A stretch of DNA of 39,921 bases from the NCBI GenBank assembly GCA_016872495.1, contig VGZT01000019.1:1-39921 (forward strand), read 5' to 3'. Numbering within the stretch: the first letter of the stretch is position 1; each line of letters opens with the position of its first letter. A program made the translations under genes and the position numbers. Shown piece after piece: positions 1-39,921 of this stretch. The stretch comes from SAR202 cluster bacterium. Its GTDB lineage: Bacteria > Chloroflexota > Dehalococcoidia > Lucifugimonadales > Lucifugimonadaceae. A model generated the notes under the pieces. It was given only the letters and a program-made list of their open reading frames with translations. It did no database searches and was not told the origin of the DNA.

Positions 1-806
1 GCCGCTCTCCCGCGTACTTGACGGCCGCATCGTACGCGCCGCGCGCCAGGCCGACGCACTGAGCTGCGATCGAGACCCTCGATGAGGAGAGGATGCTGAG
101 GGCTATGGAGTAGCCGCGGCCCTCCTCACCCAGCCTGTTCCGTACCGGGATCCGGCAGTCCTGGAACGACAGCTCGGCGGTCGCCGAGCCCTTCATCCCC
201 ATCTTCCCTGTCAGGTGGTTGATGGCGAACCCCGGAGTGTTGCGTTCAACTACCACCGCGTTGATTCCGCGATGGCCCTTGCTGCGATCGCTGTTCACAA
301 ACACCACAAAGACGTCAGCCACGTCGCCATTGGTGATGAACGTCTTGGTCCCGTTCAAGACGTAGGCGTCGCCGTCGACGGTCGCGGTGGTCGTCAGCGC
401 CAGGGCGTCGCTGCCCGACCCCGGTTCCGAGAGGGCAAAGGCCGCGATCTTGCCTCCGGTCGCAAGCTGCGGGATCCATTGCTTGAGCTGCTTCTCATTC
501 CCGAACCGGGCGATGGTCGCGGTGCCCAGCGAAACGTGCGTGACAAACACGGTGCTGGTCGACCCGCAGGCGGCCGCGATCTCCTCGATCACCGCCGAAA
601 GGTCCACATAGCCGCCGCCCGCGCCCCCGTACGCTTCCGGCACAGTGAGGCCGAGCAAGCCCAGCTTCGCAAGTCCGCGAAACTGCTCCTCGGGGAAGGT
701 CTCAGCAGCGTCAACTTCGGCGGCACGCGGCTCAAGCTCTCGAGCAGCAAACTCCCTGGCCGTCGCCTTCAGCAGTTCATGTTGTTCGGAAAGGGCATCC
801 TGCATA
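1..806 (-). CDS. Acyl-CoA dehydrogenase (partial, C-terminus beyond window)
   Basis: FAD-dependent acyl-CoA dehydrogenase, oxidising an acyl-CoA to the trans-2-enoyl-CoA and passing electrons to ETF. I translated the minus strand directly: about 268 residues are present, starting MQDALSEQHELLKATAREFA, and the frame is open to base 1. Family landmarks in order are the helical N-terminal domain, the GGAGGGYVDL turn near residue 60, the FALSEPGSGSDA flavin/substrate motif near residue 135, FITNG near residue 165, GMKGSATAELSF near residue 215, and SSRVSIAAQCVG in the C-terminal helical domain. The missing part would carry the catalytic Glu region. The ATG at 806 is chosen from the usual family N-terminus; an in-frame GTG at 818 is possible, and no good Shine-Dalgarno sequence decides between them. 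It is divergent from ruvC. Substrate chain length cannot be told. Confidence 0.93.
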
Positions 807-879
807 AGGCTGACCACTGTATCAATAACGCGTTGACCCTGCGCGATGGGGAAGCCGATAATCCGGCGGGGTGATGCGT

Positions 880-1374
880 ATGAGGATCATAGGCGTAGAC
901 CCCGGGCTCAACCGTACAGGCTACGCCGTGATCGAAGACCGCGGCGGACGCTGGGTCGCCGTCGAGGGTGGGATCGCCCGGACCGACCCCGAGGAGTCCC
1001 TGGAGCTACGAGTCCTTGCAATCTACCGCGATATCCGCGAGGTGCTCGAGGAGCTCCGACCGGAGGCGATGGCGCTCGAAGAACTGCACAGCAACTACGA
1101 ATTTCCGCGCACGGCCATCCTGATGGGGCACGCCCGTGGGGCAGTTTGCCTGGCAGCCGCGGAGTTCGGGATCACGGTCACCGGTTACGCCCCATCCAGG
1201 GTCAAGAACGCCGTGACCGGCTCGGGTGGCGCCAGCAAGGAGCAGGTCCAGCGGGCAGTTGTCACGCAACTCGGGCTGGCCAGCCCGCCAAAGCCGTTGG
1301 ACGTCACCGACGCCTTCGCCCTGGCGGTGTGCCACGCCATGGTGGCCAGAAGTCCGGTGGCGCGCGTTAAATGA
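880..1374 (+). CDS. ruvC: Holliday junction resolvase RuvC
   Basis: Endonuclease that cuts four-way Holliday junctions symmetrically during recombinational repair, acting with RuvAB. The protein is 164 residues, the normal size. The RNase H-like fold is recognisable: first strand MRIIGVDPGLNRTGYAVIED with the catalytic Asp at residue 7, the acidic pair in ALEELHSNYEF near residue 67, and the C-terminal motif DVTDAFALAVCH carrying the last two catalytic Asp residues. The junction-binding loop YAPSRVKNAVTGSGGASKEQV is present. In-frame GTG (871) and ATG (874) codons lie just upstream. I prefer the ATG at 880 because GGCGGGG lies about 8 nt before it and the protein then begins as RuvC usually does. 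First gene of a ruvCAB operon; ruvA begins 28 bp downstream. Confidence 0.96.
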   Translation: MRIIGVDPGLNRTGYAVIEDRGGRWVAVEGGIARTDPEESLELRVLAIYRDIREVLEELRPEAMALEELHSNYEFPRTAILMGHARGAVCLAAAEFGITVTGYAPSRVKNAVTGSGGASKEQVQRAVVTQLGLASPPKPLDVTDAFALAVCHAMVARSPVARVK

Positions 1375-1402
1375 ACATGGCAACTCAAAAGGGCCGGTGG
1401 AT

Positions 1403-2053
1403 GTGATCAGCTATCTAAAGGGGGCCATACGGGGGCTCGCCGAAGGCGCGGGATCGGTCATGGTGATCACGCGCGGCGGGATCGGCTACCAGGTCATGCT
1501 CCCGGTGATCGTCTGGAAAGCCATCAAGGACGCAAACGTCAACGACGGTGACGAGATCGAGTTCGAAATCTACTACCACGTGACCGATCGCCAGCCCAAG
1601 CCGGTGTTGGTCGGTTTTCGTACGGCGGCAGAAAAGGGTTTCTTCGAGCAGTTGATCGAGGTGGAGGGCATCGGACCGAATAAGGCTGCAGCCGCACTGG
1701 TACTGCCGGTCCAGACGATCGCCTCTGCAATCGAGCGGGAAGACCTGAGCACGCTGAGACGTCTGCCGGGGATCGGCGACCGCGCCGCGCAGAAAATGGT
1801 TGCCACGCTGCGGGGCAAGGTGGCCCAGTGGGCCATCGGTACTATCGAATCTTCCAGCGGACGCCAGGCGACCGAACCGGCCCTGGCTCTGAACGCCAGG
1901 GAGCAGGCGATCTCGGCGCTGATCAACCTGGGCCACAAGCCGACTGAGGCCCGCAATACGGTCGACGACGCCCTTGGACGTCGCCCCGAACTGGCCGACG
2001 ATCCTCAGGAACTAATGCGTGAGATTTTCCGGTCCCTGGCCAAGGCGAGTTGA
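1403..2053 (+). CDS. ruvA: Holliday junction branch migration protein RuvA
   Basis: DNA-binding subunit that clamps the Holliday junction and loads the RuvB motor. It is 216 residues from a GTG start. The N-terminal OB-fold domain (VISYLKGAIRGL through about residue 65) is followed by two helix-hairpin-helix motifs, IEVEGIGPNKAAAALV near residue 80 and LPGIGDRAAQKMVATLRGKV near residue 115. A flexible linker then leads to the C-terminal RuvB-contacting domain (AISALINLGHKPTEARNTVDDAL). The frame is open further upstream into ruvC, but the GTG at 1403 gives the canonical RuvA N-terminus and has AAGGG/GGTGG ribosome-binding sequence just before it. Middle gene of ruvCAB; 41 bp separate it from ruvB. 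Confidence 0.96.
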   Translation: MISYLKGAIRGLAEGAGSVMVITRGGIGYQVMLPVIVWKAIKDANVNDGDEIEFEIYYHVTDRQPKPVLVGFRTAAEKGFFEQLIEVEGIGPNKAAAALVLPVQTIASAIEREDLSTLRRLPGIGDRAAQKMVATLRGKVAQWAIGTIESSSGRQATEPALALNAREQAISALINLGHKPTEARNTVDDALGRRPELADDPQELMREIFRSLAKAS

Positions 2054-2094
2054 CCACCTCGGTGGGGCAGCAAGCCTGAGCGCGGGAGGGTCTT

Positions 2095-3204
2095 TTGGCG
2101 CGTAAGCGGGTGGTCAAGGGCGACAGCGAGGCAGCCGGCCCCGGACCGACGCCGCCGATGGCCTTGCCCGGTGGCGCAGTGTCATCGTCCACGGTCGACC
2201 TCAACTCCGAGGATTCGTACCTGCGCGCGCTTCGGCCCAGGAACTTCGGCGAATACGTCGGCCAGATGAACGTGATCTCCAGCCTCAAGGTCGCCGTCGA
2301 AGCCGCCCGCAGGCGCGCAGAGGCGGTCGACCACGTGCTCTTCCACGGCCCGCCCGGGCTTGGCAAGACCACGCTCGCGCACATCATTGCCCGCGAGATG
2401 AGCGTCAAGCTGACCCACACTTCGGGTCCGGCCCTCGAGAGACCGGTCGACATGGTCGGGCTGCTCTCTAATCTCGAGGCCGGCGAGGTGCTGTTCATCG
2501 ACGAGATCCACCGGCTCTCCCACGCGGTGGAGGAGTACCTCTACTCGGCGATGGAAGACTTCATGGTCGACTTCGTCACTGGCAAGGGCGCGTATTCGCG
2601 CACCCTGTCCTTCCCGCTCAAACACTTCACGCTGGTCGGCGCAACCACCCGGGCCGGGATGCTTAGCGCTCCGCTCCGGGACCGGTTCGGGATGGTCTAT
2701 CACCTCGACTACTACTCGCCGGAAGACCTGGCGCGGGTCGTCAAGCGTTCCGCCCAGATCCTCAAGGTCACGATCGACGGCGAAGCGGCCGAAGAGGTCG
2801 CCCGCCGATCGCGGGGGGTGCCCCGCATCGCGAACCGGCTCTTGCGCCGCGTGCGCGACTACGCCGAGGTCCATGCCGACGGGGCGGCGTCGCTCGCGAT
2901 CGCACGGAAGGCGCTCGACACCGAAGGCGTCGACGAACTTGGCCTTGACCGACTCGACCGGCTGTACCTGTCGACGCTGGCAAACCAGTATCGGGGCGGT
3001 CCCGCTGGCATCGAAGCGATCGCGGCGACTGTGAACGAAGATTCACAGACGCTCGTCGACGTCGTGGAGCCGTTCCTCTTGAAGATCGGCTTCATCATCC
3101 GGACACCCGGAGGTCGCCGTGCCACCCCCGAAGGCCTGGCGCATATCGGCGCCCGAAACATCGACCTGGCCGGAGACCGCCAGCAGGGCAGCCTTGGACT
3201 GTAG
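2095..3204 (+). CDS. ruvB: Holliday junction DNA helicase RuvB
   Basis: AAA+ ATPase ring that drives branch migration. The protein is 369 residues. Walker A GPPGLGKT is at 85-92, Walker B FIDEIH at 134-139, sensor-1 region GATTRAG at 182-188, the arginine-finger region PLRDRFG at 193-199, and a C-terminal winged helix ends with FIIRTPGGRRATPEG. The start is TTG with GGAGGG 4 bases upstream. The first ~35 residues are a low-complexity Gly/Pro extension longer than in most RuvB proteins. An internal start cannot be excluded, but the ribosome-binding site supports the TTG. The stop codon abuts the stop of the convergent ABC exporter gene in a TAGCTA hexamer, leaving no room for a dedicated terminator. 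Confidence 0.96.
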   Translation: MARKRVVKGDSEAAGPGPTPPMALPGGAVSSSTVDLNSEDSYLRALRPRNFGEYVGQMNVISSLKVAVEAARRRAEAVDHVLFHGPPGLGKTTLAHIIAREMSVKLTHTSGPALERPVDMVGLLSNLEAGEVLFIDEIHRLSHAVEEYLYSAMEDFMVDFVTGKGAYSRTLSFPLKHFTLVGATTRAGMLSAPLRDRFGMVYHLDYYSPEDLARVVKRSAQILKVTIDGEAAEEVARRSRGVPRIANRLLRRVRDYAEVHADGAASLAIARKALDTEGVDELGLDRLDRLYLSTLANQYRGGPAGIEAIAATVNEDSQTLVDVVEPFLLKIGFIIRTPGGRRATPEGLAHIGARNIDLAGDRQQGSLGL

Positions 3205-5103
3205 CTAGGGCCTGACCCCTGCCAGCGAGGCGCGTCGCGTTGCGTCCGCCGCAAGGTCATCAAACGACGCGTAGTTCAACGTCCAGAGCTGAGCGTAGAG
3301 CCCGCCCCGCTCGACCAGCTCGTCGTGCGTGCCTTCCTCTTCCAGCTGGCCCTTGTTGATCACGATGATCTTGTGCGCGTTGCGGATCGTCGACAGCCGG
3401 TGCGCGATCACCAGGGCGGTCCTCCCCTGCAGTAGCCTTGCCAGGGCCTTCTGGATCACCAGCTCCGTATAGCTGTCGATGTTTGCGGTCGCTTCGTCAA
3501 GGATGAGGATGCGAGGGTCGGCCACGAGCGCGCGCGCGAAGCTCAACAGCTGGCGCTGCCCTACCGACAGGTTCGACCCGCGCTGCTCCAGCACGGTGTC
3601 GTATCCGCTGGGCAGCTTCAGGATGAAGTCATGTGCGCCGATGTCCAGACAGGCGCGGATCACGTCCTCGCGGGTGGCCGATCCCGTGTTGTACTTGACG
3701 TTGTCGTGCACCGACGCAGAGAACAGGAATGGTTCCTGGAGGACCATCCCCATGATCCTGCCAAGCGACTCCTGCTTCAGGTCGCGCACGTCCTGGCCGT
3801 CGACCAGCACCCGCCCGTCCTGCACGTCGTAAAAGCGGTGGGTCAGCGACATGATGCTGGTCTTCCCGGAACCCGTCGGGCCGACGATCGCGACCGTCTG
3901 ACCGGGAGACGCCCGGAACCTGATCCCGCGCAGTACCGGCCGGGTCGGGTCGTATCCGAAGGTAACGTCCTGGAACTCGACCGAGCCCTGGATCTTTTCC
4001 TTCGCAACCTCGACTGCACCATCCCTGTCCTTGACCTCCAGTGGCAGGTCAAGTACTTCGAAGATCCGGTGCCCGGCCGCCATGGCACGCTGCAGCACCG
4101 TGTACTGGGCGACGAGCGTACGGATCGGCTCGAAGAACCGCTGGACGTAGAGGAGGAACGCGACGATCGTGCCAATTGCCAGCGAACCATCCAACACGAA
4201 GGCGCCGCCCGCCACGATCACGACCGCCAGTGCGCCACCGGTGAGGATGTCCACGGTCGGCGTCAAGTACGCGCCGAGGCGGGCGCCGTCGGCGTTCACG
4301 TCGTACAGCGTGTCAACCTTGCCGGAGTAGTTCCCGTAATTGTGGGCTTGCCGGTTCATGGCCTGGATCACGCGCGTGCCACTGACGTTCTGGTCGAGAT
4401 AAGAGTGCGTGATCGAGGACTGCTTCCGAATCCTGAGGAAGGCCCGACGCGCAAAGGGCTGCCAGACGATCCTGAGCAGGAACAGGAGAGGCACGACAGC
4501 CATCGCCATCAGCGCCAGCCGCCAGTCGAGGATCAACAGAACGATCACGATTCCGACCAGGGTGACAAGATCGCCCAGGGCGTTGACGGTGGTCTCCATC
4601 ATCTCCTGCAGGGCGCCAACGTCACTGAACATGCGGGACATGATTCGACCGATCGGGGTCCGATCGGTGAACGCGAGTCCTACCTTCTGGATGTGGCGGA
4701 ACATCGCGTCGCGAACGTCGTTGATCACCGGCTGGGCGATACGCTCGATCAGGACTTCCTGGAAATAGCCGGCAACCCAGTGCACCAGCGCAGCGCCCAC
4801 CAGGGCGATGCCGACGATCGTCAGCGCCTGCTTGTTCCCCTGGCCGACGATTGCGCCATCGATCGCAAACTTCACCAGCACCGGGATCGAGAGGTTCGCC
4901 AGGCTGAACGCCAGGACTGCCAGGACGGCGTAGAAGATCCGGCGGCGGTATGGCCGCATGAACACCAGGAAGCGCGTGACGACCTCGCGGTCATAGGACT
5001 TCCCGAACAGCTCTTCGTCGTCGTCCCGCAGTACCGAGATCAAAGGATCCGGCTTCCCAGGGGGAGTCGACGGCATGGTCCTGGCCTCGGATCGCCGGTT
5101 CAT
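3205..5103 (-). CDS. ABC exporter half-transporter, catalytically competent subunit
   Basis: Type IV (MDR/lipid-type) ABC exporter half: a six-helix transmembrane domain (residues ~55-340) fused to a nucleotide-binding domain. The protein is 632 residues. The NBD has Walker A GPTGSGKTS, a non-canonical signature LSVGQRQLL, Walker B ILILDEATANID with the catalytic Glu intact, and H-loop IAHRLST. Its ATG overlaps the stop of the upstream exporter gene by 4 bp (ATGA), so the two are translationally coupled and should form a heterodimer. The pairing of motifs matches the TM287/288 class: this subunit supplies the Walker B Glu, the partner supplies LSGGQ for the hydrolysing site. Substrate is unknown; drugs or lipids are typical. 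Convergent with ruvB, with zero spacing. Confidence 0.93.
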   Translation of the reverse strand: MNRRSEARTMPSTPPGKPDPLISVLRDDDEELFGKSYDREVVTRFLVFMRPYRRRIFYAVLAVLAFSLANLSIPVLVKFAIDGAIVGQGNKQALTIVGIALVGAALVHWVAGYFQEVLIERIAQPVINDVRDAMFRHIQKVGLAFTDRTPIGRIMSRMFSDVGALQEMMETTVNALGDLVTLVGIVIVLLILDWRLALMAMAVVPLLFLLRIVWQPFARRAFLRIRKQSSITHSYLDQNVSGTRVIQAMNRQAHNYGNYSGKVDTLYDVNADGARLGAYLTPTVDILTGGALAVVIVAGGAFVLDGSLAIGTIVAFLLYVQRFFEPIRTLVAQYTVLQRAMAAGHRIFEVLDLPLEVKDRDGAVEVAKEKIQGSVEFQDVTFGYDPTRPVLRGIRFRASPGQTVAIVGPTGSGKTSIMSLTHRFYDVQDGRVLVDGQDVRDLKQESLGRIMGMVLQEPFLFSASVHDNVKYNTGSATREDVIRACLDIGAHDFILKLPSGYDTVLEQRGSNLSVGQRQLLSFARALVADPRILILDEATANIDSYTELVIQKALARLLQGRTALVIAHRLSTIRNAHKIIVINKGQLEEEGTHDELVERGGLYAQLWTLNYASFDDLAADATRRASLAGVRP

Positions 5104-6944
5104 CGTCTGCCGTCCGTGGCAACCCGGACCGACACCGGCTGCGGGCCGGCGACGTCCCCGGGGCGCCTCTGCAGCTCGTAGAGCTCGCGATAACGACCGC
5201 CCAGTCGGATTAGCTCGGGGTGCGTTCCTCGCTCCACGACCTTGCCGTGGTCAAGCACCAGGATCTCGTCCACGTGCTGAAGCGAACTGAGGCGATGGGC
5301 GACGATGATGCTCGTGTGGCCCTTCGCGGCCGCCTCAAGGCCCTCGCGGATGCGCTTCTCGGTGCCCGCGTCGACGCTTGAGGTCGAATCGTCAAAGATC
5401 ATGATCGGCGGGTTAAGGAGCACGACCCGGGCGATCGAGACACGCTGGCGCTGGCCGCCGGAGAGGGCCACTCCGCGCTCACCGACCTCGGTGTTGTAGC
5501 CGGCAGGCAGCGACGCCACGAACTCGTGGATCTGGGCGATCCGCGCGGCGGCCTCGATCCGCTCGATCGCCGCGCGCGGGTCGCCGTAAGCGATGTTTTC
5601 GCCGATCGTGCCGTCGAACAGGAACGGGTCCTGCATCACGAGGCCGACCTTCTGCCGGAGCGAGGCATGGGTTACCTCGCGGATGTCCTGCCCGTCGATC
5701 GTGATCCTTCCCGCATCGACATCGTAGAAGCGCGGGACAAGCAAGGTGATGGTCGATTTGCCGCTCCCCGGAGAGCCGACGATCCCGATCGAGTGGTCGG
5801 GGCTCGCCTCGAAGGAAATGTCGTCGAGCACCGGGGTCGTTCCGTACATGAATGAGACGTTCTCGAACCGCACCACGCCCCTGGTCGTGGCGATGGGGCC
5901 AGCCCCGGGCCGGTCGCGCACCGCGATCGGCTCGTCCAGCACCTCAAACACCCTTCTTCCGGCGGAAGAGGCGCGAGCAACGCCGTTGACCAGCATGGGG
6001 ATCTGGCGGATCGGGGACTGCAGGAGAGCCATGTAGAAGAGGAACTGGCTCAACTCGCCGACGGTCATCGTGCCTTCGAGCACGCGATTACCGCCGAACC
6101 AGATGATGAACGCCCAGGCCAGCAGGAACGCGAACCCCATGAGGCTGCCGTTGTGGGAGGAGATGCGCGCGGCCTTCAGCCGGAGAGCCAGCTGCTCGTT
6201 GCCAGGCTTTCTGAACTTGGTCTGTTCAAAGTCCTGGCCGGAGAAGGCACGGACAACCCGAACGCCGGCCAGGTTCTCCTGCATCACCGTGGTCAGTTCG
6301 CCCATGACGCGTTGGACGTCATTCCAGATTCGCCGCAGGTGAAGCTGGAGGATCGAACTGCGCACGGCGATGAACGGCACGAAGATCAGGCTCAGCAGCG
6401 CCAGCTGCCAGTTGAGCATCAACATGAGCACCGCGCTGGCCAGAATAAGGATCGAGATGTTGATCAGCCGGATGAGCGCAGTCTGCACGAACATGCGCAT
6501 GCCTTCGACGTCGGTGATCCCGCGCGACATCAGGTTGCCGGTGTGAATCTTGTCGTGGAACTCGTAGCTCAACGTCTGCAGCTTGTCGAAGTACTGGAGA
6601 CGCAAGAGCGCCGCGAGCTTCTGCCCCAGCGTCTCACCGAGGTAGCCCTGTCCGAACGCGAACGTCCCTCGCAGCAGGCTGATGACAATCACCAGGATCG
6701 CGGTGGTAAGCAGGACCGACCTGATATGGGCCGGATCCGCGCCCGGGTCCTGCGCCAGGCGTATGGCGTCGTCGATGCCGACGCCCAATACGCGCGGGAG
6801 CCACAGGAAGAAGGTAGAACTCAGCAGAACAGCCAGAACTGCCAGTGAGAAATGCCATCGGAAAGCGAACGTCATCTTGCACAGACGCCAGATGACACCG
6901 ATGGTGCGAGAGTCCAGCTCGCGGTCGGCTGCGGGAGTCACCAC
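5100..6944 (-). CDS. ABC exporter half-transporter, degenerate-site subunit
   Basis: First gene of the exporter pair, 614 residues from a GTG start. A six-helix transmembrane domain occupies residues ~25-320 and an NBD follows. The NBD has Walker A GSPGSGKST, a canonical signature LSGGQRQRV and H-loop VAHRLSS. Its Walker B reads IMIFDDSTSSVD, with Asp in place of the catalytic Glu. In heterodimeric exporters this substitution marks the degenerate ATP site, which binds ATP but turns it over poorly. The partner's signature (LSVGQ) completes that same degenerate site, so the asymmetry is coherent rather than a sequencing artefact. A 13-bp palindrome (7066-7078) lies about 120 bp upstream and could be an operator. 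Substrate unknown. Confidence 0.93.
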   Translation of the reverse strand: MVTPAADRELDSRTIGVIWRLCKMTFAFRWHFSLAVLAVLLSSTFFLWLPRVLGVGIDDAIRLAQDPGADPAHIRSVLLTTAILVIVISLLRGTFAFGQGYLGETLGQKLAALLRLQYFDKLQTLSYEFHDKIHTGNLMSRGITDVEGMRMFVQTALIRLINISILILASAVLMLMLNWQLALLSLIFVPFIAVRSSILQLHLRRIWNDVQRVMGELTTVMQENLAGVRVVRAFSGQDFEQTKFRKPGNEQLALRLKAARISSHNGSLMGFAFLLAWAFIIWFGGNRVLEGTMTVGELSQFLFYMALLQSPIRQIPMLVNGVARASSAGRRVFEVLDEPIAVRDRPGAGPIATTRGVVRFENVSFMYGTTPVLDDISFEASPDHSIGIVGSPGSGKSTITLLVPRFYDVDAGRITIDGQDIREVTHASLRQKVGLVMQDPFLFDGTIGENIAYGDPRAAIERIEAAARIAQIHEFVASLPAGYNTEVGERGVALSGGQRQRVSIARVVLLNPPIMIFDDSTSSVDAGTEKRIREGLEAAAKGHTSIIVAHRLSSLQHVDEILVLDHGKVVERGTHPELIRLGGRYRELYELQRRPGDVAGPQPVSVRVATDGRR

Positions 6945-7065
6945 GGTCTGACCCGCTTTCGGGGCAGAAATCGCGGTCTTAGTAGAGCTCGTTTCGGTAC
7001 CTCTAGGGCACTGTATCGAACGTCGCTGGACGCCGGTCAGCAGTGCCCGATGACGACCACCCAGT

Positions 7066-7078
7066 ATACCTCCGGTAT
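7066..7078. promoter_or_regulatory. Short palindrome upstream of ABC exporter operon
   Basis: ATACC-TCC-GGTAT, a perfect 5-bp inverted repeat with a 3-bp spacer, sits ~120 bp upstream of the exporter start and 13 bp upstream (in coordinates, on the other side of the stop) of the end of the gene at 7092-7619. It could be a repressor site for the exporter genes. No convincing -35/-10 pair was found between it and 6944. A palindrome this short can occur by chance. Confidence 0.2.
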
Positions 7079-7091
7079 CTGGATGGGTGAG

Positions 7092-7619
7092 CTATCGGGC
7101 GTGAACGGTGGTGGGCCTGGTCTCCGGATGCCCCCGGTGGAGCCTGGTCGTGATCCGCGGGAACCGGCTCCCGTCGACGGGCAGGTAGACGACGGTGTCC
7201 GGACGCCAGCCAGATTCCGCGCCAGGCGGAGAGTCGACCGCAAAGACTACAGGCACGGGGTGAGAGCGCACGGGTTCGGCCCAGCAGAGCAGCGTTTCCG
7301 CGCAGCTCGCGCAGAGCCGGTCCCGATCGGCGGAGAACAGCAGGTCCGAGTGTTCGACCATGAGGACACGGCGGGTCGCATGCTCGGCAGCGAGCGCAGC
7401 GGCAAGCGCCTTCCTCACCTCGCATGGATGTATCGGGCTCGGTCTTTCGAGGTCCACACTGGTGAAGGTCGTACCGGCCGCTCTTGCAACATTACCGGCC
7501 ACCAGGCCGCGCTCTGCAGGATCTCCGCCCACGACCAGGTATGTGCGGGCAAGCGTACGAGACGTATCCGGAAATGCCGGTCTTACGTGAACAGCGCGTA
7601 CCTGGATCGGCCTGGACAT
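7092..7619 (-). CDS. Unknown protein resembling a degenerate AAA+ domain
   Basis: About 175 residues; family not recognised with certainty. The architecture follows an AAA+ core. A strand-turn-helix TYLVVGGDPAERGLVAGNVA stands where a Walker A would be but lacks GKT. Next comes AAGTTFTSVDLERPS, then a Walker-B-like strand RRVLMVEHSDLLFSADRDR with EH where DE is expected, then a sensor-like strand VPVVFAVDSPPG, and DTVVYLPVDGSRFPRI. If the resemblance is real, the protein has lost nucleotide binding. The ATG at 7619 is preferred, with CAGGG upstream; an in-frame GTG at 7652 is possible. Its 3' end lies 148 bp from the ABC exporter start. The overlapping plus-strand frame gives an arginine-rich, low-complexity product and looks like a shadow. 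Confidence that it is a gene is fair; the AAA+ reading is tentative. Confidence 0.55.
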   Translation of the reverse strand: MSRPIQVRAVHVRPAFPDTSRTLARTYLVVGGDPAERGLVAGNVARAAGTTFTSVDLERPSPIHPCEVRKALAAALAAEHATRRVLMVEHSDLLFSADRDRLCASCAETLLCWAEPVRSHPVPVVFAVDSPPGAESGWRPDTVVYLPVDGSRFPRITTRLHRGHPETRPTTVHAR

Positions 7620-7739
7620 TATTGTGTCGCCCTGAAAAACACGCGGGACCACTCGCCGCGCTGACGTTCGGGAATCTTAGGCGCTTGCCTTCCGATTGAG
7701 CTAGCTGTTTTGGCCGCCGATTAACGACATTTGGATCAG

Positions 7740-8000
7740 TCATGGGCGGGCGACCTGGAAAAGATCGGGGCCACGGCGGCCCCTCCTCCCCACGAGCGCC
7801 TGAAACCCAGGCAGCCCCGCGTGCGGAAAGTGTGAGGAGTCCGCTGCCGCGTGCGCGGCTCGTGAAGGGATGGCGACTCGCTGAATGAAACGAGGACCCT
7901 GTCCTCGCCCGGGCCGATCGCGTTCGGCCGAACATGTGAAAACCCGGGCGCACGACGCGGTGAGGCATGCCTGGGGGCCGTCTTGAAAAACGGCGGGCGG
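7740..8000 (+). ncRNA. Candidate structured RNA in a 400-bp gene-free region
   Basis: The 7620-8020 gap has no convincing coding frame but carries many perfect stems. They are GGGGCC/GGCCCC (7767-7772/7778-7783), CACGAGC/GCTCGTG (7791-7797/7858-7864), GCCTG/CAGGC (7798-7802/7808-7812), GCGGA/TCCGC (7823-7827/7840-7844), GAGGA/TCCTC (7892-7896/7902-7906), CGCCCGGG/CCCGGGCG (7906-7913/7943-7950) enclosing CCGA/TCGG, and GCCGT/ACGGC (7977-7981/7990-7994). The second stem encloses the third and fourth like a multibranch junction. Predicted loops on the plus strand are A-rich (AAACC, GTGAAAA, CTTGAAAA), which favours that strand. It does not show the conserved blocks of RNase P RNA, tmRNA, SRP RNA or common riboswitches. 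No promoter was identified. High GC content inflates chance pairing. Confidence 0.35.
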
Positions 8001-8020
8001 AGTGGGCGGACCGCGCCTGG

Positions 8021-8479
8021 CTAGAAGTACCCCCGCATCAACGTCCGCGCCCACTCGGGCACGACCGGCGACTCGATCCGATCGAATTCGGGCATGTATG
8101 GCTTGATGTCCAGCAACGGGGTCCCGTCGATCGCATCGAGGCCACGCACGGTCACCACGTTCCCCTTGACCGCCTCGATCTTGACCGCGCTCGTGCCGAT
8201 CGGGTTCGGCCGGTGTCGCGCACGCTGGGCGAAGATTCCGATCTCCGGCATGTCGTCGCGGTTATCCGGGCGGTTGACGAGATCGGTGCCCGGGTCAAAC
8301 AACGCCTGGTGCATGAGGAACACGACCAGCACATGCGAGAACTTCTCGATCCCGCGCAGCCCTCCGGCGAAACGAGGCTCCAGGACGAGATCGGAAACTA
8401 CCTCGGCCCAGCCCGTCTCGATCGATTCCTTGACCGGTGAGCGCACGCTGCCGATCTCGTCAAGCCGAAGGATCGCCAT
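8021..8479 (-). CDS. trmO: TrmO/TsaA-family tRNA m6t6A37 methyltransferase-like protein
   Basis: Single-domain member of the TsaA/YaeB (UPF0066) family. Characterised members N6-methylate threonylcarbamoyladenosine-37 in tRNA using SAM. The protein is 152 residues, shorter than E. coli TrmO (about 235) because the C-terminal domain is absent; such short forms are common in bacteria and archaea. Family motifs: LRLDEIGSVRSPVKE at the N-terminus, GLRGIEKFSHVLVVFLMHQ, the signature block RHRPNPIGTSAVKIEAV and LDAIDGTPLLDIKPYMPEFD. It lies 81 bp downstream of the enolase-superfamily pseudogene on the same strand and may be read from that transcript. Whether the short form methylates tRNA here is inference. 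Confidence 0.85.
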   Translation of the reverse strand: MAILRLDEIGSVRSPVKESIETGWAEVVSDLVLEPRFAGGLRGIEKFSHVLVVFLMHQALFDPGTDLVNRPDNRDDMPEIGIFAQRARHRPNPIGTSAVKIEAVKGNVVTVRGLDAIDGTPLLDIKPYMPEFDRIESPVVPEWARTLMRGYF

Positions 8480-8560
8480 TGGTCGTCTCCATCCTCGTCA
8501 CCGCACGTTCCGCCGAGTGTATCGCCTCCAGCTCTCGCCGGTTGGATGCCCGGGTCACGC

Positions 8561-8984
8561 TCACGAGCGGGTCCGCCACCAGACCGGGATCGCCTGCGGA
8601 TCGCCGGGGTAGATGCGGTGCCTGTCGACCTCATCCACGACGAATTCGATGCCCCGACCAGGGCGACCGCTGGGGTGCAGCGCGCCGTCGCGCACCTCGA
8701 ACATCGGCGTGATGAGGCGCTCGAACACCGGGAACCACTCGTGCAGGCACTCCTGCCGGTAGAGGTTCGGCGAGGCCATGCAAACCTGGAAACCGGCAGC
8801 GATCGAAACTGGACCGAGCGCGTCGTGTGGACTGATGCGCACGCAGTGCGGCTCTGACAGCGCGGCGGTCTTGCGCAACCTGAATCGGCTCTTCAAACCA
8901 GGCGTCGGCCTCGAGCTCAACGAACACCCAGGGACGCCGTGGGTGTACCTCTACGACGTAAACGCGCAGGTCGGTGACCTTCAC
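8561..8984 (-). pseudogene. Decayed enolase-superfamily dehydratase paralogue
   Basis: A remnant of a second mandelate-racemase-type gene, related to the intact gene at 8981-10204. The first frame begins MKVTDLRVYVVEVHPRRPW, matching the paralogue's N-terminus (MKITDLKYFVYAP..), and after about 28 residues jumps to DAWFEEPIQ, matching the metal-ligand segment LVWYEEPVP near residue 230. The frame then shifts to RKTAALSEPHCVRISPHDAL, matching IKKIAAMAEAYYVRISPHDAL near residue 295, and continues to the C-terminus (SGRPGRGIEFVVDEVDRHRI). So about 200 and about 55 internal residues are deleted and a frameshift separates the rest. The first metal Asp and the DxH acid/base pair are lost. Its ATG overlaps the stop of the intact gene (ATGA), so the pair was once a translationally coupled tandem duplicate. 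Confidence 0.85.
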
Positions 8985-10204
8985 CGGGCGCCCTTCCTCC
9001 GGGCGCCTTGCATCTTTCGCCAGTTGGTGCCACCGGCCGTGCGGACCGCGTTCACCAGGTGGGGATCCATCCGGAACTCCTCAGCTGCGTCGTGATTGAG
9101 CTCGAAGCCCAGTCCGGGCCGATCGGACATCTCAATTGCACCGTCCCTGACCTTGAACATCGGGTCGACGATCTTTGCGAAGTCGTCGAACCAGCGGTGC
9201 AGGCACTCGAGCCGGTAGAAGTTGGGCGTGGTCATCGAAACGTGCGCGCCGGCCATGATGGAAACCGGCCCCAGCGCGTCGTGGGGACTGATACGGACGT
9301 AGTAGGCCTCGGCCATCGCCGCGATCTTCTTGATCTCGCTGATGCCGCCCGTCCACAGGATGTCAGGCATGATGTAGTCGGCGAGCTTCTGTTCGAAGAC
9401 CGGTACGAAGTCGTAGCGCGTGAACAACCGCTCACCGACGCAGATCGGGATGCTGGTGTTGTCGCGGACCTCCTTGAGCGCAGCAAAGCTTTCTGGTGGC
9501 ACCGGCTCCTCGTACCAGACCAGGCCGAAAGGCTCCAGGGCGCGGGCGCCCCTGATCGCGCTGGCGACATCAAATCGACCGTGGGCGTCGACCATCAGCT
9601 CGTAATCCGAACCGACGGCTTCTCTAACCGCCCCCACCCACTCGACGGCCTCCTCAATCGCCCGGGGCGGAAGGTGCTCTACCCGGTACGCCCCCCAGTG
9701 CCGGTCGCCGTCGCGCGGGCCCTGCCACTTGAACGGGTCGGTCTTGATGGCGTCGTAACCGGCCGCCTTCGTCTCCTTCGCCCAGCGCACCGCATCGTCG
9801 ATCGTGACGCCGTCATACCAGTAGTCCTGAATATGTGTGTACAGCGGTACGACCTCGCGAACCGGACCGCCAATCAGCTGGTAGATCGGCTTGCCAAGGA
9901 CCTTGCCCTGGATGTCCCAGAGCGCTATGTCGATCCCGCTGATCAGGTGCGATATGTAGCCCCGCCCGCTGAAGGTGGTGTAGTAGCGAAAGATCCGTTG
10001 CCAGATCTCTTCAATATGCGCAGGGTCGGCTCCCACCACGATCGGTTTCAGCGCCTCGATGCCGTCTGCCAGGAGCGGCGTTCCACGGTAGTCGGTGCAT
10101 TCGCCCAACCCCGTGACCCCCTCGTCGGTGTGCACCTCTACAAAGAACCACGGCAAAGTCGCGTTTGGTGCGTACACGAAGTACTTCAGGTCGGTAATCT
10201 TCAA
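8981..10204 (-). CDS. Enolase-superfamily sugar-acid dehydratase (galactonate dehydratase-like)
   Basis: Mandelate racemase/muconate lactonising enzyme subgroup, 407 residues. Capping domain at ~1-130, then a modified TIM barrel. Visible active-site elements: KTDPF near 154, VDAHGR with metal Asp206 and His208, WYEEP (Glu232/233), GERL (Glu258) and SPHDALGP with His308. The DxH pair plus a late PHD histidine is the arrangement of D-galactonate dehydratase (DgoD)-type aldonate dehydratases, which make 2-keto-3-deoxy acids. The true substrate cannot be read from sequence. The start is TTG with GAAGGCGG about 7 bases upstream; the nearby ATG is out of frame. It is divergent from an IlvD/Edd-type aldonate dehydratase and followed by a decayed paralogue. 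SAR202-type Chloroflexota are known for many such paralogues. Confidence 0.9.
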   Translation of the reverse strand: MKITDLKYFVYAPNATLPWFFVEVHTDEGVTGLGECTDYRGTPLLADGIEALKPIVVGADPAHIEEIWQRIFRYYTTFSGRGYISHLISGIDIALWDIQGKVLGKPIYQLIGGPVREVVPLYTHIQDYWYDGVTIDDAVRWAKETKAAGYDAIKTDPFKWQGPRDGDRHWGAYRVEHLPPRAIEEAVEWVGAVREAVGSDYELMVDAHGRFDVASAIRGARALEPFGLVWYEEPVPPESFAALKEVRDNTSIPICVGERLFTRYDFVPVFEQKLADYIMPDILWTGGISEIKKIAAMAEAYYVRISPHDALGPVSIMAGAHVSMTTPNFYRLECLHRWFDDFAKIVDPMFKVRDGAIEMSDRPGLGFELNHDAAEEFRMDPHLVNAVRTAGGTNWRKMQGARRKGAR

Positions 10205-10220
10205 TTCGAACCGCCTTCAT

Positions 10221-10322
10221 GACTGTCTGGGATCCTGCCTGCGGCAACCCGGGGTTTACCTTCAGTAAGGCGGCATAGGATACTCCGGAATCTGTTCTAA
10301 TCTAGCGGCCGCGCAGACAGTC
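10221..10322. promoter_or_regulatory. Divergent intergenic region with 9-bp inverted repeat
   Basis: The region between the two dehydratase genes contains GACTGTCTG at 10221-10229 and its exact reverse complement CAGACAGTC at 10314-10322. The arms are 84 bp apart and flank the likely promoters of both genes. The arrangement suits half-sites of one regulator controlling both catabolic genes, perhaps by looping. A weak -35/-10 pair facing the plus-strand gene may exist (TTTACC 10255-10260, TAGGAT 10276-10281, 15-bp spacer). No regulator gene lies adjacent. Confidence 0.35.
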
Positions 10323-10347
10323 GCGAACCCGGCCCAACCAGCAGGAA

Positions 10348-10365
10348 ATGGAACCTCGACCATGA
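10348..10365 (+). other. Five-codon upstream ORF overlapping dehydratase start
   Basis: ATG GAA CCT CGA CCA TGA: the TGA overlaps the ATG of the aldonate dehydratase (ATGA). The ribosome-binding sequence GCAGGAA lies immediately before this mini-ORF and is too far (~15 nt) from the main start. Translational coupling through the mini-ORF is possible; chance is equally likely. Confidence 0.2.
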
Positions 10366-12389
10366 CCAATCGACCGGTACCCCGCCAGCATGACACCACG
10401 GCCGTTCCGCCCGACGAGGTGTACGGGGTCCAGGATGCCGCGCTATGGCAAGTATTCGCACGCGCCGAGGGCCCGAAAGGCAAGGTGCCATTCACGGCTG
10501 AGATGCTGGTCGAAGAGTCCAGCGGCAACATCTTTGCATTCAGCCAGAACGCCGGCATGGGCTGGAATCCTGCGGAGCTGCTCCGCAAGCAGTTCCTGAT
10601 CCTGTCGACGGTCGGGGGCCTGCGTGCAGCCAATGGCGACACGCTGGCGCTCGGCTACCACACCGGACACTTTGAGCTCAGCACGCTGGTCGCCGAGGCG
10701 GCACGCCAGTTCAAGGACCTGCGTTCGGTCCCGTTCGCCGCCTACTGCACCGACCCCTGCGATGGCCGCAGCCAGGGCACGATCGCAATGCTCGACAGCC
10801 TGGCCTACCGCAATGACGCTGCGACCGTCTTCCGACGGCATGCCCGCTCCCTGCCTACCGCGCGCGGCGTGCTGGGCATCGCTACGTGCGACAAGGGACT
10901 GCCGGCCATGATGATGGCGGTCGCCGGACTCCCGTACCTGCCCAGCGTAATCATGCCCGGCGGCGTAACCCTGGCTCCGAAGGACGGCGAAGATGCCGGC
11001 CGCATCCAGTCGATCGGTGCGCGCTTCGCGCAGGGCGAGGTGACCCTCGAATACGCCCAGGACGTCGGCTGCCGGGCCTGTGCGAGTCCCGGCGGAGGCT
11101 GCCAGTTCTACGGGACGGCCGGCACCTCCCAGGCGATGTCGGAGGCCCTCGGTCTCGCCGTAACGCACTCGGCCCTCGCGCCCAGCGGCCAGCCCATCTG
11201 GCTCGACAATGTACGACGGTCGACAAAAGCCCTGATCCTCCTCGAGAAGCGGGGCCTCAAGACCTCCGACATCCTGACCGACGCGTCATTTGAGAACGCC
11301 CTGATCGTGCACGCGGCAACCGGCGGCTCGACGAACCTGTTGCTCCACATTCCTGCCATCGCGCATGCCGCCGGCCTCCGGCGCGTGGTCGCCGACGACT
11401 GGAACCGCGTGAACAAGCTCGTGCCAAGGCTGGTCGACGTACTGCCCAACGGCCCGGTCGGCCACCCCACGTCCATGTTCTTCGCCGCCGGGGGCGTCCC
11501 CGAGGTCATGCTCCACCTCCGCCGACTGGGCCTGCTGAAGCTGGACGCCTTGACGGTGACGGGGCGCACGCTGGGCGAGAACCTCGACTGGTGGGAGAAA
11601 TCCGAGCGCCGGAAGGTCGTTCGACAACGGCTGCTGGAAGTGGAAGGCGTAAACCCCGACGACGTGATCATGACGCCCGAACGAGCCCGCAAGAAGGGCC
11701 TTACCTCGACCGTCACGTTCCCGCGCGGCAACCTGGCACCCGAGGGCTCGGTCATCAAGAGCACCGCGATCGACCCGACTGTGGTCGACCCCGACGGCGT
11801 CTACCGGAAGGTTGGCCCGGCGCGCGTATTCCGTTCCGAAGCGGCCGCGATCCGCGCCATCAAGAGCACGGGGCCCGACAAGGTCAAGGCCGGTGACGTG
11901 GTGCTACTCACGTGCGCGGGCCCGCTCGGATCGGGCATGGAGGAGGTCTTCCAGATCACGGCGGCCCTGCGCTATCTCTCATACGGCAAGCACGTCGCGC
12001 TCATCACCGACGCCCGGTTCTCCGGCGTCTCGACCGGCGCCTGTATCGGCCACGTTGGTCCGGAAGCCCTGGCCGGAGGACCCATCGGCAAAGTCCGCGA
12101 CGGCGACGTCATCCGGATCATCGTCGACCGCAACCGGCTCGAGGGTTCGATCGACCTGATCGGGCACGGCAAGGACGTTCACGACGAGCAGTGGGGGAAC
12201 GCGGAGCTGGCCCGAAGGCCCGCACCCACCGATCTGCGTCCCCACCCTCAGCTGCCCGGAGATACTCGGCTCTGGGCCGCCCTCCAGCACGCCAGCGGCG
12301 GCACGTGGGGCGGGTGCGTATTCGACGTTGAGGAGATCGTCGCCACGATCAACGCCGGGCTCGCGGCGAAGGCCGCCAGGAAGGCCTGA
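10362..12389 (+). CDS. Aldonate dehydratase, YjhG/YagF (xylonate dehydratase) family
   Basis: IlvD/Edd-superfamily iron-sulfur dehydratase, 675 residues, close to the ~655 of E. coli YjhG and YagF, which dehydrate D-xylonate to 2-keto-3-deoxyxylonate. The resemblance is dense: [103 protein letters not shown]-like [20 protein letters not shown] and [20 protein letters not shown]. Probable cluster ligands are Cys133, Cys176 and Cys247, in the positions of the three IlvD cysteines. The ATG follows AGGA by about 15 bases. A five-codon ORF (10348-10365) overlaps the start. It should feed a 2-keto-3-deoxy acid aldolase; candidates are at 27366 and 36937. The sugar-acid specificity is inference. Confidence 0.93.
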
Positions 12390-12405
12390 CCGCCGGCAAT
12401 ACCTG

Positions 12406-15400
12406 TCAGTAGCCGGTCGGAACCGGCGTCGCCGACCGCAAAGCCGGCGGCGCTTCAACCTCTGCGCTCACCACGGTGAGCTGATCGCCGTCGACTAGAT
12501 AGGTCCCGCTCACGCGGGCCCCAGGTTTGGCGGTGCCTGGCACTGCCGCATTGGCCGCCAGGACGTACTTGCGGCCATCGACCACCCAGACGCGCCCGTA
12601 AAGTTCTGAGATCGTACCGGAGAACCTAATCTGGATGGGTGTGGGTGTCGGCTGCGGGGACGCCGCAGTCGCCGTGCACCGTGTGGCCTCAAACACCCCG
12701 CGGTCGGTCTTGCGGACCCGGCAGTCCACCTTCATGCCCCGCTCGGCCTTGTCGAGAGCTCCCGGGAGGCGGACGATCCTGCGCCCGTTGACGACGATTA
12801 CGTCGCCATCCACTTCCTGGACAATGCCCTCGACGACGTCTTCAACAACCGCCGTGGCGGTCGGGACGGGACGCGGGGTCGGTGAGCTTGCCACTGCTGA
12901 ACACCTCGTCGCCTCGATCACCCCGGCGTTGGTCCTGCGAATGAAGCATTTCAGCATCATGCCTCGCTCCACCCGCTCCACCGCCTTGGGCAAGAGGACT
13001 ATCTTCGTCCCGGAGATGACGATCACGTCTCCGTTGACTTCCTGGACAAGGCCCTCGACGGTCCGCTCGGGGGCGGGCGGCAGTGTTGAGACGGGCCGCG
13101 GGGTGGGCACCACAACTGGTGCGCAGCGGGTAGCTTCGATGGTGCCGCGATCGGTCTTTTGCACCTCGCACTTCACCCGCATGCCACGCTGCGCCTTCTC
13201 AAGAGCATTCGGCAGCAGGACGATCTTTAGCCCGTTGACGACGATTACGTCGCCATCGAGGGCCTCGATCACGCCAGTGAGCGTGCCGCCTTTTGTATCC
13301 CGGGTGCCAGCAGATGGCGTCGCCGTTGGGCGCGCGGGCGCCTCGGCGGTGGCGGGCGCGTCCTGCACTTCGATCTCAGTCGCAGTCAGCATGCCTCCGC
13401 GCTCACCCACCAGCGCAGCCTTCGCCATGGCCCCGACCGCAGGCTTTCCTACGATCCGGGTCTTGCCCTCGATCACGACGAACTGCGTGTCATTGATCAC
13501 CCACACGCTGCCTTCGATGGCTTTTATGGTCCCGACGGCTTTCACCTCGACGCTGTCGGCATCAGAGTCGGTCTGGCCCAGCAGAACCTCGGCAGCCAGA
13601 ATCACACCATCGGTCCCCCCGCGCGTCTTGCTGGCGTAAAGGACGTCGAGGGCAATCTGCTTGCGCCCGGCGAGACTCGCGAACGGGACCCGCTCCCCCT
13701 TGGAGGTAAGGATGCTGTCGTTAACTACCGCAAGTGTCAGGATCTTCTCGTTGGATACGAAGAGCTTGATGGTGCCGGACGATGGGTCAAACCCCTTCAT
13801 CTGGCCGCGCGCCTGAACCGCGCTGAGGCTGACCACCTCCAGCGAGCGGATCACCTTCTGGGCTGGCTGGTACACCGCCTTGTGCACCTGATCGCCTTCC
13901 AGGATCGGGCGCAGCGATTCGATCGCGTGTCCGTTCTTGATGAGCTCGACCTTCTGATCGCCGTCAGGCAGTCGAAGCTCAACCCGGCGATCAGACGTCT
14001 GGACGACGAGTACTCCGGCTCCCGCGTCGACACGGACCACCGTGCCCTGGATCGCAACCGATTCCGGCCGGCTTACAACCATGCGCACGAGCACGTTGCG
14101 CGGCCCCTCGCCGACGACTGCGACTCGCCAGGCGACCTGCACCTGCAGTCCCGGCTCGATGTCAGCCAGTCCGATCGGGCCGCCACCCTTGGCCACGATC
14201 TCGCTCTCCCCGGTGATCAGGAGCTTGAATATGTCGCCCTCGCGCGGTCGAATCGTGACCACGCGGTCCTCACGGGACACCCCTGATATGACCCCGTTGG
14301 CCTCGAAGTTCGGGCTGCGCACGATCAACAAGACAGCTTCACCGGTGGTGCGATCAAACCGTGATCCCGTCAGCACCAGATCGTTGACATTGAGCTGCTC
14401 GAACGTGGCGCCTACGCCCCCGTCCCGTTCGATCCGGGCGGCATCGCCCACGGAGATAACAACCACGTCACCCCTGGCCGGCGCTATCGCCAGCACGCGG
14501 TTAGTTGCATCGATCTTGCTCACGATGCCCTCGATGGCACGCTGGCCGGCATCCTGCGCGTAGGCGCGGATCGCCGATGCCTTGAGCGATTGATCGAACG
14601 ACACCGTCGCCCTCTGCCCGGGTTTCAGGTCCGCGACATTCGCCTGCTTTCCGTTTACCGTGACCTTTGTATCGGCGATGGCCTTGATCGCAACGGTGGA
14701 TCCGCTGTCGTCGTTCACCACGACTACGACCGCAATGACATTGTCGAGCCCGGCAGGCGACTCCACGCGTGCGATAACGCCATCGACCAGCGACGCTGCG
14801 CTGATCTTGAGGTTGGCGGCGACGTCCGAGCTCAGCTTCGGCGCCGTCAGCCTGACCCGAAGGGCAAGCGGCCGGGTGGCGTTCAACTCGGCATCAAACT
14901 CCACGACCGCCGTCGAGCCGTCCACAATGCCCGCGACTCCGCTGTCCACGCCATCGACCAAGACCCTGGTACTGGCATTCACGGTGAAGACGGCCTGGCC
15001 GCCCCCACGGAGGTTCAATTCGAACTGACCGTCGGAAACTCCCCCGATCAAGCCCTCGACCTGCACGTTCCCGGTCTCGAGGCCGCGCTTGCGGGCTGCT
15101 TCGGCATACCTGGTTCGGGCTTCTTCAAGCTTTTCACGCGTATCGTCCCGAACTTCATCCGCCAGCTGACCACCATCAGAGCTGACCTGCCCGGCCACCT
15201 CGGCGAGCGCACCCAGGTGCCTCCGGGTATCCTCCTGGAGCATCTGACGCAGCTGTTCCGCCCGCCTGATCGAGTCGATCTCCAGGCGGTCCTGCAAGGC
15301 GTCGAGGTGGTCCTCGATCCTCGCAATCGTGTCTTCCGCCCTCTCGGTCGCCCTGGCCTCGATACGACCAGTGGCCAGGTCGCGGCGCGTTACCGCCGTG

Positions 15401-15861
15401 ACCGCCTCACCTACGTGGGGGACACGCGCGCCCGCCGGCAGGTAGAAAGTCACCGTGTTTCCGTCGCGATCGAGCACCGTCGCATTACCCGCGCCACTGG
15501 CAACCACGATACCGACCACGTGCTTGACCTGGATTCCGGACTTCGGGCGCACGAGGATGTTCTTCGCAAGCAGCGCGCCGCCCGCCCCCTCGACCGCGGT
15601 CGCAGCGACCCGATCGCCGATCTCGATATCGGCCGGCGAGCCGTCTACATCGCCGATTCGAATGCCGGTGTCAGCGTCGATTTGCAGCTTGATCACCGCG
15701 GTGTCGGTCGCCAGGGCAACGGACTTCGCCTCGACCGCCAGGACCGAGCCAAAGATCGCGGAGATGTCGCCGGCGGTCGCATGGACCGACCGGAACGGAA
15801 ACAGCAGGACGACCGCAAGTGCGAACGCGATGGCTGCTCCGATGGCGGTCCTGGCTGACAT
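12406..15861 (-). CDS. Large secreted protein with tandem DUF5666-like beta domains
   Basis: 1151 residues; function unknown. The N-terminus MSARTAIGAAIAFALAVVLL with cleavage expected after VHA is a signal peptide, and AAGG precedes this ATG; the frame is open upstream but the extension would hide the signal. The body is a series of ~70-residue small-barrel repeats of the type G-x-I-x-x-I/V-D-G-x-V-x-V-x-G-x-x-I-x-L, resembling DUF5666. A charged coiled-coil insert (EDTIARIEDHLDALQDRLEI onward, residues ~175-265) interrupts them. The last four units are the most regular and are joined by Pro/Thr linkers; three end in EATRC with two Cys each. No C-terminal anchor is seen. It lies downstream of a lipoprotein, kinase and response regulator on the same strand, so it may be their regulated surface product or a sensing partner. 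Confidence 0.85.
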   Translation of the reverse strand: MSARTAIGAAIAFALAVVLLFPFRSVHATAGDISAIFGSVLAVEAKSVALATDTAVIKLQIDADTGIRIGDVDGSPADIEIGDRVAATAVEGAGGALLAKNILVRPKSGIQVKHVVGIVVASGAGNATVLDRDGNTVTFYLPAGARVPHVGEAVTAVTRRDLATGRIEARATERAEDTIARIEDHLDALQDRLEIDSIRRAEQLRQMLQEDTRRHLGALAEVAGQVSSDGGQLADEVRDDTREKLEEARTRYAEAARKRGLETGNVQVEGLIGGVSDGQFELNLRGGGQAVFTVNASTRVLVDGVDSGVAGIVDGSTAVVEFDAELNATRPLALRVRLTAPKLSSDVAANLKISAASLVDGVIARVESPAGLDNVIAVVVVVNDDSGSTVAIKAIADTKVTVNGKQANVADLKPGQRATVSFDQSLKASAIRAYAQDAGQRAIEGIVSKIDATNRVLAIAPARGDVVVISVGDAARIERDGGVGATFEQLNVNDLVLTGSRFDRTTGEAVLLIVRSPNFEANGVISGVSREDRVVTIRPREGDIFKLLITGESEIVAKGGGPIGLADIEPGLQVQVAWRVAVVGEGPRNVLVRMVVSRPESVAIQGTVVRVDAGAGVLVVQTSDRRVELRLPDGDQKVELIKNGHAIESLRPILEGDQVHKAVYQPAQKVIRSLEVVSLSAVQARGQMKGFDPSSGTIKLFVSNEKILTLAVVNDSILTSKGERVPFASLAGRKQIALDVLYASKTRGGTDGVILAAEVLLGQTDSDADSVEVKAVGTIKAIEGSVWVINDTQFVVIEGKTRIVGKPAVGAMAKAALVGERGGMLTATEIEVQDAPATAEAPARPTATPSAGTRDTKGGTLTGVIEALDGDVIVVNGLKIVLLPNALEKAQRGMRVKCEVQKTDRGTIEATRCAPVVVPTPRPVSTLPPAPERTVEGLVQEVNGDVIVISGTKIVLLPKAVERVERGMMLKCFIRRTNAGVIEATRCSAVASSPTPRPVPTATAVVEDVVEGIVQEVDGDVIVVNGRRIVRLPGALDKAERGMKVDCRVRKTDRGVFEATRCTATAASPQPTPTPIQIRFSGTISELYGRVWVVDGRKYVLAANAAVPGTAKPGARVSGTYLVDGDQLTVVSAEVEAPPALRSATPVPTGY
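12455..13290 (-). repeat. Four tandem ~70-residue domain repeats inside the secreted protein
   Basis: Units at about 13290-13120, 13070-12890, 12845-12665 and 12625-12455. The first three share GDVIV(V/I)xG, (K/R)IVxLP, (A/V)xRGM, a Cys, and EATRC, so each has two conserved Cys that could form a disulfide after export. The fourth (ISELYGRVWVVDGRKYVLAA) keeps the barrel pattern but lost both Cys. Linkers are rich in Pro, Thr, Ala and Ser. Divergence at the DNA level indicates old duplication. Confidence 0.8.
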
Positions 15862-15992
15862 GATGCCTTGCTTTTGTATGGGTCCTCTGCCGTTTCCGGA
15901 GGGGTGAGCCTTGCGGCGAACATCACGACCCCGCCAACTCCACACTAAGCAACCCTGGATTACTACTGTGTTACGCGTTCGTGGTGGCATGC

Positions 15993-16649
15993 TCACGCTC
16001 CGGGAAGCGCGATCACGGTCAGGATTCGGCTGATCTGCACACCGGCCAGATCGCTGACCACGACCTCGATCAGATTCGGGCCCCGCTTCAGGCCAACGGT
16101 CACTTCGAAGCGGCCATCGGAGGCCAGCGGGATGATCACCCCGTTGACGCTCAGGACCGCGTTGGGCCTGGTACGCCCCGCCACGACGATGGAATTACCG
16201 CGCACCACCGTCTCTTCGCCGAGGCCGAACAGTTCCAGGGTCAACTCCGACGTGATGGTGGCCACGGGCCCACCCAACACAGGCGTACGTGTAGACGTCG
16301 GGGTTACCGCAGCCCGGGTCGCGGTCGGCACGGGCGACGCAGCCCGGGTCGCGGTCGGCACGGGCGACGCAGCCCGGGTCGCGGTCGGCACAGGCGACGC
16401 AACCAGGGTCGCGGTCGGCACAGGCGACGCAACCAGGGTCGCGGTCGGCACAGGCGACGCAACCAGGGTCGCGGTCGGCGCGACGCCAGGCGTCGAAGTC
16501 GGTCCTGCGACGCGTGCGGTCGCAGTCGGCTCCGGCCTCTCCCGACCGGAAGGCGCCGGTGTCCCCCGACCGACCGTGCCACCGCACGCAGCAACGGTGA
16601 CGGCCACCGCCGACACGATTAATGCGCCGAGTATCGGCCTGCGCAACAA
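15993..16649 (-). CDS. Repeat-bearing lipoprotein with glucodextranase-B-like domain
   Basis: 218 residues from a TTG start. The signal LGALIVSAVAVTVAACGG contains a lipobox (VAAC), so the mature protein should be membrane-anchored through Cys22. Residues ~25-130 are a stalk made of Pro/Thr/Ala sequence, including tandem ten-residue units ATLVASPVPT and ATRAASPVPT encoded by a 30-bp DNA repeat. The C-terminal ~85 residues (VVRGNSIVVAGRTRPNAVLS, then VNGVIIPLASDGRFEVTV, then GPNLIEVVVSDLAG) match the pattern of the Glucodextran_B/Ig-like fold used in surface proteins. It follows the histidine kinase gene by 99 bp and precedes the DUF5666-like gene by 131 bp. Likely a surface adhesin or sensor-associated lipoprotein; exact role unknown. 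Confidence 0.8.
   Translation of the reverse strand: MLRRPILGALIVSAVAVTVAACGGTVGRGTPAPSGRERPEPTATARVAGPTSTPGVAPTATLVASPVPTATLVASPVPTATLVASPVPTATRAASPVPTATRAASPVPTATRAAVTPTSTRTPVLGGPVATITSELTLELFGLGEETVVRGNSIVVAGRTRPNAVLSVNGVIIPLASDGRFEVTVGLKRGPNLIEVVVSDLAGVQISRILTVIALPGA
16309..16479. repeat. 30-bp tandem repeat (about 5.7 units) in lipoprotein stalk
   Basis: Five full 30-bp units begin at 16321, 16351, 16381, 16411 and 16441, with a 12-base partial unit before and a ~9-base one after. Two variants exist: CACGGGCGACGCAGCCCGGG (units 1-2) and CACAGGCGACGCAACCAGGG (units 3-5). Within each variant copies are identical, indicating recent slippage or unequal crossover. The unit is in frame (ten residues), so copy-number change alters stalk length without breaking the protein. 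Confidence 0.95.
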
Positions 16650-16748
16650 CTCGCTCGAGGTCCTCCAAGCAGCCCCGCCTGCACGCCGCCCCGGGCGCGC
16701 ACCTCAAGCATGGACTGAGGTTCGTCTCTTTAAGACGTTACACATGCG

Positions 16749-17732
16749 TTACCGGTTCCCGATACCGTCTCCGGGGTTCGCTCTGGGTAGTGTCAGGGTA
16801 AATGCGGTGTGATGACCGGGGCCAGCTGTCGCGACGCTTTCGACGGTCAACTCACCGCGTGACCGCAACGCAAGGGTGCGCGCAATGTACAGGCCAAGAC
16901 CGGAGCTGGTCCGTTCCTGCCGCCCCGCCACTTCCGGCGTCCAGCCACGATCGAAAATGTGAGCCAGGTAGTGCTCCGGTATCCCTCTCCCATCGTCCCA
17001 GACCCGCACGAAGAAATGCGACGGATTTCTCGTCAGCCTGACCTCGACCTGGCTGGTCGCGAACCGAATCGCGTTGTCCACCAGGTTCGTCACGATGTGG
17101 TCGAGCGCGGCCGCGTCCGAATACTCCAGGCCGAACTCGGCAGGCTCCGACCACCAGCTGATGTTGACCCCGCGATCGCGCCCGATGCCCACGTACCGGT
17201 CGACCACGTTTCGCACGATCTGCGACGGCGCAACCGGCGCGACCTGGGCACGGGCCGCCTGGTCCTCGAGCTGGACCAGCACCTGGATGTTGGAGACCAT
17301 CAATCTGAAGCTGGGCGCCTGCTGCTCGATCTCATCCAGGAGCTCCTGGATCGCCGGCTCGACCTTCTTCTGCGCCTCGGCCAGCCTCGCCCGCACCTCG
17401 CGCTCCTTGCCCAGGATGCGCCGGATCGGCCGGCCCATGTCATGACCGAAGACGTCGAAATAGTGCTGCGTCAGCTGGCTCCACTGCTGACGCATCTTCG
17501 TCGATTCCGCAGCGGCCCGGCTGCGCTGGCCCAGGGTCAACACTGCCACGGCGGTCGCCAGCCCGGCTGCGATCCCCGCGGCGCCGGCCACGGCAAGCGG
17601 TTCGACGAGCCACAGGTTCTCTGAAACTACGCTTCCGGCGAACGGGGACGCCAGCATCAGGACAAGCCCTGCGAGCGATACCACCAGGCCCGCAATCAGC
17701 GCCGCCATTGATCGTCGGGACAGCCCGTTCAA
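16749..17732 (-). CDS. Sensor histidine kinase with two transmembrane helices
   Basis: 327 residues. Two N-terminal hydrophobic segments (~10-30 and ~43-67) with almost no extracytoplasmic loop between them imply intramembrane or partner-mediated sensing. The dimerisation/phosphoacceptor helix has the H-box VFGHDMGRPIRR (His97), unusually with GHDMGRP where SHELRTP is common. The ATPase domain shows N-box LDHIVTNLVDNAIRFA, G1 WDDGRGIPEHY, F-box HIFDRGW and G2 SSGLGLYIARTLA. It starts 13 bp after the response regulator, so the two are cognate. Downstream genes encode a lipoprotein and a secreted repeat protein, which may supply the periplasmic input the kinase lacks. That link is inference. 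Confidence 0.92.
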   Translation of the reverse strand: MNGLSRRSMAALIAGLVVSLAGLVLMLASPFAGSVVSENLWLVEPLAVAGAAGIAAGLATAVAVLTLGQRSRAAAESTKMRQQWSQLTQHYFDVFGHDMGRPIRRILGKEREVRARLAEAQKKVEPAIQELLDEIEQQAPSFRLMVSNIQVLVQLEDQAARAQVAPVAPSQIVRNVVDRYVGIGRDRGVNISWWSEPAEFGLEYSDAAALDHIVTNLVDNAIRFATSQVEVRLTRNPSHFFVRVWDDGRGIPEHYLAHIFDRGWTPEVAGRQERTSSGLGLYIARTLALRSRGELTVESVATAGPGHHTAFTLTLPRANPGDGIGNR

Positions 17733-17745
17733 GTCGGGTCTCCTG

Positions 17746-18528
17746 CTACCTGGGCACTACCAGGACATAGCCGCGATTGCGCACATTCACTATCAGGTCA
17801 TCCGGACCAAACTTGCGTCCGGATGCCTCGCCAAGGGCGTCCTTGATCTCTCGCACGCGCACCCGCAATGACGCCCGGGAGTCCTCGCCCTCCGAGAATC
17901 GCTCGAGCTTCCAGAACGGAACCAGTTCGCCGGGGCTGCGGTACCAGGCGCTGGCAAGCTCGAGCAGGATCGAGAACTTCATGCCCTGGATCGACCGGAT
18001 CGGATCCCGCCGGTCTCCCTCGACTGCGTAGGCAATCCCCGCCTCGCCGTCGATCAGGAACTGCTCACCGATCTGTATCAGCACAGGCGTCTTGCCGATC
18101 AACCGGCGCAGCCGCAGAACCACCTCGTCGGGACTCGCCAGCTTGTCGATGAAATCAACCGACGATGAAAACCTCAGGCTTCCGGCCACCGCCGCATCGC
18201 GGTGCGGCCCCCGCGAATACTGGGTAAACATGAGCACCGGAAGATCCGCTGACTTTTCGACGATCTTGCGCAGGATGCCCAGGCCTTTGAACTGATCATC
18301 TGGATGGTCCCCGAACCTGACATCCAGCAGGACCGCCGAAGGCCTGACGGTCTCGATCGCAATCAACGCTTCGCTCTCGAAATCGTGCCCGGCGGCGAAC
18401 TTTGATTGCGGCTGGACCACCACGGTTTCGAACCCTTCGCCGTCCAGCTTTCGCCTGACGGAGTTCATGATGTCCGACCCGGCCTCATCGTCCACGATCA
18501 GGATCCTGTCCCGCCGGCCAGTAGTCAC
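17746..18528 (-). CDS. Two-component response regulator, winged-helix output
   Basis: 260 residues from a GTG start with GGGAG 7 bases upstream. The receiver domain (1-~140) has the acidic pair Asp13/Asp14 (ILIVDDEAG), phosphoacceptor Asp69 (VLLDVRF), Thr102 (LMFTQYS) and Lys129 (DFIDKL). It is longer than usual between the first strand and the phosphorylation site, with an insertion QSKFAAGHDFESEA. The C-terminal half ends SLRVRVREIKDALGEASG and VNVRNRGYVLVVPR, an OmpR/PhoB-type winged helix. First gene of the operon with the histidine kinase. It probably controls its own operon, including the secreted proteins. Confidence 0.9.
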   Translation of the reverse strand: MTTGRRDRILIVDDEAGSDIMNSVRRKLDGEGFETVVVQPQSKFAAGHDFESEALIAIETVRPSAVLLDVRFGDHPDDQFKGLGILRKIVEKSADLPVLMFTQYSRGPHRDAAVAGSLRFSSSVDFIDKLASPDEVVLRLRRLIGKTPVLIQIGEQFLIDGEAGIAYAVEGDRRDPIRSIQGMKFSILLELASAWYRSPGELVPFWKLERFSEGEDSRASLRVRVREIKDALGEASGRKFGPDDLIVNVRNRGYVLVVPR

Positions 18529-18584
18529 CCGAATCTCCCAGGGACCAGTTGTATTTGGTCAAGACTGTAGCAGCTTAAATCAGG

Positions 18585-18613
18585 TTGAACTGGGGGATGC
18601 CCGTATCTATAAT
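18585..18613 (+). promoter_or_regulatory. Near-consensus sigma-70-type promoter for ferredoxin gene
   Basis: -35 TTGAAC at 18585-18590, a 17-bp spacer, and a perfect -10 TATAAT at 18608-18613. Transcription would begin near 18620, giving a ~63-nt leader before the ferredoxin ATG. It is among the best promoter matches I found by eye in the window and implies strong constitutive expression. Confidence 0.85.
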
Positions 18614-18682
18614 CATGGCTCGCCAAATGCAGAGACGGACACGGTTACAGGGCGCGTCCCTTAGCTTGAGGAACCTTAACGA

Positions 18683-18967
18683 ATGACCTACATCATCACG
18701 AGCGCGTGCGTAGACGTCGCCGACGGCGCGTGTGTGGACGTGTGCCCGGTTGACTGCATCTACTCCAAGAAGGGCGACCACCAGCTGTTCATCAATCCCG
18801 AAGAGTGCATCGACTGCGCCGCATGTGAGCCAGTCTGCCCGGTCAACGCCATCTTCGCCGAAGACCAGACTCCCGAGAAGGACAAGCCGTACATCAAGCG
18901 CAACTACGATTACGACTACAAATCATCGACTCCGGGAAACAATACAGGGATCACGCCGAAGCACTAG
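18683..18967 (+). CDS. fdxA: Seven-iron-type (3Fe-4S/4Fe-4S) ferredoxin
   Basis: Small soluble electron carrier, 94 residues. The N-terminal motif CVDVADGACVDVCPVDC has the spacing C-x7-C-x3-CP of the 3Fe-4S/4Fe-4S ferredoxins of the mycobacterial FdxA and Thermus type. The second motif CIDCAACEPVCP is a regular CxxCxxCxxxCP cluster. Asp/Ala-rich surroundings and the following acidic stretch (IFAEDQTPEKDKPYIK) fit the family. The tail ends with a Ser/Thr/Asn-rich segment with no clear role. The start has GAGGAA about 9 bases upstream. It is a monocistronic unit with its own promoter and terminator; partners are not identifiable from the neighbours. Confidence 0.95.
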   Translation: MTYIITSACVDVADGACVDVCPVDCIYSKKGDHQLFINPEECIDCAACEPVCPVNAIFAEDQTPEKDKPYIKRNYDYDYKSSTPGNNTGITPKH

Positions 18968-19005
18968 CCAGGCAAGCCGCGGTGCGGCTGCCCCAGATCT
19001 ACGAA

Positions 19006-19037
19006 GGGCCATCCGGAAGCGGATGGCCCTCTTGTTT
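19006..19037 (+). terminator. Intrinsic terminator after ferredoxin gene
   Basis: Perfect 10-bp stem GGGCCATCCG/CGGATGGCCC with a GAAG tetraloop, followed by TCTTGTTT. It ends the ferredoxin transcript ~40 bp past the stop. A shorter stem (GCCGC/GCGGC, 18976-18988) precedes it. It also lies between two convergent genes and could stop antisense reading into hemQ. Confidence 0.85.
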
Positions 19038-19057
19038 GACCAGGTCGGCGGGACACC

Positions 19058-19762
19058 TTAGCCGCCGAGCGTCTGCAACGCCTCTCTGGCTGACATCCTG
19101 ATCGTCGTGAATATCGGCGTCTCCGACTCGGTGTACTGAGATGTAGGGATCAGCCTGAGGTCCTCGACCAGCTGGAGAAAATCGCCAGGGTCGTCCATCT
19201 CGAAGCCCAGCACAAACTCCGGATCGTCAAGACCAAATGAGTACGCGGTGTTTATCTTCACGGTCGGGTACTTGTGCCCGATCTTGAAGTGCTCCCCCAT
19301 GAGCTTCTGACGCTCCTCCTGCGGTAGCGCGTACCAGCTCCGCTTCTTCACCATCGGATAGACCACGAAGTACTTCAGGTCCCAGCTTCTCCGGTCGCGT
19401 GACTCCATTTCCGGGTGGCGATGCGTCCGGTAAGGGGATTTCTTGGTCATCCCAAGGTACGAGTAAGGGGTGTCCAGGTACGCACCAAGCCCCGTGCCCA
19501 GCACCCTCGTAACGGTCGTCTGAAAGATGTCGACGGCCGGCGCGGCCTGCCTGAGCAGGAGATCGGCATCGCCGCGCAGTCCGACCAGGCTGTAGGTCCG
19601 AGTCCAGCACGCGGTCGCGATGTCATCGATGACGGCACTCGCCTCCGCAATATGCTCCCGGCGCTGCCCGGCCTCAAGCCTGCGCCAGCTACGGTCGAGC
19701 TTGAAGAACGTGTACTTCACGAACTCGCGGGACGACTCAGCATTCGGTGGCTGCCCGGTCAT
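19058..19762 (-). CDS. hemQ: Coproheme decarboxylase HemQ (chlorite dismutase family)
   Basis: Chlorite-dismutase-fold enzyme, 234 residues, the size of HemQ proteins that convert coproheme III to heme b in the coproporphyrin-dependent pathway of Gram-positive-type bacteria. Landmarks: EFVKYTFFKLDRSWRRL at the N-terminus; LDTPYSYLGMTKKSPY; KYFVVYPMVKKRSWYALPQE, the YP-M-K segment holding the conserved catalytic Tyr region; ERQKLMGEHFKIGHKYPTVK, the segment bearing the proximal His; and GLDDPEFVLGFEMDDPGDFL. The ATG at 19762 is chosen because GGAGGG lies 9 bases upstream; the longer frame would overlap gcvPB. Last gene of the gcv operon, 25 bp after gcvPB. This pairing is unusual, but both pathways handle glycine-linked or iron-linked metabolism; no direct coupling is shown. 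Confidence 0.88.
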   Translation of the reverse strand: MTGQPPNAESSREFVKYTFFKLDRSWRRLEAGQRREHIAEASAVIDDIATACWTRTYSLVGLRGDADLLLRQAAPAVDIFQTTVTRVLGTGLGAYLDTPYSYLGMTKKSPYRTHRHPEMESRDRRSWDLKYFVVYPMVKKRSWYALPQEERQKLMGEHFKIGHKYPTVKINTAYSFGLDDPEFVLGFEMDDPGDFLQLVEDLRLIPTSQYTESETPIFTTIRMSAREALQTLGG

Positions 19763-19787
19763 CGGAATTGACCCTCCGACGGCAGCC

Positions 19788-21308
19788 TCACCTTCGGTCA
19801 CCTGCATCCACGCCCGCGGGAGCCGATGACTGCGCAGGCGCCACCCCATCCCGGCGCCATCTCAAATAGGGCGTCCGGGCCGCCGCAGCCTCGTTGAGGC
19901 GCGAGTTTGGAGTGTCGTGCGGCGCCGACTTCAACACCTCAGGCGTGTCCTCGGCCTCGCGCGCGATCTTCTGCATGATCGCGATGAACTGGTCGAGCGT
20001 CTCCTTGCTCTCGGTCTCGGTCGGCTCGACCATGAGCGCCTCAGGGACGATCAGCGGAAAGTACATGGTGGGCGGGTGCACCCCGTAGTCGATCAGCCGC
20101 TTCGCGACATCCAGGGCGCTTGCGCCCTTCGCCTTCTGCTTGCGAGCGCTGAACACGACCTCGTGCATGCTGTATCGGCCAGCAAATGCGAGGTCATAGT
20201 CGGACTTCAGCCTGACTTGAATGTAGTTGGCATTGATGATCGCGTTCTCGCTGATCTGCCGCATACCCTCAAGGCCCATCGTGCGTATGTATGTATAGGC
20301 CCGGACAAGGATCCCGAAGCTTCCGTGAAACCCGTTGAGCCGCCCGACGCTGTCGGCCGGCGCGGCGAGACGGTACTGGTTGTCTGCGCGCTGCACGACC
20401 GGCGTAGGCAGGAAGCGCCGCAACGCCTCGCTGACCAGTACGGGACCGGCGCCCGGCCCGCCGCCGCCGTGGGGCGTGGAGAACGTCTTGTGCAGGTTCG
20501 AATGCGCGATGTCGAAACCCAGGTCACCGAGCCGGGTCAGCCCAAGTAACGCGTTCAGGTTGGCGCCGTCGGCGTAAACGAGTCCGCCGGCGTCATGGAT
20601 CGTCTTCGTGATTTCCAGGATCGACGGATCAAACAACCCGACCGTGCTGGGCAAGGTCAACATGAACACGGCCGTGCGCTCATCCACGTGCTGCCTGAGC
20701 GCCTGGACATCGATGTTGCCGTTCTTGTCGGAAGGCACGGTCACGACTTCCAGCCCGGCCATCGCCGCCGACGCCGGATTGGTACCGTGCGCGCTATCAG
20801 GGATCAGCGCGACGGTCCGCTTCAAATCGTTGCGCGACCTGTGATAGGCCCTCGCAACCAGCAGCCCGGCGTATTCACCCTGCGCGCCGGCCAGGGGCGA
20901 CAGGCAAACTCCCGGCAAGCCGGTGATCTCTCCCAGCGCCTCCTGTAACTCGAACATGATCCTCAGCGCGCCCTGAACGGTGGCGCCATCCTGCAGGGGG
21001 TGGATGTCGCTGAGCCCCGGCAACGACGCCATTTCGTCGTTCAGCTTCGGGTTGTACTTCATCGTGCACGACCCGAGCGGATAGAAGTTTGTGTCGATCG
21101 AAAAGTTGAGCTGGCTCAGGAGGGAGAAGTACCTGACGAGCTCGAGCTCGCTCAACTCGGGCAGCTCGAGCTCTTTGCGCAGCATCGAAGCGCCGGGCAG
21201 GGGCGCCACCGGAACGTCGGGCTGCGGCAGACGCATCGCCCGGCGACCCGCGACCGAGCGGTCCATCAACAGCCGGCGGTCGACCGAACGAGCGGTGAAC
21301 TGGCTCAT
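19788..21308 (-). CDS. gcvPB: Glycine dehydrogenase (decarboxylating) subunit 2
   Basis: PLP-bearing half of the split P-protein of the glycine cleavage system, which decarboxylates glycine and transfers the aminomethyl group to lipoyl-GcvH. 506 residues, the usual length. N-terminal segment FYPLGSCTMKYNPKLN is typical, then DSAHGTNPASAAMAG, YADGANLNALLG, and the Schiff-base lysine in HSNLHKTFSTPHGGGGPGAG (Lys274). C-terminal EPTETESKETLDQFI is also characteristic. Starts within the stop of gcvPA (4-bp overlap), so the two subunits are co-translated in equal amounts. The C-terminal ~30 residues (AQSSAPAGVDAGDRR) are disordered. Confidence 0.96.
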   Translation of the reverse strand: MSQFTARSVDRRLLMDRSVAGRRAMRLPQPDVPVAPLPGASMLRKELELPELSELELVRYFSLLSQLNFSIDTNFYPLGSCTMKYNPKLNDEMASLPGLSDIHPLQDGATVQGALRIMFELQEALGEITGLPGVCLSPLAGAQGEYAGLLVARAYHRSRNDLKRTVALIPDSAHGTNPASAAMAGLEVVTVPSDKNGNIDVQALRQHVDERTAVFMLTLPSTVGLFDPSILEITKTIHDAGGLVYADGANLNALLGLTRLGDLGFDIAHSNLHKTFSTPHGGGGPGAGPVLVSEALRRFLPTPVVQRADNQYRLAAPADSVGRLNGFHGSFGILVRAYTYIRTMGLEGMRQISENAIINANYIQVRLKSDYDLAFAGRYSMHEVVFSARKQKAKGASALDVAKRLIDYGVHPPTMYFPLIVPEALMVEPTETESKETLDQFIAIMQKIAREAEDTPEVLKSAPHDTPNSRLNEAAAARTPYLRWRRDGVAPAQSSAPAGVDAGDRR

Positions 21309-22663
21309 CGCAGGCCCGCCCCGATCTCGCGAAGCGCTCCCACCAACCCGTCGATCTCGGCACGCGTGTTCATCTCGGTCACGCAGATCAACATCCCGTT
21401 ATCGACACGGTCGCTAACGTCCAGGCCACCGATGATCCCCTGCTCAAGCAATCGCTCGTTGATCTCCGACGGCGGCAGCGGGCAGCCAATCACGAACTCG
21501 TGAAAGAACGTGCCGGGCACGGGCAGGGAGTAACCGAGCACCTTGCCGATCTGCTCGGCGGCGTAGTGGGCCTTGTGATAGCAAAGCTCTGCGACTTCGC
21601 GCATGCCACGCTTGCCCATGGTCGCCAGGTAAGAGGTCACCATGAGTCCGATCAGCTGCGTGCTGGTGCAGATGTTCGAAGTCGCTTTCTCACGCCGGAT
21701 GTGCTGCTCACGCGTTTGCAGCGTCAACACGTAACCCGGCTTACCCTGCCCGTCGCTCGTCCGGCCGACGATTCGGCCGGGCATCTGGCGCACGAACTCT
21801 GACTTGCAGGCAAACAGGCCGACGTATGGCCCGCCGAACGCCGGCGGTACTCCGAGGGCCTGCCCCTCTGCGGTCGCTATGTCCACGTCACACTCCCCGG
21901 GCGACTTGAAGAGTGCGACCGACGTCGGGTTGACCGACGCCACCACGAGGGCCCCGCTCGCGTGGGCGGCCTGCGACCAGCGGGCCAGGTCCTCGATCGT
22001 CCCCAGCCCGTTCGGGCTCTGGATCAGCAGCGCCGCGACATCGCCGGGGACTTCATCCTCTTCTTCGTCCAGGACCTCGAGGGTGATCGACTGTGGCTCG
22101 GTGTAAGAGCGGACGACTTCCAGCAGGCGCGGGCTCACAGAGCTCACCGCCGCCAGCTTGCCGCGACCGGTCACCCGGCAGGCCATCAGCGCGCCCTCCG
22201 CAAAGGCGGTCGGGCCGTCGTACATCCCCGCGTTGGCAACTTCCATGCCGAGGAGCAGCGCAACCAGCGTCTGGAACTCAAATGCGGTCTGCAGGGTGCC
22301 CTGGGCGACCTCAGGCTGGTAAGGCGTGTAAGAGGTCATGAACTCACCGCGGGAGACGATCCGCTTGGCCACCGCGGGAATGAAATGACGATAAGCGCCG
22401 GCGCCGAGGAAGCAGGAATACGGTCCCGGGTACTGATTCGCCTCGGCCATCGCCGAGATCTCGCGCCCGAGCTCGAGCTCGGAGGCGGCCGGCCTGAGTT
22501 TCAGGGTCGGATACCGCTTGTGCGAGGGTATGTCATGGATCAGGTCTTCGAACTGTTCAACGCCAATCGCTTCCAGCATCCTGGCCCGATCGTCGTCGGT
22601 GTTCGGGATATATGGAGAGAAATCCGCCGGCCTGCGCGCCGAGCCTCGCTGAATCATGGCCAT
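21305..22663 (-). CDS. gcvPA: Glycine dehydrogenase (decarboxylating) subunit 1
   Basis: Structural/catalytic partner of GcvPB, 452 residues, fold-type-I aminotransferase-like but without the PLP lysine. Recognisable features: YIPNTDDDRARMLEAIG at the N-terminus, SCFLGAGAYRHFIPA, FMTSYTPYQPEVAQGTLQ, NAGMYDGPTAFAEGALMA, PSFGGPYVG-like PAFGGPYVGLFACKSEFV, and MPGRIVGRTSDGQGKPGYVL. The ATG directly abuts the TAG of gcvH with no gap, so translation is coupled. An in-frame ATG two codons in is an alternative. The split PA/PB arrangement is typical of Firmicutes, Chloroflexota, Thermus and archaea rather than Proteobacteria. Confidence 0.96.
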   Translation of the reverse strand: MAMIQRGSARRPADFSPYIPNTDDDRARMLEAIGVEQFEDLIHDIPSHKRYPTLKLRPAASELELGREISAMAEANQYPGPYSCFLGAGAYRHFIPAVAKRIVSRGEFMTSYTPYQPEVAQGTLQTAFEFQTLVALLLGMEVANAGMYDGPTAFAEGALMACRVTGRGKLAAVSSVSPRLLEVVRSYTEPQSITLEVLDEEEDEVPGDVAALLIQSPNGLGTIEDLARWSQAAHASGALVVASVNPTSVALFKSPGECDVDIATAEGQALGVPPAFGGPYVGLFACKSEFVRQMPGRIVGRTSDGQGKPGYVLTLQTREQHIRREKATSNICTSTQLIGLMVTSYLATMGKRGMREVAELCYHKAHYAAEQIGKVLGYSLPVPGTFFHEFVIGCPLPPSEINERLLEQGIIGGLDVSDRVDNGMLICVTEMNTRAEIDGLVGALREIGAGLR

Positions 22664-23056
22664 CTAATGGCCGTCTGCCGTGTGCCGATCATAGGCCTCG
22701 GCATCCATGAGGTTGTCAATCTCGGCCGGATCACTCAAGTGCACCTTGATCAGCCAGCCACCGCCGAACGGGGCCTTGTTTAACGTCTCGGGATTCTTGA
22801 GCAACTCTTCGTTGCGCTCGACGACCTTGCCGCTGAGCGGAGAGAAGAGGTCGCTAACGGCCTTGACCGATTCCACTTCGCCCATCTTCTGGAACTGCCT
22901 GACGTTCGAGCCCACGCCAGGGATGCTGACGTAGACGATGTCGCCGAGCGAGTCCTGGGCGAAGTGCGTGATCCCGATTACCGCCGAACCGCCGCTGACC
23001 CGCGCCCACTCGTGTTCCTTGCTGTACTTGAGATCCTTTGGGTTTTCAGCAGCCAT
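22664..23056 (-). CDS. gcvH: Glycine cleavage system H protein
   Basis: Lipoylated carrier shuttling the aminomethyl intermediate from P-protein to T-protein. 130 residues. LKYSKEHEWARV opens the hybrid barrel, GDIVYVSIPGVGSNV follows, and the lipoyl lysine is Lys65 in GEVESVKAVSDLFSPLSG. The terminal SDPAEIDNLMDAEAYDRH is normal for the family. The ATG at 23056 is preceded by GAGGATG-type ribosome-binding sequence; the longer open frame gives a non-homologous N-terminus. It lies 79 bp after gcvT, the widest gap inside the gcv cluster. No lipoylation enzymes are nearby. Confidence 0.96.
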   Translation of the reverse strand: MAAENPKDLKYSKEHEWARVSGGSAVIGITHFAQDSLGDIVYVSIPGVGSNVRQFQKMGEVESVKAVSDLFSPLSGKVVERNEELLKNPETLNKAPFGGGWLIKVHLSDPAEIDNLMDAEAYDRHTADGH

Positions 23057-23135
23057 GCATACATCCTCTACCACGCGCCACTTCGTATGGAGCCTCAAGG
23101 AGTAGGACCGAAAGGACGAACAAGGGCGGCGGCTC

Positions 23136-24242
23136 CTAAGCCCGTGCTCGCGCGTAGAAAGGCAACGATACGATTTCGGCGCTCACGCGCCTGCCACGTA
23201 CATCGATGCTCAGCTTCGTGCCGGGGGATGCGAACGCGCGGTCAAAGTAGCCCATCCCTATATCAGCGTCAAGCGTGGGAGAGTGGGTTCCCGACGTCAC
23301 CACACCGACCACCGATTCGCCCTGGAAAACCTGGTATCCGTGACGTGCGATCGCACGCTCCAGCACCCGAAAACCTGCGATCGTGCGCCGGGTGCCCTGA
23401 TCGCGGATCTGCCTGAGCGCCTCCGCCGCAATGTAGCCAGGCGAATCGAGGTACAAGAAGCGTTCAAGGCCCGCTTCATACGGATTGTTCTCGACCGTCA
23501 TGTCGACCCCGTGGAGCATGAGGCCGGCCTCAAGCCGGCACACGTCTCGGGCACCCAGACCGCACGGCATCACGCCCTCGGCGATCAACCGGTCCCAGAC
23601 CCGAATCGCCACCCCTGAAGCGGGCATTACCTCGAATCCGTCCTCGCCCGTGTACCCGGTACGGCCAGCAAGCATCGATGCGCCTGCAACCTCTATGGTC
23701 CCGATCTGAAATGGCCGGATCCTTGAACCCCCGCCGTTCGAGATACGGTCGACCGTCCCGACCGCGTCTGGACCCTGGACCGCGATCATTGCGAAATCGG
23801 AGGACGTGTCGGTGATGGAAACGCCACCCATCTTCTGCGCTCGGGGCAGCATCCACTCCAGGACCGCCTTCTTGTTGCCCGCGTTCACCACCAGCAGGCA
23901 CTCCTCGTCGTCCAGCCGGTAGACGATCGCGTCATCGATGATTCCGCCCGCCTCGTTGCAGATCAGGTGGTACCTGGAGCGCCCTGGCCTGATGCCGGCA
24001 ACGTTGGCGCTGCAGACCGTGCCCAGGAAGGAGACAGCGCCGTGACCAGTGACGCGCAGGCGGCCCATATGGGAGACATCGAACATGCCGGCGCCGGTCC
24101 GCACCGACGTGACCTCGGCAATGATCCCCTGCGGATAGCTGACCGGCATCTCCCACCCGGCGAAGGGAACGAGCTTCGCTCCCGATTTCACATGGGCGTC
24201 ATACAACCGGGTTCGAAGGAGGACTGTCGAGCCAGAACTCAT
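23136..24242 (-). CDS. gcvT: Aminomethyltransferase (glycine cleavage T protein)
   Basis: Transfers the methylene group from aminomethyl-lipoyl-GcvH to tetrahydrofolate, releasing ammonia. 368 residues. Key segments: LVPFAGWEMPVSYPQGIIAE, MFDVSHMGRLRVTG with the catalytic Asp of the family, DDEECLLVVNAGNKKA, SMLAGRTGYTGEDGFEV, LGARDVCRLEAGLMLHG and the C-terminal VTSGTHSPTLDADIGMGYFD. All residues expected of a true GcvT rather than a paralogue (YgfZ-like) appear. The TIM-barrel gene 34 bp upstream is on the same strand. I see no glycine riboswitch upstream of the operon. Confidence 0.96.
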   Translation of the reverse strand: MSSGSTVLLRTRLYDAHVKSGAKLVPFAGWEMPVSYPQGIIAEVTSVRTGAGMFDVSHMGRLRVTGHGAVSFLGTVCSANVAGIRPGRSRYHLICNEAGGIIDDAIVYRLDDEECLLVVNAGNKKAVLEWMLPRAQKMGGVSITDTSSDFAMIAVQGPDAVGTVDRISNGGGSRIRPFQIGTIEVAGASMLAGRTGYTGEDGFEVMPASGVAIRVWDRLIAEGVMPCGLGARDVCRLEAGLMLHGVDMTVENNPYEAGLERFLYLDSPGYIAAEALRQIRDQGTRRTIAGFRVLERAIARHGYQVFQGESVVGVVTSGTHSPTLDADIGMGYFDRAFASPGTKLSIDVRGRRVSAEIVSLPFYARARA

Positions 24243-24276
24243 GCCTGTCGAATCCTACGGGGAGCAGGTTGGAGGG

Positions 24277-25083
24277 TCAAACCATCCCGGCAAACAGGTC
24301 CCGTGCGCGCAGCTTGTCCTGGTCGGACCCGAACGCCATCGAATAATGTCCTCGATAGCCCGCGTCCTCCAGGCGCCTGAACAGCCGCCTGAAGTCGAGC
24401 GTGCCCTCGCCCGGCAGCAGGTGCTCTTCCTTGTCACCGCGGCAATCGGCAAGACGTACCTCGCCGATACGTTCAATGCCGTAGGCGTCGAGAAAGCCAT
24501 CGAAATCCTCGGGGACCAGGTGCGCATGATTGGCGGTGAACGCCCATCCGAACGCGGGACCGGCGATCGCCTCGAAATAGGGGCGGCACCCATCGACGTC
24601 GAACGCCAGGTAGTGCACCTCGGCGTCATCGGGCTCGCGGTTGAGGTTTTCCAGCAGCAGGGTGACCCCGGCCTTCTCCGCCACCAGCGCCGTGCGCTTC
24701 AACCGCTCGAGCGATACCGACTTTCTTTGTGGTTCGTTACTGCTGAAGTGATATCCGGCATGGACGATCATCTTGCTGCTGCCAAGCCGCTGGGCGAGCC
24801 TGATGTTCGCCTGCAGGTACTGGTCGACGGCGGGCGCGACGAAGGGCGAGAACTCGGCCACGTTAACGCCGGATAACGTGTGCAGGATCAGTTCCACTCG
24901 GGCGGACGCTGCCGTACGGCGAACACTCTCGACGCGCTGGTCGCTCCATTCATGCAGGTGGTTAGGACCGATATCCGCGTTGAAATCGACGAAGTGAAAC
25001 CCGTTCGCACGCGCCCACACCAGCGCGTCCTCCAGGCGTCGGCCACCAGCTTCGAACCCTATCCGTTCCTTGAAATCGCCCAT
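24277..25083 (-). CDS. Sugar phosphate isomerase/epimerase-like TIM-barrel protein
   Basis: Xylose-isomerase-like (AP_endonuc_2) barrel, 268 residues. Metal-site pattern of the family is visible: IVHAGYHFSS, LLLENLNREP with Glu, NHAHLV with His, EVRLADCRGDKEEHLLPGEG with the Asp/His pair, and terminal GHYSMAFGSD where the last Glu is usually found. Members isomerise or epimerise sugars, inosose or keto acids, so the reaction cannot be named. The ATG at 25083 is fixed by a perfect GGAGGAATC ribosome-binding site; the longer open frame is arginine-rich and not real. First gene of the run leading into gcvT. Co-transcription with glycine cleavage genes is likely but its metabolic reason is unknown. 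Confidence 0.85.
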   Translation of the reverse strand: MGDFKERIGFEAGGRRLEDALVWARANGFHFVDFNADIGPNHLHEWSDQRVESVRRTAASARVELILHTLSGVNVAEFSPFVAPAVDQYLQANIRLAQRLGSSKMIVHAGYHFSSNEPQRKSVSLERLKRTALVAEKAGVTLLLENLNREPDDAEVHYLAFDVDGCRPYFEAIAGPAFGWAFTANHAHLVPEDFDGFLDAYGIERIGEVRLADCRGDKEEHLLPGEGTLDFRRLFRRLEDAGYRGHYSMAFGSDQDKLRARDLFAGMV

Positions 25084-25199
25084 GATTCCTCCCGGGACAG
25101 CATACCGGTCGTGAAGCTGCTGGCGTCTTGCAATCGACGTCGCGCGAATGTTGTACGATTCGCAGCGCGCGGTCAGCCCCGAGTCAGAGCAGGCATGGT

Positions 25200-25664
25200 A
25201 TGAACGACGAGGTGATCGTCCGGCCGCTCCGCCACGAAGACGCCGACGCGGTCCGAACTCTCGACGGTCGCATCGTCGGCGCCGACCGTTCCAGAACCTG
25301 GGACCGTTACGTGGACCGCTTCCTGCGCCTCGCTGATGGGAAAGCTCTTCCGGAAGCGCCATGGGGCTGTTTTGTCGCCGAGTCACGCGGGCGAATCATC
25401 GGCTTCTTGCTATCTGAACTGCGCGGCGGCGAGTATGGCCTGCCGCGCGGTGCATGGATCATGGCGGTGGCTGTCGACCCAAAGGCGCGGCGGCGCGGGG
25501 TCGGGCGCAAGCTGGTCGACGAGCTCGTCAACTCCTGCCGGCAGCGGCGCGTGCCCGACGTATTCGCCGCGTTGCTGCCCGGCGACGGCGAAGCGGGCAG
25601 CTTCGTCAGATCGTGCGGGCTCGACCCGAGCAAGTCCGTCGCGATCTTCTCCAGAACGGTCTGA
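25200..25664 (+). CDS. GNAT-family N-acetyltransferase
   Basis: 154 residues. The GNAT core is clear: VIVRPLRHEDADAVRTLD at the N-terminus, GCFVAESRGRIIGFLLSEL, then the acetyl-CoA-binding motif AVAVDPKARRRGVGRKLVDE with R-R-G-V-G, and a C-terminal GEAGSFVRSCGLDPSKSVAIFSR strand-helix. Such proteins acetylate amines on small molecules, peptides or ribosomal proteins; the substrate is not predictable. The ATG at 25200 gives the canonical N-terminus, although its ribosome-binding site (AGCAGG) is weak. Divergent from the TIM-barrel/gcv operon, with 116 bp between starts, and convergent with the dipeptidase gene (13 bp). Confidence 0.88.
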   Translation: MNDEVIVRPLRHEDADAVRTLDGRIVGADRSRTWDRYVDRFLRLADGKALPEAPWGCFVAESRGRIIGFLLSELRGGEYGLPRGAWIMAVAVDPKARRRGVGRKLVDELVNSCRQRRVPDVFAALLPGDGEAGSFVRSCGLDPSKSVAIFSRTV

Positions 25665-25677
25665 GCGCCGGCGCGGA

Positions 25678-26757
25678 CTACGCGCCGGTAACCGCGGCCA
25701 TTAGCCTCAGGTTGTTCTCGCCAAGTACCTTCCGGACGTCAGCTTCCGAGTGCCCCCTGCCGAGCAGCGCTTCCGTAATCGCCGGGAGCATCGAGATGTC
25801 TTCCATATCATCGGGCACCGACTTCACGCCGTCGAAATCGGAGCCGATGCCGACGTGATCGGCCCCGGCGACCTTGATCGCGTGCTCGAAGTGGGCGATC
25901 AGTCGTTCGAACGGCACCCCGGGTTCCGGGGAACGCCAGCCAACCCGGTCAAAAAGGTCTCTCGGCTCCGGTTGCTGAGGTCCGAACCGCCTGGGGTGCA
26001 CACGGTCCGGATCAGCGGTCAGGAATCCGGCGCCGAAATTGATATTGACCACGCCACCCCTTGCCGCCATCGCCACGATCATCTCGTCGGTCATATTCCG
26101 CATCGTGGGCGTCAGGGCGCGGCAGGACGAGTGGGAGGCAAACACCGGCTGCGAGGAGACCTCGAGGATCTGCCAGAAGGCCTTGTCTGAGGCATGCGAC
26201 ACGTCGATGACCATGCCCAGGTCGTTCATCGCGCGGACGACGTCGCGGCCAAAGCCGGTGAGTCCGCCATGCTTCTCCTGGTTCCAGGAATCCATCCAGG
26301 TGGTCGCAGCCCCCCACGCAAGGGTGATTGAGCGCACGCCCAGGCGTTGCAGCGCGCCCAGGACACGCAGGTCGTCGCAGATCACGCGCCCGCCCTCAAT
26401 CGTGATCACGACCGCCACCTTGCCGGCGGCGTGGATCCGCGTGATATCGGCGCCGGTTAGCGCAACCTCCAGGTCCGACGAATAGACCGCAACAGCTTCG
26501 TGCATCGCCTCGATCGAGCGCAGCGTGTATTTGAGCGCCTCGGTATCTGGCGTGCCCTCGTCGATCCAGACCGCGAAGTAAGCGGCGCCCACGCCCCCTT
26601 TTCTGAGCCTCGGGATATCGACCCGGCCATCGGACAGCACGGTCGAGAAGTCCGGTGAGCGAGCGACGATGTGCGTCAGCGTGTCGATATGGGTGTCTAT
26701 GACCAGTGCCGAATGATGCACCCGGGCGGCCCTGCCCGGAACATGCCGCTGGGTCAT
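25678..26757 (-). CDS. Membrane dipeptidase (peptidase M19, renal dipeptidase family)
   Basis: Zinc dipeptidase of the amidohydrolase superfamily, 359 residues. The binuclear metal ligands appear in order: HxD in VIDTHIDTL (His23, Asp25), the bridging Glu in VVITIEGGRVI near 120, His in VIDVSHASDKAF near 190, and His in VFASHSSCRALTPTMRNMTD near 215. The substrate-binding GIGSDFDGV block is near 305. No signal peptide is seen, so it is cytoplasmic like most bacterial members. These enzymes cut dipeptides, often with D- or unusual residues. GGAG lies 10 bases before the ATG. It is 45 bp downstream of the FKBP gene and likely co-transcribed with it. Confidence 0.94.
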   Translation of the reverse strand: MTQRHVPGRAARVHHSALVIDTHIDTLTHIVARSPDFSTVLSDGRVDIPRLRKGGVGAAYFAVWIDEGTPDTEALKYTLRSIEAMHEAVAVYSSDLEVALTGADITRIHAAGKVAVVITIEGGRVICDDLRVLGALQRLGVRSITLAWGAATTWMDSWNQEKHGGLTGFGRDVVRAMNDLGMVIDVSHASDKAFWQILEVSSQPVFASHSSCRALTPTMRNMTDEMIVAMAARGGVVNINFGAGFLTADPDRVHPRRFGPQQPEPRDLFDRVGWRSPEPGVPFERLIAHFEHAIKVAGADHVGIGSDFDGVKSVPDDMEDISMLPAITEALLGRGHSEADVRKVLGENNLRLMAAVTGA

Positions 26758-26802
26758 GTCAACACGCTCCGAGCCGGGGCGTTCGCTACAGCAGGCTGCA
26801 AG

Positions 26803-27369
26803 CTACTGCCCGGCCGCCGGCTTCGCCGGACCCGGCGTCGCGTCGGGAGAGGACGCCACCAACTCCAAGACGAATATGACCTCCGAGTTGCGCGGGACTC
26901 TGCCCGGGAATCCGGCTGCACCGTAGGCGAGCGCTGCGGGGATTCGCATGCGCCTCATGCCCCCGGGCTTCATCGTTGCCGCCCCCTCCACCAGGCCCGG
27001 GATGGCGCTCCGCAGTTCGATCGGCACCGGACCCTTTTCGAGGTAGGTGGTAGAGAACACACACCCGTCAGGCAAGAATCCGGAATAGCGGACTACGAGC
27101 GTACTCGTCGCAGTTGGTGAGTCGCCCTTGCCGGTCTCGATGTCGAATATCTTCAGCCCGCTTGGCAATTCCGTATAGGCAAATTGATCTCCGGCAAACT
27201 GCGGCGCGCTCGCGGGGTACGCGTCGTTAAGGCATCGCTGGGGCACCGGCGTCGGCGTAACCAGCGGAATCCGGACGTCCGGGGGAGTGCGAGCGCCACC
27301 GCGACACCCGACCGCCACGAGGAGGACAGCTACCAGGATCAGCGCACCATGGCGAAGGCTCAGGGTCAC
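26803..27369 (-). CDS. FKBP-type peptidyl-prolyl isomerase lipoprotein
   Basis: 188 residues. N-terminal signal LILVAVLLVAVGCRGG carries a lipobox (AVGC), so it is an extracytoplasmic lipoprotein. The FKBP domain occupies ~65-175: TELPSGLKIFDIETGKGDSP, LVVRYSGFLPDGCVFSTTY, PVPIELRSAIPGLVEGAATM, KPGGMRRMRIPAALAYGAAG and NSEVIFVLELVAS. The usual Asp and Phe residues at the active-site pocket are partly kept. A Pro-rich tail follows. It probably helps fold exported proteins. The start overlaps the stop of the aldolase gene by 4 bp. Confidence 0.93.
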   Translation of the reverse strand: MTLSLRHGALILVAVLLVAVGCRGGARTPPDVRIPLVTPTPVPQRCLNDAYPASAPQFAGDQFAYTELPSGLKIFDIETGKGDSPTATSTLVVRYSGFLPDGCVFSTTYLEKGPVPIELRSAIPGLVEGAATMKPGGMRRMRIPAALAYGAAGFPGRVPRNSEVIFVLELVASSPDATPGPAKPAAGQ

Positions 27370-28124
27370 TTGCGAGCCGCCTGCACCGCCGCCAGATATT
27401 GCTGGGCCCCGCGCGCCAGCCAGTCGCCGCTGTTCGCCAGGAAGAACCGGAAACCCCTTCTGATCAGTCCGGGGACAGACTCCGTGGTAGAGATGTGACC
27501 GGCCACGCGGCCGGCCTTGGTGATCTTGGCCGCCGCTTCGTCGATCACCTTCTGGACTTCGGGATGACCGTAATCACCGATGTGCCCCATTGATTGGGCA
27601 AGATCGGACGGTGCGACCAGAAACACGTCGATGTGATCTACGCCGAGGATGTCGTCAAGGTTCTTGACGGCAACGATGTCCTCGATGAGCACGATCAACA
27701 TCGTCTGGTCGTTGGCCACCTTCAGGTAGTCGGCAACCCCGTAACCCTGCCGGCTCGTGAACATCCCGCGGTGCCCTATCGGCGCAAACTTGGCAGCATC
27801 GACCGCAGCCTCCGCCTCTGCGCGCGTGTTCACGTGCGGGACCACGATGCCCTGCGCGCCCCGGTCCAGCGTTCGATAGATGACATTCGCGTTGTTGAAT
27901 CCGACCCGCACAATCGAAGTCAGACCCCACAGGTCACAAGCGCGCGTCAGGTCAGAGACGTCACGGTAGTCGACTCCCCCGTGCTCGCCTTCGAACCAGA
28001 CGGCATCCATGCCGAGGGGACCGGCCATGTCGACCATGTCGGGGTCGTTCAGACCGCCGACCGCATTCACGATCCCACCTGCCTTGAGTTTTGCCCTGGC
28101 CTTGTTCGGTCGAATCTGCGCCAC
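27366..28124 (-). CDS. HpcH/HpaI-family 2-keto-3-deoxy acid aldolase
   Basis: Class II metal-dependent aldolase of the HpcH/HpaI/RhmA family, which reversibly cleaves 2-keto-3-deoxy sugar acids or 4-hydroxy-2-oxoheptanedioate to pyruvate or a related product plus an aldehyde. 252 residues, typical. Motifs: WFEGEHGGVDYRDVSD, QGIVVPHVNTRAEAEAAVDA, the RG loop FAPIGHRGMF, metal-binding Glu in IVLIEDIVAV, and the second ligand region VFLVAPSDLAQSMG. GTG start with AGGAGGGG upstream. It is a plausible sink for the 2-keto-3-deoxy acids made by the two dehydratases at 8981 and 10362, but is not adjacent to them; the next genes are an FKBP lipoprotein and a dipeptidase. Confidence 0.92.
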   Translation of the reverse strand: MAQIRPNKARAKLKAGGIVNAVGGLNDPDMVDMAGPLGMDAVWFEGEHGGVDYRDVSDLTRACDLWGLTSIVRVGFNNANVIYRTLDRGAQGIVVPHVNTRAEAEAAVDAAKFAPIGHRGMFTSRQGYGVADYLKVANDQTMLIVLIEDIVAVKNLDDILGVDHIDVFLVAPSDLAQSMGHIGDYGHPEVQKVIDEAAAKITKAGRVAGHISTTESVPGLIRRGFRFFLANSGDWLARGAQQYLAAVQAARK

Positions 28125-28216
28125 GTCGCACCCCTCCTGCTCACCAAGACGTGCCTGTAGTGCCGGCCACCGGATTGGCCTCGCCGGAACCGAGCGATTC
28201 TACCGGATCATCACCT

Positions 28217-28222
28217 TACAAT
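28217..28222 (+). promoter_or_regulatory. -10 element implying a leaderless transcript
   Basis: TACAAT ends 6 bases before the ATG at 28229. Transcription from it would start at or next to the A of the ATG, and there is no Shine-Dalgarno sequence before that ATG. No good -35 is visible at 16-18 bp. Leaderless initiation is an inference. Confidence 0.35.
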
Positions 28223-28228
28223 CTGCAT

Positions 28229-28789
28229 ATGCACAAATTGAGTCGCGCCCGAATCTCGCTCGCCATCGGTCTCCTGGCCGCTTTCTGGCTGGTCGTCGCG
28301 GCCCCGCCCCTGGCGTCCGGCCAGGCGGAATCCGAAGCTTTCCAGGGGCAGGCCGGGCCCTACCACCTGGTCGTCGATGTGCTGCCGGCGCGGCCGGTCG
28401 TGGGCGACCTCCAGTTCCATGTCCGCCCAACCCTGACCGCAACCGGCGCGACCGCCTCAGATCCACGGGTCTGGGTGATCCTGGGCAGGCGAGGCATCCA
28501 GGAGGTCAAGACGCCGGCACTTCGGTCGCCGGAGGACCCAACGACCTTTGTCGGCAACGCCAAGGTCAACCGGGCCGGGACGTGGGAGGTATTCGTAGAA
28601 GTGACTTCCGCGGAAGGTTCGGGAGAGGCCTCCTTCAGCATCGAAGTGGCCAGCCGCGGCAGGTCGGGCGAAGGGCTCGTCGCTCCTACGATGGCCTATG
28701 CGGGCGCCGCGGTCGTAATCGTGGCCGGGATCGGCTGGCTGGTCCTCCAGTCGCGCAGGGCGCGCCGCCGTCTGCCCCCTGGCTCGTGA
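28229..28789 (+). CDS. Exported single-domain protein with C-terminal membrane anchor
   Basis: 186 residues, function unknown. A signal peptide (ISLAIGLLAAFWLVVAAPPL, likely cut after SGQA) leads to a ~110-residue beta-rich domain: GPYHLVVDVLPARPVVGDLQ, FHVRPTLTATGA, VWVILGRRGIQEVKTPAL, GTWEVFVEVTSAEG, GEASFSIEVAS. This resembles the YtkA/CopC-like immunoglobulin fold found in small exported proteins of copper or nitrogen-oxide metabolism. A transmembrane helix (MAYAGAAVVIVAGIGWLVL) and a basic tail end the protein, so the domain faces outward. No metal ligands (His/Met pairs) are evident. Divergent from the HpcH gene, convergent with the ABC permease (5 bp). Confidence 0.75.
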   Translation: MHKLSRARISLAIGLLAAFWLVVAAPPLASGQAESEAFQGQAGPYHLVVDVLPARPVVGDLQFHVRPTLTATGATASDPRVWVILGRRGIQEVKTPALRSPEDPTTFVGNAKVNRAGTWEVFVEVTSAEGSGEASFSIEVASRGRSGEGLVAPTMAYAGAAVVIVAGIGWLVLQSRRARRRLPPGS

Positions 28790-28794
28790 GGGCG

Positions 28795-29586
28795 TCACGC
28801 GATCAGTCGGCGCCTCAGCAGGTATGTCGCCAGCGGGTAGAACAGGAGAGTCAGGCCGGCAAGGTAGGCCAGGGCAAGGACCTCCTGTACTCCGACCGAG
28901 CCCGTAGCAAACCCGCGCGCCGCTTGAACGGCCGGCGTCAGTGGCATAGCCCACGCGACCGGCTGCAGGTAAGACGGCAGCGAGCTGATCGGGAAGAACG
29001 CTCCGCTGAAGAAGAACAACGGAGTCCCGACAAGCGTGAACACGAGCGTCAATGAGTGGGTCGTAGGCGCAACCGACGCGAACACGAGTCCCAGCGACCC
29101 GAACATCAGCCCGGTGAGGGCGCCGACCAGGATTACGCCGAGTCCCATTGGCGATCCGATCAGACCGAGCGCCGCCGCTACGGCCAGCACCGCCACGGTG
29201 GTCATCACCGCCCTTGTCGCGCCCCACGCGATTTCACCGCCGGCAAGCTCCCTCATATTGACCGGCGCGGTCAATAGCGACTCGTAGATCTTGTGTATCT
29301 GCATGCGGCGGTAGGCACCCCACGAGCATTCAAACAGGGCGTGCCACATGGCATTCCCAACCACGATCCCGGGTGCGACAAACTCGGCGTATGAAACATC
29401 CGCCAGCTGGCCGACCAGCTGGCCGACCCCGAAGCCGACCGCCAGCAAGATGAACACCGGCTCGACCACGATCGCGGTGGTCTCGATCAGGTATCCACGC
29501 TTGAAGGCGGTGAAATGGCGCAGCCACACGCCAATCACGTTTGCCGGCCGAAAATCCGCGGTCTTGCCAATTACAGCGAGCGCCAC
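28795..29586 (-). CDS. ABC-2 type exporter permease (DrrB-like)
   Basis: Integral membrane half of an ABC-2 exporter, 263 residues with about six hydrophobic helices. RHFTAFKRGYLIETTAIVVE opens the protein, EFVAPGIVVGNAMWHALFEC and IHKIYESLLTAPVNMRELAG are typical of the NodJ/DrrB family, and GALTGLMFGSLGLVFASVAP followed by FFFSGAFFPISSLPSYLQPV is the characteristic ABC-2 signature region. The GTG start overlaps the TAG of the ATPase gene by one base (TAGTG), so expression is coupled. Substrates of relatives include polyketides, drugs, lipids and polysaccharide precursors. Specificity unknown. Confidence 0.92.
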   Translation of the reverse strand: MALAVIGKTADFRPANVIGVWLRHFTAFKRGYLIETTAIVVEPVFILLAVGFGVGQLVGQLADVSYAEFVAPGIVVGNAMWHALFECSWGAYRRMQIHKIYESLLTAPVNMRELAGGEIAWGATRAVMTTVAVLAVAAALGLIGSPMGLGVILVGALTGLMFGSLGLVFASVAPTTHSLTLVFTLVGTPLFFFSGAFFPISSLPSYLQPVAWAMPLTPAVQAARGFATGSVGVQEVLALAYLAGLTLLFYPLATYLLRRRLIA

Positions 29587-30500
29587 TATTCGTCCCTCAG
29601 CTCACGCCCGGTCAATGCAAGGAATGCATCCTCGAGCGTCGACGGCCTGTAGATCACATGGGCCACACCCAGGCCTTCCACCTGCGGTCGGTCGCCGTCG
29701 CGTCCGTGTACCGCCAGGAGCATGCCCCTTCCGTGCGCCTGGTATCCGCGCTCGGCAAGCGCCCTGACTACCCGGGCCCTCTCTGGTCCTTCCACCTTCA
29801 ACATCGCCGTCTGTGCGCCTGCGATCTCACGAACGAGAGCGTCGGGCGTCCCCTCGGCCAGGATCCGGCCGTGATCGATGACCACCAGCCGGTCGCACAG
29901 GGATGCAGCCTCCTCCATGTAGTGGGTTGACATGGCGATCGTCACCCCCTCTTGCTTCAGATTCGCAAGCTGCTCCCACACCCGGTTGCGACTCTGAGGG
30001 TCAAGACCGGTGGTCGGCTCGTCCAGGATCACCATCCGTGGCCTGTGCATGAAGGCACGCGCTATGCTGAGCCGCCGCTTTAGACCACCTGAAAGATTGT
30101 CCACCTCGTCCCTGGAACGGGCGGTGAGGCCAAAAAACTCCAGCACCTCGTCCGCCCGTGCCCCCGCGACGGACCCTCGGAGCCCGTAATACCGGGCATG
30201 CACGATCAGGTTGTCGCGGGCGCTCAAATCCGGGTCCAGCCCGTCGTGCTGAGCTACAACCCCCAGCGCGTCCCTGATCGCCCGCGATTGCCGGCGCACG
30301 TCCATTCCCAGGACCGTCAAGTCGCCTGAGGTCGGTGGCGAGATGCACGCCATCATTCGCATCGTGGTCGTCTTGCCCGCACCGTTCGGGCCCAGCAAGC
30401 CGAAGGTCTCGCCTGGCCTTACTTCAAATGAGATGCGGTCGACCGCCGTGAGCCGACCGTACTTCTTTTCGAGTTGCGTCGCTCGAACTACTGGATCCAT
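29586..30500 (-). CDS. ABC-2 exporter ATP-binding protein (DrrA/NodI-like)
   Basis: 304 residues. Walker A GPNGAGKTTTMRM, Q-loop VVAQHDGLDPDLSARDN, signature LSGGLKRRLSIARA, Walker B MVILDEPTTGLDPQSR and H-loop MSTHYMEEA are complete. The C-terminal ~80 residues (AMLKVEGPERARVVRALAE to STLEDAFLALTGRELRDE) are the regulatory extension typical of DrrA/CcmA-type subunits. The ATG at 30500 is preferred because GGAAG lies just before it and it gives MDPVVRATQLEKKYG; a start at 30527 is possible. A leader with a strong terminator (30552-30579) lies directly upstream, so the operon may be attenuated. Confidence 0.94.
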   Translation of the reverse strand: MDPVVRATQLEKKYGRLTAVDRISFEVRPGETFGLLGPNGAGKTTTMRMMACISPPTSGDLTVLGMDVRRQSRAIRDALGVVAQHDGLDPDLSARDNLIVHARYYGLRGSVAGARADEVLEFFGLTARSRDEVDNLSGGLKRRLSIARAFMHRPRMVILDEPTTGLDPQSRNRVWEQLANLKQEGVTIAMSTHYMEEAASLCDRLVVIDHGRILAEGTPDALVREIAGAQTAMLKVEGPERARVVRALAERGYQAHGRGMLLAVHGRDGDRPQVEGLGVAHVIYRPSTLEDAFLALTGRELRDE

Positions 30501-30551
30501 CGTCTTCCGCTTGCGATCCACCGACACGGGCCTGACGCCCGAATCTGTGCC

Positions 30552-30579
30552 AAAAAAAAACCGTGGGCTTTGCCCACGG
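30552..30579 (-). terminator. Strong intrinsic terminator
   Basis: In the minus-strand sense: CCGTGGGC-AAA-GCCCACGG (perfect 8-bp stem, 3-base loop) followed by nine T. It ends the small RNA described above and would also stop read-through from the zinc-finger membrane protein gene. Position in front of the ABC operon allows attenuation. Confidence 0.93.
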
Positions 30580-30688
30580 CTTGATTACGCGGCCCGGCCG
30601 ATCAGCCAGCCACCACCGAAGCTGGGCTACATGCCCCCTCACAGGGCCTGACCTTATCAGCCACGGCGCACTCCTACTGCCAGTCCGG
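30552..30688 (-). ncRNA. Small RNA or attenuator leader upstream of ABC exporter
   Basis: A ~137-nt transcript is defined by a promoter (30695-30723) and a strong terminator (30552-30579), both on the minus strand. Short perfect stems are visible in the RNA sense: CUGA/UCAG, CCCU/AGGG, GGGC/GCCC around AUGUA, CCAGC/GCUGG around UUCGGUGGUG, and GGC/GCC around UGAUC. The block does not match the conserved core of SRP RNA, 6S RNA or any riboswitch class I can recall. Because the ABC ATPase gene starts 51 bases past the terminator, it may be a riboswitch-like attenuator; an independent sRNA is equally possible. No open reading frame explains it. Confidence 0.5.
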
Positions 30689-30694
30689 GAAAAT

Positions 30695-30723
30695 ACTCTA
30701 ACCAAACAATCGTCCTGCGGCAA
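30695..30723 (-). promoter_or_regulatory. Promoter for the small RNA/leader
   Basis: Minus-strand -35 TTGCCG (30718-30723), 17-bp spacer, -10 TAGAGT (30695-30700). The predicted start is near 30688. It lies 14 bp past the stop of the upstream gene, so the downstream RNA and ABC exporter have a promoter of their own. Confidence 0.6.
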
Positions 30724-30737
30724 CGCGGGCACCGGTT

Positions 30738-31325
30738 TTAAATGCGCAGGCGATACGCAGCCATCGCAGCGGCGATCAGTATTCCCAGCAGGCTGCGCCC
30801 GATGGCTTCGAGTGCGTTTGCCGGAAGCGCGCCGCCCGGCGACACCGCCCGTACGACGACGAATGCGACCGCGAAACCCACTACGACTCCTCCAGCGGCG
30901 ATCCACATCAATCGCCGGTGCCGCCGGTAGCCGGCCGAGCGAAAGGCGGCCTCCGCGACTCCCCACCCGATCGCCAGCGGAGCCAGCAGCCACAGCAGGA
31001 ACCCGAGCGGACCGATCCACCAGAGGAAGAACAGGTAAGCACCCCAGGCGGCCGCACCGGCGCCAGCGGCGCCCAGCGCGGCGCGGAGCAGCGCCGTACC
31101 ACGCAAGTCGAACGCCGGGTTCATGCGCACCTTTGCGCAATCACTGCAGCGAGCGCCGACCGGCGTGTGCACGAGGCAGCGTGGGCAGATCAGGTCGTCG
31201 CAGCGGGAACACCTGAGGTTCGACTCTACACTGGGATGGCGCTTGCAGTAGACAACGGCCCCCGTCCCGGTCAAGGCCGCTCTACCTCCTCCCCGCTCTG
31301 CGCGCGTGGCCGGCGCTTCAACCAT
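30738..31325 (-). CDS. Zinc-finger (B-box-like) multispanning membrane protein
   Basis: 195 residues, function unknown. The cytoplasmic N-terminus has a treble-clef or B-box-like cluster: YCKRHPSVESNLRCSRCDDL, ICPRCLVHTPVGARCSDCAK, i.e. C..H, CxxC, CxxC, CxxC ligands for two zinc ions. About four hydrophobic helices follow (LLRAALGAAGAGAAAWGAYL, GPLGFLLWLLAPLAIGW, WIAAGGVVVGFAVAFVVV, and the C-terminal LGILIAAAMAA). The same zinc-ribbon header occurs in Actinobacteria and Chloroflexota on rhomboid-type proteases, but the rhomboid Ser/His motif is absent here. ATG with AGGG upstream; the start lies 55 bases inside the plsY 3' end. Confidence 0.75.
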   Translation of the reverse strand: MVEAPATRAERGGGRAALTGTGAVVYCKRHPSVESNLRCSRCDDLICPRCLVHTPVGARCSDCAKVRMNPAFDLRGTALLRAALGAAGAGAAAWGAYLFFLWWIGPLGFLLWLLAPLAIGWGVAEAAFRSAGYRRHRRLMWIAAGGVVVGFAVAFVVVRAVSPGGALPANALEAIGRSLLGILIAAAMAAYRLRI

Positions 31326-31990
31326 TCATCCCTGCTCGCGACATCTCGATCGAGAATGATCCTGTTCAGCAGGATCCGCCCGTTGTTCGCGGCGAAAACC
31401 CGCTCCACCTGGGGACCCGGCCAGTTACCCAGCGAACGCCTGAATATGATGATCGCCGTGTACACCCCGACGAATATGAACAGTTCGCCCGGAAGGCGGA
31501 ACGCGACGACCCAGCCGGGAAGCGCAAACATCGAGATCAGCCATGCCACGGGACTGCTTCTCGTAAACAACCACAGGCCGGCGGCTACCGCCCCGTAAGC
31601 CACCAGCAGCAACGGATTAAGGGCAAGCAGAACGCCGATCGAAGGCGCCAGCCCTCGGCCGCCCCTGAATCCCAAAAAGATCGGCCAGTTATGGCCCGCT
31701 AATACCGCGAGGCCAACGGCAACCTGGACGCTCATTCCAAGATCCAGCACGAACCGGGATGCGAGGAAGACCGGCAAGGCGCCCTTTACGAAGACCTCGT
31801 AAGCGATGATCGGTCCGGCGATGCCCAGACCGGCCTGCTGAATCGCGTTCGAAAGCCCAACGTTGCCGGATCCGGCCTGCCGCAAGTCGACTCCGGTCCG
31901 GGCCTTGACGAACAGGAAGACCGCGGGGACCGAGCCGAACGCGTACCCCGCGACGACCGCCAGCAGCAGGGTCACCAGGTCCTGATTCAA
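31271..31990 (-). CDS. plsY: Glycerol-3-phosphate acyltransferase PlsY
   Basis: Membrane enzyme that acylates glycerol-3-phosphate from acyl-phosphate, the first step of phospholipid synthesis in most bacteria. 239 residues. The three conserved cytoplasmic-loop motifs are visible: GSVPAVFLFVKARTGVDLRQ with GSGNVGLSNA, GHNWPIFLGFRGGRGLAPSIG, and the third loop region after the last helices. Five hydrophobic segments are present. The charged C-terminal tail (LDRDVASRDEWLKRRPRAQS) is longer than usual and overlaps the next gene. Between a PHP phosphoesterase (47 bp upstream) and a zinc-finger membrane protein. PlsX is not in the window. Confidence 0.93.
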   Translation of the reverse strand: MNQDLVTLLLAVVAGYAFGSVPAVFLFVKARTGVDLRQAGSGNVGLSNAIQQAGLGIAGPIIAYEVFVKGALPVFLASRFVLDLGMSVQVAVGLAVLAGHNWPIFLGFRGGRGLAPSIGVLLALNPLLLVAYGAVAAGLWLFTRSSPVAWLISMFALPGWVVAFRLPGELFIFVGVYTAIIIFRRSLGNWPGPQVERVFAANNGRILLNRIILDRDVASRDEWLKRRPRAQSGEEVERP

Positions 31991-32037
31991 CTATCAAGCC
32001 TCGACCGCGGGCGTCCGCCGAGCCATCGAACCGCCGG

Positions 32038-32925
32038 CTACCCGGTCGCTTTCGACGCGCCCGGCTGCCGCGCCGCCGCGCGTGATTCGAGCCGCGACAC
32101 CACGTCGATAGACGGGCCCAGCACCCCGATCCCGCCCGGGACCACTTCGCTCTCGTTGCCATTGGCGTGGTAATCGCTGCCACCGCACTCGAGCAGGCCG
32201 TATCGCTCAGCCAGATTGCGGTACAACGCCAGCTGCTCGGGTCCGTACTTCTCCGTATACACCTCAATGCCGTCGAGTCCATCGTCGGCGAGCTCGATTA
32301 CGACCCGTTCAATGTCGCCGACCGTACGCGGGTGGGCGATGACCCCGGCCCCTCCCAGGCGGTGAAGCAGCTGGAGCGCGTCCCTGGCAACCAGCTTTTC
32401 CCGCGACACCCTCGCAATCCCGTCATCGCCCAGGTAGCGATCAAACGCCTCTTGCATCGACCTGATGTAGCCAGCCTCAACCATCGCGCGCGCGATGTGG
32501 GGCCTGCCCACCGCGCCGCCGGCAAGCTCCTGAACGCGGTCCCATGAGATATGAATGCCGAGCGTTGCAAGCTTTTCAACCGTGCGGCGAGCCGCGTCGA
32601 CTCGGGAATCCCGCATGCGCGACAGCAACGCCTGGAATTCGACGTTGGACTCGTCGAAGAAGTAGCCGAGCAGATGGATCTCGGACCCTGAACTCTCCGC
32701 GCTCAACTCGATACCCGTGATCAAGCGGATGTGCGGGAATCGCACAAGGCGTGTCTTCGCCTCCGCCAGGCCCGCAGTCGTGTCGTGATCCGTGATCGAG
32801 ATCACCTTGAGGCCCGTTCCGCCGACCTGGTCAATGAGCTGGGTCGGCGTGAGCCTCCCGTCGGAGGCGGTGGTGTGAAGATGCAGGTCTACCTGCGGCC
32901 GCTGCATCGATTCGCCCTCGCTCAA
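32038..32925 (-). CDS. PHP-domain phosphoesterase (RNase AM/YciV-like)
   Basis: 295 residues. The PHP metal-site motifs occur in order: DLHLHTTASDG (residues ~13-23), SITDHDTT (~44), LITGIELSAE (~69), EIHLLGYFFDES (~82), GVIAHPRT (~195) and CGGSDYHANGNES (~248). This order and the total length match the YciV/TrpH family, whose members hydrolyse 3',5'-nucleoside bisphosphates and trim 5' ends of RNA as RNase AM. The ATG overlaps the stop of the ymdB-like gene by 4 bp; an in-frame ATG at 32907 is an alternative. Together with rny and ymdB it makes a nucleic-acid-processing cluster. Confidence 0.93.
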   Translation of the reverse strand: MSEGESMQRPQVDLHLHTTASDGRLTPTQLIDQVGGTGLKVISITDHDTTAGLAEAKTRLVRFPHIRLITGIELSAESSGSEIHLLGYFFDESNVEFQALLSRMRDSRVDAARRTVEKLATLGIHISWDRVQELAGGAVGRPHIARAMVEAGYIRSMQEAFDRYLGDDGIARVSREKLVARDALQLLHRLGGAGVIAHPRTVGDIERVVIELADDGLDGIEVYTEKYGPEQLALYRNLAERYGLLECGGSDYHANGNESEVVPGGIGVLGPSIDVVSRLESRAAARQPGASKATG

Positions 32926-33695
32926 TGCGTCGTCTCCCGGTCGATTCTCTCGATGGCCACCGCCTGGCCGGTCTGGTCGTCCAGCTCAATCATGACGGAA
33001 TTGAACCGGCACGCGCCCTCGGCAACCCGGAGATGTCGCGGCATGTTGTTGAGGAATCGAAAGAGGGCGTCGCCGACCTCCATTCCAATCACCGAGTCCA
33101 TCGGACCAACCATCCCGAGGTCGGTCACGTACGCGGTGCCTTTCGGAAGGATCCGCTGATCGGCGGTCGCCACATGAGTATGGGTGCCAACCAGCGCCGC
33201 CACGCGGCCATCCAGGAAGTAGCCCATCGCCTGCTTCTCGGACGTCGCCTCAGCGTGGAAATCGACCAGGACCGGGCGTCCGACCGCGTCGTGCGATTTC
33301 AGGAACTTCTCCATCACCGCAAACGGCGAATCGAACTCACCCAGGAACACCCGGCCGATCAGGTTGACGACGACCAGTCCGCCCAGGTCGATGAAACCAC
33401 GGCCCGGAACGCTGGGCGGATAGTTCATCGGCCTGATGACCGGCAATGCCCGGTCGTTGAGATGGGTGATGAACTCATTGCGGTCCCAGACGTGGTTGCC
33501 GGTCGTGACGACATCTGCCCCCGCGGCGAGCAGTTCCTTAACGGTATCGAGCGTCAGGCCGAACCCGGCCGCGATGTTCTCGCCCTGGACGATCGCGAAG
33601 TCGAGCGCCAGTTCCTTGCGCAGGTCGGGAAGAATCGTGGCGAGCGCATGCCGACCGGGTCGACCGACCACATCTCCGACCATTAGAACGCGCAC
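32922..33695 (-). CDS. ymdB: YmdB-like metallophosphoesterase (TIGR00282 family)
   Basis: Dinuclear-metal phosphodiesterase, 257 residues; B. subtilis YmdB (264) hydrolyses 2',3'-cAMP and affects biofilm and sporulation. Motifs: VRVLMVGDVVGRPGRHAL with the first Asp, FAIVQGENIAAGFGLT with Glu-Asn, DVVTTGNHVWDRNE with Asn-His, LVDFHAEATSEKQAMGYFLD, and ALVGTHTHVATADQRI with HTH. The GTG at 33695 is chosen because GAGGAGGG lies just before it and the protein then starts as the family does; the open frame extends upstream into low-complexity residues. It follows rny by 83 bp, the conserved arrangement in Firmicutes and relatives. Confidence 0.93.
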   Translation of the reverse strand: MRVLMVGDVVGRPGRHALATILPDLRKELALDFAIVQGENIAAGFGLTLDTVKELLAAGADVVTTGNHVWDRNEFITHLNDRALPVIRPMNYPPSVPGRGFIDLGGLVVVNLIGRVFLGEFDSPFAVMEKFLKSHDAVGRPVLVDFHAEATSEKQAMGYFLDGRVAALVGTHTHVATADQRILPKGTAYVTDLGMVGPMDSVIGMEVGDALFRFLNNMPRHLRVAEGACRFNSVMIELDDQTGQAVAIERIDRETTH

Positions 33696-33778
33696 GGCCC
33701 TCCTCGTTTCTTCGTCTGCGGTCCGTGCCTCGATCGCAGCGGCCGCCAACGAGCGTCGGCGGCCGCCCAACGCCTGTG

Positions 33779-35308
33779 CTACCTGGCGAACTCTACCGTT
33801 CGAGATTCCCTGATGACCACAACCTTGATCTGACCCGGATACGCGAGGGTCTCTTCGATCCTCTTCACAATGTCGCGTGCCAGTACGACCGCCTTCGAGT
33901 CATCGATCTCTTCCGGTTTGACCATCACCCGGATCTCGCGACCGGCCTGGATGGCAAAACAGCGTTCGACCCCGGCAAACCCTCTGGCCACGTTCTCGAG
34001 GGCTTCGAGACGCTGAATGTAATGCTCGACGGTGTCACGACGTGCCCCCGGCCGCGCCGCGCTGATTGCGTCCGCCGCGGCAACGAGGAACGACTCGACC
34101 GTCGTCATCTCCCGGTCGTGATGCTCGCGAATCGCCTTCAGGATCTCATCGGGCATGCCGTACTTGGCGACCAGGTCGGCGCCGATCTCTGCGTGCGGGC
34201 CTTCGACCTCGTGGGTCAGCGCCTTCCCGATGTCGTGCAGGAACCCGGCCGTCCTGGCCACGTTCACCTTGCTGCCAAGTTCAGACGCCAGCATCGAAGC
34301 CATCAGAGACACTTCCACGCTGTGCTGCAGGACGTTCTCGCCGTAGCTGTACCGGTACTTGAGCCTGCCCATCATCTTGATGAGCTCGGGGTGCAGACCC
34401 TTGACGTTCGAGTCGAGCATCGCCTGCTCACCGGCCTTCCGGATCGTCTCGTTCACGTCCGCCTGGGCGCGCTGCACAAGCTCCTCAATGCGCGCAGGAT
34501 GGATCCTGCCGTCCTGGATCAGCTTCTCCAGGGCACGCCGGGCGACTTCCCGGCGGATGGGATCGAAACACGAGATCGAGACCGTCTCAGGCGTGTCGTC
34601 GATGATCAGGTCGACGCCAGTCGCCGCTTCGATTGCGCGGATGTTCCGGCCTTCCCGACCGATCAAGCGGCCCTTCATCTCGTCGCTCGGGATCTGGACG
34701 GAAGCCACAGTAGATTCCGCGACGACTTCCGACGCCAGCCTCTGGATCGATCCGGCGATGATCTCGCGCGCGACGCCGTCCGCCTGGTCGTGGAACTGCT
34801 CTTCGGCATCCCGAGTGCGGCGGGCCAGTTCGAACTGTATGCCCTCCTCGGCGCGCCTCAACAAGAGTTCTTTGGCTTCCGAGAGCGACAGCCCCGAGAT
34901 GGACTCGAGTCGCTTGGCTTCTTCAAGCCTGAGCGCTTCTAACTCCCCGATCTTTTTCTCGTTTTGAGCTTCTGCATTTCTGAGCTTTGATTCTCTGGAA
35001 TCAAGCCCTGAAGATCGCCTTTCCAGGCTCTCTTCTCTCTGTTCTAAACGTTGTTCCTGCTTCTGAAATTCCTGCCGTCTGGCCCTGAGTTCCTGCTCAA
35101 GCGCGGTCTTGGCCTGGATGGCCTCTTCCTTTGCTTCAAGAAGGATCTCTTTGCTGCGTTCCTCCGCTCGTCGAATCTGATCCTGGGCCGCCCCGAGTGC
35201 CGCCTTGGCACTTCGGGATATCAGCGCGTTCCTTAGCCAGAAACCGATGACGCCTGCCAGTATCGCGACAACTAGGGCCGTAAAGACGGCGGTAATGAGG
35301 ACTTCCAT
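33779..35308 (-). CDS. rny: Ribonuclease Y
   Basis: Membrane-anchored endoribonuclease initiating mRNA decay. 509 residues, the usual length. An N-terminal transmembrane helix ([20 protein letters not shown]) is followed by a long coiled coil (~35-175), a KH domain ([20 protein letters not shown], ~205-270) and an HD hydrolase domain ([20 protein letters not shown] with the HD pair; [20 protein letters not shown]). GAGGAGG lies 5 bases before the ATG. A promoter and two leader hairpins are upstream (35344-35412). First gene of a cluster with ymdB-like, PHP and plsY genes. Confidence 0.96.
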
Positions 35309-35343
35309 AAAGCCTCCTCGACCGCCAATGGTCTATTTGTTTC

Positions 35344-35377
35344 GAGCCTCTCCTTGGGCTCTCGGGCATCTGCCCGA
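35344..35377 (-). promoter_or_regulatory. Two hairpins in the rny 5' leader
   Basis: In the minus-strand sense the leader begins with UCGGGC-AGAU-GCCCGA (35362-35377, perfect 6-bp stem) and continues with GAGCC-CAAGGAGA-GGCUC (35344-35361, 5-bp stem). The predicted transcription start (~35376-35377) puts the first hairpin at the extreme 5' end, where a structure can shield RNA from 5'-end-dependent decay. Autoregulation of RNase Y through this leader is inference. Confidence 0.5.
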
Positions 35378-35382
35378 AAGCA

Positions 35383-35412
35383 ATATTAAGTAGCGCCGCC
35401 TTGAACCGTCAA
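35383..35412 (-). promoter_or_regulatory. Promoter of the rny operon
   Basis: Minus-strand -35 TTGACG (35407-35412), 18-bp spacer, -10 TAATAT (35383-35388). The -35 lies inside a perfect inverted repeat GCCTTGA-CGGT-TCAAGGC (35398-35415), which could act as an operator or as the end of ffh transcription, although no T-run follows. Confidence 0.7.
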
Positions 35413-35462
35413 GGCAGAATGCCACGGCGTTTAGGCCGCCGCGGGTAGAAAAAGCGCAGCGT

Positions 35463-36809
35463 CTAGCGCTTGCCGGCGAGCATGCCCATCAACGCGCGCT
35501 TGCCACCGGGCCCGGAGATCTTCTTCATCAGCTTCTGCATTTCCGCAAACTGGTTTAGCAGCTGATTTACGTCCGACGCAGTTGTCCCGGAACCAAGCGC
35601 AATCCTGCGCCGCCTGGAACCGTTGATTATCCTCGGATCGCGGCGCTCAGCATGTGTCATCGAATAGACGATCGCTTCGGCGCGAACGAGTCGCTTTTCG
35701 TCGATCTTGCTGGTATCTATTTTTCCGCGCAACGCACCCATGCCAGGCAGCATGCCCAGGATGTCCTGAAGCGGTCCCATTTTCCGGACCTGTTGCAACT
35801 GCTGCAGGAAATCTTCCAGATCAAACTGGGACTTGCGAAGTTTCTTCTCGAGTTCCTTCGCGTGTGCGAGATCCAGGTCTTGCTCGGCCTTCTCGATCAG
35901 GCTGGCGATGTCGCCCATGCCAAGCACACGCGAAGCAAGGCGATCAGGGTGGTACGCCTCCAGGCCGTCCGTTTTTTCGCCGACGCCAATGAACTTGATC
36001 GGCACGCCGGTGACCGATCGCATCGACAGGGCAGCCCCACCCCTGGCGTCCCCATCCATCTTGGTCATGACTATTCCGGTCAGTCCAACGCGTTCGTGGA
36101 ACTCGGCGCCTGACCGCACGGCATCCTGACCCGTCATAGCGTCGACGACCAGGAGACTTTCGACCGGGCTCACCGCCTTGCGGATCTCGCCCAGCTCGGT
36201 CATCAGCTCCTCGTCGATGTGAAGCCGGCCCGCGGTGTCGAGGATCAACCAGTAGATGTTCTGAGCCTGCGCCGCCTTAACCGCGTTGGTCGCGACCTGA
36301 CGAGCGGACGACTTCGACGGGTCCTCGGAGTAAACGGGCACGTTCAGCTGCTTGCCAAGCTGGATCAGCTGTTCGATGGCGGCCGGCCTCTTCAGGTCGC
36401 AGGCAGCCAGCATCACGTCCTGCTTCCTGGTCTTGCGGATGTGGAGCGCCAGCTTGGCCGCAGTCGTTGTCTTACCGGCACCCTGGAGGCCAACCAGCAT
36501 GACGACCGTCGGCGGGCGCTCACCCCGCGCGAGATCGACCACCTCACCGCCGAGAACGGCGGTCAGCTCCTCGTGCACGACCTTGAGGATCGTCTGGTCG
36601 GGCGTGAGCGAGCCGAAAACATCGGCCCCGGATACCCGTTCCTTGATCTTCTTGACGAACTGAGCGACGACCTTGAAGTCGACGTCGGCCTCGAGCAGCG
36701 CGAGACGGACCGCCCGGAGCGCCTCGTCGACGTCCTTTTCGGTGATTCGACCCCGGCCCGTCAGCTTGCCAAAGGCGACAGTCAGCTTGTCAGAAAGCGA
36801 TTCAAACAT
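35463..36809 (-). CDS. ffh: Signal recognition particle protein Ffh
   Basis: GTPase that binds signal sequences of nascent membrane proteins and delivers ribosomes to FtsY. 448 residues. N domain MFESLSDKLTVAFGKLTGRG, G1 GLQGAGKTTTAAKLA, G3 LDTAGRLHID, G4 TKMDGDARGGAAL, closing-loop GVGEKTDGLEAYHPDR, and a methionine-rich M domain (KMGPLQDILGMLPGMGALRG; FAEMQKLMKKISGPGGK). The ATG at 36809 gives the family N-terminus, but its AGAGAGG sequence directly abuts the ATG, a spacing that is too short for efficient use. The longer open frame lacks a better start. No 4.5S RNA gene was recognised nearby. Confidence 0.96.
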   Translation of the reverse strand: MFESLSDKLTVAFGKLTGRGRITEKDVDEALRAVRLALLEADVDFKVVAQFVKKIKERVSGADVFGSLTPDQTILKVVHEELTAVLGGEVVDLARGERPPTVVMLVGLQGAGKTTTAAKLALHIRKTRKQDVMLAACDLKRPAAIEQLIQLGKQLNVPVYSEDPSKSSARQVATNAVKAAQAQNIYWLILDTAGRLHIDEELMTELGEIRKAVSPVESLLVVDAMTGQDAVRSGAEFHERVGLTGIVMTKMDGDARGGAALSMRSVTGVPIKFIGVGEKTDGLEAYHPDRLASRVLGMGDIASLIEKAEQDLDLAHAKELEKKLRKSQFDLEDFLQQLQQVRKMGPLQDILGMLPGMGALRGKIDTSKIDEKRLVRAEAIVYSMTHAERRDPRIINGSRRRRIALGSGTTASDVNQLLNQFAEMQKLMKKISGPGGKRALMGMLAGKR

Positions 36810-36936
36810 CCTCTCTATCGTCGCACAAACCCAGCTTCCATTCCCGTGTGGCCTCTGCACTCATGCGAACTTCGCGTAGATCGGCCAACTCGACTAAACT
36901 GGCGGCAGCAACCGGACCATCAGGAGGCCCAGGAAC

Positions 36937-37884
36937 ATGAGCAGGACTGACCGCACGAATGGTCGTTCTCCGTCCACATCCAAATGGCGGGGAGTCTTCG
37001 CCGCCAATCCAACGCCGATGGACTCCAGTGGCGGCATTAACCAGAAAGCGCTCCGCGCGGTCCTGGAAGACAACATCCTCGGCGGCGTCCACGGCTTCTG
37101 GGTAGCTGGCGGGACCGGCGAAGGCGCGATCTTCGACGATCAGGAGCGTGCGACGGTCGCACGCGTGGCGGGCGAGGTGTGCGCAGGCAAGGCGTTCACG
37201 ATCATGCACGTGGGGGCAGCTACGACCGCCAGCGCGGTCAAAGGCGCACGCGCAGCAAGGGAGGCCGGTTGTGACGCGATCTGCTGCGTGCCGCCGTTCT
37301 TCTACCGGCCGACCGAACGATCGATCCTCGAGCACTATGCCGCGGTCGCCGACGCGGCCGACCTGCCATTCTTCGCCTACAACCTTCCCCAGCTAACGCA
37401 GGTTGAGATCACGCCGCAGTTGATGGAAAAGATCCAGAAGGCGGTCCCACAGCTGACAGGACTGAAGCATTCTGCCGTCAACTTCGCCTACGTCCGGGAC
37501 TTCGCGGACATGGGCTTGAAGGTGTTCACTGGCAGCGGCCGCCTCCTGCTCCCTGCGCTCACCATGGGCGCGATCGGCGTAGTCGACGCCCCTCCAAGCC
37601 TTGCCCCCGGGCTGTACCGGGAACTCTTCGACGCATGGGAGAAAGGTGACATGCCGACGGCGCTCGAAAAACAGAAGGCCACCCGGGACATTGTCGACCT
37701 TGTGACCATGTTTGGCGCGGCGTCCCACATCGCAAAGGCCGTCATTGGCGAGCGGATCGGAATCGACTGCGGCGAAGCACGGCCACCGGTGAATCGCCTG
37801 AACGCCGAAGAAAAGCGGGCAGTCATGCAGCGCGCACGGGAGCTCGGTCTACTGAAAACACCGGCACGATTCCGCAGCAGCTGA
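36937..37884 (+). CDS. DHDPS/N-acetylneuraminate lyase family aldolase
   Basis: Class I pyruvate-dependent aldolase, 315 residues. The phosphate/carboxylate loop reads GGTGEGAIFDDQE (GTGE instead of DapA's GTTGE), the catalytic Tyr is Tyr148 in AYNLPQLT and the Schiff-base Lys is Lys177 in LTGLKHSAVN. The YN(L/I)P context resembles N-acetylneuraminate lyase and 2-keto-3-deoxygluconate-type aldolases more than true DapA. It is therefore a candidate to cleave the product of the sugar-acid dehydratases in this window. AGGAGG lies upstream of the ATG. Divergent from ffh and followed by a glycerophosphodiesterase in the same frame. Confidence 0.9.
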   Translation: MSRTDRTNGRSPSTSKWRGVFAANPTPMDSSGGINQKALRAVLEDNILGGVHGFWVAGGTGEGAIFDDQERATVARVAGEVCAGKAFTIMHVGAATTASAVKGARAAREAGCDAICCVPPFFYRPTERSILEHYAAVADAADLPFFAYNLPQLTQVEITPQLMEKIQKAVPQLTGLKHSAVNFAYVRDFADMGLKVFTGSGRLLLPALTMGAIGVVDAPPSLAPGLYRELFDAWEKGDMPTALEKQKATRDIVDLVTMFGAASHIAKAVIGERIGIDCGEARPPVNRLNAEEKRAVMQRARELGLLKTPARFRSS

Positions 37885-37944
37885 CCGCAGGTAGTCGCCT
37901 GGTCTGGATCTCGAGCGCTTACCCCGCGAGCAGAGGAGGCCGCT

Positions 37945-38703
37945 ATCTCCGAATTCACGTTGATCGCCCACCGAGGCTTCTCATCAAGAGCCCCGGAGAA
38001 CACGATTCCGGCCTTTGAATTGGCCGTCGAGTCGGGCTTCCCCAACTTCGAGCTCGATGCGCAGCTCAGTAGCGACGGCGCGGCCGTCGTCATCCATGAC
38101 GAAACACTCGAGAGGACGACCGGTGGCTCCGGCCTCGTCGCGACGCATACGCTCGCGGAGCTGCAATCCCTTGATGCCGGCGCCCGCTTTACCGGCGAGA
38201 GGCCGAAGGGCCAGGTCCGGATTCCGACCCTTGAGGATGTCCTGCAGAGATTCCATGGCCGGGCGCACATCCACCTCGAGCTCAAGTCCGGGGAGGAGAC
38301 ATTGGCGCATGCGGTCGCAGAGCTACTGCTGCGTCACGGCTGGCTGGGATTCGCTACCGCCGAGCCGTTTGAATCCCCGGGAATTACAGTCACATCCTTT
38401 GCCCTTGAGCAACTCGAGCGCTCACGCGAGCTGGTGCCAGAGATCAGGCACAGCTGGTTGATCTCGAAGATCGATCCGTCGGTGATCGACCAGGCACGCG
38501 CTGCCAGAATTCAGGGCCTCTGCCCGCAGGCGGCGACCGCTGACGCCGACTCGATCGGACTCGCCCGGGACGTCGGATTCGTCGTCCGGGGGTGGGGGGT
38601 ACGGAACGAATCCGATCTGAAGAACCTGTTTCAGACGGGAGCCCAGGGAACCACCGTCGACTGGCCCGATCGTGCCCGGGCCTACTTGAGGTCGCTCCCG
38701 TAG
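37945..38703 (+). CDS. Glycerophosphodiester phosphodiesterase
   Basis: Hydrolyses glycerophosphodiesters from lipid turnover to glycerol-3-phosphate and alcohol. About 252 residues, a TIM barrel of the GDPD family: LIAHRGFSSRAPENTIPAFE with the catalytic His-Arg-Gly, NFELDAQLSSDGAAVVIHDE with ELD and HD metal/acid residues, LERTTGGSGLVATHTL, and HIHLELKSGEE with the third Glu and Lys. No signal peptide, so cytoplasmic. The start is uncertain: GAGGAGG at 37933-37939 points to codon ATC at 37945, not ATG/GTG/TTG; the first standard start is TTG at 37960, 20 bases from that site. Both give a complete enzyme. Located 60 bp after the aldolase gene. Confidence 0.9.
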   Translation: MSEFTLIAHRGFSSRAPENTIPAFELAVESGFPNFELDAQLSSDGAAVVIHDETLERTTGGSGLVATHTLAELQSLDAGARFTGERPKGQVRIPTLEDVLQRFHGRAHIHLELKSGEETLAHAVAELLLRHGWLGFATAEPFESPGITVTSFALEQLERSRELVPEIRHSWLISKIDPSVIDQARAARIQGLCPQAATADADSIGLARDVGFVVRGWGVRNESDLKNLFQTGAQGTTVDWPDRARAYLRSLP

Positions 38704-38779
38704 ACATGGCATAGACGGTGCAAGGGTTCGGCCGTTCGACCATTGACCTGGAACTGGGCGTCCGATTTCTGCTGCCCGC

Positions 38780-39921
38780 ACATGCGCTCTGGTCGCGATC
38801 GCTCGCTGTAGTCAGGCCACCGCCCCAACCCAGACCAGCGAGCAGCAACTGGCATTGACCGTGCCTGCGGCTGCGGGCGATCGTCTCAATCTGCAGCTCG
38901 ACGAACGGATCCAGAGACCCGACAGCCCGATATCCACACGTACCGCCGCGACCATCACGCCCTTGCCGGGGCCGACGCCCATGGCCCTGTCGTCGACGCC
39001 GACCCCGGCGCCGACTCCAACCCTTACGCCAACCCCGAGGCAACCGACAACACCGGCGCCCACCCCCACACCGGCAGCAACCGCCAGCCCGACTCCGTCG
39101 GTAGATCCGGTCCTGCTGGTACGCCGATCGGTCGTTCGGATCGAACGGCCGTCGCTGTTAGTGCAGGGCTGATCGTCCAGATAGATCCGTCCCGGCGGTC
39201 CGGACTGATCCTCGCCAACGCCCACGTGACCGTCGGCGCGTCGGTCGTCGAGTGACCCTGTTCGACGCGCCAAAGCTCTCGGTCAAGGTGTTTGGCGAGG
39301 ACACAAAACCGGGATCTGACGCTGCGTGAGATCTGCTGCGGCGAATACACCGCGGTTGCGGTCAAGGCCGGCGTGGGTATCCCCGAGGGCGAGGGCGTCA
39401 GCCGCCTCAGCTGTCAACGCTTCAGACGGCATCATTGCCTTTACGTTCACGCATCCCTACGCAACCACCAAAGGCAGCTGGAGCCATGGCGTCAAATTCA
39501 GGACTCAGGGCATTCGCGGGCACACCGTATTTGCTTGGAGTGACACTACCTGGTGCCACTGGGGGAACGACTCGGCCGGCAACCCCACCCGTATCGTTCG
39601 GGCCGACAGAACCACCAACCTGGTCTCGGCCGCCAGTGGCAATAACACGATTCGGATGGTATCGGCGGGACACGAGGGCTGGTTCTTCTTGAACGCTAGT
39701 CTCTTAGGCAAGCTCTATCTCACCGGCAACACCCACGCCCGTGACGTCTCGCCAATTACCAGGCTATCCGGAGCGATCACCATTCCGGTGTTCGGCGCGA
39801 AACAGCCGCTTCCTTCGGGCACCCTGGCGCGAGGAAACCCAGAGTAGGTTCTGACGGAGGGGCCGGATGCCAGATACGCCGATCTCACCGCCGAAGCGAG
39901 GTTCACCAACCCGGCCGCTGA
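38780..39921 (+). pseudogene. Decayed secreted trypsin-like (S1C) protease, continues past window
   Basis: Successive fragments in different frames rebuild one protein. A lipoprotein-like start region (LVAIARCSQATAPTQ) without a start codon and a Pro/Thr linker (PTPTLTPTPRQPTT) come first. Then follow DPVLLVRRSVVRIERPS, after a shift SAGLIVQIDPSRRSGLILAN with NAHVTVGAS (catalytic His block), after another shift RVTLFDAPKLSVKVFGEDT, another shift RDLTLREICCGEYTAVAVKA, and a further shift into a C-terminal domain (FTHPYATTKGSWSHGVKFRT). That frame hits TAG at 39845-39847 and then continues in the same frame with DARYADLTAEARFTNPAA, apparently the start of a second copy of the domain. The catalytic Ser segment (GxSGSP) is absent. 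At least four frameshifts, one nonsense codon and one deletion. Confidence 0.75.

Follow-up and report, generated by a model that had tools for sequence, protein, structure and literature searches.

A putative transcription attenuator precedes a two-gene ABC-2 exporter in the window, that is, the whole stretch of 39,921 nucleotides analysed here, which forms contig 19 in a genome of 2.34 Mb that is 98% complete. The unit is on the minus strand, consists of a promoter, a leader and a terminator, and is sited between the pair plsY and B-box gene on one side and the exporter genes on the other. The terminator very probably acts as an attenuator of the exporter. Judging from the sequence, it is moderately likely that the exporter is controlled by a ribosome-mediated transcription attenuator of the BmrB-bmrCD type.

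Promoter, terminator and exporter genes

Table 1. The unit, its predicted elements and the neighbouring genes (positions in the window)
Feature	Position	Strand	Details
Promoter	30695..30723	-	-35 TTGCCG (30723-30718), 17-nt spacer, -10 TAGAGT (30700-30695)
Shine-Dalgarno AGGAG	30671..30675	-	spacing score 5 to GTG
Leader ORF	30602..30664	-	GTG start, 20 codons + UGA, (M)ADKVRPCEGACSPASVVAG
Predicted antiterminator, 5' segment GCCCAGCTT	30619..30627	-	codons 13-16, complementary to the terminator's rising arm
Predicted hairpin CTGGCT-GATC-GGCCGG	30594..30609	-	stop codon at apex; antiterminator core
Intrinsic terminator stem-loop	30558..30582	-	AAGCCGTGGGC-AAA-GCCCACGGTTT
Nine-T termination tract	30552..30560	-	sole run of at least seven A or T in the window
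ABC exporter ATPase, NodI/DrrA-like (candidate regulated gene 1)	29586..30500	-	ATG 30500; alternative GTG 30527 gives 313 aa
ABC-2 permease, NodJ/DrrB-like (candidate regulated gene 2)	28795..29586	-	
Gene with B-box-like zinc motif and membrane helices	30738..31325	-	upstream neighbour of the unit in both species; B-box under the Pfam gathering score
Genes with matches to ffh/SRP54, RNase Y, YmdB, PHP and plsY, and the gene of the B-box-like membrane protein	31271-36860	-	one direction, directly upstream of the unit

The promoter, the terminator and the ATPase ATG are all where the earlier note on this DNA had placed them, the ATG at 30500 being 51 nt past the T run. That note described the terminator as an 8-bp stem followed by nine T. 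The core, CCGTGGGC-AAA-GCCCACGG at 30579-30561, and the nine T hold, and the stem reaches 11 bp (30582-30558) when the flanking AAG/TTT are counted. A terminator with a perfect stem of at least 8 bp and a T tract occurs once in the 39.9-kb window and in none of 40 dinucleotide shuffles; a looser scan over 7 kb gave no enrichment (3 found vs 4.2 expected). The terminator pattern CCGTGGGCNNNGCCCACGG occurs in one place each in the window's genome and in that of a congener (G001), and in none of the 59 other genomes among the 61 searched.

By itself the promoter score is at chance level, with 8 of 12 consensus positions matched and 17 and 21 such sites per strand vs a shuffle mean of 24.75. The congener has TTGCGG-18-TAGAGT, in which the -10 box is identical to that of the window and TTGC is at a similar distance. 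The promoter is supported because TAGAGT and a similarly spaced TTGC are kept in the congener and because TAGAAT-type boxes precede some tRNA genes of the window's genome. These were inspected by eye for 30 of the 39 tRNA genes, namely those with loci, and the promoter-like boxes there are equally degenerate, TAGAAT, TACGAT and TATCCT being among them. Transcription is predicted to start at about 30688-30690, which gives a leader of about 130 nt overall; about 110 nt, the 3' part of which is conserved, separate the promoter from the terminator. As a separate observation, TAGAGT is also present upstream of the orthologous ATPase in another genus at 2 of 20 loci (L014, at -170, and L017, at -107), with no terminator seen, and this is possibly an older promoter or chance.

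The spacer between the terminator and the ATPase ATG has no TA dinucleotide in either species and therefore cannot hold a TANNNT box. Since it lacks such a box, the exporter is probably transcribed only by read-through past the terminator, which would make the unit an attenuator. In NCBIfam the exporter pair is nearest to NodI/DrrA and NodJ/DrrB, under the curated cut-offs. The ATPase scored 277.5 bits with drrA (cut-off 312.45 bits) and 256.5 with nodI (cut-off 424) and is thus related to both and certified as neither. A PDB search with the ATPase returned general ABC ATPases, which give no hint of the substrate. Among the genes upstream of the unit, Pfam recognises SRP54, RNase Y, YmdB and PHP; PlsY follows.

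The leader ORF and a predicted competing antiterminator

The earlier note saw no ORF between promoter and terminator, but the leader holds a 20-codon ORF led by a Shine-Dalgarno (SD) sequence at 30664-30602. The congener also has an SD-led ORF of 20 codons, MGVVVIIRPVALRPRLRVPG (L003:374-436). MAFFT aligned the two without a gap from the start to codon 20, and the stops are aligned too. In each leader there is exactly one SD-ORF of at least 8 codons with proper spacing before the terminator. Shuffled leaders contained an SD-ORF of at least 12 codons ending near the terminator in 9.9% of cases for the window and in 6.5% for the congener. SD-ORFs equal in length with a matching stop arose in 0 of 3000 paired shuffles, a result that overstates the evidence because the shuffles ignore the homology of the two leaders. 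By eye, the two peptides have 6 of 20 residues in common, the start included. A coding signature is absent across the two ORFs, the three codon positions being identical in 9, 9 and 8 of 20 codons, which is equal divergence, and the two share no stretch of codons that would serve as control codons for a single amino acid.

The earlier note had suggested looking for an antiterminator that competes with the 30561-30579 stem, and such a pairing is predicted in both species. In each, an antiterminator can form from codons 13-20 and the terminator's rising arm; its inner helix carries the stop codon at the tip, and its outer helix, GCCCA:UGGGC, is in the same columns. Nine pairs are in common columns, out of 22 in the window and 24 in the congener. 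Four pairs of the core hairpin are in the same columns in the congener, one of them changed from TG to TA. In both species the antiterminator arm begins 26 nt ahead of the ORF's end, which was equalled by 35 of 4000 joint shuffles, a modest signal. Taken alone, the antiterminator of the window is no stabler than those of shuffles (z -0.08): 76 of 400 shuffles reach its arm pairing and 411 of 1000 its duplex energy; the corresponding counts for the congener are 26 of 400 and 175 of 1000.

The ribosome was modelled by deleting the RNA as far as its leading edge and then folding the remainder. With the P-site at codons 1-8 and the falling arm not yet made, the rising arm pairs upstream with 9 of its 11 bases in the window and 10 in the congener. 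At P-site codon 8, folding from codons 13-14 on, the energy of the antiterminator is -28.7 kcal/mol in the window and -39.9 kcal/mol in the congener. In the window the upstream pairing is lost at P-site codons 11-13 and later positions give weak substitutes only; in the congener it fades from codons 11-13. The terminator of the window wins at equilibrium at every ribosome position and therefore a kinetic choice would be needed there. In the congener the antiterminator beats the finished terminator at codons 1-4, and without a ribosome it has already formed before the falling arm is made, so that termination may not be the default of the untranslated congener leader.

We lean, with moderate confidence, to the view that the leader ORF drives the attenuation. 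RNA polymerase would start at the TAGAGT promoter, make the leader and stop at 30552 by default. A ribosome translating the ORF to its stop would cover the RNA from about codon 16, and the terminator would form instead of the antiterminator. A ribosome held in roughly the first 8-10 codons would leave codons 13-20 free to form a long hairpin with the rising arm, with the stop codon at its tip, by which the terminator would be blocked and the exporter transcribed. On this view, which is inferred from the sequence, the leader ORF would be translated and a stalled ribosome would switch the RNA. As to the signal, slowed translation, caused by ribosome-targeting compounds or other translation stress, is a tentative but plausible choice. 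A single amino acid is disfavoured because there is no conserved codon run, and ribosome-targeting compounds or translation stress are favoured because the target is an exporter and because BmrB provides a precedent. More speculatively, the leader may be a sensor of translation stress that is independent of peptide sequence, with selection only on the SD, the length of the ORF, the position of its stop and the antiterminator of codons 13-20; codons 1-12 would then drift, and it would be the position of the ribosome, not a peptide or a codon run, that opens a drug-type exporter. The macrolide-arrest motif is +x+. It is found in the window as K4-V5-R6 and in the congener within R-P-R-L-R at 12-16, and it was rejected as the sensor because in the ribosome-position folding the congener copy comes too late for the antiterminator.

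Conservation, distribution and rival explanations

The ATPases of the window and the congener are 77% identical (232/302) and their four-fold sites have reached saturation, with 46 of 136 identical against an expected 33.4%; an identity well above about 34% therefore implies selection. In this comparison of two sequences, 19 of 25 terminator columns are identical (P 2e-5), 14 of 22 from the stop codon to the terminator arm (P 0.004), 12 of 24 in codons 13-20 (P 0.07) and 14 of 36 in codons 1-12 (P 0.31), the last being the neutral level. Thus, as far as the alignment tells, the terminator and the stretch between stop and terminator are kept by selection, codons 13-20 are perhaps kept, and codons 1-12 appear not to be under selection; the identity climbs where the antiterminator begins. 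As a test, the earlier note had proposed to ask whether the 110 nt that precede the terminator are conserved, and the outcome is divided, the 3' part being conserved and the 5' part not. The 5' halves of the two leaders differ in length and in fold.

The genus has three genomes. Two of them, those of the window and of the congener, have the exporter, and both have the unit, with the order plsY, B-box gene, unit, ATPase, permease being identical. The order in the congener spans two contigs, C4 and C14 (L051, L003), the ends of which share 141 identical bases inside the B-box gene, and this is an ordinary assembly break. The third genome (61% complete) is uninformative about the unit because neither the ATPase at E <= 1e-60 nor the permease nor the B-box gene was found in it. 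A DNA search of 100 genomes with the 172-nt unit found it in its own genome only. A covariance model, R1, was built from the two unit sequences. In the 76 genomes of the family it gave, beyond its two source places, a reverse-strand match on the congener terminator and a hit of E 0.096 in G004; in the 250 genomes of the order, with stricter filters, it matched only the window's genome and the congener at E <= 0.001. The unit looks like a genus-level device. By eye, no terminator of such a kind was seen in about 330 nt upstream of 12 orthologues in other genera; the T-run scan upstream of orthologues is reliable solely for loci already in gene orientation. The search of genome contigs gave 13 loci, one of which is the congener again, and no permease relative was found in viral contigs. 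At the three loci inspected in genus g3 (L006, L008, L012), the B-box gene and the ATPase have a gene on the opposite strand between them. There, a strong terminator with T7 closes the B-box gene (L006 at about 380-407; L008, reverse complement, at about 396-427) and faces this opposite-strand gene of about 270 codons.

Rfam gave no match at the gathering score in the window, and with the two units only matches far below gathering, none with a meaningful E-value. The earlier note left the choice between a riboswitch or attenuator and a stand-alone sRNA. The attenuator is what survives of this, given that promoter and terminator are conserved, that the spacer before the ATPase cannot hold a TANNNT box and that a competing antiterminator is predicted. 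A riboswitch that binds the exported compound, which it had also suggested, is unsupported because Rfam has no matching family and codons 1-12, at neutral identity, are not conserved; the differing 5' halves also speak against it. A stand-alone sRNA gene, for instance a divergent 6S RNA, preceding the exporter by chance is weakened because the exporter would then be left without a TANNNT promoter, and we consider it very improbable. The leaders do fold better than shuffles (z -2.76 in the window and -4.64 in the congener), and RF00013 finds no 6S RNA in the window's genome, which is 98% complete, so that a divergent 6S RNA may be elsewhere in it; RF00013 does match in 5 of 14 control genomes. 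But the predicted folds differ, a rod in the window and several hairpins in the congener, Rfam offers no matching family, and a housekeeping RNA would be expected to occur widely, unlike the matches of R1 in the order. SRP RNA as the identity of the unit was rejected, since it was found elsewhere in the genome.

If the unit is an attenuator, the ORF need not be what drives it. A protein, an RNA chaperone or a ligand could control the terminator, with the 20-codon ORF being fortuitous, and this would agree with the missing coding signature, with the terminator and the post-stop stretch being the best conserved parts and with the frequency at which single SD-ORFs of this kind appear in shuffles (6.5-9.9%). 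This is unlikely, with some real chance of being right, in view of the two aligned SD-ORFs of equal length, of the antiterminator, which in both species is built in part from the ORF's own sequence, stop codon included, and of a 5' half that is not conserved, so that no aptamer is visible. It is rather improbable that the stem-loop simply ends transcription of the housekeeping genes upstream (ffh, RNase Y, ymdB, PHP, plsY and the B-box gene), with the exporter reached by read-through only and the internal promoter a chance match. The promoter score is not above chance and the upstream genes share the direction of the terminator, but a plain terminator would need no conserved antiterminator, nor does it account for TAGAGT and TTGC being kept at similar spacing in the congener at saturating divergence or for the roughly 110 nt of leader, conserved in their 3' part, between promoter and terminator. 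If this were a trp/ilv-type attenuator that answers amino-acid starvation, with leader codons sensing charged tRNA, its sensor in the congener would be the five consecutive branched-chain codons (V V V I I, codons 3-7), which lie where a stalled ribosome would open the terminator. The corresponding zone in the window reads A D K V R P C E and has no such run, the first 12 codons are not conserved, and the regulated genes are for an exporter and not a biosynthetic operon; hence we regard this as extremely improbable.

Relation to known leaders

The kind of mechanism proposed here is already textbook and known from other bacteria. If the proposal is true, ribosome-mediated attenuation of ABC exporters extends beyond Bacillus to uncultured Chloroflexota, and the proposal points to the exporter that responds to translation stress there. 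A literature search on attenuators with a leader peptide in Dehalococcoidia or Chloroflexota found none; searching for Chloroflexi together with transcriptional attenuation and leader peptide gave a match that names Chloroflexi in its reference list only.

The ErmD and ErmK leaders are antibiotic-sensing uORFs, and some such uORFs depend on particular nascent peptides, unlike the leader here, the peptide of which is not conserved. BmrCD is an exporter of a type other than ABC-2, whereas the exporter here, with a NodI/DrrA-like ATPase and a NodJ/DrrB-like permease, is ABC-2. Other antibiotic-sensing uORFs are, in the sections of their reports used here, toiL of E. coli, which acts on translation with Rho-dependent termination (PMC12121999), and the msrD leader (PMC10314930). 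The present unit has a short ORF in common with toiL, msrD, ErmD and ErmK; theirs senses ribosome-targeting drugs via translation and remodels the downstream RNA. With attenuators of the trp/his type, as outlined in parts of PMC4191407 and PMC9413887, it has in common an ORF of similar size order, a predicted antiterminator set against a terminator and a stop near the competing hairpin; it differs in that no repeated control codon is common to both species and in that its target is an exporter.

Premature terminators ahead of ABC transporter genes, as here, form a recurrent class, often with an unknown sensor, according to the parts of Naville and Gautheret (2010; PMC2965389) drawn on here, in the main text of which neither Chloroflexi nor Dehalococcoides occurs as a word. 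The closest parallel is BmrB-bmrCD of Bacillus subtilis, in which, by the portion of Reilman et al. (2014; PMC4191407) that we rely on, a leader ORF is followed by a terminator and a less stable antiterminator, and slowed ribosomes open transcription. The present unit likewise has a leader ORF, a terminator and a predicted antiterminator less stable than the terminator, and then a two-gene ABC exporter. In the same portion BmrB is described as having 53 codons, with the terminator inside its ORF, whereas the leader here has 20 codons, the terminator is 19 nt past the stop, the phylum is a different one and the switch is predicted from the sequence.
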